A stretch of DNA of 64,000 nucleotides from Mesorhizobium sp. B2-1-8 (GTDB taxonomy: Bacteria > Pseudomonadota > Alphaproteobacteria > Rhizobiales > Rhizobiaceae). Positions 1 through 64,000 of the stretch are shown here, in pieces. Below the pieces are notes generated by a model. It had not been told where the DNA came from. It did not search any database and saw nothing but the letters and a program-made list of their open reading frames with translations. The stretch lies in the NCBI RefSeq assembly GCF_006442545.2, contig NZ_CP083952.1:558001-622000 (forward strand), read 5' to 3'. The position numbers were made by a program, and so were the translations under genes. Numbering within the stretch: the first letter of the stretch is position 1; each line of letters opens with the position of its first letter.

Positions 1-449
1 ATATCAGCTTCGTGCTGCACGACGTCGCGCGCCTGCTTCGCAAGCGGTTCGAGCAGCGGTCGCGCGCATCGGGGCTGACCCGTGCCCAGTGGCAGGTGCT
101 GGCGTACCTTTCGCTGCATGAAGGCATCCACCAGAACAAGCTCGCCGACCTCATCGAGATCGTGCCGATCACGCTCGCCCGGCTGCTCGACAAGATGGAA
201 GCTCGCGGCTTCATCGTGCGCCGGCCCGATCCCGCCGATCGCAGGGCCTGGCTGCTTTACCTGACACCGCAGGCCCATCCGCTGCTCGGGATCATGCGCG
301 GCAACGGTCAGAAAACACGAGACGAGGCCTTCGCCGGCCTTTCGCCTGAGACACAGCAGCATCTGCTGCAAACCCTAAGCTTGATCAAATCCAATCTGCT
401 CGCGGCTTGCACCCAGCCAGCCGTCGACCGGGAGAAAGTACATGGCTGA
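1..449 (+). CDS. MarR-family transcriptional regulator (5' end outside window)
   Basis: Winged-helix regulator of the MarR family. The readable part runs from the first bases of the window, with no stop upstream of the GTG at 12, so the true start is probably just outside. The wHTH lies in the first two thirds: a recognition-helix region around HQNKLADLIEIVPITLARLL, then the wing with the DPADRR motif typical of MarR. It overlaps the next gene by 8 bp, so it heads an efflux operon that it probably represses in response to a small ligand. MarR-EmrAB order is common; the ligand cannot be read from sequence. Confidence 0.9.
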   Translation, partial: ISFVLHDVARLLRKRFEQRSRASGLTRAQWQVLAYLSLHEGIHQNKLADLIEIVPITLARLLDKMEARGFIVRRPDPADRRAWLLYLTPQAHPLLGIMRGNGQKTRDEAFAGLSPETQQHLLQTLSLIKSNLLAACTQPAVDREKVHG

Positions 450-1734
450 ATCAACATCCCCCAAGAAGCCTGCCGGAGACGAGACACCGGCAGGTCGGAC
501 CGACCAGATTATCCAGCTCGACAACGAGCGGGAGCAGAGGCGGACCAACGTCGTCATCGACAATGACGAGCTGGAAGCGCCGGTCGCCCTGGAGCCGGCG
601 GCGCTCGAGGCTCCGGCCAAAGAGCCGCAGCCACGGCAGGCCGCCGCCGCCGTTGCTCCTCCTGTTCCGGCCAAACCGAAGCGCGGTCTGACACGGCCCG
701 TCCTTTTTGCGCTGCTTCCCGTCGCGCTGGTCGTCGGCGGCTATTATTATGTCACCGGCGGCCAGCTGATGACGACCGACAATGCCTACATCCAGGCCCA
801 GTCGCTTGGCGTCTCCACTGACGTCTCCGGCACGGTGCAGGAGATCGACGTGCATGAGAACCAGGCGGTGAAGAAGGGCGACGTGCTGTTTCGCCTGCGG
901 CCGGCCTCTTTCGAGACCGCTCTCGCCGCCGCTAAGGCCCAGCTCGGCACGGTACGCAACCAGGTGCTGACCCTGGAAGCGAGCTACCAGCAGTCGCTGG
1001 TGCAGATCGAGCAGGCGCAGGCCGACATCCCTTATTACGAAGCCGCCTTCCAGCGGCAGCAGGATCTGCTCAAGACCTCCACCGCCTCGAAGGCGTCTTT
1101 CGACAGCGCCCAGCACGACCTCGTCGCCGCCCGCCAGAAAGTGTCCGTCGCCAAGGCGCAGGCGCAGGCCACGCTCGCCCAGCTCGGCGGCGACGCCAAC
1201 CAGCCGGTGGAGAAGAACCCCTTCTACCTGCAGGCCCAGTCGGGCGTCGACGATGCGCAGCGCAACCTCGCCGATTCCGTGGTCAAGGCGCCGTTCGACG
1301 GCACCGTGACCAATGTCGACGCGCTGCAGGTCGGTAAGTACCTGCCGGCTTCGCAGCCGGCGTTCAGCCTGGTCTCGTCGACCGATCTGTGGATCGCGGC
1401 GGAACCGAAGGAAACCGAGCTGACCTATGTGCGGCCGGGACAGACGGCGACGATCAGCGTCGACACCTATCCGGGCGCCGTCTGGCACGGCACCGTCGCC
1501 TCGATCAGCCCGGCCTCGTCGTCGAGCTTCTCGCTGCTGCCGGCGCAGAACACCACCGGCAACTGGGTCAAGGTCGTGCAGCGCATCCCGATGCGCGTGA
1601 CGATCGATGATATGAAGGGCAAGCCTCCGCTGCGCGGCGGCATGAGCGCGGTGGTCGACGTCGAGACGGGCCATGCACGCGGCCTGCCGGACTTCCTCAC
1701 CAATCTCATCGGCCTGTTCGGACAAAAGTCATGA
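442..1734 (+). CDS. HlyD/EmrA-type membrane fusion protein
   Basis: Periplasmic adaptor of 430 residues for the MFS pump encoded next. A charged, Pro/Ala-rich cytoplasmic tail of about 85 residues precedes one membrane anchor (FALLPVALVVGGYYYVTGG). A biotinyl-lipoyl half (VSGTVQEIDVHENQAVKKGD), a coiled-coil hairpin rich in Ala and Gln, the second lipoyl half (VVKAPFDGTVTNVDALQVG) and a beta-barrel follow. GGGAGAAAG upstream fits a ribosome site. The start overlaps marR by 8 bp, and the end overlaps the MFS gene by 4 bp (ATGA), so the three are translationally coupled. The N-terminal tail is longer than in E. coli EmrA. Confidence 0.93.
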   Translation: MAESTSPKKPAGDETPAGRTDQIIQLDNEREQRRTNVVIDNDELEAPVALEPAALEAPAKEPQPRQAAAAVAPPVPAKPKRGLTRPVLFALLPVALVVGGYYYVTGGQLMTTDNAYIQAQSLGVSTDVSGTVQEIDVHENQAVKKGDVLFRLRPASFETALAAAKAQLGTVRNQVLTLEASYQQSLVQIEQAQADIPYYEAAFQRQQDLLKTSTASKASFDSAQHDLVAARQKVSVAKAQAQATLAQLGGDANQPVEKNPFYLQAQSGVDDAQRNLADSVVKAPFDGTVTNVDALQVGKYLPASQPAFSLVSSTDLWIAAEPKETELTYVRPGQTATISVDTYPGAVWHGTVASISPASSSSFSLLPAQNTTGNWVKVVQRIPMRVTIDDMKGKPPLRGGMSAVVDVETGHARGLPDFLTNLIGLFGQKS

Positions 1735-3278
1735 CCGGCGCGTCCGCGACAGGTACCACGCCGGTGGTCGCCAATCGCGGCGCCATCACCGCCTGCGTGA
1801 TCCTGGCCGTCATCATGCAGGCGCTGGACACGACCATCGCCAATGTCGCTCTGCCCTATATCCAGGGCAGCGTCTCGGCCAGCGCCGACCAGATCAACTG
1901 GGTCCTGACCTCCTACATCGTGGCGGCGGCCGTCATGACGCCGCCTTCGGGCTACCTCGCCAACCGCTTCGGCCGCAAGCGCATCCTCCTGACCTCGATC
2001 ACCGGCTTCGTCGTCGCCTCGGTGCTGTGCGGTTTCGCGCAGTCGCTGCCTCAGATCGTCGGCTTCCGCCTGCTGCAGGGCCTATTCGGCGCGGCGCTGG
2101 TGCCACTGTCGCAGAGCATCCTGCTCGACATCTACAGTGTGGAAGAGCGCGGCTCCGCCATGGCGCTGTTCGGCATTTCGGTGATGGTCGGGCCGGTTCT
2201 GGGACCGGTCATCGGCGGCTGGCTGACCGAAAATGTCAGCTGGCGCTGGGTGTTCTACATCAACGTGCCGATCGGCGCGCTGGCCTTCGCCGGCGTGTCG
2301 CTGTACGTCCTGGAAACCAAGCTGGACTTCAAGGCAAGGCTGGATTGGCTGGGTTTCGGCATGCTCAGCATCACGATCGCGGCCCTGCAGATGTTTCTCG
2401 ATCGCGGAGAGCAGCTCAACTGGTTCTCGTCGTCGGAGATCATCGTCGAGGCGGTGATCTGCGCATCGGCCTTCTACATCTTCCTTGTCCACACCTTCAC
2501 CGCCCGCGACACCTTCGTCAATCCGAGGCTTTTCCTCGATCGGAATTTCGCCGTCGGCATGATCTTCATCTTCATCATCGGCATCACCTACTTGGCCTCG
2601 CTGGCGCTGATGACGCCCTATCTGCAGACGCTGATGGGCTATCCCGTGGTGACGGCCGGCATCGTCATGGGGCCGCGCGGGCTTGGCACGATGGCCTGCA
2701 TGTTCCTGGTCGGCAGGCTGATCGGCAAGGTCGACACGCGCTGGCTGCTGCTCATCGGCCTGCTGATCACCGCCTGGGCGATGTACGACATGACCGGCTG
2801 GACGCCCGACGTTTCGCAATGGACCATCATCTCCACCGGCTTCATCCAGGGCGCGGGGCTCGGCTTCCTGTTCGTGCCGCTGACCACCATCACCTTCGCC
2901 ACGCTGGCGCCGGAGCGGCGCGCGGAAGGCACCGGCCTCTACAATCTGTCGCGCAACATCGGCTCCAGCGTCGGCATATCGGTGGTCACCGCGCTTCTGA
3001 CGCAGAATGTGCAGATCAACCACGCCAACATCGCCACCTATGTGACGCCCTTCAACCAGGCGTTCGGCGATACGGCGATCTTCCAGGCAATGAACCCCTA
3101 CACCGCCGCCGGCCGCGCCGCGCTCGACGGTGTGGTGACGCTGCAGGCGACTGTTATCAGCTACATGAACGATTTCAAGCTGATGATGATCCTGTCGCTG
3201 GCCGCCATCCCGCTGGTGCTCCTGCTGCGTAAGCCCGGAACGCCGGCAAAGATCGACCACAGCGCGGTCATGGAGTGA
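1731..3278 (+). CDS. DHA2-family MFS multidrug transporter (EmrB-like)
   Basis: Proton-driven drug exporter of 515 residues with about 14 hydrophobic segments, the usual DHA2 size. Family motifs are visible: LDTTIANVALP in helix 1, the motif-A loop GYLANRFGRKR between helices 2 and 3, and the motif-C-like stretch GPVLGPVIGGWL in helix 5. It works with the adaptor just upstream to export hydrophobic toxicants across both membranes. The start overlaps the adaptor stop by 4 bp. It ends 14 bp from the convergent gene at 3293, and no hairpin terminator is evident between them. Substrate unknown. Confidence 0.94.
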   Translation: MTGASATGTTPVVANRGAITACVILAVIMQALDTTIANVALPYIQGSVSASADQINWVLTSYIVAAAVMTPPSGYLANRFGRKRILLTSITGFVVASVLCGFAQSLPQIVGFRLLQGLFGAALVPLSQSILLDIYSVEERGSAMALFGISVMVGPVLGPVIGGWLTENVSWRWVFYINVPIGALAFAGVSLYVLETKLDFKARLDWLGFGMLSITIAALQMFLDRGEQLNWFSSSEIIVEAVICASAFYIFLVHTFTARDTFVNPRLFLDRNFAVGMIFIFIIGITYLASLALMTPYLQTLMGYPVVTAGIVMGPRGLGTMACMFLVGRLIGKVDTRWLLLIGLLITAWAMYDMTGWTPDVSQWTIISTGFIQGAGLGFLFVPLTTITFATLAPERRAEGTGLYNLSRNIGSSVGISVVTALLTQNVQINHANIATYVTPFNQAFGDTAIFQAMNPYTAAGRAALDGVVTLQATVISYMNDFKLMMILSLAAIPLVLLLRKPGTPAKIDHSAVME

Positions 3279-3292
3279 CGTCTTGGCGGCAT

Positions 3293-5266
3293 TCAGATGC
3301 CGAAGGGAAACGTATCCGGTACCTTGCCGGTGCTGTCGGCCGACTTGCCGAGCGGCGTGACCGCTGACGTTCGATCGAACCAGACGAAGGCGTCGAACTG
3401 GCGGGAGACGGACGAGTCCATGTAATGGCTGAGCCGTTCGGTCTCCGGCCGGTAGATAACGCCGATATAGCGTTCCGGCCTCGGCGCCGCCAGATCGTCG
3501 CCGAGCTGACCATGGCGCCCAAAATCCAGCAGGAACGACGGTTTGCCGCTGTCGTGACACAGCCGCTCGAAGCTGTGCGGCAGCGAAGGATTCACGTCCT
3601 TCACCTCCATCTCACCGTCCCAATCCGAGGCGCAGGCGACAGTACCGGTATCTGTTCCGAAGCCGATCAGCGCCGTCCGCGCACCGAAGCGTTCCCGGCA
3701 GAGCTGGCCGATGTTCAGCTCGTCGCGGACAGTACCCATGTCGGTATGCCGTGCGTCACCGATATGTGAGTTGTGCGCCCACACCACGGCCTTCGAATCC
3801 CGGCCATGCGTTTCGAGAAGCTGATCGAGCGTCTCGAACATGTGCCGATCGCGCAGATTCCAGGTCTCGGCGCCGCCATAATACATCACGCGGTAGTACC
3901 GCTCGGCCGATGCGACCAGCCGTGCACTCTGTTTTGCGTCGAGGAGATCGCCGTCGCCCTCGGCCATGGATCGCCCGAACAGATCCATGCACTGTCGCAC
4001 CACCGCCTCTTCGCAGGTTCTGTAGCCCGGCCGCAGCGCAGCGCGTCCATAGGTGGTGGGCTCATTCTGCCAGGGCATCAGACAGCCATAGCGCTCGCGT
4101 GCGACGGCGGCCGCTTCGGGGTCTACCCTGTCCAGATAGGCAAGCACCGTGGCGATCGAGCCGCTCATATTGTAGAGATCGAGTCCGTAGAAGCCTGCTT
4201 TCCGCGCATGATCGGGCACGTCCCGGTTGTACTCATGCAGCCAGCCGATAAATTCGGACACTTCGGTGTTGCGCCACATCCAGGTCGGGAAGCGCTGGAA
4301 GAGCGGCTGCGCATCCGACCGCCGTTCCTCCGCGCGAACATACCGGTTGATCTGCGCGGCGTCCGGCCAGTCCGCCTCGACGGCCACGATGGTGAACCCG
4401 TGTCGCTGGAGGAGGCGTCGCGTGACAGCCGCGCGGGCACGATAGAACTCCGAAGTGCCATGGCTGGCCTCCCCGAGCAGGACGGCGCGCCGGTCGCCGA
4501 ACCGGTCGAACATTGCGCCGAAGGCCGGATCGTCGATCGGCGGCAAATCTTCGGCCGCCCGCGCGATTTGCTGCGGCAATGGAGGAGGGGGTGCCTCGCG
4601 CGCCGACGGCGCGTTTTCGTCGTGCCCGCCATGCTCACCGATCAACGGCACGAACATGACGCCACCGAGATCCTCCTCCTCGAACTTGTTTGCCGCAATC
4701 CGCGTGAGGCGAACGAGCCGCTGCGAGTAAACGTCTTCACCGACCGGAATGATCAGCCTGCCGCCGATCTCCAACTGCTCCTGCAAGCCGAGGGGAATAG
4801 ACGTGGCGGCGGCCGCGACGACGATAGCGTCGAAAGGTGCCTTTTCCTGCCAGCCTTTCGTGCCGTCGCCGACCCTGACCTCGATGTTTCGATAGCCGGC
4901 GGCATTGAGCCGCCGTTCCGCCTGTTGCGCGAGCGATCGATGCCGCTCGACGGTGAAGACGTGTTCGGCAAGTTCGGCCAGTACGGCTGCCGCGTAGCCC
5001 GAGCCGGTGCCGATTTCCAGCACGCGATCGGTCGCCTCGATCTCGGCCATCTCAGCCATTTTCGCCACGATGAAGGGTTGCGAGATCGTCTGTCCGCTGC
5101 CGATCGGCAGCGGGCTGTCCTCATAAGCGAATTCCTCAAAACCCTCGTCGACGAATTTCTCACGCGCGACCCGGCGCACCGCATTCAGGACGCGCTTGTC
5201 ATGCACACCGCGGCGTGCGATGTGCGCCTCCACCATCCGATGCCTGGCGTGCTCGAAATCCAGCAT
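3293..5266 (-). CDS. Protein-L-isoaspartate methyltransferase fused to erythromycin-esterase-like domain
   Basis: Two-domain protein of 657 residues. Residues about 1-215 are a PCMT domain: the SGQTISQPFIVAKM signature and the SAM-binding LEIGTGSGYAAAVLAELA. A short Pro/Ala linker follows. From about residue 250 to 640 is an erythromycin-esterase (EreA/EreB-like) domain with LLGEASHGTSEF, VEADWPDA and VVWAHNSHIGDA, which carry the His/Glu residues of that fold. The first part would methylate isoaspartyl residues in damaged proteins; the substrate of the second is unknown and need not be a macrolide. ATG at 5266 is chosen over TTG at 5278 because TGGAGG lies 5 bp upstream of it. No partner gene is adjacent. 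Confidence 0.9.
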   Translation of the reverse strand: MLDFEHARHRMVEAHIARRGVHDKRVLNAVRRVAREKFVDEGFEEFAYEDSPLPIGSGQTISQPFIVAKMAEMAEIEATDRVLEIGTGSGYAAAVLAELAEHVFTVERHRSLAQQAERRLNAAGYRNIEVRVGDGTKGWQEKAPFDAIVVAAAATSIPLGLQEQLEIGGRLIIPVGEDVYSQRLVRLTRIAANKFEEEDLGGVMFVPLIGEHGGHDENAPSAREAPPPPLPQQIARAAEDLPPIDDPAFGAMFDRFGDRRAVLLGEASHGTSEFYRARAAVTRRLLQRHGFTIVAVEADWPDAAQINRYVRAEERRSDAQPLFQRFPTWMWRNTEVSEFIGWLHEYNRDVPDHARKAGFYGLDLYNMSGSIATVLAYLDRVDPEAAAVARERYGCLMPWQNEPTTYGRAALRPGYRTCEEAVVRQCMDLFGRSMAEGDGDLLDAKQSARLVASAERYYRVMYYGGAETWNLRDRHMFETLDQLLETHGRDSKAVVWAHNSHIGDARHTDMGTVRDELNIGQLCRERFGARTALIGFGTDTGTVACASDWDGEMEVKDVNPSLPHSFERLCHDSGKPSFLLDFGRHGQLGDDLAAPRPERYIGVIYRPETERLSHYMDSSVSRQFDAFVWFDRTSAVTPLGKSADSTGKVPDTFPFGI

Positions 5267-5319
5267 GACAGCCTCCAATCAGGCGTTTGATCGGGTCTAC
5301 GTGACGTCGTGCCAGGCTC

Positions 5320-5538
5320 CTATTCGTTGGTGCGCCCGGTCTGCCGGGGATTGACGCCGCCTTGCGGCGTGGTGTCGTTATCGACATCTCCCTCAAAAGT
5401 GTTCTCGCCGTCCAGTTCCTCGTCCTCGTCGAGAAGACTGCCACCCTTGATCGTGCCCCTGGAGGCGCCAATTCCGGGATTCTGCTTCAAATCCTTGTCG
5501 GTGGGCTTGCGTGTCTTTGGATGAATGTTGCTGCTCAT
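5320..5538 (-). CDS. Small hydrophilic hypothetical protein
   Basis: A 72-residue acidic, polar protein without Cys, membrane segments or recognisable motifs; it starts MSSNIHPKTRKPTD and has a Glu/Asp-rich stretch near LLDEDEELDGENTFEGD. The start at 5538 is preferred over an upstream in-frame codon (5586) because GCGAGGC sits a few bases before it. Composition suggests an intrinsically disordered stress-type protein, but that is inference only. It lies alone between the methyltransferase fusion and the yidC terminator region. Confidence 0.55.
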   Translation of the reverse strand: MSSNIHPKTRKPTDKDLKQNPGIGASRGTIKGGSLLDEDEELDGENTFEGDVDNDTTPQGGVNPRQTGRTNE

Positions 5539-5814
5539 CGGAATGCCTCGCTGCAAGTAGCATGTGATGAGGTCGGTCCGCTGCACTGCCTTGAATTTGG
5601 ATGGGCGGGTCGACCTGATCCTCCCACGCGGGAGCTTTTAGGAAGCCTCATGCGCGAACTCTTGAACGTGGAATAAGTTCCATGCGGGACAATCGGGCAG
5701 CAGCGAGGTTCGGCTGATTCGCCGGCAATAAGGGGAGGCCAGGAAAATGCCGGCGCAGTCCCTGGTCCCTATCGCGTGCCGGACCACGGCATCGCACGCT
5801 GCATCACTGAAACT
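5539..5814. other. Intergenic stretch, nothing recognised
   Basis: Between the small gene start at 5538 and the yidC terminator no frame shows coding character or a known motif. The region should hold the promoter of the small minus-strand gene, but no clear -35/-10 pair stands out. Confidence 0.5.
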
Positions 5815-5849
5815 AAAAGGCTGAGCCCTGTAGAACACAGGACCCAGCC
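5815..5849 (-). terminator. Rho-independent terminator after yidC
   Basis: On the minus strand a hairpin forms from GGCTG (5819-5823) with CAGCC (5845-5849) and CCTGT with ACAGG inside, around a 5-nt loop. It is followed by TTTTAGTTT on the minus strand. It lies about 75 bp past the yidC stop and would end the rpmH-rnpA-yidC transcript. Confidence 0.7.
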
Positions 5850-5922
5850 GTCAAATCTGCGCTCCCTAACCGCCCAAATTTACGGTTTACCGGGGCGGGC
5901 TCCTTTGCCAAAGAGGCGCCGG

Positions 5923-7743
5923 CTATTCCGCCGGCGAGGGTTTCTTGCGGAACAGTGCAACCAGATTGTCCCACAGCTCGATCTTGGCGCCCTGGCGCTT
6001 CATGATCACGCCCTGCTGCAGGATCGACAGCGTGTTGTTCCAGGCCCAGTAGATGACCAGGCCCGCCGGGAACCCGGCCATCATGAAGGTGAAGATGACG
6101 GGCATCCAGGTGAAGATCGCGGCCTGCGTCGGATCCGGCGGCGTCGGGTTCATGCGCATCTGCAGGAACATGGTGACGCCCATGATCAGAGGCCACACGC
6201 CGATCATCAGCATGTGCGGCAGCGTGATTGGAACCAGCCCGAACAGGTTGAAGATCGATGTCGGATCGGGCGCGGCCAGATCCTGGATCCAGCCGAAGAA
6301 CGGCGCGTGGCGCATCTCGATGGTGATGTAGAGCACCTTGTAGAGCGAGAAGAAGACCGGAATCTGCAGCGCCACCGGCCAGCAGCCGGCGAGCGGATTG
6401 ATCTTCTCGGTCTTGTACAGCTCCATCATCGCCTGCTGCTGCTTCATCTTGTCGTCCGCGTATTTCTCGCGGATCTCGAGCATCTTGGGCTGCACCTTCT
6501 TCATGTTCGCCATCGACGCGTAGGACTTGTTGGCGAGCGGGAAGAACAGCGCCTTGACGATGACGGTGGTGGCGAGGATCGCCAGGCCGAAATTGCCGAG
6601 GAATTTGTAGAGCGTGTCGATCAGCCAGAACATCGGCTTGGTGATGAAGTGGAACCAGCCCCAGTCGATCAGCAGGTCGAACCGCTTGATATGGCGGTCT
6701 TCGGCATAGGCGTTGATCTTGGCGACTTCCTTGGCACCGGCGAAGATTTCGGTCTCGACGGTCGCCGACTGACCGGCCGCGACATTGATCGGGTCGGTCA
6801 GGAAGTCGGACTGGTAGCGGTGGCGGCCGTCCTCGAAATAGGCATAGCGCGGCTGGAACGGCTGCTTCTCGGTCGGCACCAGCGTGACGGCCCAGTATTT
6901 ATCGGTGATACCGAGCCAGCCGTCGGTCGACTTACCGGGCTGATACTGCTTGTCCTTCTCGACCGACGCGTATTTGTGTTCCTGCAGGCCTTCCGTGCCG
7001 GTGAAGCCGATCAGGCCTTCATGCAGCACATAGGTGCTGGCGACGGCCGGCTTGTCGTAGCGCGTGACGCGGCCATAGTTGAACAGCGAAACCGCGCTCG
7101 AGCCGGAATTCTGCACCGTGTCCGACACCGTGAACATGTAGTTGGCGTCGACGGAGAAGGTACGCTTGAAGGTCAGGCCCTTGTCGTTGGTGTAGGTGAG
7201 CGTCACCGGCGTCGACGGAGTCAGCGTCGGATTGCCGTCCACGCTCCACACCGTTTCGGCACCCGGCACCGCGCCGGTCTTGTCGTTGCCGACAAAGCCG
7301 ATCTCGGCGAAATAGCCCGTGGGCAGCGCTTGCGGGTTGAGCAGTTCGATCTCGGGCGAATTCTTGTCGACGGTCTCGGTGTAGTGCTTGAGCTTGAGAT
7401 CATCGAGCCGAGCGCCGGTCAAATTGATCGAGCCTTCGAGGCTCGGCGTGTCGATCTTGACGCGCTTGGATGCCGCCAGCGCCTGATCACGGCTGGCGGC
7501 GGTGACGACGTCACCGCCGGGGGCGTTGGGAATGGCGCCCGGGGCCGTAGTGCCCGGCGCCGGCGTCGATGCGCCTGGATTGGCCGCATCGGCCGCCTTC
7601 TTCTGTTCCTCGATGCGCTGCTGCTCGATCTTGGCGGCCTCGCGCTGTGCCTCGCTGTGTGGCAGCACGTAGAAGTACTGCCATACCGCCAGGATCAGCA
7701 CCGACAGCGCGATGGTGATGAAGAAGTTCCGGTTGTTTTCCAT
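5923..7743 (-). CDS. yidC: Membrane protein insertase YidC
   Basis: Inner-membrane insertase and chaperone of 606 residues, the size expected for a Gram-negative YidC. An N-terminal anchor (FFITIALSVLILAVWQYFY) is followed by a Pro/Ala-rich linker, the large periplasmic beta domain (about 60-340), and the Oxa1 core with five membrane segments and the cytoplasmic hairpin MKKVQPKMLEIREKYADDK. It inserts membrane proteins with or without SecYEG. It follows rnpA by 14 bp on the same strand in the conserved rpmH-rnpA-yidC order; the usual yidD between rnpA and yidC is absent here. Confidence 0.98.
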   Translation of the reverse strand: MENNRNFFITIALSVLILAVWQYFYVLPHSEAQREAAKIEQQRIEEQKKAADAANPGASTPAPGTTAPGAIPNAPGGDVVTAASRDQALAASKRVKIDTPSLEGSINLTGARLDDLKLKHYTETVDKNSPEIELLNPQALPTGYFAEIGFVGNDKTGAVPGAETVWSVDGNPTLTPSTPVTLTYTNDKGLTFKRTFSVDANYMFTVSDTVQNSGSSAVSLFNYGRVTRYDKPAVASTYVLHEGLIGFTGTEGLQEHKYASVEKDKQYQPGKSTDGWLGITDKYWAVTLVPTEKQPFQPRYAYFEDGRHRYQSDFLTDPINVAAGQSATVETEIFAGAKEVAKINAYAEDRHIKRFDLLIDWGWFHFITKPMFWLIDTLYKFLGNFGLAILATTVIVKALFFPLANKSYASMANMKKVQPKMLEIREKYADDKMKQQQAMMELYKTEKINPLAGCWPVALQIPVFFSLYKVLYITIEMRHAPFFGWIQDLAAPDPTSIFNLFGLVPITLPHMLMIGVWPLIMGVTMFLQMRMNPTPPDPTQAAIFTWMPVIFTFMMAGFPAGLVIYWAWNNTLSILQQGVIMKRQGAKIELWDNLVALFRKKPSPAE

Positions 7744-7757
7744 CGAGAGCCCTTGGC

Positions 7758-8111
7758 CTATCGTGTTCCGCGAAGTCGGCGGGAGAGTTCGGCCTTCAAC
7801 TGGCCGAAAGGCGCGCGCAGCGCATCATCGCGCCCGACGATGACATAATCATTGCCGGGCACCATGTCATCTGCCGCATGGACGCGGACGGCCTCTTTCA
7901 GTCGCCGCCTGACACGGTTGCGCACAACGGCGTTGCCGACCTTCTTGGTGACGGTGTAGCCGACGCGCGGCACCCCGCCGTCGCCGCGGTCGAGGACCTC
8001 GACGAGGAAAAACCGTCCGCGTCGCTTTTCACCACGACGGACGGCCAGGAATTCCGCGCGTTTCAGAAGCCGCTTGGGATTTTGGCCCACTGGCTTTCCG
8101 GTTGCGGGCAA
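7758..8111 (-). CDS. rnpA: Ribonuclease P protein component
   Basis: Basic protein of about 110-117 residues that binds the RNase P RNA and helps process tRNA 5' ends. The family signature is clear in [19 protein letters not shown] (RNR motif), with [13 protein letters not shown] before it. There is no ATG at the expected place: TTG at 8111 and GTG at 8090 are both possible, and GTG has GGAAAG upstream. The frame stays open into rpmH, but a start there would overlap rpmH heavily. It lies 14 bp after the rpmH stop if TTG is used. Confidence 0.93.
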
Positions 8112-8125
8112 CGATCCCGTCTCGC

Positions 8126-8260
8126 TTAGGCGCTGAGCCGCTTGCGGCCGCGGTTGCGGCGAGCTGCGACGACGCCACGGCCACCCTTGGTGGCCATGCG
8201 GGCACGGAAGCCGTGCCGGCGTTTGCGGACGAGTTTGGACGGTTGGTAGGTACGCTTCAT
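8126..8260 (-). CDS. rpmH: 50S ribosomal protein L34
   Basis: A 44-residue, very basic protein reading [20 protein letters not shown] to its end KRLSA, a full-length match to L34 by eye. It is a component of the large ribosomal subunit. It heads the rpmH-rnpA-yidC operon; the promoter must lie in the 276-bp space shared with the divergent sensor-kinase gene. Confidence 0.98.
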
Positions 8261-8536
8261 TTGTTTTAATACCGCGGGGTGCGGCCCTTCTTGATTCTGT
8301 CACTCTGTAACAGGAGCTTTGCCGGGCCGGTTTTGGCGCGATCGAAACCGCGCCGGGACGAATGGCCCGAGCGTGAGCGGGCTTATAGAAAGAAGGGTTT
8401 TGGAAGTCAATCCGGCGTCGGCGCGCCAAAGACGCACCTTTTTGGAGCATCTATTTTTCCGACCAAGGGAGAAATTGGCAAAAAAGCCGTAATCGCCTAA
8501 TCTTGGCTGATCAAGTGATTGTGAAGATCGAGTCGC

Positions 8537-10024
8537 ATGAGCGAAGCCAGCCAAGCAGGGGAAGGGACCGGAACGGCGTCAGCCGCTGTCCGCACTGTAC
8601 CCCTGTCGCGCGGTTTGTCGACGAAGCTGCTGCTGCTCACCATCGTTTTCGTGCTGCTGGCCGAAGTGCTGATCTTCCTGCCCTGGATCGCCAGCTATAG
8701 GCTGAGCTGGCTCAAGGAGAGGCTGAGCACGGCAGCTGCCGTGTCGATCGTGCTGGTGCAGGGCGATTCGACCTCGCTGTCGCGAACGGCCCAGAATGAT
8801 GTGCTGATGGCCATCGGCGCCAAGGCGATCGCGGTGCGCGACGGCGGCGTCTCGCGGCTTCTGGTGGTGGCCGACATGCCGCCGCAGGTCGACGAACACA
8901 TCGATCTCGCCAGCGTCGGCATGGTCAAGGGCATGACCGGCGCGCTGGACACGCTGTTCTTCGGCGGCGACAGGATGCTGCGCGTTTTCGGACCGGTCGG
9001 CGACAGCGACAAGGAGTTCGAGCTGATCATGCCGGACTACTCCCTGCGCAAGGCCATGCTCATCTATTCGCGCAACGTCGCCTTCGTCTCGCTCCTGATC
9101 TCGCTGTTCACGGCCATGCTCGTCTATGCCGCGATCGACCTGATCATGATCGGCCCGATCCGTACCATGACGCGCTCGATGCTGTCGTTTTCCGAGGCTC
9201 CCGACGACCCCGGGCGGATCATTCACCCCGCCGACCGCGCCGACGAGATCGGCGTGGCCGAGCGCGAACTGTCGCAGATGCAGGAGCGGCTGCAAAAGAT
9301 GCTGGCCGAGCAGAAGCATCTTGCCGACCTCGGGCTCGCCGTGTCGAAGATCAACCACGACATGCGCAACATCCTGGCCTCGGCCCAGTTGATGTCGGAT
9401 CGCCTGCGCCAGGTCAAGGATCCGACCGTGCAGGCCTTCGCGCCAAAACTGTTGCGCGCGCTCGACCGCGCCGTCTCCTATTCGGAGGGCGTGCTTCATT
9501 ACGGCCGCACGCAGGAGCCGCCGCCTTCGCGCCGCAGGGTGAGGCTGCGCCAACTGGTCGAGGACGTGCACGGCCTGCTCGACATCGAGCAGGACATCGA
9601 GTTCATCAACGCCGTCGATATGACTTTCGAGGTGGACGCCGATTCCGACCAGCTCTTCCGCGTGCTCACCAATCTTTGCCGCAACTCGGTGCAGGCGATG
9701 GCGGCCGATACCGAAAGCGCCGTGGTGCGGCGGCTGGCGGTCTCGGCCGAGCGCATGGGCAGTGTCAGCCGCATTGCCGTCACCGACACCGGCCCCGGTC
9801 TGCCGCCGAAGGCGCGCGAGAACCTGTTCGCGGCCTTCCGCGGCTCTGCGCGCAGCGGCGGCACCGGCCTTGGCCTGGCCATCGCGCACGAACTGATCCG
9901 GGCGCATGGCGGCACGGTGGAATTGATCGAGTCGATTGGCGGGCGCACGACATTCGCCGTCATCATCCCCGACCAGCCGGTGCGGCTCGACCAGGCCCGT
10001 GGCAGCCTGCGCCGCCCGGCCTGA
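8537..10024 (+). CDS. Membrane sensor histidine kinase (orphan)
   Basis: Kinase of 495 residues. Two membrane helices (about 30-50 and 182-205) flank a periplasmic sensor of about 130 residues. A HAMP linker follows, then a dimerisation helix with the phospho-acceptor His about residue 274 (SKINHDMRNIL), and a HATPase domain with the N box LTNLCRNSVQAM, DTGPGLP and the G2 box GTGLGLAIAHELIRAHGG. No response regulator is adjacent, so its partner is elsewhere or the output is not classical. It is divergent from rpmH. Ligand unknown. Confidence 0.92.
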   Translation: MSEASQAGEGTGTASAAVRTVPLSRGLSTKLLLLTIVFVLLAEVLIFLPWIASYRLSWLKERLSTAAAVSIVLVQGDSTSLSRTAQNDVLMAIGAKAIAVRDGGVSRLLVVADMPPQVDEHIDLASVGMVKGMTGALDTLFFGGDRMLRVFGPVGDSDKEFELIMPDYSLRKAMLIYSRNVAFVSLLISLFTAMLVYAAIDLIMIGPIRTMTRSMLSFSEAPDDPGRIIHPADRADEIGVAERELSQMQERLQKMLAEQKHLADLGLAVSKINHDMRNILASAQLMSDRLRQVKDPTVQAFAPKLLRALDRAVSYSEGVLHYGRTQEPPPSRRRVRLRQLVEDVHGLLDIEQDIEFINAVDMTFEVDADSDQLFRVLTNLCRNSVQAMAADTESAVVRRLAVSAERMGSVSRIAVTDTGPGLPPKARENLFAAFRGSARSGGTGLGLAIAHELIRAHGGTVELIESIGGRTTFAVIIPDQPVRLDQARGSLRRPA

Positions 10025-10295
10025 CGGCTTCCGCGCCCGTTTCCAGAGGTTACTTGCCTTCCAGACCCATCGCGCGTCGCTGGCCGTTCCCGATCATCCG
10101 CCGTCTGGATTTAGGCGGGCCTTACAGCGGCTCGAAGGACCTGGATCGACGCCGGCATCGCCGCATGACAGGCCTGCGACAAAACTTTTGCCGGATCGGC
10201 TTGCTTTTCGCAAATTCAGTCGTTAGGGAACTGCACACATTCGCGGCCGGTCTTTCGGATCGGATCGCGGGGCCGTCGAAAACATGGCCTGATGC

Positions 10296-10372
10296 GCGCC
10301 CGTAGCTCAGCTGGATAGAGCACCAGACTACGAATCTGGGGGTCAGGAGTTCGAATCTCTTCGGGCGCGCCA
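10296..10372 (+). tRNA. tRNA-Arg(ACG)
   Basis: Complete cloverleaf with encoded CCA: acceptor GCGCCCG (10296-10302) pairs with CGGGCGC (10362-10368); D arm GCTC/GAGC; anticodon stem CCAGA/TCTGG around CTACGAA with anticodon ACG; T arm AGGAG-TTCGAAT-CTCTT. Its 3' 46 bp recur exactly at 37718-37763, so the gene is the integration site of the adjacent island and was restored by it. Confidence 0.98.
10327..10372 (+). repeat. Island attachment site, left copy (att core)
   Basis: 46-bp direct repeat running from the anticodon loop of tRNA-Arg to its CCA end. It is identical to 37718-37763; homology stops abruptly on both sides. Insertion by a tyrosine integrase into a tRNA 3' end explains the duplication. 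Confidence 0.92.
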
Positions 10373-10396
10373 TTTCATCCGGTTGATTTCACTCAG

Positions 10397-11038
10397 CTAT
10401 TTGGTATTTGTCGCGAGACGGCGCCGGCTCGATTTCCAAAATTCAGCCGGTTTTTCAGCCGGTTTTGGAAAAACGGATGTTTCCGCGAACGATTTCGCAG
10501 TTTGGCGTATATGTTCCGCAGCCTCTTCCGCCTCCACAGGGTCTACGAGTTGGGCCGCTTGCTGCAGATGCCTCGTTACATCGGCGCGAGTGGTGAAGCG
10601 GTCCAACTCGTATGGCTGCAAATCGCCCGCAATAGCTTTCAGATCGCGCAATACGGAAGCGATGTGTGGCCAAGGGAAATCGGTCGGATCGCCGATATCG
10701 CGGTCCGCTCCGACGATCACCTCCAACTTGGCCAAGATGCCAGCTAAGGACTGAGCTGAAACCTCTGGAATCGCATCCTGAAGTTTGAGCGCTTCGGTCA
10801 CGGCTAAGACTTCGGCCTCCCGAGCAACAGCGTACTGAACGCCGTCCGGTGCGATCGCTGGCATGGGCTGCTCTTTGATCTCGCCTCTGGTCAATGCCTG
10901 AATTCCGGTATTGCTGATAATTCTCGTCTCCAACCGCTGCTGGATCCTGCAAAGCACCAGAGACGTATGTTGCGCACGATGCCATGCGGCCCACAGGGCG
11001 AGAGCTGGGTCGCGTTTCATTGCTGCTGATGACGCCAT
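10397..11038 (-). CDS. Hypothetical island protein, paralogue of the 39771-40361 product
   Basis: A 213-residue soluble protein of unknown function. It aligns along most of its length with the product at 39771-40361: shared stretches include LCRIQQRLE, NTGI, VAREAEVLAVTE and ILAKLEVIVGADRDIGDP followed by FPWPHIASVLRD. The ATG at 11038 has GGAGGA 7 bp upstream and is preferred over TTG at 11053. Its C-terminus runs through the CAGCCGGTTTT repeats at the island end and reads FPKPAEKPAEFWK, which the paralogue lacks, so its tail was probably acquired from the island end. It is divergent from an XRE gene, as is the paralogue. Not a known family to me. Confidence 0.75.
   Translation of the reverse strand: MASSAAMKRDPALALWAAWHRAQHTSLVLCRIQQRLETRIISNTGIQALTRGEIKEQPMPAIAPDGVQYAVAREAEVLAVTEALKLQDAIPEVSAQSLAGILAKLEVIVGADRDIGDPTDFPWPHIASVLRDLKAIAGDLQPYELDRFTTRADVTRHLQQAAQLVDPVEAEEAAEHIRQTAKSFAETSVFPKPAEKPAEFWKSSRRRLATNTK
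10438..10466 (+). repeat. Tandem CAGCCGGTTTT repeats, left island end
   Basis: Two copies of TCAGCCGGTTTT follow AAAATT, about 70 bp inside the left att core. The same double motif occurs at 37564-37592 near the right core. Likely arm-type binding sites for the integrase or an excisionase; this is inferred from placement. Confidence 0.6.
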
Positions 11039-11071
11039 CTTGGATTCCTCCAATTCGACATGGCTAGGTCG

Positions 11072-11107
11072 TATCTGAATTTAAGATAACTGGAAATCAG
11101 ATATAAT
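11072..11107 (+). promoter_or_regulatory. Putative operator and -10 box of the left XRE gene
   Basis: The spacer between the divergent genes holds the palindrome TATCTGAATTTAAGATA (arms TATCT and AGATA) and a consensus-like TATAAT at 11102-11107, 22 bp before the ATG at 11130. No good -35 is visible. The palindrome is a plausible site for the XRE product itself. Confidence 0.4.
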
Positions 11108-11129
11108 TGAAGCCCTCATCTGGAACTGG

Positions 11130-11381
11130 ATGAGGCCGGTGGTGAAAACGCTCGGAACGCTGCGCCACAAGTCATTGATCACGATGCTGATTGAAAAGCG
11201 TGAGGCTAGCGGGCTGACACAGACTGAGCTCGCCGAAAAGCTAGGCGAATATCAGTCGTTTGTCGCGCGACTTGAAAGCGGCCAACGCCGCGTCGACGTG
11301 GTCGAATTCATCGATCTGGCGAAAATCCTGGGGTTCGACCCTTCTGCAGCCATCAAGAGATTGGCAGCAGAACCAAACTGA
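11130..11381 (+). CDS. XRE-family HTH regulator
   Basis: An 83-residue protein that is almost entirely an HTH_3 domain: SGLTQTELAEKLGEYQSFVARLESGQRRVDVVEFIDLAKILG. Small XRE proteins of this type usually repress their own promoter or a divergent gene. A shorter version from Met19 (11184) is possible. It pairs divergently with the 10397-11038 gene, an arrangement repeated at 39.8-40.7 kb, although the two XRE proteins are not close in sequence. Confidence 0.8.
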   Translation: MRPVVKTLGTLRHKSLITMLIEKREASGLTQTELAEKLGEYQSFVARLESGQRRVDVVEFIDLAKILGFDPSAAIKRLAAEPN

Positions 11382-11399
11382 ATCTAGCTAAGACCGTCC

Positions 11400-11459
11400 G
11401 AGCCGCTCGCGAGCGCGCCACTCAACAGCGCCGTAGCGAGCGAGCCGCAGCTTTGCGCC
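11400..11459 (+). repeat. 60-bp repeat downstream of XRE gene, copy 1
   Basis: Begins GAGCCGCTCGCGAGCGCGCC and is nearly identical to 40701-40759, each lying just after an XRE gene. It contains inverted CGCTCGC and GCGAGCG. Homology between the copies stops exactly where the IS91-type element begins (11459), which supports that boundary. Confidence 0.7.
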
Positions 11460-11582
11460 TCATGCACGAACCCGCTGCGCGGGAGGGCCGCCTCCTTCTG
11501 AGATGGCGTGCATGTCATAGGCCTTGAGCGGGTAGAGGCGTCGATCTGACGATGGAGTTCCCTTCAACGAGAGGAACTCGCC

Positions 11583-12488
11583 ATGGCTACCCCATCGACC
11601 GATGCACCTATTAGCCCGCTTCGCCAGCGCATGCAGCACGACATGCTGATGCGGGGCCTGGGCTCGCATACCCAGCAGGATTACGTTCGTCACGTCCGGC
11701 GCTTCGCCGCGTTCCTCGGCCGCTCGCCCGATGCGGCGTCGTCTGAGGACATCCGCCGCTTCCAGCTTCATCAGCATGAGAGTGGCGCCGGACCTGCGAC
11801 GATCAACGGCGCGGTCTCGGCGTTGCGGTTCCTGTTCCTGGTGACGCTGAAGCGGCGGGATCTGGCGCGTGCGCTGGTGGTCATGCGGTATCAGCGCAAG
11901 CTTCCCGACGTGCTGAGCGTGGAGGAAGCGGCGCGGCTGCTCGAAGCCGCACCTGGCATCAAGTACAAGGCCGCGCTCGGCGTCGCCTATGGCGCGGGCC
12001 TGCGCGTGTCCGAGGTCGCGCATCTCAAGGTCGACGATGTCGATAGCACGCGCATGCTGCTCCGCGTCGAGCAGGGCAAGGGCCGCAGGGACCGCAACGC
12101 GATGCTCTCGCCGCAGCTTCTGGAACTCCTGCGGCTGTGGTGGCGCGAAGGCAGGCGGCGCGGGGTGATGCTTCCGCATGGCTGGCTGTTCCCGGGCCGC
12201 AGTTGCACGGCGCCGATCTCGTCGCGGCAACTGCACCGCGCCGTCCAGGAGGCGGCCGAAGTCGCCGGCATCCGCAAGCGCGTCAGTCCGCACACTCTGC
12301 GTCACAGCTTCGCCACCCACTTACTCGAACAGGATGTCGACATCCGCGTCATCCAGGTGCTGCTCGGGCACAGCAAGCTCGATACGACCGCGCTCTACAC
12401 CAAGGTCTCGACCCGGACGATCCATGCGGTCGCCGGGCCGCTCGATCGGTTGATGGCGCTGATGGAAGGCAAGACGCCGCCCGGTTGA
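11583..12488 (+). CDS. Tyrosine recombinase of the IS91-type element
   Basis: A 301-residue XerC/D-like integrase. It has a SAM-like N-terminal domain (LTRG-like region about 20-100) and a catalytic domain with the first Arg in GAGLRVSEVAHLKVDD, the box HTLRHSFATHLLE, the second His in LLGHSKLDTT and the nucleophile Tyr in ALYTKVS. GAGAGGAA lies 9 bp before the ATG. It ends 3 bp before the transposase start, so the two are co-translated. Such paired genes occur in many rhizobial IS91-like elements; its exact role in transposition is unclear. Confidence 0.9.
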   Translation: MATPSTDAPISPLRQRMQHDMLMRGLGSHTQQDYVRHVRRFAAFLGRSPDAASSEDIRRFQLHQHESGAGPATINGAVSALRFLFLVTLKRRDLARALVVMRYQRKLPDVLSVEEAARLLEAAPGIKYKAALGVAYGAGLRVSEVAHLKVDDVDSTRMLLRVEQGKGRRDRNAMLSPQLLELLRLWWREGRRRGVMLPHGWLFPGRSCTAPISSRQLHRAVQEAAEVAGIRKRVSPHTLRHSFATHLLEQDVDIRVIQVLLGHSKLDTTALYTKVSTRTIHAVAGPLDRLMALMEGKTPPG

Positions 12489-12491
12489 GCC

Positions 12492-13685
12492 GTGCGCACC
12501 TCGATCGAGGTCGCCGACATCTTCCGTGCTGCTGGGCCACCCTACCGGGCCGCCCATGCAGGTCATCTGAGCCTTGGCCAGATCAAGGTCATGTCGGCGA
12601 TCGAGCACTGCCGCACCGCGGCCCTTGGCGGTCACGTCGAGGCCTGCGAGGACTGCGGCCAATGGCGGATCGCCTACAACTCCTGCCGCAACCGGCACTG
12701 TCCGAAGTGCCAAGGCGCAGCGGCGCGGACATGGTTGGCCGAGCGCCAGGCCGACCTGCTGCCGGTCGGCTACTTCCATGTCGTGTTCACGCTGCCCGCC
12801 GAGGTCGCCGACATCGCCTTCCACAACAAGGCGCTCGCCTACGACCTGCTGTTCAAGGCAGCGTCGGAGACGATGCTGACCATCGCGGCCGATGCGAAGC
12901 ACCTTGGAGCCAGGATCGGCATCACCGCCGTGCTCCACACCTGGGGCTCTGCGATGACTCACCATCCGCACGTGCACATGATCGTACCGGGGGGCGGCAT
13001 CGCGCCCGGCGGGAAGCGCTGGGTCTCGTCGCGGCCGGCCTTCCTGCTTCCGGTGCGCGTGCTCGGCAAGCTGTTCCGCCGGCTCTTCCTCACCCGGTTG
13101 ATGGCGCTGCACGACGCCGGACGGCTCAGCTTCTTCGGATCAATGGCGTACCTCACCGGGCGGCGAGCCTTCCTGCGGCACCTGTCGCCAGTCCGGAAGA
13201 AGCGCTGGGTGGTCTATGCCAAGGCACCGTTCGCGGGACCGGAGGCGGTGCTCGCATACCTGTCGCGCTATACTCACCGGGTCGCGATATCGAACAGCCG
13301 CCTGATCGCCTTCGACGAGAGCGGCGTCACCTTCCGCTACAAGAACTACCGCCGCGACGGCGCCGACCGCCAGCAGGTCATGACGCTCGCCACAGACGAG
13401 TTCATCCGCCGCTTCCTGCTCCACGTGTTGCCGCGAGGCTTTCACCGCATCCGCCACTACGGCCTGCTCGCCGGCTCCGCCCGCAAGGCCAGCCTCGCGC
13501 TCGCCCGCGAACTGCTGAGCGTCGCTGCGCCACCCGATGACGACACACCAGGCGAACCGGAGGACTTCCGCCCGTCATGCCCGTGCTGCGGCGGACGCAT
13601 GATCGTCGTCGAGGTACTCGAACGCTGGAGGCAGCCACGCGGACCGCCGGACGCTACCGCGACGAACCGGGAGACCGCTCTATGA
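12492..13685 (+). CDS. IS91-family transposase
   Basis: A 397-residue rolling-circle transposase with GTG start. The N-terminal zinc-binding segment has CEDCGQWR and CRNRHCPKCQ. The HUH-like motif is HHPHVHMIVPGG, and the Y2 region is AYLSRYTHRVAIS. These are the single-strand nicking and joining residues of the family. The length is normal and the frame intact, so the element may be active. It lies immediately after the recombinase gene. Confidence 0.93.
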   Translation: MRTSIEVADIFRAAGPPYRAAHAGHLSLGQIKVMSAIEHCRTAALGGHVEACEDCGQWRIAYNSCRNRHCPKCQGAAARTWLAERQADLLPVGYFHVVFTLPAEVADIAFHNKALAYDLLFKAASETMLTIAADAKHLGARIGITAVLHTWGSAMTHHPHVHMIVPGGGIAPGGKRWVSSRPAFLLPVRVLGKLFRRLFLTRLMALHDAGRLSFFGSMAYLTGRRAFLRHLSPVRKKRWVVYAKAPFAGPEAVLAYLSRYTHRVAISNSRLIAFDESGVTFRYKNYRRDGADRQQVMTLATDEFIRRFLLHVLPRGFHRIRHYGLLAGSARKASLALARELLSVAAPPDDDTPGEPEDFRPSCPCCGGRMIVVEVLERWRQPRGPPDATATNRETAL

Positions 13686-14091
13686 CCCGGCATGGAATAG
13701 TCGAGACTTCAACCGCAGGCCCTCAGCCTCCGGTAACGGACCCAAACGCGTCCATGGTGATCGTCGACGCCGACGGGGCCGCCTTCAGCCGCTTACCGTG
13801 CCGACAACATCGCGCGGAGGCGCAACGAAGCCGCCTGTCCGCATCCATCCCGGCGCTTCCCGGCGACGGTCGCGCTATCGCCGACATCAGCCGCAAATCG
13901 AAATCCCCATAGACATCGACTGTAGCCCGCGGGTTCCTGCATGAGAGGCTTTCGTACGCCTGACGGCACCCGAAACCCTTCCCAATATAGGTCGTCAATC
14001 TTGTAGTAGCCGTCTGCTGGATGCGGACATTCAGCCGGGCCGGCTGAACTCGGCGTCCTTCGTTCAAACGTGAGGAAACGGGTCTCTGCAG

Positions 14092-17000
14092 CTACCGACC
14101 GTCCTGCTTTTTCGAGCGCTTCTGACCGCGCCGGGTCATAATCGTGGCCATCGTTGTCGGACGGGAAACATCCAGCACGACGATCGCCAACTTGTCCTGT
14201 AAGCATTCCGGAATATCACTTCGAAGCATTGTTTCGAGTGCCTCTGCTGTGGACGGGAGTATGTCTCCGTCACTCCGGCGGGGGAGCGGAAATTCGATGC
14301 CGAACCAAAAGACGAGGTAGATCCCAAACCCATCGGCGCCCGCATCGGCCGCATAGCCGGCGAGTTGTTCCAAGGGTGCTGACCACAGCTCTCTATTGTA
14401 GTGACGTTTCGCCTCAATCGGCAGATTCTTACCAGCGTGGCTGAGGAGCAGGACGTCGGCCCTGGTATTTTCGCCACGCCGCGCCTCAGGAAGACTGGCG
14501 ACAATACCGTACCTCTCGAGGCGAATCCGCAGCAGTTCAAGGAGCCGATCGCGGTCCTCGTTCTCGATCTGCGGCGTGGTTGCAGCCCCGTCCTTGTCCG
14601 TGTTCCAGAACCGCTTCCACGGTGTTTCGCTGCCGGTTCGCAGCGTCGTCCTGTATCGATCGACCTCTTCGAGAACCGCCGCCGCGAGATCGGCCGGGCT
14701 AGCTGGAGCGCCGCCCGCAAGCGCTGTGACAAGGTCTCCCACTGGCGGCGCGACGTAAAGGTCATCCCGCATCATTCTGGCGTGTTCGGCGGCCGAGTGA
14801 GCGAGCTGCGGCCTCCAACTTGGATGAACGTCTGAAGCAAGCGATTTGAGTAAGTCGCCAGCATCGGAGTTTTTGGATGCGCTCAGCCGGCGGATCGCAG
14901 CCCTGACGATGCCACTGACCGTGTTCGAGTGACGCCAATCATCGTCTACGGATTCATGCGCTCTGGCAAGAACCGCAATCCGGAAGCGATCCAGTACATC
15001 GGGTTGCGGAGACCGTTCGTAGAATGCCTCAACAAGAGCCCCGTTCGGCCTCAACAAAATGCCCTGGACCTCCTCGTCGGACAGTTCAGCGGGAATAGTT
15101 GTCGGATCGAGAGCCAGTCCGACAAAACTCCAAATCTGCCGCTGTTCATGGCCGAGATTGGATCGTTGCACGGCTGATGACGCGAAGCGCGCCAGTTCTT
15201 CGGAAGCGAGTATCGATGCGCCGGCGACCAGCGCCTGCTCTAACGCGGGCATCGGCAGATTTGGCCGGTTCTTCAGCAGCTCCTGAAGGCAGGCAGCTAC
15301 CAACCCAAGCTCTCTGGCGCTCACAAGGTGGTGAAGGCCATCCAGATCGTCATCGCCAGCGTCGAGGGCGGCGTTCCAGTACCGCAACATTTGGGTGACA
15401 CCGTGTTCTCGATCTTGCGCAAGACGTTGAACGGCCCACGTGACAAGCGACGGCCCATCCTCGCCGCTGAAATAGCTCTGGCGCAGTCCGACGAGCGCGC
15501 AGACCAAAGGTGTCTCAGCAAGCTCAGCTTGCCGACCATGCAACAGGCCTTGATGCAGACCAGCCGCGACGACCCATTCTTGCGGATAGGCCCCGTTCGT
15601 TGCCTCGGCCCGGCCGAGGCTCTCAGCATCGACCTTGATGTCGGTGTGGATCGCGAATTGGATGAACCCTTCTGCAATGGCGGCTGCAATCTCGTCATTG
15701 GTGTATGTGGTGACCTTAGCGAGAGGGTTGTCCTTCTTTGATATCCGCGCATTGCGGTAGTGATCGGCAGCCCATTTCAAAGCACTGAACTCACTCTCGA
15801 CACCGCTGGCAATCGCGGCGAGCTTCGGGGTCAAGGCAGCGATATTGTTCTTCCGGGAAGCGTCAGTCTTGGCTTCTAGTTTGGCCTGCCGTTGCGCCTC
15901 CTGCTTTTTCCACTCGGCGTTCGGGTCGGAAAGAAGCGCTTTTATGAACTCCGCGTAGCCACCTTCCTCTTTGAGAATGGCGACGACCTTCTCGCGCCAT
16001 GTCGGCCAATGCGCCTCTCCGCGCGCAGCATATGCGGCAATCTCAAACAGTCGCCTGCGCCCTGACCCTTTCGCCTCGCTCCGCGCCAATGCAAAGAGCC
16101 CCTCGACCAGTGACGCCGAAGCAAGCCGGCGCATGGTCGAGATGTAGTGATTCACAACGACCCAAGGTCCGTCGGTGGGCTCCCCGGTTCGCGACATGGC
16201 GAGAAAGAAGTCGAGTTCCCGCCGGGGAGGGTCAATATCGACCCAGTTCTGCATCGCCTCGACCACAGTGCTGTCCAGCATGTCCCAGACGTGCTCCCGG
16301 GCATTGTTTATCCAGGTCCACAGGCGGTCGGCCCCGAGATCGGGACATCGATCAATCGCGGAGGCCAGTACCTGATCGATGAAGGAGCGGATTTGCGATT
16401 TCTGCCGCAGCGCGCTTGTCGTCCCCTGCGAAATCGGGACATCGAAAAGATCTTCGGGAGCCGAGCGACGCAGGGCAAGAGCAAGCGCGGTCAACGCTCC
16501 GCGATCTTCAACTTCATCATCGTCCGATGACGCGGGAAGTGCGCCGAAGTCGGCCAGAAGTTTTCGTATTTCGGATGAATTTATTGCGTCCGCCGGCATT
16601 CCTGCCAAAAGCCGGGCCCGTAGCACCACTTGGCTGGCGGTGTCGGGCTGACGCTCCAGTTCAACTAGCAAGGCCCGACGTGCGGCGGTTCGATCCTCGC
16701 TGGCCCGGACAATTACTTCCGAAGAGCGTTCCCGCATCCACAACGGCCGACCGGCATCGAGTACAATCGCAAGAAGTTTGCTTTGAATCCCCTTAACCGA
16801 AGGCCCCTCTGCGAGAGCCTGCAAGACCGTGGCCTGGAGGTGAGTGCGGACGTCTTTGTCCAGGATCGTCGCGAAATCCCCTGCCAAGTCTTCGCCGGCA
16901 AGACCACCGAGCACGGTCGCTCCCCTCTGCGAGGAAAGGACATAGGGATCGTCACGATCAAAATTGAGGAGAATCGCTTTTCGTCCCGAGGTGTCGAAAG

Positions 17001-18141
17001 CGGCGGCGTCGCCATAGGCCAACACGGTGGCGGCATCGCGATCGATGAGACGGAGTGCGCCCTGTGCGTCTCCCCGCCTGGAAAGATGGGCTGCGAACCA
17101 CGCATATAATCCACGAAGTTCGCTTGGTGCCTTGCGATCTCGGCCGGTGATGAGCGCGATTGCGCGCCGCAATGGGAAGGTCGGGTTGCTTCCCGCGCCC
17201 GTCACGACCCTGGCCAAGAAGCGTGCGGCGAGGAATTCCGCCACGGTGCGATGGAAGGCCTCGAAGATGTGACCTTCTCCACGAAACAATGCCGTGTCCA
17301 GCGTTGCATCCGCCAGCTTAGGCTCCAGATTGAGAGCATTCGTGGTCAAATACTCATTGGCGCCGCCCAAATGGGGCGGCGGCGCATTTGAGCGCCAGAG
17401 CGCCTTAGCGCCCGAAGCAAGGGCGTAGAAACACAGTCTTGAAGCGGCTTCGACGATTGCTTCAACGCTCGGCCTGGGATCTGTCGCCCGTTCAGAATCG
17501 TGCTCGTGGGCCAGCGCCCAGATGGCCTTTTCGAACAGTTCAAAACGACTGCTTGGCCATATACCCTCGGCAGCTACCACCGAATGAAGCAAGCGGAGAC
17601 TCAAAGGGCTCTCGAGAAAGGCTTCGGCGCCGCGATTGCGTGCCTCAATCACAAACGATCTCGGATCAGTGGCCCCAAGCGCCGTCAGCACGGCTCGGGC
17701 CTCGCCTTCATCCAAGGGCAGAAGACGCGCCACGGTGATCGCGCCATTGCTAGCCGCCGGTCGCATGGCTCCGAGATCGGCGGCCTCGCGCCAGTCCTCT
17801 GCCCGGCAGGTGAGGCGCCAACGAAGGTTCTTGTTTGCGGACAGGGTATTGGCGAGTTGCAGGAGCTTGTCCTTGCCGTTCTCACCCGTGCGATATTCGT
17901 CCAATGCATCAAGATAGAGCGTCTCGCCAACGGGTAGCGGGGCGCCGTTCATAGCATCTCGACAGGTAAAGACCTCGGCGCCCTCGGCCCCAGACTCGTA
18001 ACGCAGCGCCGTGGACTTGCCGAGGCCAGGTTCGCCGAGCAGAACGACAAACGGACGATCGCGCAGCGCGCTCAGGGCGCACTCGCTCGCTTCTGACTCG
18101 CTATGAACAAGGACCCTACGGTCCAGTGATGCAATTCTCAT
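14092..18141 (-). CDS. STAND/NACHT-like NTPase with C-terminal PD-(D/E)XK nuclease domain
   Basis: Very large protein, 1349 residues. The N-terminal P-loop NTPase has Walker A LLGEPGLGKST (about 34-44), Walker B LYLDALDEY with the extra acidic residues seen in NACHT proteins, and a sensor-like LTCRAEDW. A helical region of about 800 residues follows. The C-terminus (about 1205-1349) has an endonuclease-like signature: Asp about 1229 in RADVLLL, Glu and Lys in LPIEAKRHYN (about 1243 and 1245) and Gln in LEQLAGY. This suggests a single-gene immune switch in which the repeat region senses something and oligomerisation activates cleavage. Known Avs proteins put the nuclease first, so the order here is reversed. 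ATG at 18141 is preferred to GTG at 18147. Alone on its strand. Confidence 0.75.
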   Translation of the reverse strand: MRIASLDRRVLVHSESEASECALSALRDRPFVVLLGEPGLGKSTALRYESGAEGAEVFTCRDAMNGAPLPVGETLYLDALDEYRTGENGKDKLLQLANTLSANKNLRWRLTCRAEDWREAADLGAMRPAASNGAITVARLLPLDEGEARAVLTALGATDPRSFVIEARNRGAEAFLESPLSLRLLHSVVAAEGIWPSSRFELFEKAIWALAHEHDSERATDPRPSVEAIVEAASRLCFYALASGAKALWRSNAPPPHLGGANEYLTTNALNLEPKLADATLDTALFRGEGHIFEAFHRTVAEFLAARFLARVVTGAGSNPTFPLRRAIALITGRDRKAPSELRGLYAWFAAHLSRRGDAQGALRLIDRDAATVLAYGDAAAFDTSGRKAILLNFDRDDPYVLSSQRGATVLGGLAGEDLAGDFATILDKDVRTHLQATVLQALAEGPSVKGIQSKLLAIVLDAGRPLWMRERSSEVIVRASEDRTAARRALLVELERQPDTASQVVLRARLLAGMPADAINSSEIRKLLADFGALPASSDDDEVEDRGALTALALALRRSAPEDLFDVPISQGTTSALRQKSQIRSFIDQVLASAIDRCPDLGADRLWTWINNAREHVWDMLDSTVVEAMQNWVDIDPPRRELDFFLAMSRTGEPTDGPWVVVNHYISTMRRLASASLVEGLFALARSEAKGSGRRRLFEIAAYAARGEAHWPTWREKVVAILKEEGGYAEFIKALLSDPNAEWKKQEAQRQAKLEAKTDASRKNNIAALTPKLAAIASGVESEFSALKWAADHYRNARISKKDNPLAKVTTYTNDEIAAAIAEGFIQFAIHTDIKVDAESLGRAEATNGAYPQEWVVAAGLHQGLLHGRQAELAETPLVCALVGLRQSYFSGEDGPSLVTWAVQRLAQDREHGVTQMLRYWNAALDAGDDDLDGLHHLVSARELGLVAACLQELLKNRPNLPMPALEQALVAGASILASEELARFASSAVQRSNLGHEQRQIWSFVGLALDPTTIPAELSDEEVQGILLRPNGALVEAFYERSPQPDVLDRFRIAVLARAHESVDDDWRHSNTVSGIVRAAIRRLSASKNSDAGDLLKSLASDVHPSWRPQLAHSAAEHARMMRDDLYVAPPVGDLVTALAGGAPASPADLAAAVLEEVDRYRTTLRTGSETPWKRFWNTDKDGAATTPQIENEDRDRLLELLRIRLERYGIVASLPEARRGENTRADVLLLSHAGKNLPIEAKRHYNRELWSAPLEQLAGYAADAGADGFGIYLVFWFGIEFPLPRRSDGDILPSTAEALETMLRSDIPECLQDKLAIVVLDVSRPTTMATIMTRRGQKRSKKQDGR

Positions 18142-18419
18142 CAGCACAAAATACTGGCGCCGCGTGCCGGTGACAAAGAATAAAAGCGGTTCCTTGGCTG
18201 GCTAGCAGCAATCCCTGTGGATAGTCCCGTGCAGCTCACCGTTGTTTCTTCGACAGATTAGACGGTCGACGCCACCAAATCGATGACGTGGAGCGACTAA
18301 CGACGGGTTCAGCCTGGACCAAAGAACGGCGACTATCGCCTCACCGTGTCACAAACCGGTCTGTCTGGTATCGGGGGCCCCATTGCGGAAGTTTGAAGAC
18401 AGGCGGCAAACCCTGTGTT
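18142..18419. other. Intergenic stretch upstream of the STAND gene
   Basis: Holds the presumed promoter of the large minus-strand gene. No convincing -35/-10 pair, hairpin or coding frame was seen. Confidence 0.4.
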
Positions 18420-18858
18420 GGTCGCGGATGCTCCTCGCACGTTGTAGATTCCCACGCTAGATCAATAACTTATTATACAACTGGACATTGTGCCGAGGCG
18501 CCGCAATGTGCCGAAAGTGGCAAGAAACCTAGCAAATCCAACCAACCGACGGCCGCACAATGTGCGCCCTTTTATCTTGCCATCTTAATCGGTCGTATTT
18601 TGCGAGACTTTCTTGTCATCGTCACTCGTCCTCCAATCTACGATAATATACTATTCTATACTCGATGCCACGATTCCGTAGTGTGACGTTGAGTTCCGAT
18701 GCGCCGTGCAGTTTTCCGCGCTCTCCGACGGGGTAGCAGCGCTGCTTATTTGCAGCACGGGAACCGTCGTGGCGCACTTTTCCATCGGAGTGTCGGAGCA
18801 GCGTCACAGGCAATCCGGCGCGGTCCGGCCGTCTTCCCATCGGCGCGGCCGCAGGCAA
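18420..18858 (-). repeat. Duplicated non-coding unit, copy A (interrupted by IS at 18859)
   Basis: About 440 bp recurring near 44205-44641. Shared blocks include CACAATGTGCGCCCTTTTAT, GAGTTCCGATGCGCCGTGCA and ACCGTCGTGGCGCACTTTTC. Copy B continues directly into GATAACGTGCGTTC, which in copy A resumes at 20200, so the 1341 bp between is an insertion. In both copies it lies 3' of an IS110-family transposase remnant, so it is probably the 3' non-coding end of that element. Confidence 0.7.
18572..18619 (-). other. 15-codon frame ending PIKMAR, copy A
   Basis: ATG at 18619 reads a 15-residue peptide MTRKSRKIRPIKMAR and stops just before a hairpin (GCGCACA/TGTGCGG). The second copy of the unit has the equivalent MSKRSTEAQPIKMAR. 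An upstream GGAGGA is present. The end is conserved while the start differs. It may be only shared DNA; coding is unproven. Confidence 0.25.
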
Positions 18859-19123
18859 TGTATGGCCCGCCCCGTCTGCAAGCAGAATGTTTTGGGTGGA
18901 ACAACCGGTCTGCACCAATGTATCCGGCCTCGGCGCTCTGCGCGCCCTGCCAAGATGGAGATTCGCACGCCCGGCTCCTAACAAGATACACGACCTCGAA
19001 AGGGCCGCTGCCTGCGACAGGTTTGCCGAACGCCGATCAACCGTTGGGCCATCTCTGTGTACATCCTCCCGCAGACTTCATGCGGCCGAGCAGTTGCCGG
19101 GACGCTCCCGCTCGACCAACTCG
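18859..19123 (-). ncRNA. Candidate guide (seek/bridge) RNA region of the IS1111 element
   Basis: 265 bp of non-coding DNA between the transposase stop and the IS end. In IS1111-group elements the 3' non-coding region encodes the short RNA that directs target choice. Position and length fit; no structure could be computed here, so the assignment rests on element anatomy only. Confidence 0.4.
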
Positions 19124-20136
19124 TTACCCCTTCGAGGCCATTGCGGCTTCATAGGGGCGCTGGTTCGACATCACCGCCCAGGCGATCCGGGCCAGTTTAT
19201 TGGCAAGCGCAACGACCACGACGTTGCGCTTGGCGCGCTTGAGCAGTGCCTGCAGCCAGGCGCCGATCTGGGTGTCCATTCGCGCCAGATATGGCAATGC
19301 CGCTCGCGCACCATGGATCAACAGCACGCGCATGTAGGTGCTCCCGCGCTTGCTGATCCCCGTCAGGCGCGGCTTGCCGCCGGTCGTGATCTGACGTGGA
19401 ACAAGCCCCAGCCAAGCAGCGAAGTCACGCCCCTTCGCAAACGCCGACACGTAGCCGACCGCTGCTGCCAGCGCCGTTGCGTTGAGCGCGCCAATGCCCG
19501 GAACACTGCGCAACAGACGAGCCCGTTGATCGCTCTTCGCGAGCGCTTCGAACTCTTGATCGAGCTGCTTGATCCGATGATCGAGCGCGTGCAATTCGTC
19601 GACCATGTCATCAACGAGTTGCCGCATCCTGGCGGTTAGGAGTGTGTTGTCCGGCAGGTTCTCGCGCAGCCACAGGTTCAGCTTTGGGCGCCCCTTGGCG
19701 ATGACGATGCCGCGGTCGAAAAGTACGCCGCGCAGTTGATTGATCAACGCCGTCCCGAGTGCCGACCAGCCGCTCGCGGGCACGGTGCAAAGTCTGCACA
19801 TCGAGTTGCTCTTCCGACTTGATCGGCGGGCCGTGTCGCCGCTTCGGCGATTGCCTCCGCATCGCGATCATCGTTCTTGTGCGATTTCACGTACGGCTTC
19901 ACATACTCGGGCGGCATCAGCCGAACCTCATGTCCGCCCATGACGAACTGACGCGCGAGGTGATGAGCACCGCAGCACGCCTCCATGCCAATGAGGCAGT
20001 GTGATTGCTTTTCGACGAATGCAGTAAGGGACGCACGGCGTATCCGACGACGCAGCACAACCGCTCCTTCACGGTCGAGGCCGACCAGGCTGCAGAGCGT
20101 CTTTCCAAGATCGATTCCGAGTACGACGATGTTCAT
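19124..20136 (-). pseudogene. IS1111-group transposase, frameshifted
   Basis: The N-terminal DEDD (RuvC-like) domain is visible from MNIVVLGIDLGKTLCSLVGL to KSHKNDDRDAEAIAEAATRP. The frame then shifts near 19830 to IKSEEQLDVQTLHRARERLV and again near 19790 to ALINQLRGVLFDRGI. The C-terminal transposase_20 domain follows with VPGIGALNATALAAAVG and FAAWLGLVPRQITTGGKPRL. About 340 residues in total, the normal size. AGGAGG precedes ATG 20136. Two frame breaks mean no full protein unless the sequence is in error. Confidence 0.85.
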
Positions 20137-20199
20137 TTTCCTTCCTCCTTCTGACACGGACTAGCAGTTTGGCTGGAACTGGAGGGCGGGCCATCCCAT

Positions 20200-21030
20200 A
20201 AGATAACGTGCGTTCTGTCGTTCCTGGTCAGCATAGGTCCTCATCCGCCGGAGCGGATCTCTTGTGTCAGATGGCGCCCGTCAGCGCGCCGGCGCCGTGC
20301 GTCTGAACTGCGCTCGAACCGCTCATCGACGCGCTCACAGAAGCTTGCGCGCCTTGCCATGGGCGCGGCGCGCGGCATCCGCCTGGCTTGCCGCCGGATC
20401 GCCGACCTAGAACGCGCCGTCGGTCCTGATCGCGACCATCATCACCGCCAGTTTGCACGCCACCGCGAAACAGGCTTTGCGATGGCAGGGGTGTTTGGCG
20501 ATCGCTTGGCGTCAAGCAACAGGGAGTTTTTCCGCAAGTAGGAACGGGCGTTGATGACAATGCGGACGAGCAGCCCGCCGGAGCGGCTCGCATGGCGCAG
20601 GCGGGCTGCTCGCGCACGGCTGTTGCGGATTGAGGTATTATGCATCGGCGGTTTCCACGTCGGTTTGGGGCCTTGAGCCGCTGCTTGACATGGCGAACCC
20701 GATAGCTCGGGCCGCCTGTCTGGATGACGTGACAATGATGCAAAACTCGATCGAGCATGGCCGCCGCCAACGGATCATCGATGGCCGTCATGAACCAAAG
20801 CGCAGTCACCGGCCCGACGCCGGGGATAGCGATGAAGCCCCGGCATGTCTCGTTGCGCGCGACTATCTTCATAACGGGATCGTGCAGCCGGCTATACTGT
20901 CGCCACAGCGTCCCACGTGCCGACGGCATGGCGTCAATAGCTCGCTCGATAGCGGATCGTCCGCTATGGCGCAGCGCACCGGCTGCTCGAAAGCCCCTGG
21001 CCCGAGCATGCTCAGACGGATATGAACGTT
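20200..21030 (-). pseudogene. IS110-family transposase remnant with inserted IstB piece
   Basis: Fragments in several frames on the minus strand. The order, reading 5' to 3', is SMLGPGAFEQPVRCAIADDP, then VARNETCRGFIAIPGVGPVT with MTAIDDP. An IstB-like C-terminal piece follows (LDRVLHHCHVIQTGGPSYRV, near 20640-20745), and then the IS110 tail (CHRKACFAVACKLAV). Stops and frame changes make it non-functional. It is the same transposase type as the remnant at 44.64-45.5 kb. Confidence 0.65.
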
Positions 21031-21248
21031 GCCGCTCTCTTGACCTGGGGCGCTTTCCGACAATGCAGCTTTGGTGTGGAAACTATGCGAGATTCTCGAT
21101 GCGCGGCATGTCGCGCCGAGCGAGGTTTTTTAAGTCGCATTCAGCGCCAGCTTCGGTTTGTGGTCGACCTTTACGACAACTGCCCCTCGCAGAATGTCGA
21201 AATTGCTGGCAATACCACAGTTAGGGTTTCGGGCAGCGGATAAGCCGA

Positions 21249-22064
21249 ATGACAAAGAAATTGCCGAGCCAATACCGGCAGAGGGCACGAGACCATCTCG
21301 CAGCGGCGGAACGACTCCTCCGCAGCGGAGATGACGACGTTACAAGATATGCCTGCATCGAATTGCGGCTCTGCGTGGAGGCCATCTGCTACGGAATGCT
21401 CTGTCTCTATCGCTCTGAATTGTCGAAAGGCGAGCTCGCGAAATGGCAACCTAAAAAGGTGCTCGATGAGCTGCTTGAAATCGATAAATACGCGACAACT
21501 CCACAACTACTAAGCGTCCAGGACCCAAAGACCGGGGAGTGGCACGACTTCGGCACACAGGACTACCGTTTTTCGGTAAAGTGGGCCAACAAGGCGCATA
21601 ACGCGCTTGGCAACGCGCTGCATGTGCCTACGATTGACCAGGTCGAGAAAGGGCAGGAGGCCACGCCTGCGATCTTTCGGGAACGCTGCCAAGAATATAT
21701 GCCGGAGCTTCGTAAGGTTCTGGATTCGCAGTCATGGCACCTTCACATGACCGGCCCGCGCTGGACGATGAGATGCGCTTGCGGATTTGAGATGCACCGG
21801 CGCGCCGAGCACATTGAAAAGGGCGTGATCGTCATCTGCAGTGAATGCGGCCGCGTCTACGATGTCGTACACGTAGGCGACGTACTCGACATCGAGTTGC
21901 GCAAACTCCGGTGGCAATGCAAAAAATGCGGGAAGGAGAACGGGACCCCCGAGCGCGATCTAGTTGAGAACATCATGACCGAATGCTTCGCGTGCGGCGA
22001 ACCAACGCAAGTCCGCAAACAGTGGATGGCCTATCAGCAGGAGCCGAACGGAACTGACGCCTAG
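21249..22064 (+). CDS. Zinc-ribbon hypothetical protein with helical N-terminal domain
   Basis: A 271-residue protein. Residues about 1-160 are helical (RARDHLAAAERLLRSGDDD, then a Cys-containing helix) and recall HEPN-like or abortive-infection-type domains, but no RX4H motif was found. The C-terminal third has Cys pairs in MRCACGF, ICSECG, WQCKKCG and TECFACG, which could form two zinc ribbons. It stands at the start of a same-strand pair with the broken HNH gene that follows after 48 bp. No family recognised; a nucleic-acid role is a guess from the zinc ribbons. Confidence 0.65.
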   Translation: MTKKLPSQYRQRARDHLAAAERLLRSGDDDVTRYACIELRLCVEAICYGMLCLYRSELSKGELAKWQPKKVLDELLEIDKYATTPQLLSVQDPKTGEWHDFGTQDYRFSVKWANKAHNALGNALHVPTIDQVEKGQEATPAIFRERCQEYMPELRKVLDSQSWHLHMTGPRWTMRCACGFEMHRRAEHIEKGVIVICSECGRVYDVVHVGDVLDIELRKLRWQCKKCGKENGTPERDLVENIMTECFACGEPTQVRKQWMAYQQEPNGTDA

Positions 22065-22112
22065 TTGCTGCATGACACACTGGCGACCGACTCAAAGCAT
22101 CGTATTGTCACG

Positions 22113-23003
22113 ATGAAAATTGCCATGGACCGCAAGTCAGGAAGAAGAACCCGCAGTCGGGCGGCGGTGATGGCCGCCGACCCGAACTGCATTGATTGTG
22201 GCGGGCCTGCCGACAAGCAGGAACACATGCCGCCTATTGTCATGTTCGAGGGGCGCCACCGTCCGGGTGGGATGGAGTACGCCGCCTGCGCTGACTGCAA
22301 CAACGGAACATCCGCGGCAGATTCCGTCGCGGCCTTCCTCGAAGATTTCCTGGAACGCTCACCCGTCTAGCTGGCAAATTGTGGAGAACGTTAAGCAGCG
22401 CGCAATCCTCAACGAGATCGCTCCCGGCTTCATGGAAGAGCTGTTTGGGCATTCGCGGGCGACCTCACTCACCATCCCAACAAAAGGTGGGGTTCTGGTG
22501 CGACAGACGGTCATCACGGCCGTGGGCCGTTGGTCAAGAGCTACTTAAGTGTCTTTGCCGCGAAACTGGCTATGGCCCTATTCCGCGAGCAAACCGGCAA
22601 ATCCCTCCCCAAAGAGGGCGGAGTCGAGGCCTGGCATTATCTCAACGCCGGTTTGACGCGGGAAACTGCAGAGAAGATCGTCTCTATCATGCCTGTTTCG
22701 GGAACGTTGGCGGCCGGGCGCAAGAGCGCGGGCGACCAGTTTCGGTATCGCTTCAACACCGACGGAAAAACGATCGTGGCGGCGCTAGCCAGCTTCCACA
22801 ACAATCTGCACATCGCGTTTCTCGCCTCGTCGACACCCGAGGTGTACAAGATGCCGTGTCGGTTCCCACACGCTACCTACACGCAGCCAGGCCAGATGCT
22901 GGCGATGATGCCCAAGATCGAGCGTTCGCGCCGGATCATTCTGCCAGGTCTTGGTGGCGGCTCCCATTTTATAAGAGTGTCAGCCCAACCGAAGTCGGAA
23001 TAA
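22113..23003 (+). pseudogene. HNH-type endonuclease-like gene with two frameshifts
   Basis: The first segment (ATG 22113) has the zinc/HNH signature CIDCGG, EHMPPIVMFEGRHRP, YAACADCNNG. The frame breaks near 22355, continues one frame over as SSWQIVENVKQRAILNEIAP, breaks again near 22530, and then runs from VKSYLSVFAAKLAMALF to 23003. Read through, it would make about 297 residues, like other CxxC/EHxPP HNH proteins of rhizobia. Two shifts argue for decay, or for base-call errors. It follows the zinc-ribbon gene on the same strand. Confidence 0.7.
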
Positions 23004-23046
23004 CGTCTGCTTGGCCGCGTTGAATCGACTTCGAAAGCGACCCATT

Positions 23047-23190
23047 AAACAGAATTGCCAAATCTGTTTCATGCACAGTCGGGGAGCGTCGCCCGATTTA
23101 CCCCACGGCGGCAGTCGACGCTGCGCCGTGCAAAATTCGTGAATTATGCACAATTTGGCTCTGTTAACCCAAACCAGCTATTTGGTTTGG
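23047..23190 (+). promoter_or_regulatory. Two inverted repeats upstream of 23291 gene
   Basis: AAACAGA (23047-23053) pairs with TCTGTTT (23063-23069), and CCAAACC (23169-23175) pairs with GGTTTGG (23184-23190). The second ends 18 bp before a strong -35 box. They are plausible regulator sites; the regulator is not known. Confidence 0.35.
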
Positions 23191-23207
23191 ACACCAATTC
23201 AAAACGT

Positions 23208-23236
23208 TTGACGATCGATTTGGGAATACGTATATA
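23208..23236 (+). promoter_or_regulatory. Strong sigma-70-type promoter
   Basis: TTGACG (23208-23213), a spacer of exactly 17 bp and TATATA (23231-23236), about 55 bp before the start of the 23291 gene. One of the best consensus promoters in the window. Confidence 0.7.
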
Positions 23237-23290
23237 CCGTCCAGCCGGATGGCTCGTGACGAGCGAACCGTAAATTGAAGGATGGCTACA

Positions 23291-23968
23291 ATGACTAATC
23301 TGTTGAGCGAACTGTCTGAATCGGTTCGGTGGCGGCTGATGGTGGACGCGGCAAAGAAGGCGGCCGAGGCGCAGGGTTATTCCATGGCTCGCGTGCCGGG
23401 ACGGGGCCTTTCGAACATTTGGAACATCACCAAGGACGGCAAGACGACAGTGGCCGCGATCCGCACCACGCGCGACCGCTACATCGCTTTTCCCCCGTTG
23501 AAAGGGGGCACGAAGTGGAAGACGCTCGATGATGTCGAGACCGTCATCGTTGCGACGGTGGACTCGAAGGACGACCCGGAAAACGTCGAGGTCTACATTT
23601 TCCCGGCCGACGACGTGCGTAAGCGGTTCAACGCCCACTATGCCGCACGCTCCAAGGAAGGGCAGGCGATCAAGGATAATTTCGGCATGTGGGTAGGGCT
23701 CGACCTCGACAATCGCGGAATTGCCGCCAGTGTCGGGACGGGCATTCTCGATCACTACAAGCGTGTCGCGGTCTATCCGATTTCCGATTTGCTCGCCGAT
23801 AATCCTCACGAAGAGACGAGCAGCGAAGAGCCGGAACACACACCCGAGACGGTCGAGCCTGGCTTTTCCACGATCGCCGAAGTGATGGCTTGGGCAAGAG
23901 ACCGCGTAGCCCAGCTCGCAGGGGTGCAGGTGGAAGCGGTGAAGCTCGATTTGAAGATCGAGTATTGA
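23291..23968 (+). CDS. Hypothetical cytoplasmic protein (island cargo)
   Basis: A 225-residue soluble protein of no family known to me. Features: LSNIWNITKDGKTTVAAIRTTR with RYIAFPP, a segment EVYIFPADDVRKRFNAHYAA, and an acidic linker EETSSEEPEHTPETVEP before a C-terminal helix. The middle could be a nuclease-like alpha/beta fold, but I see no PD-(D/E)XK triad. ATG 23291 is chosen because GAAGG lies 9 bp upstream; the in-frame ATG at 23282 touches that site. It has its own near-consensus promoter and lies between the HNH remnant and the Mrr-like gene, so a defence or accessory role is possible. Confidence 0.7.
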   Translation: MTNLLSELSESVRWRLMVDAAKKAAEAQGYSMARVPGRGLSNIWNITKDGKTTVAAIRTTRDRYIAFPPLKGGTKWKTLDDVETVIVATVDSKDDPENVEVYIFPADDVRKRFNAHYAARSKEGQAIKDNFGMWVGLDLDNRGIAASVGTGILDHYKRVAVYPISDLLADNPHEETSSEEPEHTPETVEPGFSTIAEVMAWARDRVAQLAGVQVEAVKLDLKIEY

Positions 23969-24034
23969 AGCGCCGATGCGGGCGCACATTGGCTCGGCCG
24001 GATCGCTTTGCAGGTGATCCGGCCGGATGAACCG

Positions 24035-24751
24035 CTATTCTAGGAACCCGTGCAATAGGTCGCTGGTGTCAGGATCACGTTCGTCTGCAAGCAGCGTCAC
24101 TACCTCGGCCGCTGTGAGCTGGTCGGCGTCGTCGAGCAATTGCAGGGCATTGAAGCGCACACCGTCATCGAAATGGTCGTGCGCCAACTCTTTAAGTACA
24201 CGCGCCGTTGTGTCCCGAAAACGGGATAGGCCAGCAGCGAAAACCGCTAGCCATTCCTCATAAGGCAGGCCGGTTTCATCAAGGAATGGGTCAGCGTCGC
24301 CTGTCCGCAAGGCTTCTACGAGATGGCCGGAAACCTCCCTGAACTCATGATCGACAGCGCAAGCTTCTTCGACCAGCGGAATCCAACGCAGCCCCTGCGC
24401 TTCCGTCAGCGTGATCGTTAGATGACCGATGCTTTCGGCGGCAAGGTAATTCCTGGCAGCGCGCGAGAAGCCGGCGGTCGCCACCATGACGGCCGGAACC
24501 TCGCCCACGTCGCGCACCAGGGCGATCGTCGCACCCGCATGCACGCTGTCGATCGGGCGCTTGTGTCGCTTAGCTTCAATCAACAAAACGGGTTTCGGAT
24601 TCCCTGCCTCGAAGACGCATACATCGACCTGGCGGCGCGCCTTAGTCTTGCTCCCGCTCAGGCGGACGTTGTGCTTCACCGTGAAGCGGGGGAGCGGAAA
24701 TAGCGTGCGGAACCGCTCAAGAACCGCGTGCTCATATTCCTTCGGCGTCAT
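24035..24751 (-). CDS. Mrr-like restriction endonuclease
   Basis: About 238 residues from ATG 24751; an in-frame GTG at 24856 would add 35 residues. The N-terminal half is a PD-(D/E)XK domain of the Mrr_cat type: RRQVDVCVFEAG carries the Asp, and VLLIEAKRHKRPID the Glu-X-Lys. The C-terminal 100 residues are helical (LSRFRDTTARVLKELAHDHF, LLDDADQLTAAEVVTLLADE) and may sense or dimerise. Mrr enzymes cut modified DNA. No methyltransferase is adjacent, which fits a type IV or stand-alone nuclease. It is 130 bp from the repeat-protein gene on the same strand. Confidence 0.75.
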   Translation of the reverse strand: MTPKEYEHAVLERFRTLFPLPRFTVKHNVRLSGSKTKARRQVDVCVFEAGNPKPVLLIEAKRHKRPIDSVHAGATIALVRDVGEVPAVMVATAGFSRAARNYLAAESIGHLTITLTEAQGLRWIPLVEEACAVDHEFREVSGHLVEALRTGDADPFLDETGLPYEEWLAVFAAGLSRFRDTTARVLKELAHDHFDDGVRFNALQLLDDADQLTAAEVVTLLADERDPDTSDLLHGFLE

Positions 24752-24880
24752 TCTGACGACATGCCTATCCGGTCTGTTCTTTTGCTCAGCGTGGCATATT
24801 CGACCGGGAGCAACGAACCACCAGTCAGAGTCGAAGATCGTGCGCCGTCGTGCCACCGTTCGCGACCATTAGCTACATTG

Positions 24881-26521
24881 CTATTGAGGCGACATGCAGG
24901 AGGTGAGGAACTCTATCGTCGGGTTACGATGGTAGGGATTTGTCATACTTTTGGCTGAGTCTATTGCTTTGGCCCTTAACGATTTAGTCAAATACGGTCC
25001 AAGTCGAATGAGCGCAAAAGAGCGATTAGCGTCAACACTTATTGACATAGCGATTTCCAATGCTTCTCGCAGAACTTTATTTCTACGATCAAGAGGCAAA
25101 TGCGGCGCAAGCGACGCAAGCGCTTTAACGCGAGAAACCTTGCCAACAACAGCCGATGCTTCCGCTAATGCTTCGGGAAGCAGGTCGCTGGGTAGGTACG
25201 GCGCCATCTGAGAAAGGGCTTCAACACGGTCGCCCTCATCGCGTAGGGTTGCAACGGCAGTAAGCGCTATAGACATATCGCTCGGCGACAGGAACTCCGC
25301 CAACGACGCGAGGGCGCCAGCTCCATAATATTCATCGGCAATTGTCCTGGCGACGGCGACCGCGCTTGCAATCAGCACCGGCGCCAAATGCGGGACTAGC
25401 GACGCCAGCGCGCGCTGTCGATGGTATCCACTGTTAATTTTTTCGACATCGGCGAGTGCCGTAGCCATCAAGTGCGGCGGCAAATAAGGTGCCAAGGATA
25501 CAAGGCTAATAGTGCGCTTGTCTTCATCCACGATTGCGGCAGCGGCAGCGTAAGCTTCGGGAATCAATTCAGGCGGCAAATGCGGGGCGAGGGACGCGAG
25601 CATGCGAGCGCGGTAGCTCTCTCCTTGGATTCCAGTAGCGAGATAAAGCGCGTCGGCCATGCGTGTAGCCGGTAAACGCGGCACCAACGCGACCAAGGCG
25701 CGCACGCGACAGCTTTCGTCGGTGATCGAACTCGCGGCGGCAAACGCCTTTAGGGTTTGATCCCGCGGCAAATAGTGCGCCAGAGAGACTATCGCATCAG
25801 CGCGAGACAACTCGTCGCCGATTGCTAGAGCAGCAGCAAGTGAGTTGGAAACTGCTGCCTTCCGTGTTGAAAACGGCAGCGTTTCAGACCTAAGATAGGG
25901 CAGCAGCCTCGACAATGCGTCAGCGCGATGGAATTCATCGTCGATACTCACAGCTGCGGCTAAGGCGCTCCGCTTCACTTCATCAGGCAAACGCGGGTAC
26001 AATTCCGTAAGAGCACGAACGCGATACCGTCCGTCGCCTATCGATTGCGCAACCGTGATCGCCTGAGCGATAAGCATCTGCGGCAAATGTGGCACCAACG
26101 AAATTAAGGCCTCTGCGCGTAACGGTTCCCTACCGATCGAGGCTACCTCGGCGAGCGCCCCGGCAATTTGTTCTGGCGTTTCGAACACCGACGGATCGTA
26201 CCAGTGCCGACCAACAAGAGTCGGTTCAACCGGAATCTTTTCTCCCACATCGGCGGCATCCGCCAACATTCCATTTTCAACCACCTTTGGGTCAAATCGC
26301 GCGCCCCTGACTAGCGCATTTGTAAACTTGCAGCCGTCCAAAGCCGCGCCGCGAAAATCGTACCCCCTCAAATCGAGCCCAGAGAAGTCAACGTTACGGG
26401 CATTTGTGTTGCGGAAATGATCTCGATCAAGAATTCCAGCAATCTCTACGTAGCCAAGAAAGTCTGTTCGCTTGGCCTCTAGTACGCGTTTGATTGCGGC
26501 ATTGATCTCCTCTCGCTTCAT
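24881..26521 (-). CDS. Pentapeptide-repeat plus HEAT-like repeat protein
   Basis: A 546-residue protein. Residues about 35-80 form a short pentapeptide-repeat stretch (NARNVDFSGLDLRGYDFRGA and on). From about 125 to the end there are about 12 units of 32 residues with the pattern RxxALxxLxPxLPxxxxxxALxxAxxIxDe, for example RVRALVALVPRLPATRMADA. They should build an alpha-solenoid. Such repeats are seen C-terminal to effector or NTPase domains in other bacteria, but no catalytic domain is present here. Its ATG overlaps the stop of the upstream HTH gene by 4 bp (ATGA), so both are coupled. The solenoid probably binds a protein or ligand. Confidence 0.75.
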   Translation of the reverse strand: MKREEINAAIKRVLEAKRTDFLGYVEIAGILDRDHFRNTNARNVDFSGLDLRGYDFRGAALDGCKFTNALVRGARFDPKVVENGMLADAADVGEKIPVEPTLVGRHWYDPSVFETPEQIAGALAEVASIGREPLRAEALISLVPHLPQMLIAQAITVAQSIGDGRYRVRALTELYPRLPDEVKRSALAAAVSIDDEFHRADALSRLLPYLRSETLPFSTRKAAVSNSLAAALAIGDELSRADAIVSLAHYLPRDQTLKAFAAASSITDESCRVRALVALVPRLPATRMADALYLATGIQGESYRARMLASLAPHLPPELIPEAYAAAAAIVDEDKRTISLVSLAPYLPPHLMATALADVEKINSGYHRQRALASLVPHLAPVLIASAVAVARTIADEYYGAGALASLAEFLSPSDMSIALTAVATLRDEGDRVEALSQMAPYLPSDLLPEALAEASAVVGKVSRVKALASLAPHLPLDRRNKVLREALEIAMSISVDANRSFALIRLGPYLTKSLRAKAIDSAKSMTNPYHRNPTIEFLTSCMSPQ

Positions 26522-27456
26522 GAAAGATCACTGCCCACGACAGTTAATTTCTGCACGCCCAAGATGATCCACCCATCATCGCTGTCGTTGGAGAAATCTT
26601 CATCCAGCTTTATTAACATTGCTTGCAGAGCTCCAAGCACCGCCGCACGTGCTGCATCGTCCATATCGTCGCCATTTCGGTCTAGGATAACTGCGTCGCA
26701 TTGCGCAACTGCGAGGTCCGCCCTGACCGTTTCGCCGGGGGCCACACCGTCAAGAGAACAAGCTGGCGACGTCAGGTATTCGCCCTCAAGTATCTTGCCC
26801 TTTGCCTTGAAGATAATCTCAGGATCGTCGGGTGCACCCCAACCGGTGACCAAGGCGTCGCGAACTGCCACCTGGTTATCTTCGCCGAACAGATTCTTGA
26901 ATTTTGCTAACGTTGCTCCAGCCACTTTGAGGCGGAGGCGAGCCACGCTGAAGCCATACCGGTAAGACAAATGGGGAGCTTGTTTCATAACGACTTTGCA
27001 AGACAACTCAATAGGCCGATCAGGCGGTATCAACTGTAGGTCTGGGCCTTGTACGACAAATGTCGCGAGGTTGGTGTTCCTGTGAACTGCTGCCGGGCAG
27101 TTAATCTTGCGGGGAACGGCCTCGTCGCGTCCTTGCCGTGCGAGAAAGTACCGACGAAAAGCAGGGATTGAATCTCGACCCTTGTAGTTCCCGGAGGACG
27201 CGGCGCGTTCTGAATTCGAAACCGTCGAATCTCGCCAATAGGGGTTTTTTGGATCTAAATTTGCATAAGCGGTGATTTTCGTTTCCAGTTGCCAAGTCAG
27301 CTGTTCTTTCTTCACCGCCTTTGTCAGCGTTGACGGATGTACTTCCATCGCAAGCGCCAGATGCCTCAAACTTTTTCGTGATAAACCAAGCTTCTCCTCT
27401 GCGATCATGAGAAGCTTTTCCCTAAGCTGGTGATGAACTAGGCCTGCTGCGGACAT
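26518..27456 (-). CDS. HTH-domain protein coupled to the repeat protein
   Basis: A 312-residue protein. The first 60 residues contain a helix-turn-helix (LSRKSLRHLALAMEVHPSTL then TKAVKKEQLTW). A basic linker follows, then a C-terminal domain of beta character (about 110-312) with YRYGFSVARLRLKVAGATLA and an acidic end. GAGGAG upstream supports ATG 27456. The last 4 bp overlap the repeat-protein gene. It may be the regulator or the DNA-binding arm of a two-component system; I do not recognise the C-terminal family. Confidence 0.7.
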   Translation of the reverse strand: MSAAGLVHHQLREKLLMIAEEKLGLSRKSLRHLALAMEVHPSTLTKAVKKEQLTWQLETKITAYANLDPKNPYWRDSTVSNSERAASSGNYKGRDSIPAFRRYFLARQGRDEAVPRKINCPAAVHRNTNLATFVVQGPDLQLIPPDRPIELSCKVVMKQAPHLSYRYGFSVARLRLKVAGATLAKFKNLFGEDNQVAVRDALVTGWGAPDDPEIIFKAKGKILEGEYLTSPACSLDGVAPGETVRADLAVAQCDAVILDRNGDDMDDAARAAVLGALQAMLIKLDEDFSNDSDDGWIILGVQKLTVVGSDLS

Positions 27457-27459
27457 TGA

Positions 27460-27705
27460 TCACACTCCTCTTAAGGCCAATCGTGCGTCAATTGCTGTGG
27501 CGGGTGTTAGTCGTATTTTCCGCACATTTTCCTCGCCCTTCCTCTCGTTGCGCCATGAAGCGTCGAGCGTTGTTAACTGCGGAAAACGTGCACCGCTCAA
27601 GGCGCACACCAAAATCGTGAGGGCGTTAGAAACGACCGTGTCCTGCAGGGCAGTCGTCGAAACTAGGAACCCAAACAAATGCTCTGGATCGCCTTCTTCC
27701 TCCAA
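27460..27705 (-). CDS. Possible small gene upstream of the HTH gene
   Basis: An 81-residue frame that stops 3 bp before ATG 27456, with the next gene's ribosome site inside its last codons. It starts MEEEGDPEHLFGFL and has a hydrophobic middle (VSNALTILVCALSG). The tight junction suggests translation coupling, but there is no motif and no clear ribosome site of its own. It may be non-coding. Confidence 0.3.
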   Translation of the reverse strand: MEEEGDPEHLFGFLVSTTALQDTVVSNALTILVCALSGARFPQLTTLDASWRNERKGEENVRKIRLTPATAIDARLALRGV

Positions 27706-27864
27706 TTTGGCTTAGCGCTCGTGACGCTGGCGCGCGCGCTCGGCTACTGACAGATTTAGGGTGCATAGGATGCGGCCGATCCTCGCGGGTCGGCCGCATC
27801 GATTTTGCTTGGACCTCGGGCCGCCCGTATTGATTGACGCGCACACCATGGCTGATGGCATCAA

Positions 27865-28845
27865 TCAGATCAATATCCGTTCCACCTCGTCAAGCGTCAC
27901 GTCATCGCTGCGTCGGTCGTAGAGCTGCGTCGTCGTGGTCGTGGCATGGTTCGCCATGTCGCGCGCCTTCTCAAGCGAGCCACCATTCTTGAGATATGCC
28001 GTGATGCCGGTGCCGCGCATGCTGTGGTTGCCGATCTTCCTATCGCCGAGCTTCGCCTCCTTCGCCCGTCTACGCATCATCTGGTAGGCGGCAGGCTGTG
28101 TAATGGCCTTTCCGATCCTGATCCATGTAGCGTCGTCGCCAGCCATCCGCCGCGGACAGCTTGGAAACAATGCGGCCTTGGGATCATCGCGGAGCCCACT
28201 GACCTCAACCCAGGCGTCGAGCGCTGCTTCAAGCGTGTGGTGGCAGGGCATTTCATGCTCCTTGCCGCCCTTTTCGTGCAACCGCACCCACAGCCGCCGC
28301 TGACGTTGGAAGACGTCACCTACCTTCATAGCCTCACATGCCCCGATGCGCGAGAACGCGAAGATCATCAGAGCAATGAGCGCTCGATCGCGAATGCCAA
28401 GAAGCGTGCTGGTATCGATGCTGTCCAGCAACGCGCGTGCCTCGTCTGCATCGAGGATCGGCGTCTTGCCGCGCCGTTGCGAATGCCGCGGCGGCCGCAC
28501 CGACAAGGCGGGATTGGCTGGAATGATCTGCCCAGTGACCAGCCAATCGAACAGCCGGCGTATTGCCGACACATGCCGCTTCGCTGTCGGCGCCGCGTGG
28601 CTTTTCGTCAGCAGCTCGACGTAGGTGGCGACATGCAGCGTATGAATCTCGCCAATGTCGCGCACACCCTGCGCCTGGCACCAATCCAGGAACTGGCCGA
28701 CATCCTTGCTGTAGGCACGGCGGGTGTTCGGATTGCGGATATGGGCGGTGAAGAACTCCAGGAACCGCCAACGGGCACGCTCGCCGGCCGCCTCCACCAA
28801 AGCGGGAAGGGAATGTGACCTAGCGATTAGGACGAGTTGATCCAC
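27865..28845 (-). CDS. XerC/D-like tyrosine recombinase
   Basis: A 326-residue integrase. A SAM-like N-terminal domain (NPNTRRAYSKDVGQFLDW) is followed by the catalytic domain: Arg in FSRIGACEAMKVGDV, the box NHSMRGTGITAYL, His in MANHATTTTT and Tyr in QLYDRRSDD. The GTG start lies 9 bp after the stop of the tail-collar-like gene, so the two are one operon. It is well inside the island, far from both att sites, so it probably belongs to a nested element or to the module around it rather than to island integration. Confidence 0.88.
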   Translation of the reverse strand: MDQLVLIARSHSLPALVEAAGERARWRFLEFFTAHIRNPNTRRAYSKDVGQFLDWCQAQGVRDIGEIHTLHVATYVELLTKSHAAPTAKRHVSAIRRLFDWLVTGQIIPANPALSVRPPRHSQRRGKTPILDADEARALLDSIDTSTLLGIRDRALIALMIFAFSRIGACEAMKVGDVFQRQRRLWVRLHEKGGKEHEMPCHHTLEAALDAWVEVSGLRDDPKAALFPSCPRRMAGDDATWIRIGKAITQPAAYQMMRRRAKEAKLGDRKIGNHSMRGTGITAYLKNGGSLEKARDMANHATTTTTQLYDRRSDDVTLDEVERILI

Positions 28846-28854
28846 GCTTAATCC

Positions 28855-29487
28855 CTAATTCTTACGACAATAGTAGACCGCTACAAAGGGCGGCATCGCG
28901 TTGTTGTGGTTGTCTGCCTTACCGAAGCCCACGATCGACAGGGGTGTTGTCGTCAGACTAGGCCGATCTTCGGTCACCACACTCATGTGGTTGCAGCCTT
29001 TGTCACCATCAAGGCAGGGCACAGCGGTGCCCGCTTTAAAGCCAAAGCTCACGCCGTTTTGTCTGACAACCACCGGAGAATATATTGGGAGCTCGTCCAA
29101 CGTAAGCTGGTGGATTTGCTCGCCGCCGTGCCGGCGCAATATATATCCCTCAAGCTTTCGGCCGCGCTCGTCGAAGGCCATCTCCTCCGGCGCCTTTTGC
29201 GGGTCGCCAGCCCCGACCAAAGTCCGTCCTCGAGCGTATAGAAATGGCTTCCAGCCCTCCGGGCAGTTATCCTCATCAAGGTCGGTACGATCAAATGCGA
29301 CAACAGCGCCTGTCGGGATTGCTCCGGCGTCAGCTTGCAACTCTGCTAGTTGCCCTGCTGTAGCACCGCCAAGGGCGCGAATCAGCCCGCCGCCAGATCC
29401 AAAATTCCAGAGTAGCGCCAGCGCAGCCAATACAACCGCGGAGATCGCACCCACCACGACCTTCTCACCAATCGCTTTCCAGTCCAC
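28855..29487 (-). CDS. Membrane-anchored phage tail-collar-like protein
   Basis: A 210-residue protein. One N-terminal membrane helix (VVVGAISAVVLAALALLWNF) is followed by an extracytoplasmic domain resembling tail-collar / microcystin-dependent proteins: GAVVAFDR, CPEGWKPFLYARGRTLVGAG, GEQIHQLTLDELP and the closing HNNAMPPFVAVYYCRKN. Tail-collar domains normally sit in phage fibres; here one is tethered to the membrane. Cys pairs suggest disulphides in the periplasm. It is the first gene of an operon with the tyrosine recombinase. Function unknown; surface binding or a phage-derived particle are possible. Confidence 0.7.
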   Translation of the reverse strand: MDWKAIGEKVVVGAISAVVLAALALLWNFGSGGGLIRALGGATAGQLAELQADAGAIPTGAVVAFDRTDLDEDNCPEGWKPFLYARGRTLVGAGDPQKAPEEMAFDERGRKLEGYILRRHGGEQIHQLTLDELPIYSPVVVRQNGVSFGFKAGTAVPCLDGDKGCNHMSVVTEDRPSLTTTPLSIVGFGKADNHNNAMPPFVAVYYCRKN

Positions 29488-29511
29488 CTACCCCTCCAGA
29501 TCGCTGTTTCA

Positions 29512-29543
29512 TAGCTTATGATAAAATAGGTTATCATAAGCTA
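29512..29543. promoter_or_regulatory. 13-bp inverted repeat between divergent genes
   Basis: TAGCTTATGATAA (29512-29524) and TTATCATAAGCTA (29531-29543) are perfect inverted arms around a 6-bp spacer. They sit in the AT-rich space between the divergent tail-collar-like gene and the 29645 gene. Probable operator for both. Confidence 0.55.
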
Positions 29544-29644
29544 ATGGGCTGGGCGCGAGAATTTCTCTTGCACACTTATGAGACATAGAAAAATGATGTG
29601 CGAACAAGCCGACCAATGCTCTCATCAAGGAAGGGTCATACGGT

Positions 29645-30349
29645 ATGGCGAGCGACATCGTTGAACGGGATCTCAAGCGGTTTGACGACGCAACGTCGAC
29701 GTTCGAGAAGACTGCGGTCGTTCTTGGCTTCGTGAACCTATTCCTCGCAATTTGGGCGCGCGCTCCTGGGCTCCAAATCAACCCGGCTTCGGCCGTTGGC
29801 CTATCGGTTTCCGGCTTCAACGTCGGTTACGCAATAATTTTTGGCCCCCTGACTGCAGTCATGACGCTTGTTGTCTATCTCTCCCTTTTGAGGCGCCGGC
29901 ACCTCCTGAGGCGAACCATTCTTGCTGCGAAAGTCACGGGGCAGAACAAAGTGTCACCAGGAGATCGCTTGGCGCTCGACAATTTCAATCAGCCCGGCGC
30001 CGGCGGGATCGCGTGGGTCGCTGATCGTGGATGGCGCATCTTGTGGTACTTCATTATTCCGCCAACGGCGGCCCTGATTGCGCTACGGCGATTCTGCGAC
30101 TTAGTACCGGACGAGGCGGCGAAGGCGTGGGATCTCCAAGAGAGGATTGGATTTCTATTCCTTAGTCTAGACGGGTGGCAAATTCGCCCCCTCCTTCCCG
30201 ATCGCGCTCTTGAGGGGGCCGCCGATTTGATGGCCCAACTCCCCTATATCTACGCACCATTGGAGAGCTGGATCCAACTTGGGCTTTTTCTGTTTTCCTG
30301 TTTGCTCGCGCGGCGCGCTACTCTTATGTACTTCGCCTCAGGTGGCTGA
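29645..30349 (+). CDS. Hypothetical integral membrane protein
   Basis: A 234-residue protein with about four hydrophobic segments: TAVVLGFVNLFLAIWARA, IIFGPLTAVMTLVVYLSLL, ILWYFIIPPTAALIAL and WIQLGLFLFSCLLA. Basic RRRHLLRR follows the second helix, placing that loop inside. No family recognised. It faces the tail-collar gene across the inverted repeat and may be co-regulated with it. Confidence 0.6.
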   Translation: MASDIVERDLKRFDDATSTFEKTAVVLGFVNLFLAIWARAPGLQINPASAVGLSVSGFNVGYAIIFGPLTAVMTLVVYLSLLRRRHLLRRTILAAKVTGQNKVSPGDRLALDNFNQPGAGGIAWVADRGWRILWYFIIPPTAALIALRRFCDLVPDEAAKAWDLQERIGFLFLSLDGWQIRPLLPDRALEGAADLMAQLPYIYAPLESWIQLGLFLFSCLLARRATLMYFASGG

Positions 30350-30574
30350 ACGCAACGCGAACGGTCATGCGATCGATCTCGGCTTACGGGCAAACATGCG
30401 CGGCCCCATTGACCTTCAGGTTGCGGCGGTTCTCGTCTCGATCGAAGTTTCCGGACAGCGCGCGTTCGATATCGCGCTGAATATCAAGGGTTTAGCCCAT
30501 GGTCGAGACGCGTGCATATGTCGTGCGTAATTCTTGGTTCACGCACCAACGTCGCCTCAACGGCAAAGACCTGG

Positions 30575-32032
30575 CTACGGTTTCCTTACGTTTAACTGAC
30601 CATTCCAAAGCGTCGCTTGGAACAGCCCCAATTTTGATGTTTGAGAAAGTCTTTGGTTCGCGTTCGGCACATTTATAGAAATGCTATCGAGTTGGGCTTC
30701 ACACGCCCGCCGTGCCACCGAAACTTCAACTTTTTTGATTATGACAGTCGCATCTTCCGGCAGCGACGCGGATACGTCACTGCCACCTTTCAGCACATAA
30801 GCCCCGACCTCTACTCCAGTGAGGTCCTCATTCGTTGGCTCCGGGACCTTATACGTTCCCGATATTTGCAAGGTCCCATGTCCGCCGCCAGGACAATTGC
30901 AAACGTTTGGCCCGAAGGGAGGTATCTTGATGCAATCTTTGTTACGTCCACGCATGCTGCCCGACCCTGTAGCGACCAGGCCTCCAACCGCGCAGTTTTG
31001 CGAGGAGCTGCCAATATTGCTCGTATCAACCCATGCAGCGGAACATTGAATTTCTTGTGCACCTTGCGGCAACTGATATGTTGCGGCCGCCGACGTTGTT
31101 TGCTCGCACCCCATCGCTGCATAGCCGGATCGAGCACTAAACGTATGCGAAACCAGCGGATTGGTTGTGCGCGTTCCAGAGTACGTTACTTTCAAGTCAT
31201 AGAGATCTGCCCCGGGTAGCGCATTGGCGTTAAATTTCATTTCCTTCTCAGACGACCACGAGATCGGCCAATACCCTCTCTGAATAGAGTAAAATACCAT
31301 TATCGCGATCTGAAAAGTCTTGCGTGGATCGCAAGCCTTATTGCCAAAGCCAATTTTTTCTTTGAGAGCATCCGGAATTTGTACCTGGATACGATCCTCT
31401 TGCACAGATATCAAGTCGTCTGGGATTTGCTCACCTGACACACTGATCTGAGGCGCCTTTCGATCTAGCTTGGGATCACTAAGATGAAACCCGAAAATTT
31501 CAACATCCGAGGGATGCTGTGCCGGATCGGTCGTCAGGTCACGTATGCTAACTCCATAAAAAATGGGATAGCGCTCCGTGAAGGGAAGAACGTCAAGCAG
31601 CTGGTTGGCCGCACCCTGCGTTTTGTAAATCACCTGCTGAATATCGCCAGAGGTTTTATCCTCCAAGTGATTCAACGCATCAATTTGTTCGGCGAGTCCG
31701 GTAAATGTATTCTGTTCCGCGATGCTCAATTGGCTCATCGTCTTGCCGAGAGAATCGGCATACGCCGATGAAACCTGATCAATAGTTTTACTTATAATTC
31801 CTGCTAAGAGCATCTGCTGCTGCGCAAGCGCGATGTTTCCGTGATCAATAAGTGAGTGGGCCGAGTCTTCAAGTTGCTTAACCGTGGCTCGAAGACCGTC
31901 AAGAAATGCTCCAACTGTTCCGGCAGCAACGCCGGTCTCAACAATTTGCGCGCTTACCGGCATTTGAGAGGAATAAAAAGTAACGGCCAATATTGCGATC
32001 AGCAAGCCGACTATGCGAAGCCCCTTATTCAT
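30575..32032 (-). CDS. Secreted hypothetical protein with coiled-coil N-terminus
   Basis: A 485-residue protein. A signal peptide (MNKGLRIVGLLIAILAVTFY, cleavage near VSAQ) precedes a helical, coiled-coil-like region (about 30-150), then beta-rich domains with Cys-containing loops (CNCPGGGHGTL, GCEQTT, CSAAW). No enzyme motif is seen. Low-GC codon use compared with the flanks points to recent transfer. It lies 178 bp downstream of the glucosaminidase-like gene on the same strand; both are exported and may act together at the envelope. Confidence 0.65.
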   Translation of the reverse strand: MNKGLRIVGLLIAILAVTFYSSQMPVSAQIVETGVAAGTVGAFLDGLRATVKQLEDSAHSLIDHGNIALAQQQMLLAGIISKTIDQVSSAYADSLGKTMSQLSIAEQNTFTGLAEQIDALNHLEDKTSGDIQQVIYKTQGAANQLLDVLPFTERYPIFYGVSIRDLTTDPAQHPSDVEIFGFHLSDPKLDRKAPQISVSGEQIPDDLISVQEDRIQVQIPDALKEKIGFGNKACDPRKTFQIAIMVFYSIQRGYWPISWSSEKEMKFNANALPGADLYDLKVTYSGTRTTNPLVSHTFSARSGYAAMGCEQTTSAAATYQLPQGAQEIQCSAAWVDTSNIGSSSQNCAVGGLVATGSGSMRGRNKDCIKIPPFGPNVCNCPGGGHGTLQISGTYKVPEPTNEDLTGVEVGAYVLKGGSDVSASLPEDATVIIKKVEVSVARRACEAQLDSISINVPNANQRLSQTSKLGLFQATLWNGQLNVRKP

Positions 32033-32210
32033 TTTGCTCCCTCGATCAAAGATCAGATTGAGATACGGTTAGGGCGGTTTATCAGCACCCACACCAGCTA
32101 CGAACAATTTCACCGAGAAATGGAACCCCTGCGATCAAGCCACCTTCGTGGCTAAAGCGCCTGACGAGCGCCAAGCCTTCTTCCGGCGCCCGCGCCTTTG
32201 GCATTTCTCT

Positions 32211-33626
32211 TTACGGACTATTGTCTTCGGGGCACACGCCTTTTGCCAAAGTTTTCGGGTGAGCGCCGACCCACGCCGTCAGCAAACGGTTCTCGGGATT
32301 CGAGAGGGCATTCAACAATTCCTGCTTTGCAGTATCGAGCCATTGCTGGCGTTCCGCAGGAGACTTCAGATTGGCCGGTGCGCCTTGATTGGGAAACTGC
32401 TTCGCGAACTGCTGGGACTTCGTGCGCCAGAACCGGGTGACGCCCGATGGAATGGATTTGATGGCGGAGTCGGGCATCGTGGTCAGATCGTTTTGCTTCG
32501 CGCTATCGATCTGATCTGTACCCCCGTTGCCCTGCGTCTCGAACGTAACTGTCATGCCATTGCGGAAGAAATAATTCTTCCAGTGAACGCCATCCATGTC
32601 CTCCATCATGTTGCCGCTCACAGGGATCATCATGCCCGAGTTGTTCTGCGCGCATTTCACGAGCACATCGAAACATCCGGACAGCCCTTGCAACTGCTTA
32701 GAGCAGGCCGTCTCAATCCAGGCGACGGTTTGCTCAGGCGGCACGTCGAGCAGTACGACGTGCGCAGTGCGCGGGCTTGCCTTAGGGCCGACTTTGTAAT
32801 CGCACGCTTTGAGCTTTTTGGCCGGCCAGCCGAACATGTCGGCGGCGGGTGACGGACAGTCGTTGGTGGCTTGAGTTATCGCGTAGGAGGCCAGCTGCGC
32901 CTTCTTGACTGCCGCCAGGTGCGCCTGCGCGCCCCCGCCCTTTTTTGGGTCCGTCGCCTTGGTCGCATTCGTGACCGTGGCAAGGTTCCACAGGGTGGTT
33001 TTGGGATCGCGTTTGCCCGATGATACCTCGATCGGATCGTCAGCCGCTTTTAGCACCTTGGCGATGTAAGCCTGCGATTGATAGGGATTGTAGGTGGGCG
33101 CGATTGTGCGAAACCAAGCCTTTGCACTTGCCTCCCGATCAGCTCCTGACGCGACGGCTTGCCTGTAGGCAAGCGTCGCAGCCTTGTAGTATTTCGACTT
33201 GGCGAGCTTGTCTGAGACGAAATCGGCGGCATCGGCACGATCCTTGAAAACAATATAGACGTTGCCCTCGTCATTCTTATCCTGACAAGTCAACGTGAAG
33301 AGCGCGCGGCCGCCCGGACCCGACTTGCCGCTCCATTTGTACGAAAGGACGTTGTGGGTCGCGAGTGCCAGCTTGGTCGTCCCGTAGCCGCTTTCGTCGA
33401 TCGACATGGCCGCAAGTATGGGCGCGGGAATGCCATGATCGTGCTCAGCCTTAATGGCGAGCGCACTGACTTCCTCAACGAACGCCGCCTTTAGCTCCGG
33501 CGTTAATGTTTTCGTGGGGCCATAGCATTTTCCATTCATATCTGGCTCTGCCGCAGAAGTGACTGGCGGCGCCAGAACGAATACACAGGATATAAACAAT
33601 GCTGCCAGGCTGTATAAGATTCTCAT
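32211..33626 (-). CDS. Secreted glucosaminidase-like peptidoglycan hydrolase
   Basis: About 471 residues from ATG 33626, which has GGGAGGGCGGG directly upstream; an ATG at 33656 is less likely. The signal peptide is MRILYSLAALFISCVFVLAP to SAA. Residues about 45-190 resemble the mannosyl-glycoprotein endo-beta-N-acetylglucosaminidase (Glucosaminidase) fold: HGIPAPILAAMSIDESGYGT with NVLSYKW, which carries the conserved catalytic Glu. The C-terminal part (Cys-rich, about 250-470) is unknown. The product would cut cell-wall glycan in the periplasm or in other cells. Confidence 0.65.
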   Translation of the reverse strand: MRILYSLAALFISCVFVLAPPVTSAAEPDMNGKCYGPTKTLTPELKAAFVEEVSALAIKAEHDHGIPAPILAAMSIDESGYGTTKLALATHNVLSYKWSGKSGPGGRALFTLTCQDKNDEGNVYIVFKDRADAADFVSDKLAKSKYYKAATLAYRQAVASGADREASAKAWFRTIAPTYNPYQSQAYIAKVLKAADDPIEVSSGKRDPKTTLWNLATVTNATKATDPKKGGGAQAHLAAVKKAQLASYAITQATNDCPSPAADMFGWPAKKLKACDYKVGPKASPRTAHVVLLDVPPEQTVAWIETACSKQLQGLSGCFDVLVKCAQNNSGMMIPVSGNMMEDMDGVHWKNYFFRNGMTVTFETQGNGGTDQIDSAKQNDLTTMPDSAIKSIPSGVTRFWRTKSQQFAKQFPNQGAPANLKSPAERQQWLDTAKQELLNALSNPENRLLTAWVGAHPKTLAKGVCPEDNSP

Positions 33627-34081
33627 CCCGCCCTCCCTTTTTGGATAGATGTTCATAATAAATAGAGCACAGGACGAGGGGCTTTACAGCCCCATTTCTT
33701 TGGATTAACCGCGAAAAAACTCGCTCTAGTTACTTGCGGGCTTTGCGACAAAGGCTGCAAGAAACGAATTGGAGCACGAATTTGACCGCGCGGCTCTGGC
33801 TTGTCCATCGCTCGGGAAACCGTCTTGAAGGATCTCGAGCAAAACTCGACCGAGACCCGCTCCCGGTCGCCGGATGGGCCGCAGCCCATCGTGGTGTGCA
33901 TCGATGCTTCGACCGTTCGCCACTTCGGTATGGCGGAGACCCGAAACGTCGATTGCCTACTGCGCATTCGAAGTGAGTGCCAATGTCGATTATCCCGAAT
34001 ACCGATTGTGGTACGATCCGCTTCTGAGGCTTTCAAAAAGGGATCGTGTCGGGTGAGCTAGCCCGCAAGCCAGGATCTGTA
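33627..34081. other. Stretch without a supported gene
   Basis: Short overlapping frames exist on both strands, for example a plus-strand piece IVVCIDASTVRHFGMAETR followed one frame over by CAFEVSANVDYPEYRLWYD. These two could be one decayed gene, but no family is recognised and there is no start with a good ribosome site. Confidence 0.35.
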
Positions 34082-34273
34082 TCACGTTGTGACAATTTTC
34101 GACTGATCTAGCCGGCGGAATTCAAGAAAGCGTTTTATCCCATCCACAATGACCCGAACCCCTGCGGCGAAGATCACCACTCGAGCCAGCGACCCTGTAT
34201 CGGGCCTCACGAATTGAGCAGCTGCGCCCATCCCAACGCCTATTTCGAGCAACCCGTAGTAACGCCATTTCAT
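34082..34273 (-). CDS. Small membrane protein (possible)
   Basis: 63 residues or slightly more. The frame is open for about 20 codons upstream of ATG 34273 and reads a hydrophobic helix (AFAAIAALAVGGFVYLI), so the real start may be an alternative codon. It ends in a basic tail (FLEFRRLDQSKIV). It lies just downstream of a similar small gene at 34343-34534. Too short for a family call. Confidence 0.4.
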   Translation of the reverse strand: MKWRYYGLLEIGVGMGAAAQFVRPDTGSLARVVIFAAGVRVIVDGIKRFLEFRRLDQSKIVTT

Positions 34274-34342
34274 TTGCTCGCGGATCAGATAAACAAAACC
34301 CCCGACAGCCAGTGCTGCTATAGCCGCAAAGGCGTACGCGAT

Positions 34343-34534
34343 TTAGCTAACATTGGGATCGGTTGAACTAGCCAGCTCGAGCAGGAGTTCAAAAAAGCGA
34401 TCGGTTGCGAGTGCCGCTCCACCGATTACTAATATTCCAGCTGCGACGGGTCGCCACTTCTCGTTGGCCTTACGAGTCACCCGTCCCCGGCGTTTTGGGT
34501 CCCTAAAAAATGCCCCAGGTCTTTGATGGCTCAT
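34343..34534 (-). CDS. Small single-pass membrane protein (possible)
   Basis: 63 residues: a basic cytoplasmic start (FFRDPKRRGRVTRKANEKWR), then one hydrophobic helix (PVAAGILVIGGAALATD) and a short polar end. The start is preceded by GTGAGGGGAAATA. It could form a pair with the next small frame. It is divergent from the TIR-like gene; whether it is linked to that gene is unknown. Confidence 0.4.
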   Translation of the reverse strand: MSHQRPGAFFRDPKRRGRVTRKANEKWRPVAAGILVIGGAALATDRFFELLLELASSTDPNVS

Positions 34535-34684
34535 TATTTCCCCTCACCTATCGAAGCACCGTGCCAGCCGGCGCCCTTGCCCGACCATTGTTGCTGCAGA
34601 ATAGACGACTTAATCAGCCAATGATAACTCCCAAGAGTTGTGCTAAGCCTACTTTTGCCGATCCTCCAAAATGACTTGGTGCAA

Positions 34685-36070
34685 ATGAAAATCTTCTGGT
34701 CCTGGCAAAGTGACACCCATCAGGCCAGTGGCCGGCATTTCGTACGCGGCGTGCTTACCGATTTGGCGAAGGAGTTGAGTGGCGTAGAAGGAGCCGTGGA
34801 CGCCGAGCGGCCGGAATTTGAGAGCGACGAACAGGAAGCCCTGCCGGCCGACAAAGACCGAATTGAGATTGATCATGACACCCTCAATGTGGGGGGGTCA
34901 CCAATTATCGCCGAAACGATTCTCCGAAAGATACGCGAAGCTGCTGTCTTCGTCGCTGACGTCACCCCCATTTGCATAACGCTAGGAGCCGGTAAGCGGG
35001 TGCCGAATCCCAACGTCATGATTGAGCTCGGTTTTGCATTAGAGGTTCTCGGCCACGAACGCATTGTCCTCGTGATGAACGGGGCGGAGGGAGGATCGGT
35101 TCGCAATCTGCCCTTTGACCTTGGACACTGGCGCTTCCCGGCCGTTTACAAGCTTTCGAAGGATTCGACGGAAGAGTACAGAAAAAAGGTAGCCGCCGAG
35201 CTGAAGCAATCGCTTCGGCAGCGGATTGAACCGGGTCTCAAGTCGGCCAAAGTCGCCCAGGCGGAAAAAAATCGTCAAACGAAACGTGTGCCCAAATTGA
35301 GCGTGGCGATCGAGGATGGACACGACAACCCGTGGACGATCTCACAAGTTGTGTCTTCACTTGACGTCAAAACGCTAGAGGAGATACACGCCGCGACGCC
35401 CCTCCTACCACTCCCTGCCCCACGCCATCCTCGGTTGGGATCCTTGGCAAACATAGGTTCTCGCGCTTCATCGGCTCAATCGCTATTCGGCAGCAGAAGG
35501 CCTCCAAGCGAGTGGTCTCGCGAGGAAACTGACGGCTACAACCGATGGGTCGAGAGATACTACTCGGATTATAAGCTCTTTCTGCAAAAGATGACTGAGT
35601 ACCAACGTTTGATGCAGCGGAGTCTTGAGCTCGTGCTGAAGCTTGAGAACAAGGGAACCCTTGCTGCGACCGCCATCGATGTAGACGTCATTTTTCCCGA
35701 GCAAATCACGCTAGTAGACAATGCTAAGACGCTTGCGGCTTTGAAACCGGTGGCGCCGGAACCGCCAGAACTGAGGCCGATGGGGCCTGGTTCTGCTATC
35801 ATCACACAGGGTCCATTTTCCCTCCGTGTTGACGATATCCTTTCCCGTTTCCCTCGATCGACCCATGTCCATCCAAGCGAGCGCCGGGTTCACTTCACGC
35901 TTGGCGAACTCAAGCACAATCATAAGTCGGTGTTGGATGCATTCATAATTTGCCTCGCCAAGAAAGAAGACGTCGCGTCGTTCAAGGCGACTTACACCAT
36001 CACCGCAAATGAACCTATCGATCCGGTCCACGGGTCTGTCCGCTTCGAAGTGATACTCAAGGACGACTGA
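34685..36070 (+). CDS. TIR-like nucleotide-binding protein, candidate immune effector
   Basis: 461 residues from ATG 34685 (an upstream in-frame ATG at 34640 is less likely). Residues 1-180 form a TIR-like / deoxyribosyltransferase-like Rossmann domain: MKIFWSWQSD, VFVADVTPI and PNPNVMIELGFALE, whose Glu (about 114) matches the catalytic Glu position of TIR NADases and related enzymes. The C-terminal half (about 250-461) has no named domain but contains beta-rich stretches and may sense a trigger. Proteins opening FWSWQSD occur in defence islands. It lies next to the island integrase. NAD-cleaving activity is inferred, not shown. Confidence 0.65.
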   Translation: MKIFWSWQSDTHQASGRHFVRGVLTDLAKELSGVEGAVDAERPEFESDEQEALPADKDRIEIDHDTLNVGGSPIIAETILRKIREAAVFVADVTPICITLGAGKRVPNPNVMIELGFALEVLGHERIVLVMNGAEGGSVRNLPFDLGHWRFPAVYKLSKDSTEEYRKKVAAELKQSLRQRIEPGLKSAKVAQAEKNRQTKRVPKLSVAIEDGHDNPWTISQVVSSLDVKTLEEIHAATPLLPLPAPRHPRLGSLANIGSRASSAQSLFGSRRPPSEWSREETDGYNRWVERYYSDYKLFLQKMTEYQRLMQRSLELVLKLENKGTLAATAIDVDVIFPEQITLVDNAKTLAALKPVAPEPPELRPMGPGSAIITQGPFSLRVDDILSRFPRSTHVHPSERRVHFTLGELKHNHKSVLDAFIICLAKKEDVASFKATYTITANEPIDPVHGSVRFEVILKDD

Positions 36071-36156
36071 GCGCGGAGATAAGCCTCGCGCCAGAATATC
36101 CCCCTAAGTGAGAACCACAGGGGTAGGTCACCTTCCCAGAAACCAGTACAATTCCT

Positions 36157-37527
36157 CTAGGCGGCTGTACGCAATGCCTCCCCGTCAGCGTCACGTTTGG
36201 CGTCCTCGATTGCCTGTTGCGTGGCGTGTGGATCGAGCCAGGAACGAACGGCGCGATCCTTGACGAGGAGACCGCCGATAGCCCCGAACATCTTGCTGCT
36301 GATCGCCTGCTGCTGAGCGCGAAGGTGGTCCTCGAGCAACTTATGCCGGGAAATATAACCTGCGTTGACGCCCGGAATGGCATGGTTCATCAGCAAGCGC
36401 GCGTCGAACTCCGAGACACCAGCTGGCGTTGCCAAGGTCCGGAACGTCTGCCGCAAATCATTGCCCCACTTCGCCAGGACGTCCCGGTGCTCCTTCTGTT
36501 CAGCTAGATGCCCGCTGTCGCTATCCGCCGGGAATAGCCAGTCATTGGCCTGGACAGGATAGCAGTGCCGGTCAAACCGGATCACCCGCACGAGACACAA
36601 GATCATTTGGCGCGACAGCGGAATGTCGAAGGCACGGTCCGCGCCGCCCTTCGGACGCGGGATGTGCAGTACCCGGCGGCGGAGGTCGAGATGCTGCGGC
36701 TTCGCCTCCATCAGGGCCGTGGGCCGGCATCCCGAGAGTAGTGAAAATAGATGGTACTCTCGGCGGATGGGGCTGGGCAACACGGCGACTTGCCGGAACC
36801 AATTTGGCAAGTCGCCCAGTCCCATCGCTGTGTTGCGACGCTCTTCGGAGTTCCAGTCAACCACGCTTGCTGGATTGTCGGTCGGGAGATAGCGATGCGC
36901 CTTTCGCGCATGATTATAGACGGCGCGCAGCGTCCGCATGCTGCCATTTGCAATATACGGACCATGCTCCTTGGTGATCTCGTCATGCTTAGCAATGACT
37001 TTGCCGGGATCGTCGCCCAGTTCCTGCAAAGGGATGTCGAGCCAAATCCTGAAAAGGCGCTCCACGTGGTCACGATACCCCTCGATCGTTCCTTCGCTCC
37101 GGCCTTTCCGGATAAGGTGGGCGTCGCGATAGCGCTCCCACGCTTGCCTTAGGGTGACACCTTTCGGGGTGATATCAGATTGCGCTGCTTCATCCTTGAC
37201 CTGTGAGGTATCGCTTGCATCTGCTGGCATGTCAGCAGCTTTGGGATTGGGGTGCTCACCTCTGGAAATCTGCGCGAGGTACGTCTTTGCTGCTGCGCGA
37301 GCCTCGCGTGTAGACATCGTCTCCGCGTCGCCAATCCGTACTGAAATCGACGCAACGCGCTTGCCATTCTTTCGCAGGTCTCCTTGTACGGCGAATGTCT
37401 TGCTTCGCCTGCCGACGATGACATGGAACCCTCTTAGCTGGGTGTCGCGGGCGCGATACTGTCCCGAACTGGGCGTTTTAAGGTCTCTGGTCGACCTGTC
37501 GTTGACGAGGATACGGATGTCGGCCAT
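36157..37527 (-). CDS. Tyrosine integrase of the tRNA-Arg island
   Basis: A 456-residue phage-type integrase: an arm-binding domain (about 1-95, RDTQLRGFHVIVGRRSKTF), a core-binding SAM-like domain (GVTLRQAWERYRDAHLI), and a catalytic domain with Arg in LLSGCRPTALMEAK, NDLRQTFRTLA at box II, His in MNHAIPG and Tyr in AGYISRHK. Box II normally reads HxLR; here Asn replaces the first His, as in some active relatives. It lies 190 bp from the right att core, oriented away from it, and is the best candidate for integrating the island. Confidence 0.9.
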   Translation of the reverse strand: MADIRILVNDRSTRDLKTPSSGQYRARDTQLRGFHVIVGRRSKTFAVQGDLRKNGKRVASISVRIGDAETMSTREARAAAKTYLAQISRGEHPNPKAADMPADASDTSQVKDEAAQSDITPKGVTLRQAWERYRDAHLIRKGRSEGTIEGYRDHVERLFRIWLDIPLQELGDDPGKVIAKHDEITKEHGPYIANGSMRTLRAVYNHARKAHRYLPTDNPASVVDWNSEERRNTAMGLGDLPNWFRQVAVLPSPIRREYHLFSLLSGCRPTALMEAKPQHLDLRRRVLHIPRPKGGADRAFDIPLSRQMILCLVRVIRFDRHCYPVQANDWLFPADSDSGHLAEQKEHRDVLAKWGNDLRQTFRTLATPAGVSEFDARLLMNHAIPGVNAGYISRHKLLEDHLRAQQQAISSKMFGAIGGLLVKDRAVRSWLDPHATQQAIEDAKRDADGEALRTAA

Positions 37528-37563
37528 AGAGCGGTCCCTGCAAGTCTAGTGCACATCGGTCAG

Positions 37564-37592
37564 AAAATTCAGCCGGTTTTCAGCCGGTTTTA
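37564..37592 (+). repeat. Tandem CAGCCGGTTTT repeats, right island end
   Basis: AAAATTCAGCCGGTTTTCAG and a further CCGGTTTT repeat the motif found at 10438-10466, in the same orientation. It lies between the integrase start and the right att core, a usual place for arm-type sites. Confidence 0.6.
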
Positions 37593-37717
37593 GACTCGCA
37601 CGGGATCAAGCGGTGTGTCCACGCCCAAATACGAAGTTTCTCTCAAGCAACTGTAATAAAAGATAAAATTACAAACATGACGTATAATCGGATATGTTCG
37701 GCGAGTCACAAAAGTAA

Positions 37718-37763
37718 ACTACGAATCTGGGGGTCAGGAGTTCGAATCTCTTCGGGCGCGCCA
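37718..37763 (+). repeat. Island attachment site, right copy (att core)
   Basis: Perfect 46-bp copy of the tRNA-Arg 3' end (10327-10372). It has no 5' half, so it is not a functional tRNA. Its minus strand also encodes the last residues and stop of the serine recombinase. Confidence 0.92.
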
Positions 37764-39404
37764 CTTCAGTACAGAACTGCGAACTCCCGACACCGCCGTT
37801 TCTTCGCCTGACGCCGCGACCAGGGTTTGGAGCAATTCGGATTTTGATCCGATGATTCTGACTTCCTTCTCGGCCACTTCGATCCGCTGCGCCAACGCTC
37901 GCAGGTGATCGCGGCGGTAGCCGCCACGCGGATCGTGCATGCGCTCACGAGCGCCGCGGGCGAATGTGGTGACCATTTCGGAAGTAATCGGCTGGTTGCC
38001 GGTGCTGTCGAACGAAGCCTCGATGCGCTTTGCGTCTGTCGTGGCTTGTTCCTTGATCGCCTTGAGACCCGCCATGCGATCCTTGAGAGCCGGATCGTTG
38101 ACGTCTGTGACGCCAGCTTCGATCGCGTCATAGAGTCTATTGAGGCGCTGGTCGGTCTCGGTGATCTTCCGCTTCAGTTCGCCCAAGTGCTCGCGGCGGC
38201 GCTCAGTGCGTTCCTGCCTCCGACCCAGGACAGCCTCAAGAATGGCGGTGAGCCGTTCTGGCTTGAGAAGCCGCTTCTCCAGGTGATTGGCAACCAGGTC
38301 GTCCAGAAAGGCCATGGGGATTGATTTGCCCTGGCAACCTGCCTTGCCCTGGCGGGCGCGTGTCGAGCAGGTGTAGTAACGATACATAGTGCCAGTGCAG
38401 CCTTTGCCGGTCCTGAGCGTCATGGCTCCTCCGCACTTGGCGCAAAAGCAAATACCGGTAAGGAGAACGGGGCTTGTGGTGACCCTGGGTGGCGTCACCA
38501 TGGGATGGCGAGACTTCAGACGCGCCTGCACGGCATCGAAGGTCTTGCGCTCGATGATTGCCGGCACCGCCATGACGACAACCTCGTCGTCCGGCTTCTT
38601 TGCCCTGCCCTTGAAGCTGCGCGTATTGAAGCGGTGTTCGCCAATATAGGTGGTTCGGGTTAGGACGGCGTGGATTTGCGCCAGTCCCCAGAGACCGCCG
38701 TCTCGTGTGAACAACCGGTTCTCATTCAGATGGCAGGCGATCGATTTGACGCCCATTGGTCCTGAGATTCCATTGCCCTGAAGAAACAGGCGGTAGATCA
38801 ATCGGACGGACTCGGCGTGCAGCGGATCGACCTCCAGCTTCTTCTTGGTCTTCGATCCGCGCTGCTCTGCCGCAACGATCCGGTAGCCAATCGGAGGCAA
38901 CGCCCCATTCCAGAAGCCCTGCCTGGCATTCTCGTTCATGGCGCGGAGCACATGCTTGGCGTTCTCTTTCGACTGGTACTCATCGAAGAGAGCCATGATC
39001 TGGCGCATCATGACATGCATTGGATCGTCACCCATCTCCTGGGTAATCGACACAAGTCTTACGCCGTTCTTGGCGAGCCGCCTGACATGGAACTCAAGCT
39101 CGAAGTGATCGCGGAAGAATCGGCTGAAGGAATGAACGACCACGACATCGAAAGGGGAAGGCTTTGATGTGCCTTCCTCGATCATGCGCTGGAACTCTGG
39201 ACGCTTGTCACTGGTGGCTGATGCGCCTGCCTCGACAAAGGTCTCGACCAGCTCATAGCCACGAGAGGCGCAGTAAGCCTCACCTTGGCGCCTCTGGTCG
39301 GGAATCGAGACATCGTGCTCGGCCTGGCGGGCCGTCGATACGCGAAGGTAGAGGACTGCCCGCGATCCCTTTGCAGACTGCTGCTGTTGTGAAGCCATCT
39401 TCAT
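37734..39404 (-). CDS. Large serine recombinase
   Basis: About 556 residues. The resolvase domain has the nucleophile Ser in VLYLRVSTARQAEHDVSIPD. A recombinase domain follows (GALPPIGYRIVAAEQRG region), then a zinc ribbon (CFCAKCGGAMTLRTGKGC, with CSTRARQGKAGC) and a coiled-coil (about 400-470). It can integrate or excise DNA at short sites. The last residues WRARRDSNS are read from the tRNA-Arg att repeat. ATG 39404 has GGGAGA upstream. A small gene precedes it on the same strand. Confidence 0.92.
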   Translation of the reverse strand: MKMASQQQQSAKGSRAVLYLRVSTARQAEHDVSIPDQRRQGEAYCASRGYELVETFVEAGASATSDKRPEFQRMIEEGTSKPSPFDVVVVHSFSRFFRDHFELEFHVRRLAKNGVRLVSITQEMGDDPMHVMMRQIMALFDEYQSKENAKHVLRAMNENARQGFWNGALPPIGYRIVAAEQRGSKTKKKLEVDPLHAESVRLIYRLFLQGNGISGPMGVKSIACHLNENRLFTRDGGLWGLAQIHAVLTRTTYIGEHRFNTRSFKGRAKKPDDEVVVMAVPAIIERKTFDAVQARLKSRHPMVTPPRVTTSPVLLTGICFCAKCGGAMTLRTGKGCTGTMYRYYTCSTRARQGKAGCQGKSIPMAFLDDLVANHLEKRLLKPERLTAILEAVLGRRQERTERRREHLGELKRKITETDQRLNRLYDAIEAGVTDVNDPALKDRMAGLKAIKEQATTDAKRIEASFDSTGNQPITSEMVTTFARGARERMHDPRGGYRRDHLRALAQRIEVAEKEVRIIGSKSELLQTLVAASGEETAVSGVRSSVLKWRARRDSNS

Positions 39405-39425
39405 AAGCACTGTCTCCCTGTCATT

Positions 39426-39701
39426 TCATGGGCGATCTCCGAAAAGCTGATCGAAGATGTCGCCAAACCATGCCTCGAACGCGTCGATTTCCGGGGAAGT
39501 AACAGGGACGGGCTCTGGCAGATTGTCGGTAACGCGCCACTCGCGTGGATCGTGTTGAACCTGTCGGCCAACGCGTGGACGCAGCTCAACGTGTAGGTAG
39601 TCATACAGGTCGATCGGCAATGTGCCGAGGCGGACCCGTGACAGTTCCGCAGAGGTCGCTTTGCGAGGCGGGTGGGACATGGCCCAAATATGCCCCAGCA
39701 A
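39426..39701 (-). CDS. Small protein upstream of the serine recombinase
   Basis: 91 residues (84 if it starts at ATG 39680). Polar and acidic at the end: YDYLHVELRPRVGRQVQHDP and SPEIDAFEAWFGDIFDQLFG. It is 21 bp from the recombinase start and probably co-transcribed. It may be an accessory factor, but there is no family match I know of. Confidence 0.55.
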   Translation of the reverse strand: MLGHIWAMSHPPRKATSAELSRVRLGTLPIDLYDYLHVELRPRVGRQVQHDPREWRVTDNLPEPVPVTSPEIDAFEAWFGDIFDQLFGDRP

Positions 39702-39770
39702 CCCGTCAAAGCGGAACGACCTATGTATTCGCCAGAACCACCATTCGCACGCTGACGGATCAGCTTTCGT

Positions 39771-40361
39771 TCAACCGGTTTGGCCGCACCGCTCCAGGGC
39801 ATCTTCCTCCTTCAGGGCTGCGACCAGCTTGGCTGCCGCCTCCCAATGTCTGGCGATGTCAGCCCGGACCGTCGCCCTCTCCGGCCGATCCATACCTATG
39901 TCTCCAACGATCGCCTTCATGTCCCGAAGCACCGACGCGATGTGCGGCCAGGGGAAGTCAGACGGATCGTCGATCTCCCTGTCTGCTCCAACGATGATCT
40001 CCAGCTTGGCGACCACGCCAGCAAGCGAAGTCGCGGTCACATCGGGGATTGCGTCGAGATGCTTCAACTCCTCCGTCACGGCGAGCACCTCCGCTTCACG
40101 TGCAACCGCAAACTCTGGGCTCCCATCGACCGTCTGCCAGGCCGCGATCTGCGCCGCTCGGACGCTATTTCCGGAGCCCGATGCCGCCAAATCCGTCAAT
40201 ACCGGAATTCCGGTATTGACCAACATTCGGCTCTCCAGCCGTTGCTGTATTCGGCACAGTAGGAGAGCGACGTGATGGGCTCGCTGCTGGTGGGACCAAA
40301 GGTACAGCGCTCGGTCATCGAACCGGCTTTCCAATGCGGGTTGTCTATCGAATCTGTCCAT
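39771..40361 (-). CDS. Hypothetical protein, paralogue of the 10397-11038 product
   Basis: A 196-residue soluble protein. It shares with the left-end protein LLCRIQQRLE, NTGIPVL, VAREAEVLAVTEELK and VAKLEIIVGADREIDDP followed by FPWPHIASVLRDMKAI. It ends ALERCGQTG without the extra tail seen in the left copy, so this copy likely shows the native length. It is divergent from an XRE gene whose operator-like repeats lie between them. The recurring pair suggests a regulator-plus-target module of mobile elements. Confidence 0.75.
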   Translation of the reverse strand: MDRFDRQPALESRFDDRALYLWSHQQRAHHVALLLCRIQQRLESRMLVNTGIPVLTDLAASGSGNSVRAAQIAAWQTVDGSPEFAVAREAEVLAVTEELKHLDAIPDVTATSLAGVVAKLEIIVGADREIDDPSDFPWPHIASVLRDMKAIVGDIGMDRPERATVRADIARHWEAAAKLVAALKEEDALERCGQTG

Positions 40362-40421
40362 GCGGGTGAGCCTTTTCGTTTGCTGGAAGGCACCTCCTCC
40401 ATATCATAGTGAATGCCGAAT

Positions 40422-40451
40422 AGGAACTATCGTTCCTGGAATGATCGTTCC
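40422..40451. promoter_or_regulatory. Tandem palindromic operators of the right XRE gene
   Basis: AGGAACTATCGTTCCT (40422-40437, perfect arms) is followed at once by GGAATGATCGTTCC (40438-40451, one mismatch). Two adjacent sites with a GGAAC-N4-GTTCC pattern between divergent genes are typical of XRE autorepression. Confidence 0.65.
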
Positions 40452-40472
40452 ATTCCTGAGCTATCTCTGGGA

Positions 40473-40685
40473 ATGGACCTCAAGGAAGTTTTTGCAAGCA
40501 ATTTGCGTCAAATCAGAAGCAGCAAAGGGCTGACGCAGGAAGAGCTGGCAGAGCGCGCAGGGCTTAGCGCTAGATACATCGGCTCAATCGAGCGGGCACA
40601 CGTTTCGGCAAGTGTCACCGTGCTCGGGCGCATCGCAGACGCGCTGGGTGTCGAGCCGCACACGCTGGTGCGGCCGAACAGATAG
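40473..40685 (+). CDS. XRE-family HTH regulator
   Basis: 70 residues from ATG 40473; an ATG at 40413 would place the operator palindromes inside the gene, so it is less likely. Nearly the whole protein is HTH_3: LRQIRSSKGLTQEELAERAG, LSARYIGSIERAHVSAS, VLGRIADALGVEPHTLV. It is a likely repressor of itself and of the divergent 39771-40361 gene through the tandem palindromes just upstream. Confidence 0.85.
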   Translation: MDLKEVFASNLRQIRSSKGLTQEELAERAGLSARYIGSIERAHVSASVTVLGRIADALGVEPHTLVRPNR

Positions 40686-40700
40686 CCTCCCGCGACCGTC

Positions 40701-40759
40701 GAGCCGCTCGCGAGCGCGCCCTCAACAGCGCTGTAGCGAGCGGGCGGCGGCTTTGCGCC
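40701..40759 (+). repeat. 60-bp repeat downstream of XRE gene, copy 2
   Basis: Nearly identical to 11400-11459 and in the same position relative to an XRE gene. It supports duplication of the whole two-gene module. Confidence 0.7.
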
Positions 40760-40918
40760 CATTTCGGACGTTCAAGGGCCGGACCCTCATCTGCCATAAG
40801 CTGCCATACCACTGAGGGGCGATCAATGGCCGAGATTTGTGGAAAGCCGACGTTAATCCGACTGCTATAGCAACGTCATTCGGTAGGTCGTTGAAATGCA
40901 ATTTAGGTGGGCGCTCAG

Positions 40919-41371
40919 ATGCACATGGCAAGGGAGCCAGACCTCAAACTGGCAGGTCTCTCATTGTGGGCGCTGTCACGCGCGTATCCTGGCTGCGACG
41001 ACTATTGGGACGGCTACTGGATTGACATCCTGGCAGTTGTAGACGCCCCCGGCGCTCAAGTTGAGGTGCGGGGCCCGTATGTTCGAAGCGACGAACTTGC
41101 CGCTTTCCATGACCAACTAACGACGCTCTATCGCGACCTTAAGGGCGCGGCTGAGCTGCAATGCATCGAACCTGCTGTAGGTGCGAAGGTAACATGCGGT
41201 TCGTTAGGAGCCATCGAGGTGACTGTCGACATTACGCCTGACCATCTTAGGCAATCCCACCACTTTGTATTTGCAATCGATCAGACGTACCTCGCTGCCA
41301 CTGTTGCTGGGTGCCAGCATTTATTGAGACTATTTCCGGTCAAAGACCCCGCCAAGCATGTATTGGGTTAG
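40919..41371 (+). CDS. WapI-type immunity-like protein
   Basis: 150 residues from ATG 40919. It reads LKLAGLSLWALSRAYPGCDD, YWDGYWIDILAVVDAPGAQV, and ends with AIDQTYLAATVAGCQHLLRLF and PVKDP. The DYWDGNW-like start and the DQTYL...FPV end are the hallmarks I associate with WapI-family immunity proteins, which neutralise contact-dependent toxins. No toxin gene is adjacent, so it would be an orphan. A 62-bp gap separates it from the next small gene. Confidence 0.55.
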   Translation: MHMAREPDLKLAGLSLWALSRAYPGCDDYWDGYWIDILAVVDAPGAQVEVRGPYVRSDELAAFHDQLTTLYRDLKGAAELQCIEPAVGAKVTCGSLGAIEVTVDITPDHLRQSHHFVFAIDQTYLAATVAGCQHLLRLFPVKDPAKHVLG

Positions 41372-41432
41372 ACAACCCCGAAAGGCCGCTATGGTGGGAG
41401 CGGTCGTCAGGCAATTGAGGAGACAGTCTGCA

Positions 41433-41672
41433 ATGGCCAAAGGTCTCTATCGCTATAGCGACGATGCCGTGATGGTTCTTTACGAGCAAAACTCGATGAT
41501 TTTGCCGAACAGCGACTATGTGGAAAGAGGCTACAAGCCAGACATCGACAAGTTGCCCACCCATGCCGAGTGGGTGGCATGGCATCGTGCGAACGGAAGT
41601 GAAGGCCAGACGCATGCGGAATGGTTGGCATGGTGCAAGGCCCACGGAGATGACCATTGGTCCGAGCCTTAG
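41433..41672 (+). CDS. Small hypothetical protein
   Basis: 79 residues from ATG 41433, with GAGGAGA 9 bp upstream. Tandem HAEWVAWHRANG and HAEWLAWCKAHG stretches near the end are an internal repeat of about 18 residues. Charged and soluble. It follows the immunity-like gene on the same strand. No function known. Confidence 0.55.
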   Translation: MAKGLYRYSDDAVMVLYEQNSMILPNSDYVERGYKPDIDKLPTHAEWVAWHRANGSEGQTHAEWLAWCKAHGDDHWSEP

Positions 41673-42198
41673 ACTCTGCCCCTGCACGCATCCCTGCCAC
41701 CATAAACGCTGTCGCGTGGTGGATGCGGCAGGGATAGGTCGGCGGCATGGCCCTTGTGATCCATCGATGTCAGGTTGGGTTGATGTAAGGGTCGGAAGTT
41801 GACACTGGCGACTTTGCGATCGAACGTCCGCTAGCCCTTCATCGATGCCTGAAAGCCGTTGATCCGCTGTCGGCCCCAAGCTGACCCGCCTGCGACCTCG
41901 CGCCTTAACGTAGCGATGGCAAGGGACCTTGGTCGCTCTGCACTATTTCATCCTGGAGTTGGGCTTACTGGACATCGTCCTCGATGAGCGGATGCTGGTT
42001 GGCGGCGGTTCAATTCCGGTTGCCGGATTCTAACTGGGTGCAACCAAACTGGTGAAAACGGCACTAAGCCAGGATTTTTGGTCCTTCATCCTGCCAATCG
42101 CCAAAATACATCAGGTGGTTGGATACCATCAAAAATACCAACACCGAGGCGGGGGAAACCCACTTAATAATGGTGCCGGCCTTCATCGCGCCGCCGAC
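41673..42198. other. Intergenic stretch with one long hairpin
   Basis: An inverted repeat near 41689-41732 (TCCCTGCCACCA pairs with TGGTGG and GCAGGGA) could end transcription from the small gene, but it lacks a T run. No coding frame is convincing in the rest. Confidence 0.4.
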
Positions 42199-44019
42199 CT
42201 AGCGGCCCCTCGAAAGCTCTAGCGCAGGCGCAGGGCTTTCGTCCGCTTCGGGTATCGCCGCCTTGGCGTAGCCCTGCCGGATGCGTTCGGCGTCGGCCGG
42301 ATTGCTGAAGGGTAGCCGCCCCACGTGCTCTGAAAAGCGATAGCTCGGGTTTATCTCTTTTAGCTCGGCGCTCACGCGCCGTGCTTCATCGACGTCGCCG
42401 AGGTGGCCAAGCGCGGCAATAAGGAGCCCCCGCGACAGGTCGGTCTTGGGCGACATGCGGATACGCTCGCGAAATGCCTCGACCGCTTTCTGGTACTGCC
42501 CGGCCAGGAGGTAAGCCGAGCCGATGAAGTGCCAGGTCAAATGGCTCTGCAGCGGATCGAGGCGCAGCGCGTGCTCCAGATCCGGAATCGCCTCCAGCGG
42601 CGCGCCGTTGTAGATGTTGCCCACCCCGCGCAGGCCGAAGGCCAGTGCGAAGTTGGGGTTGAGAGCAATCGCCTTCTCCACCTCTTCGCGATGTCCGGTC
42701 GGATCCTTCTCCCAAAACTTCACCAGCGCGGCCATGTAATGCCCATAGGGCAGGTTGGGGTCCTTCTCGAGCGCCAGCCGACTATAATGGGCAGAGAGTT
42801 CCTTGCTGTCGGTGCGCCCGCTCCAGTGGTTCTGAAAGTCGTGGTTGTAAGCGTGAGCCAGGCCGGCATACGGTTCGGCATAGTCGGGGTCGAGCTCAAT
42901 TGCCTGAGTGAACAAGGCGACCGCGCGCTCGAATGTCTCGTTTGTCTTATCAGGACCGGACAAGACCTCGCGCCCGCGCAGGAAAAGATCATGCGCCTGG
43001 ATGTTTCTCGTTGGTGTATGGGCGATGCGCGCCGACTCGGCCGGGGTCAGGGCAACCCTGAGGGCTTCGACGATGCGGTGCGTCACGTCATCCTGCAGCG
43101 CGAAGATATCGGTCATGTCGCGGTCGTAGCGGTCCGCCCAGACATGGGTCCCGGTCCGCGCATCGATCAACTGGGCATTGATCCTGACGCGGTTGCCGGC
43201 GCGGCGGATCGAGCCCTCGAGCACCGCAGTCACGCCGAGCTCGCGCCCGACCGTCCGGACATCGATGTTCTTGCCTTTGTAGGTGAAGCTGGAGTTGCGG
43301 GCGATGACCGAGAGGCCGGCGACCTTCGACAGGTCGGTTATGATGTCTTCGCTGATGCCGTCGGCGAAGTAGTCCTGCTCGGTGTCGCCGCTCATATTGG
43401 CGAACGGCAGGACGGCGATCGACAGCTTTGCCGACTTTGATCCTGCCGGCCGGCTCGTCGAGGGTTCCGACGTCGCGATCGCCTTCGCGCCGGCGGCACC
43501 GACCGCCAGCGAATAAACTCGGATCGGCTCGGCGATGTTCTTGAGCTGCGTGCTGCCGAGATCGGCGACCGAGAGGTTGAGCCTCGCTTTGACCTGGCGA
43601 TAGGCATCTTCGGACAGGCAGATGGCCCCGGGCGCCGCAACGCCCTCCAGACGCGAAGCGATGTTGACACCATCGCCCATCAGGTCGCCGTCGCTTTCCT
43701 CGACAACGTCTCCCAGATGAATGCCGATCCGGAACTCGATGCGACGGTCCTGCGGTACACCGGCGTTGCGCTCCACCATTCCGTTCTGCACCTCGATAGC
43801 GCAGCGCACGGCATCCACCACGCTGCGGAACTCGACCAGCGCTCCATCCCCGGTGCGCTTGATCACGCGCCCGTTGTGCACGGCGATGGTCGGATCGATC
43901 AGGTCGCTGCGTAGTGCCCGCAACCTCGCCAAGGTGCGATCTTCGTCTTCGCTGGCGAGCCGACTATATCCGACGACGTCTGCGGCTAGAATTGCGGCTA
44001 GCTTGCGATTCTCACCCAT
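42199..44019 (-). CDS. Class III adenylate/guanylate cyclase with TPR region
   Basis: 606 residues from ATG 44019. The cyclase domain (about 5-170) has LAAILAADVVGYSRLA with a metal-binding Asp, KRTGDGALVEF and GDGVNIASRLE. A TolB/FlgO-like segment follows (SIAVLPFANMSGDTEQDYFA, DGISEDIITDLSK, about 200-330), then TPR repeats to the end (HALRLDPLQSHLTWHFIGSA and others). This layout is common in rhizobia, often with many paralogues. It would make cAMP in response to protein contacts. Single gene, flanked by IS remnants. Confidence 0.9.
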   Translation of the reverse strand: MGENRKLAAILAADVVGYSRLASEDEDRTLARLRALRSDLIDPTIAVHNGRVIKRTGDGALVEFRSVVDAVRCAIEVQNGMVERNAGVPQDRRIEFRIGIHLGDVVEESDGDLMGDGVNIASRLEGVAAPGAICLSEDAYRQVKARLNLSVADLGSTQLKNIAEPIRVYSLAVGAAGAKAIATSEPSTSRPAGSKSAKLSIAVLPFANMSGDTEQDYFADGISEDIITDLSKVAGLSVIARNSSFTYKGKNIDVRTVGRELGVTAVLEGSIRRAGNRVRINAQLIDARTGTHVWADRYDRDMTDIFALQDDVTHRIVEALRVALTPAESARIAHTPTRNIQAHDLFLRGREVLSGPDKTNETFERAVALFTQAIELDPDYAEPYAGLAHAYNHDFQNHWSGRTDSKELSAHYSRLALEKDPNLPYGHYMAALVKFWEKDPTGHREEVEKAIALNPNFALAFGLRGVGNIYNGAPLEAIPDLEHALRLDPLQSHLTWHFIGSAYLLAGQYQKAVEAFRERIRMSPKTDLSRGLLIAALGHLGDVDEARRVSAELKEINPSYRFSEHVGRLPFSNPADAERIRQGYAKAAIPEADESPAPALELSRGR

Positions 44020-44204
44020 AGCGCCCTCCGCGGCTATCGAGGTTAGCACAACGAACTGTTGAGCGCCTCCCCATTCGATGGGTGCGATCCTGGCGAAAGT
44101 CGTCGTTGAAATTAGCGCGCCTAACGGCAGCTATTCAAGCCTCGACGCCCGGAAGCCGACAGTCAGAACTCGGCCCCAGTGCAGACGTTTGAAGGATAAG
44201 GGGC

Positions 44205-44641
44205 AAACCCGGTATGGGCCAGCGGATGTGCTCCGCACCTTGGAGACAATAATCTATTATAAAATCGCACATTGCAGCGAAGGCGAGCAATGTGTGAGAA
44301 GTGGCGAAAACGCCAGCAAAAACAGCCAACCGATCGCCGCACAATGTGCGCCCTTTTATCTTGCCATCTTAATCGGCTGTGCTTCCGTTGATCTTTTCGA
44401 CATTCGTCGTTCCTCTCTCTTTGTGCGATAATATACGCATTTATTCTCTACGCTACGATACCGCGTTCTGGCGTCGAGTTCCGATGCGCCGTGCAATCCT
44501 CCGCGCTCTGCGACGGGTTTAATCGGCTGCCCGAAAGCAGCGCTCGAACCGTCGTGGCGCACTTTTCCATCGGACTGACGGAGCATCGTCACAGGCAATC
44601 GAGCGCGGTCCGGCCGTCTGTCGATCGGCGCGGCCGCGGGC
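44205..44641 (-). repeat. Duplicated non-coding unit, copy B (uninterrupted)
   Basis: Matches 18420-18858 and then runs straight on into sequence matching 20200 onwards, giving the empty-site view of the IS1111 insertion. It contains the second 15-codon frame (44356-44403, ending PIKMAR) and the GCGCACATTGTGCGG hairpin. Confidence 0.7.
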
Positions 44642-45500
44642 AAGATAACGTGCGTTCCGTCGTTCCTGGTCTGCATCGGTCCTCATCCGCCGGGGCGGAT
44701 CCCTTGTGTCAGGTGGCGGCCGTCATCGTACGGGCGCCATGCGTTTGAACTGTCGTCTCCCCGCTCATCGATGCGCACCCAGAAGCTTACGGGCCTTGCC
44801 ATGCGCGCGCGCTGCGCGACGTCGACCTGGCTTGCTGCGGCGTCGCCGACGTAAAACGTGCCATCGCTCCACATAGCGTGCATGATCACCGCCAGCTTGC
44901 GCGCCACCGCCACGCAAGCCTTGCGGTGGCAGGAGCGTTCGGCGATGTTCTGGCCCCAGTTCGTGACCTTGTCCCTGCTCTTGAAGCGCGTCATTAAGCC
45001 CGACGTCGCCTCACAGCGCACGCCGCACATCCGCGTCCCCAGCCTTCGATATCCGTCCTGAACCTCGATCGAGGTGCTCGAACGCCAGCTTCGCGACGCT
45101 GGCCCGAAGTAAGCCGCCACATCACGCGAGCGGCGGAAGCGTGACGGGGTCGTCGATCGCGGTAATGAAGGAAAGCACTGTCATCGGGGCGGCGCCCGGG
45201 ATGCCATGAATCGTCGGCACTCCTCGCTGCGCGCCACCATTTTGACGACGAGATCGTGCAGCCGGCAATACTTTCTTCACACCGCCGCGCCGCGACAGCA
45301 TGGCATCTCTCAGTTCGCTGGACAGCGGGTGATCTTCGGCCACCGCCGCGCACCGCCTGCTCGAAAGCGGAGCGTCCGACTTTGGTAAGGCGGGGTACCA
45401 AACGGCTTCAGCGAATGGCGGATTGGCGTTCTCCAGGTCGAGGAACTTGGCCTTCAGATTGCGCCGGTAGGTCAGCAGAAGCCGAGTCCGGTAACAGCTT
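44642..45500 (-). pseudogene. IS110-family transposase remnant
   Basis: Pieces of one transposase in several frames on the minus strand: RRNLKAKFLDLENANPPF, then AVAEDHPLSSEL, MTVLSFITAIDDP, VAAYFGPASRSWRSSTSIEV, SGLMTRFKSRDKVTNWGQNI and AVARKLAVIMHAMWSDGTFY. These fit the C-terminal transposase_20 half of an ISRj2-like element. Frame changes near 45.15 and 45.35 kb disrupt it. The DEDD N-terminus was not found. Confidence 0.7.
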
Positions 45501-45639
45501 TCCGACTTGATATTGGCGTGGCGGAGCCACCCGGCACTCATGGCATGGGCACTGCCGAGCGGATACGCCCTGCTTGCCACGCTGCGCCGACAGCGCGGCG
45601 CGCACATGCACCTTTTCCAGGCAGATGGTCGGCAGGCGA

Positions 45640-45860
45640 AGTTTCATTCGTTCCTGGTCTGCATCGGTTCTCATCCGTCGGAGCGGATTCATTTCTCGGA
45701 TCGCGTCCGTCAGCGTGTCGGCGCCGTGCGTTTGAACTGCCTCACATCGCTCATCGATGCGCACCAGAAACTTGCGGGTTGCCATGCGTGCGCCGCGCGT
45801 CCGACTCGCGCGCGGCCAACTCGCCGACAAAGAAGGTGCCGTCGCTCCAGATAGTGTTCA
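45640..45860 (-). pseudogene. Second IS110 3'-end fragment
   Basis: Encodes a piece related to the transposase tail (DGTFFVGELAA-like frame, FLVRIDERCEAVQTHGADTL) and the post-gene sequence NPLRRMRTDADQER, also found after the other two remnants. It marks a third IS110 relic in tandem. Confidence 0.5.
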
Positions 45861-45896
45861 AAAACTGCATTCAGGTAGCTTGGCGCCCAAAAAAGG

Positions 45897-45972
45897 AACG
45901 ACGTCGTACTTTTCCGTTTGACGTTCGCTGGAACGCGTGCTAGTCGATAATGAAACGACGTCGTTTCATTAT
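45897..45972 (+). promoter_or_regulatory. Promoter with paired operators (site 1 of 3)
   Basis: TTGACG (45918-45923), 17 bp, TAGTCG (45941-45946), then at once a perfect 26-bp palindrome (45947-45972) whose half is ATAATGAAACGAC. A second site AACGACGTCGTA lies upstream of -35 (45897-45908). Centre-to-centre spacing is 57 bp. The same layout occurs at 46.9 and 59.2 kb. Confidence 0.7.
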
Positions 45973-46013
45973 GCCTGCACATCGAAAAGTGACCGATGGC
46001 GAGATTAATACGA

Positions 46014-46451
46014 ATGAACCCAACTTACATTACGGCGGTCTCTGCTCTGACAGGCTCCTCACTTGGGGCCATGGCTTCGATCGCCGCCACTTGGCTGACG
46101 CAGGCCTCGCAAAGTCGAAGCCAGCGCTCCCTGCAGGAGCACACGCGACGGGAGAGGCTTTTTGGGGAGTTCATCGAAGAGGCTGCCAGGAGATATGCCG
46201 ACGCAGTGGTCAGCGAACCCCAGGGATTTGTCCCGCTCTTCGAGATTTACTCCATATTGGGAAAATTGCGGCTGTTCGCTTCCGACCGAACTCTGGACGC
46301 TGCGGATAGGGTCATGGGAACTATAGCAATGGCCTATCATAGCCCGTCCCTGAAAGTTCCGGATCGCGATGCCACGAATGGCTCACAGTACGATTTTCTA
46401 CGGGAGTTCACAGACGCCTGTCGTTTCGAGCTCATGGAAATCGGGCCCTGA
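46014..46451 (+). CDS. Hypothetical membrane-anchored protein
   Basis: 145 residues from ATG 46014. One N-terminal membrane helix (ITAVSALTGSSLGAMASIAA) is followed by a helical soluble domain (RRERLFGEFIEEAARRYADA, LGKLRLFASDRTLDAADRVM). It resembles a widespread family of unknown function in rhizobia. It is controlled by the palindrome-bearing promoter at 45.9 kb, which suggests co-regulation with the exporter downstream. The start codon is not firmly fixed; an ATG at 45996 is possible. Confidence 0.65.
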   Translation: MNPTYITAVSALTGSSLGAMASIAATWLTQASQSRSQRSLQEHTRRERLFGEFIEEAARRYADAVVSEPQGFVPLFEIYSILGKLRLFASDRTLDAADRVMGTIAMAYHSPSLKVPDRDATNGSQYDFLREFTDACRFELMEIGP

Positions 46452-46885
46452 GAAGATATTTGACGCTTCGAGCCCACCTTGTGATGCGTATGGGCGGATC
46501 TTGCGCGGGTGCCCGTTGATCGCAATCAAACAGTTGGCGGCAGGCTGCCCGGAAAAAAGCGACGCCTTCGCTAACGTGTGTGGCTAATTCGGCACGCAGC
46601 TTTTTAGCGGCTCGCCCAGACGCGCACGCATGACGACGCGCGCCAGAACGATATGCGCGAGAGTCGGTAATCCCATCAATGCTTGCGCGGCTAATCGGAG
46701 GATACGTTCGTCGACCTTCGTGCGCCAGATTGCGTCATGGCCGCCTCAACTAACGTCGCCGCCCCCTTCTGCCCCGTGCGCTATCGGCACCTCTGTCAAT
46801 TCTCTCGTTCTGCCCGTTTAACGTCGGTAAGTCGCACATCAGAGCGCTCCTTGTGGGCCTGCTTGCGCGCCCTCGCAAATTAAAA
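46452..46885. other. Intergenic stretch, nothing recognised
   Basis: No coding frame with a ribosome site, no hairpin terminator and no tRNA was seen here. Short open frames on both strands have no recognisable motif. Confidence 0.4.
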
Positions 46886-46889
46886 ACGA

Positions 46890-46964
46890 AACGGTATCGT
46901 TCATTTTTGTTGACGGCCCTCTGGATGCATGCTAAGCAATAATGAAACGACACAGTTTCATTAT
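46890..46964 (+). promoter_or_regulatory. Promoter with paired operators (site 2 of 3)
   Basis: An upstream site AACGGTATCGTT (46890-46901), TTGACG (46910-46915), a 17-bp gap, a weak -10 TAAGCA (46933-46938), and then the palindrome with 10-bp arms ATAATGAAAC and GTTTCATTAT (46939-46964). It drives the HlyD-ABC exporter operon with a leader of about 200 nt. Confidence 0.7.
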
Positions 46965-47165
46965 ATTGGCTACTCCAAGAGAAGGCCCCGAGAGCATGCT
47001 GCACACCAGCTTATTAGATTGGCCAGCCAAGCCATGCGGCCCCTTTTTCAAAGGTGTGCGGAGGCTGGTGGAACAGCATCGACGTTGCTCGCGAGAGCAC
47101 CGACAGTTCGCTTCGCGCCGCCATCCGACAAAATCAACTACCTGGCATCCGAAGGAGTCAGCACG

Positions 47166-48406
47166 ATGACCAACGACAAAATGAATCTTCTCGACACCCT
47201 GCGCATCGATCGCGCGGCGCCGACACCGCCAACACCCCCGCGTCAGCCTGTCCGCTGGAGCATCATCGCTCTGGGGGCGGCCACTTTGGCGGTTGCGGCG
47301 GCTGGGGGATGGTCAATCCTTCTTGGCAAGGAAATGCCTGGCGTCTCGACTTTGCTTCAGCAGACACCTTCTGTCCGTGTCGCGACCGCTCAGCTGGTCG
47401 CCCAACAGAACGGTGCGGCCGAAGGGACCGCCCTCCTCAACGCCACCGGCTACGTGGTTGCCCGCCGGGCGGCAACGGTCGGACCGAAGGTCGCCGGCAG
47501 GTTACGGGACGTGCTCGTGGATGAAGGCATGCATGTCGAAGCCGGACAAGTGATCGCTCACCTCGACGATTCCAACGCCATTGCCGATCTTAACCAGGCA
47601 AAGGCGACACTCGATCAGGCCACTGTTGCGGCCACTGACGGGCGACCGGCGTTCGAGCGTAGCAGGGCCCTGGTTGCGAAAGGACTGACCAGCCAAGAGG
47701 CGTTCGAAACCGCCGAGGCAACCTACAATCACACCACAACGGCAGTAGCGGTGGCGCAGGCGGCAGTAGCTATTGCCCAGCAGAACCTCGACGATACCGT
47801 AATCAGCGCGCTGTTCTCAGGCGTCGTGACCGTCAAGGCCGCGCAGGCCGGCGAGATCATCTCGCCGATGTCGGCAGGCTCCGGCTTCACGCGTACTGGC
47901 GTCGCCACCATCGTCGACATGGATCGCTGGAGGTCGAGGTCGACGTCAACGAGAACTTCATCAATCGTGTTCGTCCGAACCAGGGCTGCAAAATCAGTCT
48001 TAACGCTTATCCGGACTGGCAGATCCCGGGACACGTGATCGCGGTCGTGCCGACGGCCGACCGCACCAAGGCGACGGTGCGGGTCCGCGTCGGATTCAAC
48101 GTCAAAGATCTGCGGATCCTGCCGGAAATGGGCGCCAAGGTGGCCTTCCTCGCCGAGGCGAAGTCTCAACCCGAGGAGGCACCGCCGTCTGGCCTGGCGG
48201 TCCCGCCAGAAGCCATCCTGTCCAGCGGCGGTGAGAATATCCTCTTTGTGGTGCGCGACAATCATGTCGAGCGGCGGACCGTCAAGCTCGGGCCGCAGGC
48301 GGCAGGCAACCAGATCGTGCAGTCCGGGGTGACGGCCGGCGAAAATGTCGCCGTGAGCAATCTCGACAAGTTGTCGAATGGACTCGAAGTCAAAACCGAG
48401 CAATGA
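47166..48406 (+). pseudogene. HlyD/MacA-type adaptor gene with one frameshift
   Basis: Periplasmic adaptor of about 413 residues if read through. Membrane anchor (WSIIALGAATLAVAAAGGWS), lipoyl half-motifs (GYVVARRAATVGPKVAGRLR, VISALFSGVVTVKAAQAGEI) and a hairpin are in frame from ATG 47166 (GGAGTC upstream). After ATIVDMD near 47925 one base is missing and the frame changes to LEVEVDVNENFINRVRPNQG, running on to the stop at 48406. Everything else in the operon is intact, so a sequencing error or recent mutation is likely. It would link the ABC pump to an outer-membrane channel. Confidence 0.85.
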
Positions 48407-48423
48407 AATCAGGAGATTTACAA

Positions 48424-49113
48424 GTGACTGAAGCAATATCACTGGTCAATGTCGCTAAGACATACCGACGCGGCGGGGAAACTGTTGAGGTTCTCCACAA
48501 CCTCAACCTGTCCATTCCGGAAGGCGAGTTCGTTGCCATCATGGGGCCATCTGGGTCGGGCAAATCGACGCTGTTGAACATCATCGCCGGAATAGACCGC
48601 GCGAACTCTGGCGCCGTGACGGTGGCAGGGCACAGAATTGACCAAATGTCGGGGAGCGAGCTGACCCGTTGGCGGTCCGCCTATATCGGGTTCATTTTCC
48701 AGTTCTACAACCTCATGCCGGCCCTGAGTGCGGAGGCCAATGTGGAGCTGCCGCTGCTGCTTCTGCCGCTCGCGAAACTAGAGCGCCGCGCAAGGGTCGC
48801 TGCAGCCCTTGAGATTGTCGGCTTGTCCGAGCGCGCCCGCCACAAGCCGTCGGAGCTCTCCGGTGGTCAACAGCAGCGCGTGGCGATCGCCCGCGCGCTG
48901 GTTTCCGATCCTCCGATCCTGGTCTGCGACGAGCCGACGGGTGACCTCGACCGCGACACCGCCACCGAGGTGCTCGAACTTCTGCGCGCGCTCACTTTTC
49001 GTCGCGGCAAGACCATCATCATGGTCACGCACGACCAGCGGGCAGCGGATACGGCAACGCGCCAGCTGCATGTCGACAAGGGCCAGCTGGCCAAGACGGA
49101 GTTGGCCCTATGA
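48424..49113 (+). CDS. ABC transporter ATP-binding protein (MacB/LolD/DevA type)
   Basis: About 229 residues from GTG 48424, which has AGGAG 8 bp upstream; an ATG at 48403 overlaps the adaptor stop and is the alternative. Walker A GPSGSGKST, Q-loop FIFQFYNLMPALSAEANVEL, signature LSGGQQQRVAIARAL, Walker B ILVCDEPTGDLD and the switch His in MVTHD are all intact. It energises the two FtsX-type permeases downstream; its stop overlaps the next start by 4 bp. Confidence 0.95.
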   Translation: MTEAISLVNVAKTYRRGGETVEVLHNLNLSIPEGEFVAIMGPSGSGKSTLLNIIAGIDRANSGAVTVAGHRIDQMSGSELTRWRSAYIGFIFQFYNLMPALSAEANVELPLLLLPLAKLERRARVAAALEIVGLSERARHKPSELSGGQQQRVAIARALVSDPPILVCDEPTGDLDRDTATEVLELLRALTFRRGKTIIMVTHDQRAADTATRQLHVDKGQLAKTELAL

Positions 49114-50255
49114 AGTATCTTCCCCTCGTCTGGGCAGCCCTGATGCGCAAGAAGTTGCGCACTCTGTTCACGTTGCTCTCAATCATTGTCGCTTTCCTGC
49201 TCTTCGGCATGCTTCAGGGCGTCAATGCAACTTTCAGCCGCGGTGTGGAGGGAGCGCACCTCGATCGGCTGATCGTCCAGGGCAAGGTCAACATGACCGA
49301 TCAGCTGCCGCTCGCTTACCGCGAACGTATCGCGGCTGTGCCGGGCGTCACTGACATCACCGTCGCGAGCTGGTTTGGCGGCTACTACCAGGACACCAAG
49401 AACAGCATTTTCTCGTTCCCGGTCGACACCGCTACCTACTTTGGCCTTTTTCCTGAGATCGTCCTGCCGAAAGCTCAGCTCGAGGCGCTGCAAAAGACGC
49501 GCACCGGGGCAGTCATCGGCCGCAAGCTGGCGGAGACCTACAATTGGAAGGTCGGCGACACGATCCCCATCAAGTCGACGATATGGACCAAGCAGGACGG
49601 CACGTCCGACTGGGAATTCCAGGTCGTTGGAATCTTCGAAAACCCGCAGGATTCCTCACAGGAACAGAGGCTGTTTTTCAACAACGACTATTTCGACGAG
49701 GCGCGAGGATTTGATAAGGGGCTGATCGGCTGGTACAGCGTGCACATCGACAATCCCGTCCATGCCGGCGCGATTTCCAAGGCGATCGATGACCTATTCG
49801 CCAACTCCGACCACGAGACGAAGACCGTCACGGAAAAGGAGTTCACCCAATCGTTCCTGAAGCAACTCGGCGACATCAACTTCATCGTTAGCGCCATTAT
49901 CGGGGCGGTCTTCTTCGCCCTCCTGTTTCTGACCGGCAACACGATGATGCAATCGGTGAGGGAGCGAATCCCGGAATTCGCGATCTTGAAGACTATCGGT
50001 TTCCCGAACTTTACGGTCCTCGCCCTGGTCGTGGCCGAAGGCCTAGTTCTCTCCATCATCGCTGCCGCCTTGGGGCTTGCAGGTTCAGCGGCGGCATTTC
50101 CGCTTTTGGAAGGCGTAGTGGGCGTTGCGCACTTGCCGGCCGGCGTCGTGGCGCTTGGGCTGTTTTATGCCGTCCTTCTGGCCTTGGTAACCACCTTGCT
50201 GCCCGGCCTGCGGGTCGCGCGGCTCAATCTCGTTGATGCCTTGGGAGGACGCTGA
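49110..50255 (+). CDS. FtsX/MacB-type ABC permease 1
   Basis: A 381-residue permease. The N-terminal helix KLRTLFTLLSIIVAFLLFGM is followed by a large periplasmic domain (about 45-260) and three C-terminal helices (INFIVSAIIGAVFFALLFLT, VAEGLVLSIIAAALGLAGSA, LGLFYAVLLALVTTLLPGLR). It ends VARLNLVDALGG, the typical family end. It overlaps the ATPase gene by 4 bp. It likely forms a heterodimer with the next product in a mechanotransmission-type exporter. Confidence 0.92.
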   Translation: MKYLPLVWAALMRKKLRTLFTLLSIIVAFLLFGMLQGVNATFSRGVEGAHLDRLIVQGKVNMTDQLPLAYRERIAAVPGVTDITVASWFGGYYQDTKNSIFSFPVDTATYFGLFPEIVLPKAQLEALQKTRTGAVIGRKLAETYNWKVGDTIPIKSTIWTKQDGTSDWEFQVVGIFENPQDSSQEQRLFFNNDYFDEARGFDKGLIGWYSVHIDNPVHAGAISKAIDDLFANSDHETKTVTEKEFTQSFLKQLGDINFIVSAIIGAVFFALLFLTGNTMMQSVRERIPEFAILKTIGFPNFTVLALVVAEGLVLSIIAAALGLAGSAAAFPLLEGVVGVAHLPAGVVALGLFYAVLLALVTTLLPGLRVARLNLVDALGGR

Positions 50256-50257
50256 TC

Positions 50258-51436
50258 ATGCTCAGACAAGCAATTGCTGTAACTATCCTGAACCTGAAGA
50301 CGCTGCCCAGCCGCTTCTGGAGCTCATTGGTGATCATCCTCGGGGTGGCGGGTGTCGTAGGCGTGGTCGTCTCCGTTCTCGCAATGGTGACCGGGCTAAG
50401 CTCTACTATGGCCCATGCCGGCCGCGAGGATCGCGCAATCATCTTGCGCGGCGGGTCCGACACGGAACTATCGAGCACGTTGTCGCGCGATGCTGTCAAT
50501 ATGATTCTAGATGCGCCGGGCATCCGCCGCGGCTCAACGGGAGTTACAATCGGTTCCCCGGAAGTCGTTCTGATCCTGACCCGCCCGATGCGGAACGGCG
50601 GCACCGACGCCAACGTCACGCTACGCGGCGTCGGCCCGCAGGGCCTCGCATTGCGGCCGGAGCTCAAGCTTGCTCAAGGCCGCTGGTTTAAGCCGGGACT
50701 GCACGAACTGGTGGTGGGCAAGAGCGCCCAACGCCAGTTCATAGGCCTCGACGTCGGCAGCCAGATCACTCTGCGTGACAAGCAGTGGACCATCGTCGGT
50801 ACGTTCGAGAGCGACGGTGACGCCCATGAATCCGAGATCCTTGCCGACGCCGACACCGCCTTGGAAGCTTACCAGCACACCCTGTTCCAGAGTGTGACGG
50901 TCCAGCTTGAGTCGCCGGGATCGCTGCCGCAACTTGAGGCCGCTTTGACTGCGAATCCGCAGCTTTCGGTCGAAGTGCACCGCGAGACGGAATATCTAGC
51001 GAAGCTCTCGGCGAACTTGACGAAAATGATGACGCTGATCGCCACCGTGGTAGGCAGCATAATGGCGGTCGGTGCCGTGTTCGGATCCCTCAATACCATG
51101 TACTCGGCCGTCAGCGCGCGAAGCCGGGAAATTGCTACCTTACGAGCCATTGGCTTTGGAGGTGTGCCGATCGTCGCGTCCGTCATGACCGAGGCCATGG
51201 TGCTCTCCCTGCTCGGCGGCGCGACTGGGGCCATCACGGCCTGGCTGCTCTTCAACGGGCATGGCGTCAACGCCCTGGGGGGGAATTTCACACAGTTGGT
51301 TTTCCGTCTCACTGTGACGCCAGGACTGATGCTGCAAGGCGTCAGCTGGGCTCTCGCCATCGGCTTTCTCGGCGGGCTGCTCCCCGCCCTGAGGGCCGCC
51401 CGGCTTCCGGTTGTGGAGGCGCTTCGGACGCTCTGA
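50258..51436 (+). CDS. FtsX/MacB-type ABC permease 2
   Basis: A 392-residue permease starting 2 bp after the previous stop. Same plan: an N-terminal helix (SSLVIILGVAGVVGVVVSVL), a periplasmic domain with RGVGPQGLALRPELKLAQGR, three C-terminal helices and the end ALRAARLPVVEALRTL. Two non-identical permeases, one ATPase and one adaptor make a complete inner part of a tripartite exporter; no outer-membrane partner is in the operon. Confidence 0.92.
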   Translation: MLRQAIAVTILNLKTLPSRFWSSLVIILGVAGVVGVVVSVLAMVTGLSSTMAHAGREDRAIILRGGSDTELSSTLSRDAVNMILDAPGIRRGSTGVTIGSPEVVLILTRPMRNGGTDANVTLRGVGPQGLALRPELKLAQGRWFKPGLHELVVGKSAQRQFIGLDVGSQITLRDKQWTIVGTFESDGDAHESEILADADTALEAYQHTLFQSVTVQLESPGSLPQLEAALTANPQLSVEVHRETEYLAKLSANLTKMMTLIATVVGSIMAVGAVFGSLNTMYSAVSARSREIATLRAIGFGGVPIVASVMTEAMVLSLLGGATGAITAWLLFNGHGVNALGGNFTQLVFRLTVTPGLMLQGVSWALAIGFLGGLLPALRAARLPVVEALRTL

Positions 51437-51986
51437 CGAGCCCGGCGAGTTGCCGGGGGGCCTTCGGCCCCACCACCTTCAACCTCAACAAACTGATTGA
51501 ATGGGACCGGAAGGTGGTTGGCGTGACAGTCAACCACCGGACGGAGATCGAAGGCCCGGGCGACATTCCCTGGTTTTCGGCCGCTTCAGAAGGATGGCCG
51601 TTTTAGGAGGGCGTAGACCCACACTGGCCGACATCGCAAGGGAGCTTGGCATCAGCCGTTATTACAAGCGGCCGTATGCTTGGGTAGGCCGCCCGTTTCA
51701 GACGCTGTTCAACATGGACCCGAAGGCCACAGTGTTTCCTCAGTTGCTCGCCAGCACGCTGTCGGCAGCCGTCGGTCCGCAGAAGCCTGCAGCGCCGAAT
51801 TGGGAGGCCATCCAGGTCGTTGCGCCCAAGGCAGCCGCAAGACCGCGGCCGTAGTCGAACCGATATATCTTCAAAGACGATACAATCTATCGAAACATAT
51901 AGGCTTTTAAGATGGATTGCCAAGCCGCATCTTTGGGCCACGGGCGCGCAGCCCAAGAAACACAAACTGTAAAATCGAGGCACCTC
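51437..51986. other. Region with a VOC gene remnant
   Basis: Around 51465-51545 the plus strand reads TFNLNKLIEWDRKVVGVTVN then HRTE, clearly related to the N-terminal segment of the two VOC proteins downstream (TSNLDTVIDWYGKVLGMTVN). It is a decayed third copy. The rest, including a frame RYYKRPYAWVGRPFQTLFNM near 51660, matches nothing I know. Confidence 0.55.
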
Positions 51987-52595
51987 ATGAAACTCTTACA
52001 CGTCGATTCTAGCATTCTCGGCCCTGGCTCTGTCAGCAGATCTCTGTCGGCCGATGTCGTCGCAGCCTTCGCCGCCAAGCATCCGACGATTGCAGTTACC
52101 TACCGGGATCTTGTCTCAGCGCCGATCGACCATCTTACAGCCGCGCACCTTGCTGTCATGAACGGAGCTGTTCCAACCGATGCAAGCTTGAGCGCCGATA
52201 TCGGCGCGGGAAATACGGCGATGGAAGAGTTCCTGGATGCCGACATCATCGTGGTCGGCGCACCGATGTACAACTTCGGCATCCCCTCCCAGCTCAAGGC
52301 GTGGATCGATCGCCTCGCCGTCGCGGGTAAAACCTTCCGCTACACCAGCAATGGGCCGGAAGGCCTCGCCGGCGCCAAAAAGGTGGTGATCGTCTCGAGT
52401 CGAGGCGGATTCTTCGGGCCTGGTTCCTCCGCAGCCGCGTTCGACCACCAGGAAACCTACCTTCAGGCCTTGTTCGGTTTCCTCGGCGTCCGGGATCTGT
52501 CTTTCATCAGAGCCGAAGGTGTGGCGACCGGCCCTGACGGGCGCAAGAAGGCGATTTCGTCCGCCAAGGACGAAGTCTCGAAACTGGCGGCCTAG
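51987..52595 (+). CDS. azoR: FMN-dependent NADH-azoreductase
   Basis: A 202-residue flavodoxin-fold reductase. FMN-phosphate contacts lie in [38 protein letters not shown] is the family signature around the flavin ring, and SSRGGFF a further FMN loop. It reduces azo dyes and quinones with NADH, a detoxifying role. The ATG has no strong ribosome site. It heads a run of redox and degradation genes on the same strand. Confidence 0.92.
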
Positions 52596-52631
52596 CCGGC
52601 TCCATCGGCCCTTCAATTCCAGGAGCGTTCC

Positions 52632-53477
52632 ATGTCGGTTCACTTTTCGCCTGTCATTGCTGCGAGCGAACGCGGCAAGGATCCATTCCGCCTTAAAGCC
52701 GTCGATCTCAAGCAGCTTGGGGCAACCAACTCGCCCGTTACGGTCCTCGACGACTTCCGTGTCCGCGGGCGCCCCTTCGAACCCCATCCGCATGCTGGTT
52801 TTTCAGCCGTGACCTATGTCTTTGAGGATTCCCCGGGTGAATTGCGCAGCCGGGACTCCCTCGGCAACGACATGATCGTCGGTCCAGGGGGGATCGTGTG
52901 GACTCAGGCAGGCAGCGGGATTGTCCACCACGAGGTGCCTGCCGGTTCGCGCGAACTGCACGGATTGCAGCTCTTCGTGAACCTGTCCGCGCAGAACAAG
53001 CTGATCGAGCCAAGGATGATGCTTCTGCAAAGTTCCCAGATTCCGGTCTGGCGGAACGCCAACGGTGACGCGGTGCGTGTCGTTGTTGGCACCTATGACG
53101 GCGTGTCTTCTCCCCTCACTCCTCCCGAACCGTTTCAATTCCTCGAGGTCCATCTGAACCGTGAGGTCTCAGTCGATCTGCCAGCCGGAGACATTGCCCT
53201 CGTCTATGTCGTTTCTGGCGATATCATCGTCGGAGACGATGGTAACCAGCACCGGATTTCTGAAAGCCATGCACTCTCGATAGCCGGAGACGGTGCTTCG
53301 GTGGTGTTTCAAAGCCTCCAGGCCGCTCATTTCCTGATTCTGTCCGGGGCGCCGATATCGGACCCGATGCTGGCCCGGGGCCCCTTCATCATGAACAGCA
53401 AGGAGCAAATCGAGGCCGCGGCCGCGCGATATCAAGCCGGCGAGATGGGCTATCTCGCGCCGCTACCCGACAAGTGA
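52632..53477 (+). CDS. Pirin-family protein 1
   Basis: A 281-residue bicupin. The N-terminal cupin has the metal ligands in PHPHAGFSAVTYVFEDSPGE and GIVHHEVP; the C-terminal cupin (about 170-270) ends FIMNSKEQIEAAAARYQAGE. Bacterial pirins bind iron and some are quercetin dioxygenases, but the substrate is unknown. AGGAG lies upstream of the ATG. It follows azoR by 36 bp, and a second pirin is at 55378. Confidence 0.9.
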   Translation: MSVHFSPVIAASERGKDPFRLKAVDLKQLGATNSPVTVLDDFRVRGRPFEPHPHAGFSAVTYVFEDSPGELRSRDSLGNDMIVGPGGIVWTQAGSGIVHHEVPAGSRELHGLQLFVNLSAQNKLIEPRMMLLQSSQIPVWRNANGDAVRVVVGTYDGVSSPLTPPEPFQFLEVHLNREVSVDLPAGDIALVYVVSGDIIVGDDGNQHRISESHALSIAGDGASVVFQSLQAAHFLILSGAPISDPMLARGPFIMNSKEQIEAAAARYQAGEMGYLAPLPDK

Positions 53478-53555
53478 ACCTCCAGCACTGGACGTGGTCA
53501 ACGCCACGAATTCCCCGAGCGCGCATGCGCGAAGTCAACCGCCAAAGGATTCATC

Positions 53556-54158
53556 ATGAACACGGACATAATTGCTCATCCAACGCTGCAGCACGTTGGC
53601 ATCACCACGCCCAATCTGGATGCAATGCTCGAATGGTACCGGACTGTCCTCGGCATGACAGTGAACAACCGTGTGGCAGTACCCGAAGGCCGGGCACCGT
53701 TCACGACAGTTGCGTTCGCCAGCAACGACGAGATCAACCATCGGCTGTCGTTCTTCGAGATGAAGTCTGCAACCGTAGATCCCGGGAGATCTCGACATGC
53801 CCGGGTTCAGCACCTTGCTTTCGCCTATGGCACGCTCGATGAACTGCTGGGTACTTACGTTCGGCTAAAGAAACTCGGCATGGTGCCGATGTGGGCGGCA
53901 GACCAGTCGTTTCAAACGGCAATCTATTACGAAGACCCGGACAAAAACGTCATCGAACTCAACGTCGACAACTTCACCAACCTGTGGGCGGTGACGGAGC
54001 AGCTGAAGGATTTGCCTTCAAAGCTGCACGTCTACATTGACCCCGAGAAGCTGATCGCGGCGCGCAAGGCCGGGGCAACGGCTTGGGAGATTCACGAGCG
54101 CGCTTTTGCCGGAGAGTTGGTGCCGGATGAGCCTTACGATCTCGGCAAAAGCTACTGA
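53556..54158 (+). CDS. VOC-family protein 1 (extradiol-dioxygenase-like)
   Basis: A 200-residue protein with two beta-alpha-beta3 modules. Likely metal ligands are His in LQHVGITTPNLD, His in VQHLAFAYGTLDELLGTYVR and Glu in KNVIELNVDNF. It is closest in style to biphenyl-2,3-diol dioxygenase-like or glyoxalase/bleomycin-type proteins. A near relative lies at 59311 and a fragment at 51.5 kb. Substrate unknown; the neighbours suggest an aromatic or chlorinated compound. Confidence 0.88.
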   Translation: MNTDIIAHPTLQHVGITTPNLDAMLEWYRTVLGMTVNNRVAVPEGRAPFTTVAFASNDEINHRLSFFEMKSATVDPGRSRHARVQHLAFAYGTLDELLGTYVRLKKLGMVPMWAADQSFQTAIYYEDPDKNVIELNVDNFTNLWAVTEQLKDLPSKLHVYIDPEKLIAARKAGATAWEIHERAFAGELVPDEPYDLGKSY

Positions 54159-54285
54159 CGTTTTCGCGTGTGCGGAACAGCTTTCAGGGGGAGCAGGCAC
54201 GCGGACCCGCAATGCTCCACCAGAATGCGTTCGCTACGCCGGTAGGCGCTCACGCGACACTTTGCCAACTCAGGGAGAGAGATCG

Positions 54286-55245
54286 ATGCTAAGGCTTTTC
54301 GGTATTATCGGACTGGCGACCGCGACGCTGTGTCTTCCGTTCGTTGCAGGTTTGGCCAAGGCCGAGGGTTGCGGCGCTCCACAGCAGGCTGGCCGTCAAC
54401 TGCTGCAATTTCAGTCCGGTGGCGTAGAGCGCCAGGCGCTCGTCTACGTCCCAACCAGTTACCAGCCCGGCAATACGGCTCCATTGGTGCTCGATTTGCA
54501 CGGAAGTGCCAGCGACAGCGTCGAACAGATGGATCGCGGAATGTGGGAGCGTTCTGCCGAGACAAACGGATTTGTCGCTGCCGAACTGCAGGGCGCTCTT
54601 GCTGCACAACCTTCGGGTTGGCGTTGGAACGTTCCCGGCGTTACCGGCCCAGACGGGCCTGACGACGAAGGCTACATTCTGGACGCGATCAACGCCTTGG
54701 ACGCCAGATTCTGCATCGACAAATCAAGGGTGTTTGCTAGCGGCTATTCGGGCGGAGCGCGCATGGTCGCCCAATTCGCGTGTGACCATCCGGGCGCGCT
54801 TGCCGCGGTAGGTCTCGTGGCGGGAATTCGAGCGGGTTTTCCCAAAGACGGCCCGAATGGACCCGAGCCCGACCCTGCCACGTGTCGCCCAGACAAGCCG
54901 GTTCGGATTATTGCTTTCGGTGGGCTGGCCGATCCCGTCAATCCTTTCAGTGATGGAGGCGCGGCGTACTGGAAATACGGGGTGGAAAAGGCGAGAGCCA
55001 GATGGGCCGCCATCGGTGGCTGCCAACCATCGCCGGAGGTAGATGAGCTATCAGGCGATATCGAGAGGATGACTTATCAGAACTGCCGGCCCGGCGCAGC
55101 GCTCGAATACTACACGGTCAAATCGGGAGGCCACGTGTGGCCTGGCAGCGCGAACTACCTTCGGCAACCGAAGCTCGGCAAGGTCACCTTCGAGATCAAC
55201 GCGACCGAACTCATGTGGGATTTTTTCAAGGGTCACCCCCGCTGA
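54286..55245 (+). CDS. Secreted PHB-depolymerase / feruloyl-esterase-like hydrolase
   Basis: A 319-residue alpha/beta hydrolase. The signal peptide is MLRLFGIIGLATATLCLPFV to AKA. The strand-loop PLVLDLHGSASDS precedes the nucleophile Ser in ASGYSGGARM; the Asp is likely in GGLADPVNPF and the His in SGGHVWPG. It belongs to the LpqC/PHB-depolymerase family of exported esterases. The ATG at 54286 follows GGGAGAGA. Substrate not readable. Confidence 0.85.
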   Translation: MLRLFGIIGLATATLCLPFVAGLAKAEGCGAPQQAGRQLLQFQSGGVERQALVYVPTSYQPGNTAPLVLDLHGSASDSVEQMDRGMWERSAETNGFVAAELQGALAAQPSGWRWNVPGVTGPDGPDDEGYILDAINALDARFCIDKSRVFASGYSGGARMVAQFACDHPGALAAVGLVAGIRAGFPKDGPNGPEPDPATCRPDKPVRIIAFGGLADPVNPFSDGGAAYWKYGVEKARARWAAIGGCQPSPEVDELSGDIERMTYQNCRPGAALEYYTVKSGGHVWPGSANYLRQPKLGKVTFEINATELMWDFFKGHPR

Positions 55246-55377
55246 AAGCCGCACCATTTCTGACGATTGCTGCTGAAACGACCAAGCAGGTTATCCAGGT
55301 CTATCCCAGCATATTTCGCCATCGCGATACGAAGCCAGATTCCCAAAGCTCGCCGTTCAACGCGAAGGAGCCGTCCT

Positions 55378-56217
55378 ATGCCGATTAAAATCTCTCCTGT
55401 CATCCCCGCACAGGCCCATACGGGCGCCCCAGGGCACTATTTCCGCGCGCTCCAACTTGCCGGAATGGCGAACCTCGTCTCTCCCATTACCGTGGTTTTC
55501 GACTCCCGTGCCGTCGGTCGTCCAATCACGCCACATCCGCATGCCGGCCTCACGACCATCACGTACATTTTTGAGGATTCACACGGCGGGCTTCGCAGCC
55601 GCGACACTCTTGGCAATGACGTGACGGTTGGACCCGGCGGAGTTGTCTGGACGGAATCCTGCCGCGGCATTGTGCATGAGGAGTTACCCTCGGTGCCAAG
55701 CGTTGAGGTGCATGGCCTCGTCGCCTTCGTCAATCTCACCTCGGCGAACAAGCTGGAACCAGCTCGGGTAAATTGGCTGCAAGCCGATGAGATCCCTATC
55801 TGGCAGGACAAAGGCGGCAACCAGGTGCGGGTCGTGGCCGGGACGTACGGCAATCTCAGTTCCCCGCTGCAGCCCATGGAACCGTTCACCTTGCTCGACG
55901 TCAGTCTGCGGCAAGAGATCAGCTTTCATTTGCCGGCCGGTCACAACGCCCTCGTCTACGTGAGCGCAGGCACCGTCACGGTCCGCGGTGGGCATCAAAT
56001 CGAGAAGGTTACCGCGGGCAACGCGGTTGCTTTGCAACGCGGCGGTGACGCGGTCCTCGAAGCAGCCGACCCGTCGCAGCTCATCATCCTGTCCGCTCCT
56101 GCAATCGATGAGCCGGTCGTCTACGAATGGCCCTTCATTATGAACAGCCAGGCGGAGGTGCAGGCTGCCCATGAGCGCTACCGCAACGGTGGGATGGGAC
56201 GATTGGCACCGACCTGA
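55378..56217 (+). CDS. Pirin-family protein 2
   Basis: A 279-residue bicupin related to the protein at 52632: PHPHAGLTTITYIFEDSHGG, LRSRDTLGNDVTVGPGGVVW, and FIMNSQAEVQAAHERYRNGG at the end. Metal ligands are kept. GAAGGAG precedes the ATG. Two pirins in one cluster suggest related but distinct substrates or an ancient duplication. Confidence 0.9.
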   Translation: MPIKISPVIPAQAHTGAPGHYFRALQLAGMANLVSPITVVFDSRAVGRPITPHPHAGLTTITYIFEDSHGGLRSRDTLGNDVTVGPGGVVWTESCRGIVHEELPSVPSVEVHGLVAFVNLTSANKLEPARVNWLQADEIPIWQDKGGNQVRVVAGTYGNLSSPLQPMEPFTLLDVSLRQEISFHLPAGHNALVYVSAGTVTVRGGHQIEKVTAGNAVALQRGGDAVLEAADPSQLIILSAPAIDEPVVYEWPFIMNSQAEVQAAHERYRNGGMGRLAPT

Positions 56218-56298
56218 GCTCGGCCGCATTTAACGAACCCGCCAAAGCGGTTGTCATCCTCCTTCACCGAAGGCCGGCATCAATCCTAGGAGTGTAAA

Positions 56299-57192
56299 AT
56301 GACCGGAACCAAACCTTACGAGGCGCTGAAATATCGCGAGATCAATGGGACGCGGATGGCTTATGTCGATGAGGGCGCCGGCGACGCCATCGTCTTCCAG
56401 CATGGCCAGCCGACATCCTCGTATGTGTGGCGCAATGTCATGCCGCACTTGGAAGGCCTGGGCCGGCTGGTAGCCTGCGACCTGATCGGGATGGGCGCTT
56501 CCGACAAGCTGGTGAATACGGGACCAGGCAGCTACAGCGTCGCCGAACACGCGGAGTATCTGTTCGCGCTTTGGGATTCGCTCGAACTCGGCAACCGCAT
56601 CGTGCTGGTGCTCGATGACTGGGGTGCCGCACTGGGCTTTTTGTGGGCCCGCCTCAACCCAGGCCGGGTCTTGGCAATCGTGCACATGGAGGCAGTGGCC
56701 CTGCCGATGAGCTTTGCCGATCTTCCGGAGCAAGCTCATCCTTTTTTCAAGGCCTTGCGCTCGCCAGCGGGCGAGGAGATGGTTCTGCAGCAGAACGTTT
56801 TCATAGAGCAAGTACTGCTCCGCGCAACAATACGCGACCTCACGCCTGAGGAAATGGAGCACTATCGGCGACCATTCCTAGAGCCTGGTGAAGGGCGGCG
56901 ACCAACCCTGTCCTTCCCGCGCAACCTGCCGCTTGATGGCGAGCCGGTCGGCACCGCCAATGCGATATCGGCGTCCGCGGAATGGATGGCCCGCAGCCGT
57001 CATCTTCCCAAACTGTTCATTCGCGGGGAACCGGGCACCCTAATGCGTGGTCGCGTGCTCGACGAGGTACGCGGTTGGCCCAACCAGACCGAGGTCACCG
57101 TCAAAGGGATAAAGTTGCTGCAGGAGGACAGCGCCGACGAGATCGGAAGAGCGATTGCGGCCTTCGTCACGGACGTCCGGCAGGCGTCCTAG
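56299..57192 (+). CDS. Haloalkane-dehalogenase homologue lacking catalytic His
   Basis: A 297-residue alpha/beta hydrolase closely like LinB-type haloalkane dehalogenases. The nucleophile Asp is present in VLDDWGAALGF (Asp107), with Trp108 and the acid Glu131 in HMEAVALP. But the base His, normally in a GAHFIQED-like motif, is Lys272 (KGIKLLQEDSADEIG), and the halide-binding Asn is Gln37 (HGQPTSSYVW). Without the His the alkyl-enzyme ester cannot be hydrolysed by the normal route, so dehalogenation is doubtful. AGGAG lies upstream. It is on the same strand as the pirin and esterase genes. Confidence 0.85.
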   Translation: MTGTKPYEALKYREINGTRMAYVDEGAGDAIVFQHGQPTSSYVWRNVMPHLEGLGRLVACDLIGMGASDKLVNTGPGSYSVAEHAEYLFALWDSLELGNRIVLVLDDWGAALGFLWARLNPGRVLAIVHMEAVALPMSFADLPEQAHPFFKALRSPAGEEMVLQQNVFIEQVLLRATIRDLTPEEMEHYRRPFLEPGEGRRPTLSFPRNLPLDGEPVGTANAISASAEWMARSRHLPKLFIRGEPGTLMRGRVLDEVRGWPNQTEVTVKGIKLLQEDSADEIGRAIAAFVTDVRQAS

Positions 57193-57245
57193 TAGGCGCC
57201 GCCAAATCACTGAACTGTCAACGGGGTGGGGAGATTCAACCTTAG

Positions 57246-57400
57246 ACCGACGCCAAGGGCTTGGAAGGACACATCCTGCTTCCAGAAGATCTGCGGCTGC
57301 GCTTGCTGGTAGCTGCTCGGGCCACGGCTGATGCACACTTGCCTTACATGTACCAGTGTCACACACTTGAACACGAAGACATGGAGATGACGGATGCTCG
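57246..57400 (+). pseudogene. Multicopper oxidase C-terminal fragment
   Basis: Reads GHILLPEDLRLRLLVAARAT, then HLPYMYQCHTLEHEDMEM. This matches the type-1 copper end of multicopper oxidases (HCHxLEHED), with the first ligand His changed to Gln. The rest of the gene is missing. A relic of a further oxidase in this cluster. Confidence 0.6.
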
Positions 57401-58284
57401 ACGGTATATCAATCGATCAGCTCCGTACCTTCATCGCAGCTGCAACGGAAGGCAGCTTCTCGGCCGCCGGTCGCCACCTTGGCCGGGCCCAATCGGTTGT
57501 CAGCCAGACCCTGGCGAATTTAGAGGGGCAGCTCGGCGTCAAGTTGTTCGAGCGAATCGGACGTTACCCGGAACTCACCGCCGCCGGCCGATCCTTACTG
57601 CTCGACGCCCAAGCCGTTGCAACCAGCATGGATCAACTGAAGGCGCGCGCCAAGGTGCTCGCCGGGGGGCTGGAACCGGAACTCGGCATTGTCGTAAATG
57701 TGATGTTTCCGACCACTGTTCTGACCACCGCCGTCACAGCGTTCAAAGAAAGCTACCCAAACACGCCACTTAGAATTGCGGTAGAAGGTTTGGGCGCGGT
57801 GTTCGAGCCGGTTCTCGAAGGACGCTGCGCCTTTGGCATTCGTGGCCCCCTCTCCATCGCCCACCCCCATCTCACCAGCGAACATCTGCTTTCCATCAAA
57901 TACGTGATGGTGGCGGCACCGTCACATCCGCTAGCAGCCGTTCGGGGTACAATTCCATCGCGAGAACTTGCTGAACATGTGCAGCTGGTGTTGTCGGATC
58001 GGTCTCAAATGACCGAGGGGCGAGACCTTCGTGTTGTGTCACAGCGGACCTGGCGCCTGTCGGATCTCGGAGCCAAACACGCCTTCCTGCTCGCCGGGCT
58101 TGGCTGGGGCGGCATGCCCGAGCATATGGTGAAGAAGGACCTGGAAAGCGGCTTGCTGGTCCAACTGGTCACCGAAGAACTGGATGTGAGTGCATCGATC
58201 GCAATGACGGCCATCTTTCGAACCGACACACCTCCCGGTCCGGCGGGACGCTGGCTAATCGATCGCCTCAAGGAATCGGCCTAG
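57394..58284 (+). CDS. LysR-family transcriptional regulator
   Basis: 296 residues. The N-terminal wHTH is typical (LRTFIAAATEGSFSAAGRHL, then GRAQSVVSQTLANLEGQLGV and KLFERIGR). The C-terminal substrate-binding domain runs from about 90 (IVVNVMFPTTVLTTAVTAFK) to 290. It probably controls one of the flanking degradation genes; LysR targets are usually divergent, but here both neighbours on its left are on the same strand. Inducer unknown. Confidence 0.93.
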   Translation: MLDGISIDQLRTFIAAATEGSFSAAGRHLGRAQSVVSQTLANLEGQLGVKLFERIGRYPELTAAGRSLLLDAQAVATSMDQLKARAKVLAGGLEPELGIVVNVMFPTTVLTTAVTAFKESYPNTPLRIAVEGLGAVFEPVLEGRCAFGIRGPLSIAHPHLTSEHLLSIKYVMVAAPSHPLAAVRGTIPSRELAEHVQLVLSDRSQMTEGRDLRVVSQRTWRLSDLGAKHAFLLAGLGWGGMPEHMVKKDLESGLLVQLVTEELDVSASIAMTAIFRTDTPPGPAGRWLIDRLKESA

Positions 58285-58451
58285 GCGCGGGCCCAATCAC
58301 CTGCGCGCCTCAATGAGAGTGCCTAGTTCCTCCAAAGCAATGAGAAGCCTTAAGCGATGTCCCGCCGACACCTCCCGGAGACCGACGTACTTTGGGGAAG
58401 TGGGGCAGTTTACCCCTGCTGGAACGATAAGCCCCAGCGGGACATGCATTT

Positions 58452-59129
58452 TCAACCGTTCGACGGATTCCGGCACGCTGATAGAAAGAAGCTGACGGCC
58501 TGGGCTACGTGCACGTCGATATCTGCTCGGAGACGGTCAAGGGGCTCTCCAAGCAGCGCGCGCAGCAGAAAGCGCGACGCCACCAAATCCAGAAAGAAGT
58601 GGGTTGTCGTCTCCAGGCGTCCCGGGGCAAGGCCTGGGAATACGGCTGCCTCATCCGAGCTTGCAATCTCGCGCAACACGTGAGTCGCGGCCTGCGCCGC
58701 GCGCTCGCGCACCGTTCGCCCGACATTTGTGAGCTCTGGAAAGCGCTGCGCCTCGGCTGCGGACAGCCGCATGAAATCGATCGTGTCTCCGGAAAGCAGG
58801 CGCTTAAGAATGGCCGTCCCGACGCTCGTGAGTCGATCCTTTATCGTGCCTCCGGTCGGCCGCTCGTCCGCGCCGGCGGCTTGAACACGGGCGGCATTAT
58901 GCATGATTACGGCCGCGAATAGCGCCTCCTTGGTCGGGTAGCGAGCATATATCGTTGGCTTGCCGGCGCGGGCACGCCGGGCAATCTCGTCGATGCTGGC
59001 ACCGGCGAGGCCGCTTACCAGAAAGATATCACGAGCCGCGTCCAGAATGCGGTCGTCGACCTCCCCCGCGAGTGCCCGGGGGGGGCGCCCCATGCGCCCT
59101 TGCGATCGTTTCACGGTGGTTTTTTGCAT
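58452..59129 (-). CDS. TetR-family repressor
   Basis: 225 residues from ATG 59129. HTH region ILDAARDIFLVSGLAGASID then EIARRARAGKPTIYARYPTK; C-terminal domain of the AefR-like type (TTHFFLDLVASRFLLRALLG). It is divergent from the VOC gene at 59311. The shared space holds a strong promoter and palindromes with AACG-N4-CGTT-like half-sites, so it likely represses itself and the VOC operon. The same sites occur before the exporter at 46.9 kb. Confidence 0.92.
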   Translation of the reverse strand: MQKTTVKRSQGRMGRPPRALAGEVDDRILDAARDIFLVSGLAGASIDEIARRARAGKPTIYARYPTKEALFAAVIMHNAARVQAAGADERPTGGTIKDRLTSVGTAILKRLLSGDTIDFMRLSAAEAQRFPELTNVGRTVRERAAQAATHVLREIASSDEAAVFPGLAPGRLETTTHFFLDLVASRFLLRALLGEPLDRLRADIDVHVAQAVSFFLSACRNPSNG

Positions 59130-59199
59130 TGTTAGACCTGTTCCATCGTTCGATCCCGCACCCTTCCCCCTCCAATCAACCGCTGTCAAACATAAAAGA

Positions 59200-59275
59200 A
59201 CGAAACGTTTTCGTAAAGATATCTTGACGGACGAAAGCGACCGCGCTATCTGGAAATGAACGACAGCGTTCATTT
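59200..59275 (+). promoter_or_regulatory. Promoter with paired operators (site 3 of 3)
   Basis: An upstream site ACGAAACGTTTTCGTA (59200-59215), TTGACG (59224-59229), exactly 17 bp, TATCTG (59247-59252), then AAATGAACG-ACAG-CGTTCATTT (59254-59275). Centres are about 55 bp apart. It lies between tetR and the VOC gene, where a TetR repressor would bind. Confidence 0.8.
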
Positions 59276-59310
59276 AATTCCAGAATACCAACCCACAGGA
59301 GTACGCCCTC

Positions 59311-59916
59311 ATGAATACCGAAATCATCGTCCGCCCAAAACTTCAGCATTACGGTCTAACCACCAGCAATCTCGACACCGTGATCGACTGGTACGGGAAG
59401 GTTCTCGGCATGACCGTCAATCATCGTTCGACGCTGCCGGCCGCAGCGGCCGGCCGCGCGCCGTTTTCGGCATTCGCCTTCATCACCAACGACGAGTCGG
59501 ACCATCGGATCGTATTCTTCGAAACGCCAAGTGCTGGCCAGCCCGACGGCCGCCGGCCGGCCGGGCTCCAGCATGTCGCCTTCGAATACGAAACCCTCGA
59601 CGATCTGCTCGGCACCTATGTTCGGCTGAAAGGCCTCGGCATCGAGCCCACTTTCGCTGCCGATCATGGCTTGGGGACTTCGTTCTATTACGACGACCCG
59701 GACCGAAATGTAATCGAACTGAACGTCAACAACTACGGCAATCCCTGGACGGCTGCCGAGCACCTTCGCACCGCGCCGCCGACGCGAATGAACATCGATC
59801 CCGACAAGATGGTCGCGGCGCGCAAGGCCGGCGGATCGCCCTGGGCGCTGCATGAGCGGGCGGTCGCCGGCGAATTCAAACCGGAAAAGCCCTTTGATCC
59901 GCGCAGCCTTGCGTGA
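59311..59916 (+). CDS. VOC-family protein 2 (extradiol-dioxygenase-like)
   Basis: A 201-residue relative of the 53556 protein: MNTEIIVRPKLQHYGLTTSN then LDTVIDWYGKVLGMTVNHR, metal ligands in LQHYG, LQHVAFEYETLDDLL and RNVIELNVNNYG. AGGAG precedes the ATG. It is the first gene after the TetR-controlled promoter, followed by a small membrane protein and the MFS pump, so substrate handling and export may be linked. Confidence 0.88.
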   Translation: MNTEIIVRPKLQHYGLTTSNLDTVIDWYGKVLGMTVNHRSTLPAAAAGRAPFSAFAFITNDESDHRIVFFETPSAGQPDGRRPAGLQHVAFEYETLDDLLGTYVRLKGLGIEPTFAADHGLGTSFYYDDPDRNVIELNVNNYGNPWTAAEHLRTAPPTRMNIDPDKMVAARKAGGSPWALHERAVAGEFKPEKPFDPRSLA

Positions 59917-59949
59917 GGCGCGCGCAACGCATTTGTTCAGGAGGCCAAA

Positions 59950-60456
59950 GTGAGCCTAACAGTCATCGCCATCCTTCGTGCCATCCATATCGCCTTCGGC
60001 GCTTTCTGGCTGGGAAGTGCATTCGCTGTCGGGTTCTTTCTCCTGCCCGGATTGAGGACGGCGAAGGCAGCGGCGGGCGCGTTCGCCGCGCAGTTCACGC
60101 TGCACACGCGCCTGCTGGCGGCAATGAACGTGGCGGGCACGATATCGATCGCCGCCGGCATCTCGCTCTACCACGGTATCTGGTCAGGCACGGGCTTTGA
60201 CGGGCCGCAGCGATGGTACGCAACGGGAGGCTATGTCTCGCTCGTGTCGATCATCCTTCTGAGCGGGATCTCGCTGCCGTCAGCCATCAAGCTGGGGCGC
60301 CTGTCGCGGGCGATCGCCGCCCAAGCGTCATCGCCGACGGAGGCACAGGAGGCCGCGTGCCAACAGTTCTTGGGACGTGTCATTCGGTCGACGCAACTCG
60401 GCGCCGTGATGCTCGCCATCACCATCACACTCATGGCCGTTGGACGGTACATATGA
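59950..60456 (+). CDS. Four-helix membrane protein
   Basis: 168 residues, GTG start with AGGAGG upstream (59940 region). Four hydrophobic helices: VIAILRAIHIAFGAFWLGSA, LLAAMNVAGTISIAAGISLY, GYVSLVSIILLSGISLPSAI and LGAVMLAITITLMAVGRYI. It resembles DUF2269-like or CopD-like small membrane proteins. It overlaps the next gene start by 4 bp. Function unknown. Confidence 0.7.
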   Translation: MSLTVIAILRAIHIAFGAFWLGSAFAVGFFLLPGLRTAKAAAGAFAAQFTLHTRLLAAMNVAGTISIAAGISLYHGIWSGTGFDGPQRWYATGGYVSLVSIILLSGISLPSAIKLGRLSRAIAAQASSPTEAQEAACQQFLGRVIRSTQLGAVMLAITITLMAVGRYI

Positions 60457-60773
60457 CGGTCCTCGTTCCTCTACTTCTCGCCACGAGCCTTGCCGGCTGC
60501 ACAGTGGGACCCGATTTCGTGCCACCGGCGGCCCCGTCCGTCGGCGGCTACACCGCCGGCGTCCTGCCGGCGACCAGTTCGGCCAAAATCAGCGGCCGTG
60601 CCGCTCAGCGCTTCGTGTCGGGCATGGACGTGCCGGGCGACTGGTGGCGCCTATTTCATTCCAGGCAGATCGATGCCTTCGTCGCCGAGGCGATCGCCAA
60701 CCATCCCGACCTGCAGTCGGCAAAGGCGGCACTGCGGCAGGCGCTGCGGGAGGGGGAGCCCGGCCATGGATGA
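60453..60773 (+). pseudogene. Truncated NodT-type outer-membrane factor
   Basis: 106 residues of a protein family normally about 450-490 long. It has a lipoprotein signal (TVLVPLLLATSLAGC), then TVGPDFVPPAAPSVGGYTAG, DWWRLFHSRQIDAFVAEAIA and NHPDLQSAKAALRQA, the start of an RND-type outer-membrane channel. The frame stops just where the MFS gene starts (8-bp overlap), so most of the channel was lost by deletion that joined it to the pump gene. It cannot form a channel alone. Confidence 0.8.
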
Positions 60774-62361
60774 AGCCTCCCAACACAGCGCCCCCAAAGA
60801 CACCGCCGCCGAAGTGCAGCTATCGCCCCCCGATGCTATGACCCCGGAATGGCCACTCGCGGCGCCGCGCGAACTGCGGATCGTCCTCAGCGGGGCGATG
60901 CTGACCATGATCCTCGCCGCCCTGGACATGAACATCGTCAACACCGCTCTGCCCCGCATGGCGAGCGAGCTTTCCGGTCTCGAACATGTCGCCTGGATCG
61001 TGGCAGCCTACATGCTTACATCCACCATCACCGTGCCGCTTTATGGCAAGCTCAGTGACATGTACGGCCGTCGCCGATTAATGGTCGTGAGCATCGGCCT
61101 GTTCCTGTCCGCATCGATGCTCTGCGGGCTGGCCGGCTCTATGACGCAACTCATCCTCTTCCGGGCGTTGCAGGGGCTGGGAGCCGGCGGCCTCATGACG
61201 CTGTCGCAAGCCGTGATCGCCGATGTGGTGCCGCCCCAGGAACGAGGACGGTATCAAGGCATGTTCGCCGGAGCCTTCGCAATTTCCAATGTCGCCGGCC
61301 CCGTCATTGGGGGCGCACTGACAAGCTACCTGTCGTGGCGTTGGGTGTTCTACGTCAATTTGCCGATCGGGGCAGTGGCAGTGGTGCTGCTGCTGGCCGG
61401 GCTTCGCCGCACGCCGCCGCGGTCCGATCACCGGATCGACTATGCAGGGGCATTGCTGCTCACCGGAGGCAGCACGGCCGTGCTGCTGTTGCTAACCGGC
61501 GGTGGCTCGGCCTTCACCTGGAATTCGGGCACGGCCCTGACGCTGGCCTTGGCGGCCGCCACTTTTATAACGCTGTTCCTGTTGCAGGAGCGGCGTGCGG
61601 CCGAACCCGTGCTCGATCTCAATCTGTTTCGGCTGCCGGCCTTCGCGATTGGCGTGACCGTGACGGGGATTATGATCCTTGGCATGTCATGTTCCATCAT
61701 CTTTCTGCCGCTTTATTTCCAGCTCGTGCTGGGGCTTGCGCCAGCAACGACCGGCTTGGTGCTGCTGCCGCAGGTGCTGGCGCTAACGGCGGGGTCCGTG
61801 GCGGGAGGACGCTTGTCTTCCCGGCTTGGCCATACGAAACCCTTCATCCTCGCAGGCCTCGGTATCGCCGCGCTGGCGCTGTCGTCACTGGCTTTGCTCG
61901 CCTCCCTCGATGCCAGCGTCGCCTGGTTCCTGATCGTCTTGGCGCTTCTGGGCCTGGGCATGGGCGTCGCCATGCCGGTCGTAATGGTCGTCATCCAGAA
62001 CGCCGTGGACCGCGAGAGTATCGGCGTCGCCACGGCCACCATGTCCTTCATGCGGTCGTTGGGCGGATCGCTCGGCGTCGCCTTGTCCGGCGGCGTCATG
62101 ACGGAACGGCTGTTCGCGGCGCTGAACGGCCTCGATCCGAGTATCGACCCGAAGGCCCTGATCGCGCGTGCAATAGCAAGCCTTGCAGCGCTGCCGGCGC
62201 CGCTCCACAGCGCCGTCGTCGTCGCCTACCGAAACGCCATCAGCGCCAGCTTTCTACTCAGCGGCGTTGCTATGGCTGCCGCCTGTGCGCTTTCGCTATT
62301 CCTGCCATCCCCGCCCTCACCGGAACGAGGCCAAGAACGACTAGCGGAGTCCGAGCTATGA
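60766..62361 (+). CDS. DHA2-family MFS transporter
   Basis: 531 residues with about 14 membrane helices. Motifs: LDMNIVNTALPRMASELSG in helix 1, YGKLSDMYGRRRLMVV (motif A), GPVIGGALTSYLSWRWVFYV. It has a longer N-terminal tail (about 40 residues, MDEASQHSAPKDTAAEVQLS) than EmrB. It overlaps the truncated outer-membrane gene by 8 bp and the TetR gene by 4 bp, so it is translated within one operon. Probable drug or solvent export. Confidence 0.92.
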   Translation: MDEASQHSAPKDTAAEVQLSPPDAMTPEWPLAAPRELRIVLSGAMLTMILAALDMNIVNTALPRMASELSGLEHVAWIVAAYMLTSTITVPLYGKLSDMYGRRRLMVVSIGLFLSASMLCGLAGSMTQLILFRALQGLGAGGLMTLSQAVIADVVPPQERGRYQGMFAGAFAISNVAGPVIGGALTSYLSWRWVFYVNLPIGAVAVVLLLAGLRRTPPRSDHRIDYAGALLLTGGSTAVLLLLTGGGSAFTWNSGTALTLALAAATFITLFLLQERRAAEPVLDLNLFRLPAFAIGVTVTGIMILGMSCSIIFLPLYFQLVLGLAPATTGLVLLPQVLALTAGSVAGGRLSSRLGHTKPFILAGLGIAALALSSLALLASLDASVAWFLIVLALLGLGMGVAMPVVMVVIQNAVDRESIGVATATMSFMRSLGGSLGVALSGGVMTERLFAALNGLDPSIDPKALIARAIASLAALPAPLHSAVVVAYRNAISASFLLSGVAMAAACALSLFLPSPPSPERGQERLAESEL

Positions 62362-62981
62362 AATCGCGGCATCCCGCGCTCGCCTCGCGCGAAAAGTCAC
62401 GGCGGGGGCGCCCGACCGGGGGAAGGCCGCGCGTCCGCGAACGGATCCTAATGACCGTACATGAGCTGTTCTCCCGTGGGGGGATCCGCGGGATCGGCGT
62501 TGACGCTATCGCCGGCGCAGCCGGCGTCTCGAAGGCCAGCATTTACACCACTTTCGAATCCAAGGATGACTTGATTGCAGCCTATATAGCTGAGCACGAC
62601 CGGCAGTTTTGGACGTGGTGGGATAGGCTTTAGGTGGAACATCCGGGCGATCCTCGCGCGTTCCTCGACGCGCTGCTCGTCGGCATCGTCATGCAAATCA
62701 GACGCGGCGGTTCCCGCGGCTGCCCGTTCCTTAATGTAGCAGCCGAGTTCCCCGACGAGGCCCATCCGGGCAGGCATGTCGCTCGCGCGCACAAGGAAGC
62801 CTTGGGCGTCCGCCTCGCCGCTCTTTGCATCAGCATGGAAGTGCCGCAGCCTGAGCGAATAGCGGGGCAACTCGTCCTGCTGATTAACGGCGTCTATGCG
62901 ACCAGTCTTTCGGGGAGCGATGCCGACTGGGCGCGCGAGCTCGCCAACGCCGCCGACCGCCTCGTCGGCCGGGCGATCTGA
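62358..62981 (+). pseudogene. TetR-family regulator split by an in-frame TAG
   Basis: The N-terminal part (MKSRHPALASREKSRRGRPT, HTH in IRGIGVDAIAGAAGVSKASI then YTTFESKDDL) ends at TAG 62631-62633 after WTWWDRL. The same frame then continues VEHPGDPRAFLDALLVGIVM to VGRAI at 62981, exactly the ligand domain expected. A single nonsense change therefore divides a 207-residue repressor. The first 91 residues keep the DNA-binding domain but not the dimer domain. It overlaps the MFS gene by 4 bp. Confidence 0.85.
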
Positions 62982-63170
62982 ACCGTAGAAGGCGGTTTGC
63001 GCCGTTATCCGCGTCAGCCAGTCGATGTCGAGGCCGTTGGCCTTCTGGAAGCCGCGATGACCCCCGCCGCAATTCACGTCGTTCAGGAGATGGCTACACC
63101 GTGTGCTTCGAGGCCGACAGGCAGATATGGCCCGCGTCGGCATCCATCGGCGCTGCGTTCCCCGGAACGC
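62982..63170. other. Intergenic stretch, nothing recognised
   Basis: No frame with a start and ribosome site stands out. A minus-strand reading HLLNDVNCGGGHRGFQKANG followed by LDIDWLTRITAQTAFYG looks protein-like but matches nothing I know and runs on antisense to the TetR remnant. Confidence 0.35.
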
Positions 63171-63200
63171 AAAAACCGCCCCGGTTAGATCGGGACGGTT
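63171..63200 (-). terminator. Rho-independent terminator behind the tRNA fragment
   Basis: On the minus strand AACCGTCCCG pairs with CGGGGCGGTT (one mismatch) around a 7-nt loop, followed by TTTTT (63175-63171). It lies 23 bp past the tRNA-like 3' end and on its strand, as a native tRNA terminator would. Confidence 0.75.
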
Positions 63201-63222
63201 ATTGATTTATGATAAAATTGGT

Positions 63223-63251
63223 TACGGGGACAGGATTTGAACCTGCTGGCC
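63223..63251 (-). repeat. 3' fragment of an initiator-tRNA-like gene (att remnant)
   Basis: The minus strand reads GCAGG-TTCAAAT-CCTGT, a full T arm, then CCCCGTA-A-CCA. The final A72 opposite the expected C1 and the C run are like initiator tRNA-Met. The D and anticodon arms are absent to the right, so it is a displaced 3' end left by integration of an element lying to the right. Confidence 0.6.
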
Positions 63252-63572
63252 CCGCTTGCGAAGTCCCGTCAACAGACGAACTCAGTTGCAGCGCTGTATT
63301 GGCGGTAGCCCTCTCCCGCTACCACCTCAAACCACTTTCCAACCTAGTGGGTTCCGCGATGTGTCTCCTGGGCGCCTACGACGTTCCCGATATAGTGCAG
63401 GCCTATTGTGATTTCGGATCTCAGGTTCTGACGCTGCCCGACAAGGCGATTACCACCCAATTGGCCGGACAGCCACAATACGTGGTGCTATGTCGATACC
63501 ACCGGAGATCGGCAGATTCTGGGCAAAGATTGGAAGGCGCTGTCGAACCGTTTGAGGAGGCTTGCCGGTCCA

Positions 63573-64000
63573 ATGTGGTTAGTGCTGAAGGCCAACCGAG
63601 TAGGACAGAGCGAATGGCTGAAGATGTTCAAGCCGCCGTTCGACCCCTACGTCGAACTGATGCCCCATGAGTCGGGCGACCAGTTGCTTATCCTCAAATC
63701 GAAGGAGCTAGACGGTCTCACGACACTCAAAGACACGCTGAACGCTGGAGACGGCATAGTCCGAACCTTGAATGGAGTCGCTGGAGGGGTTGTCTTTGCG
63801 GGGTCCTCGGTTGAACTTGACGGTGCATCCGAAATGCGCGACGGCAGACTGATCCGCCATATGATGTTGCGCACGGAAACAGCGCATTTTTCCATAGGAC
63901 GCGGATCCGCTGAGTTTCAGGCCATCATTCGAGACAACGACGGCAACATCGTCGTGCCGACCCCCGCGCCAACTTCGGCCCAACGCCGCTACGCTGCTTC
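63573..64000 (+). CDS. Hypothetical protein, runs off window end
   Basis: An open frame from ATG 63573 to the last base, at least 142 residues. GAGGAGG lies 12 bp before the ATG. It reads MWLVLKANRVGQSEWLKMFK, PPFDPYVELMPHESGDQLLI, and further VVFAGSSVELDGASEMRDGR. No motif recognised. The frame is open upstream to 63432, so an alternative earlier start is possible. It would lie in the element adjoining the tRNA remnant. Confidence 0.5.
   Translation, partial: MWLVLKANRVGQSEWLKMFKPPFDPYVELMPHESGDQLLILKSKELDGLTTLKDTLNAGDGIVRTLNGVAGGVVFAGSSVELDGASEMRDGRLIRHMMLRTETAHFSIGRGSAEFQAIIRDNDGNIVVPTPAPTSAQRRYAA

Follow-up and report, generated by a model that had tools for sequence, protein, structure and literature searches.

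A single gene of the window (the whole 64,000-nucleotide stretch of Mesorhizobium sp. B2-1-8 DNA analysed here) encodes an EruA-like protein which, judged from its sequence and structural models, combines an N-terminal NACHT-type NTPase, an extended helical middle and, at the C-terminus, a PD-(D/E)XK nuclease-like domain, in that order. We consider it likely that this protein acts as an EruA-type anti-phage STAND sensor working on its own, in which the NACHT switch comes first, a HEAT/ARM-like region follows and the nuclease stands last. This reading is based on the match to EruA, on an orthologue (P0004) that exceeds the curated EruA cut-off, on the NLR-like fold of the NTPase and on the fold and motif of the nuclease, as well as on the tree, the recurrence of the motifs in EruA and HyoA rows, the patchy spread of the relatives, the solitary nature of the gene and its relatives' defence-rich neighbours. 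The parts, their order, the conservation of the motifs, the kinship with EruA and the location on an island are directly apparent from the sequence and the models, and a previously unnamed island gene is now placed beside a curated anti-phage family.

The gene had been proposed by a sequence-only reading and proves to be real, lying on the minus strand with an ATG start (Table 1). An alternative GTG start lies two codons upstream of the ATG, yet the latter is the likely start since the five closest homologues among the matches listed are 1348-1349 aa long; counted from it, the earlier numbering of Asp1229 and Lys1245 is exact. Comparison with the Mesorhizobium camelthorni orthologue over 1351 codons gives 115, 79 and 278 differences at codon positions 1, 2 and 3 respectively, a pattern indicating that the ORF is not a chance frame and that the protein is under clear selection. 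Conservation was assessed in 112 sequences, namely the window protein plus 111 homologues out of the 120 listed (from 199 matches), the nine left aside being 1200 aa or shorter. Both ends of the protein are supported by motif conservation and by two AlphaFold models.

Table 1. Features of the EruA-like gene and of its surroundings, in window positions; residues follow the ATG numbering.
Feature	Position	Strand	Remarks
EruA-like gene	14092..18141	-	1349 aa from ATG at 18141
Same ORF with GTG start	14092..18147	-	1351 aa; GTG at 18147
NACHT-type STAND NTPase module	17128..18141	-	to about residue 338
Walker A GEPGLGKS	18013..18036	-	residues 36-43
Walker B LYLDALDE	17896..17919	-	residues 75-82
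TCRAEDW motif	17791..17811	-	residues 111-117, end of a later strand
FEAFHRTVAEFL	17230..17265	-	H kept in 112/112
Helical repeat region (HEAT/ARM-like)	14638..17127	-	about 830 residues; predicted secondary structure
PD-(D/E)XK nuclease-like domain, C-terminal	14164..14565	-
Predicted catalytic Asp1229	14455..14457	-	conservation
E1243-A-K1245	14407..14415	-	conservation
Gln1259 of the following helix	14365..14367	-	conservation and model
tRNA-Arg (ACG)	10296..10372	+	presumed integration target
Left copy of 46-bp exact direct repeat (att-like)	10327..10372	+	3' part of tRNA-Arg
Right copy of 46-bp exact direct repeat	37718..37763	+	bounds 27.4-kb island
Xer-like recombinase, directly followed by IS91-family transposase	11583-13685	+	two-gene mobile unit; recombinase below models' cut-offs, transposase over cut-off
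IS110-type transposase pieces in two overlapping frames and IstB gene end	19124-20929	-	decayed insertion sequences
271-aa protein with zinc-ribbon-like C-terminus	21249-22064	+	sub-threshold Zn_ribbon_CSL match
Three adjacent genes: Mrr_cat-type endonuclease, pentapeptide + repeat protein, third protein	24035-27456	-	endonuclease over Pfam cut-off
Second tyrosine recombinase, Xer-like	27865-28845	-	105.7 bits, below cut-off; inside island
Large serine recombinase	37734-39410	-	best NCBIfam match CcrB, 140.5 bits vs cut-off 900; end overlaps right repeat

The assignment of the N-terminal module to the NACHT clade of STAND NTPases depends on its Walker A and B motifs and on a predicted NLR-like NACHT fold, NLR proteins showing the greatest similarity on structural comparison of the model. 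Of the 112 sequences, 96% keep the G and K of Walker A and 99% the acidic residues of Walker B. TCRAEDW presumably occupies a sensor-1-like position, and FEAFHRTVAEFL resembles the histidine motif in the winged helix of NACHT proteins. Pfam does not report NACHT for this protein by sequence, the domain being recognised by its fold. The strand leading into the P-loop begins at residue 33 (GTG numbering) and is preceded by two short strands and a short helix, no domain N-terminal to the NACHT module being present in the predicted structure. Two features proposed at the outset, a NACHT-like P-loop at the very N-terminus and a helical region of about 800 residues, are thus borne out, the second by predicted secondary structure. 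The helical region gives weak HEAT-type structural matches, displays on average the lowest conservation within the protein (112 sequences), and presumably constitutes both the sensor and the arm.

At the opposite end, the predicted nuclease motif comprises D1229, E1243-x-K1245, Q1259 and Y1263 (ATG numbering), and both the model and the alignments contain the a-b-b-b-a-b core of the PD-(D/E)XK fold, with D and E-x-K on strands. The anticipated D...ExK...Q signature is kept in all 112 sequences, while a far more diverse set retains E, K and Q in all of its 18 rows. The PD-(D/E)XK fold, sought by structure prediction and profile search, was found, though with moderate matches, that among solved structures being a repair endonuclease and that among profiles the DNA-repair family MmcB-like. 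No Pfam family over cut-off was reported for the window's own C-terminal piece, and a PDB sequence search gave no match. For several homologues, including P0017, P0021 and P0030, Pfam's precomputed annotation lists PF28130, which is absent on rescanning. The domain is predicted to cleave DNA, presumably in a metal-dependent manner. Could it instead serve solely as a nucleic-acid-binding sensor, the true output being oligomerisation or an activity encoded elsewhere? Its C-terminal position is that of the usual sensor, in the passages of PMC12169576 on domain order, and the NACHT module has no effector domain in front of it; we nevertheless regard this as improbable, given that the invariance of the motif residues fits catalysis and that no conserved partner capable of serving as the output was seen in 24 loci of relatives.

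The sequence-only reading had taken the gene for a possible new single-gene defence system and perhaps a different immune family. This is contradicted by the NCBIfam model NF058535.1, 'NACHT domain-containing antiphage protein EruA', which matches end to end (residues 12-1328 on model positions 3-1318 of 1318; E 1.4e-277; 924.6 bits), and on this match a new family was rejected. A named defence family with the same layout has therefore essentially been found, except that the window protein falls 75 bits short of the curated equivalog cut-off of 1000 bits. The cut-off having been tested and missed, we do not call the protein EruA itself: by sequence it is EruA-like, a border member of the family. 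Of seven homologues scanned against the same model, P0004, 87% identical to the window protein, passes at 1003.2 bits, and the other six score 806-945 bits. The window genome also holds a second, weak EruA match (G000:C1:4452248-4452730; 25.8 bits, positions 55-216), lying in an open frame of 1008 aa that may encode a further STAND-type protein. Membership of HyoA (NF058534.1) was rejected, for the score of 54.2 bits against a cut-off of 1200 reflects only a shared middle, residues 131-831.

The quick tree that we constructed, for which 22 homologues were picked from the 120 listed, contains 40 rows, made up of 24 from the window clade (support 100), 12 other EruA rows, ten of which exceed the EruA cut-off, and four HyoA-like rows, the broken loci L037, L041 and L027 being excluded. 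EruA and the window clade are separated from the HyoA-like genes with an SH-aLRT of 100. The label of these four rows preceded their scoring against HyoA, which then bore it out, three passing the cut-off and one reaching 1126.6 bits. The window protein resembles EruA in length, in its end-to-end alignment and in its NACHT-first, nuclease-last order, and ten relatives over the cut-off carry the same motifs; the window clade is nonetheless set off by a long stem, and EruA genes of the same taxonomic order outside it are 24-34% identical to the window protein in local BLAST alignments. The P-loop and the C-terminal D...ExK...Q are retained in 13/13 EruA-side rows of the same taxonomic order, and both are kept in four of five HyoA-like loci, the fifth being broken, so that the nuclease-last layout is already covered by two curated antiphage families. 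HyoA differs in forming a separate clade (support 100) whose four intact genes are longer, at 1440-1566 aa. We found no paper in open-licence PMC on EruA as an antiphage protein; the word does not occur in the DefensePredictor paper, which, in the parts seen, describes other NACHT systems (PMC13092281).

Within the window's phylum the EruA family is spread widely but patchily. Taking as criterion a match of at least 790 bits along nearly the whole EruA model, in draws that overlap and each of which counts the window gene, near full-length relatives occur in 6/99 genomes of the genus (five over the EruA cut-off, with one further genome carrying the gene in three pieces), in 15/397 of the order (12 over the cut-off; two interrupted) and in 18/398 of the phylum (nine over the cut-off; one interrupted), where one more genome, the 19th, matches over the whole length at 503 bits. 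Relatives are present in 27 of 72,556 plasmid records, ten covering at least 80%, and in none of 50,697 phage records. Several relatives (L009, L010, L037, L041 and G814:C278) are cut or split into separate pieces or frames.

Genes adjacent to the relatives point towards defence. All 179 neighbouring ORFs of 170-1299 aa that a simple script delimited within 6 kb were scanned with PADLOC models, which yielded 102 families among 70 ORFs in a first set and 125 among 109 in a second, compared with 14 among 124 ORFs in displaced control regions, these being counts of families rather than of systems, with many overlapping models. Thirteen genomes, all belonging to the second set and none to the first, supplied the 14 control regions; four of these lie within about 40 kb of the EruA gene, the nearest at about 13 kb, and the control itself includes some defence genes. 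The families beside 23 relatives include, among the matches listed, HamA and HamB (presumably together the Hachiman system), Argonaute, AbiE, SngABC, BREX (BrxH), type I and type IV restriction and Dsr2. The relatives' neighbourhoods are, in short, rich in defence families, and this enrichment, together with the antiphage name of the closest curated family, makes it most improbable that the gene serves plasmid exclusion, island maintenance or another purpose instead of phage defence, even though the gene resides on a tRNA-borne island amid insertion-sequence genes and remnants and 15 of the 27 relative-bearing plasmids are predicted to be conjugative.

The same neighbourhoods bear on whether the protein acts alone. 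No other family occurs in more than 3/24 loci; an operon with a conserved partner was accordingly rejected, and the EruA-like gene probably acts by itself. It also weakens a more plausible alternative, in which the C-terminal domain would be a combined targeting and cutting head and the protein would resemble a large NTP-dependent restriction enzyme recognising foreign DNA directly, with cleavage gated by the NACHT module. Such an arrangement would accord with the DNA-repair character of the structural and profile matches and with the location of the nuclease at the terminus normally occupied by the sensor in bacterial NACHT proteins, as worded in part of PMC12169576. A conserved methyltransferase or other self-protection partner is, however, missing from the 24 loci, the long and variable helical region fits the sensing of proteins, and the NTPase is most like NLR proteins, such that we deem a restriction-like mode unlikely.

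The gene most likely lies within an integrated island, as had been suggested, because the 3' part of tRNA-Arg is exactly duplicated over 46 bp at a distance of 27.4 kb and because the copy counts agree: the whole genome contains two copies of the 27-base tRNA end, and among 41 genomes of the genus searched the 46-mer is present once in 34 and twice in two (the window genome and G766), while five lack it. The EruA-like gene is flanked on one side by the IS91 transposase and Xer-like recombinase and on the other by the IS110 and IstB pieces. The three-gene set with the Mrr_cat-type endonuclease, which has no PADLOC match, may be a second nuclease-bearing module.

How might a stand-alone sensor of the EruA type operate? 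At rest the protein would be an ADP-bound monomer; binding of a phage product, or of a phage-induced change, by the helical region would permit exchange of ADP for ATP and opening of the NACHT module, whereupon oligomerisation would cluster the C-terminal nuclease domains. The clustered nucleases could then cut DNA of the phage, the host or both, which would halt phage production, probably at the cost of the infected cell.

Several Avs proteins possess nuclease effectors of the same superfamily as the C-terminal domain described here, placed at the N-terminus. Avs1-5 (AVAST) share with the window protein a STAND NTPase and a long helical region, and Avs4 and AVAST5 are among its structural matches, but the effector is N-terminal in Avs and C-terminal here, which supports the reversed order originally claimed. 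Membership of Avs/AVAST was rejected, as the protein has no N-terminal effector domain and PADLOC models detect no family in it up to E 0.1. In the relevant part of PMC12169576, bacterial NACHT and all STAND proteins are described as carrying the effector first, then the NACHT or STAND module and then the sensor, and bNACHT25/32 (clade 6), which likewise unite NACHT and a PD-(D/E)XK DNase in a single protein, have the DNase at the N-terminus; the inverted order seen here departs from the rule so worded. The portion of PMC7159879 available adds nothing further on a NACHT-first, nuclease-last order. An earlier case of a predicted effector placed after the STAND module, NACHT or otherwise, is provided by the STAND NTPases with C-terminal GT4 domains in the pertinent section of PMC8195603, the domain there being a glycosyltransferase-4 rather than a nuclease. 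We would put at about even the chances that EruA, HyoA and the window clade represent a whole back-to-front branch of bacterial NLR-like immunity, with an N-terminal NACHT switch and a nuclease effector borne distally on the sensor arm. If so, NACHT oligomerisation would gather the nucleases at the ends of the arms and not at the hub, a geometry unlike that of Avs and inflammasomes, and it is this inverted geometry, common to EruA and HyoA, that is of most biochemical interest.
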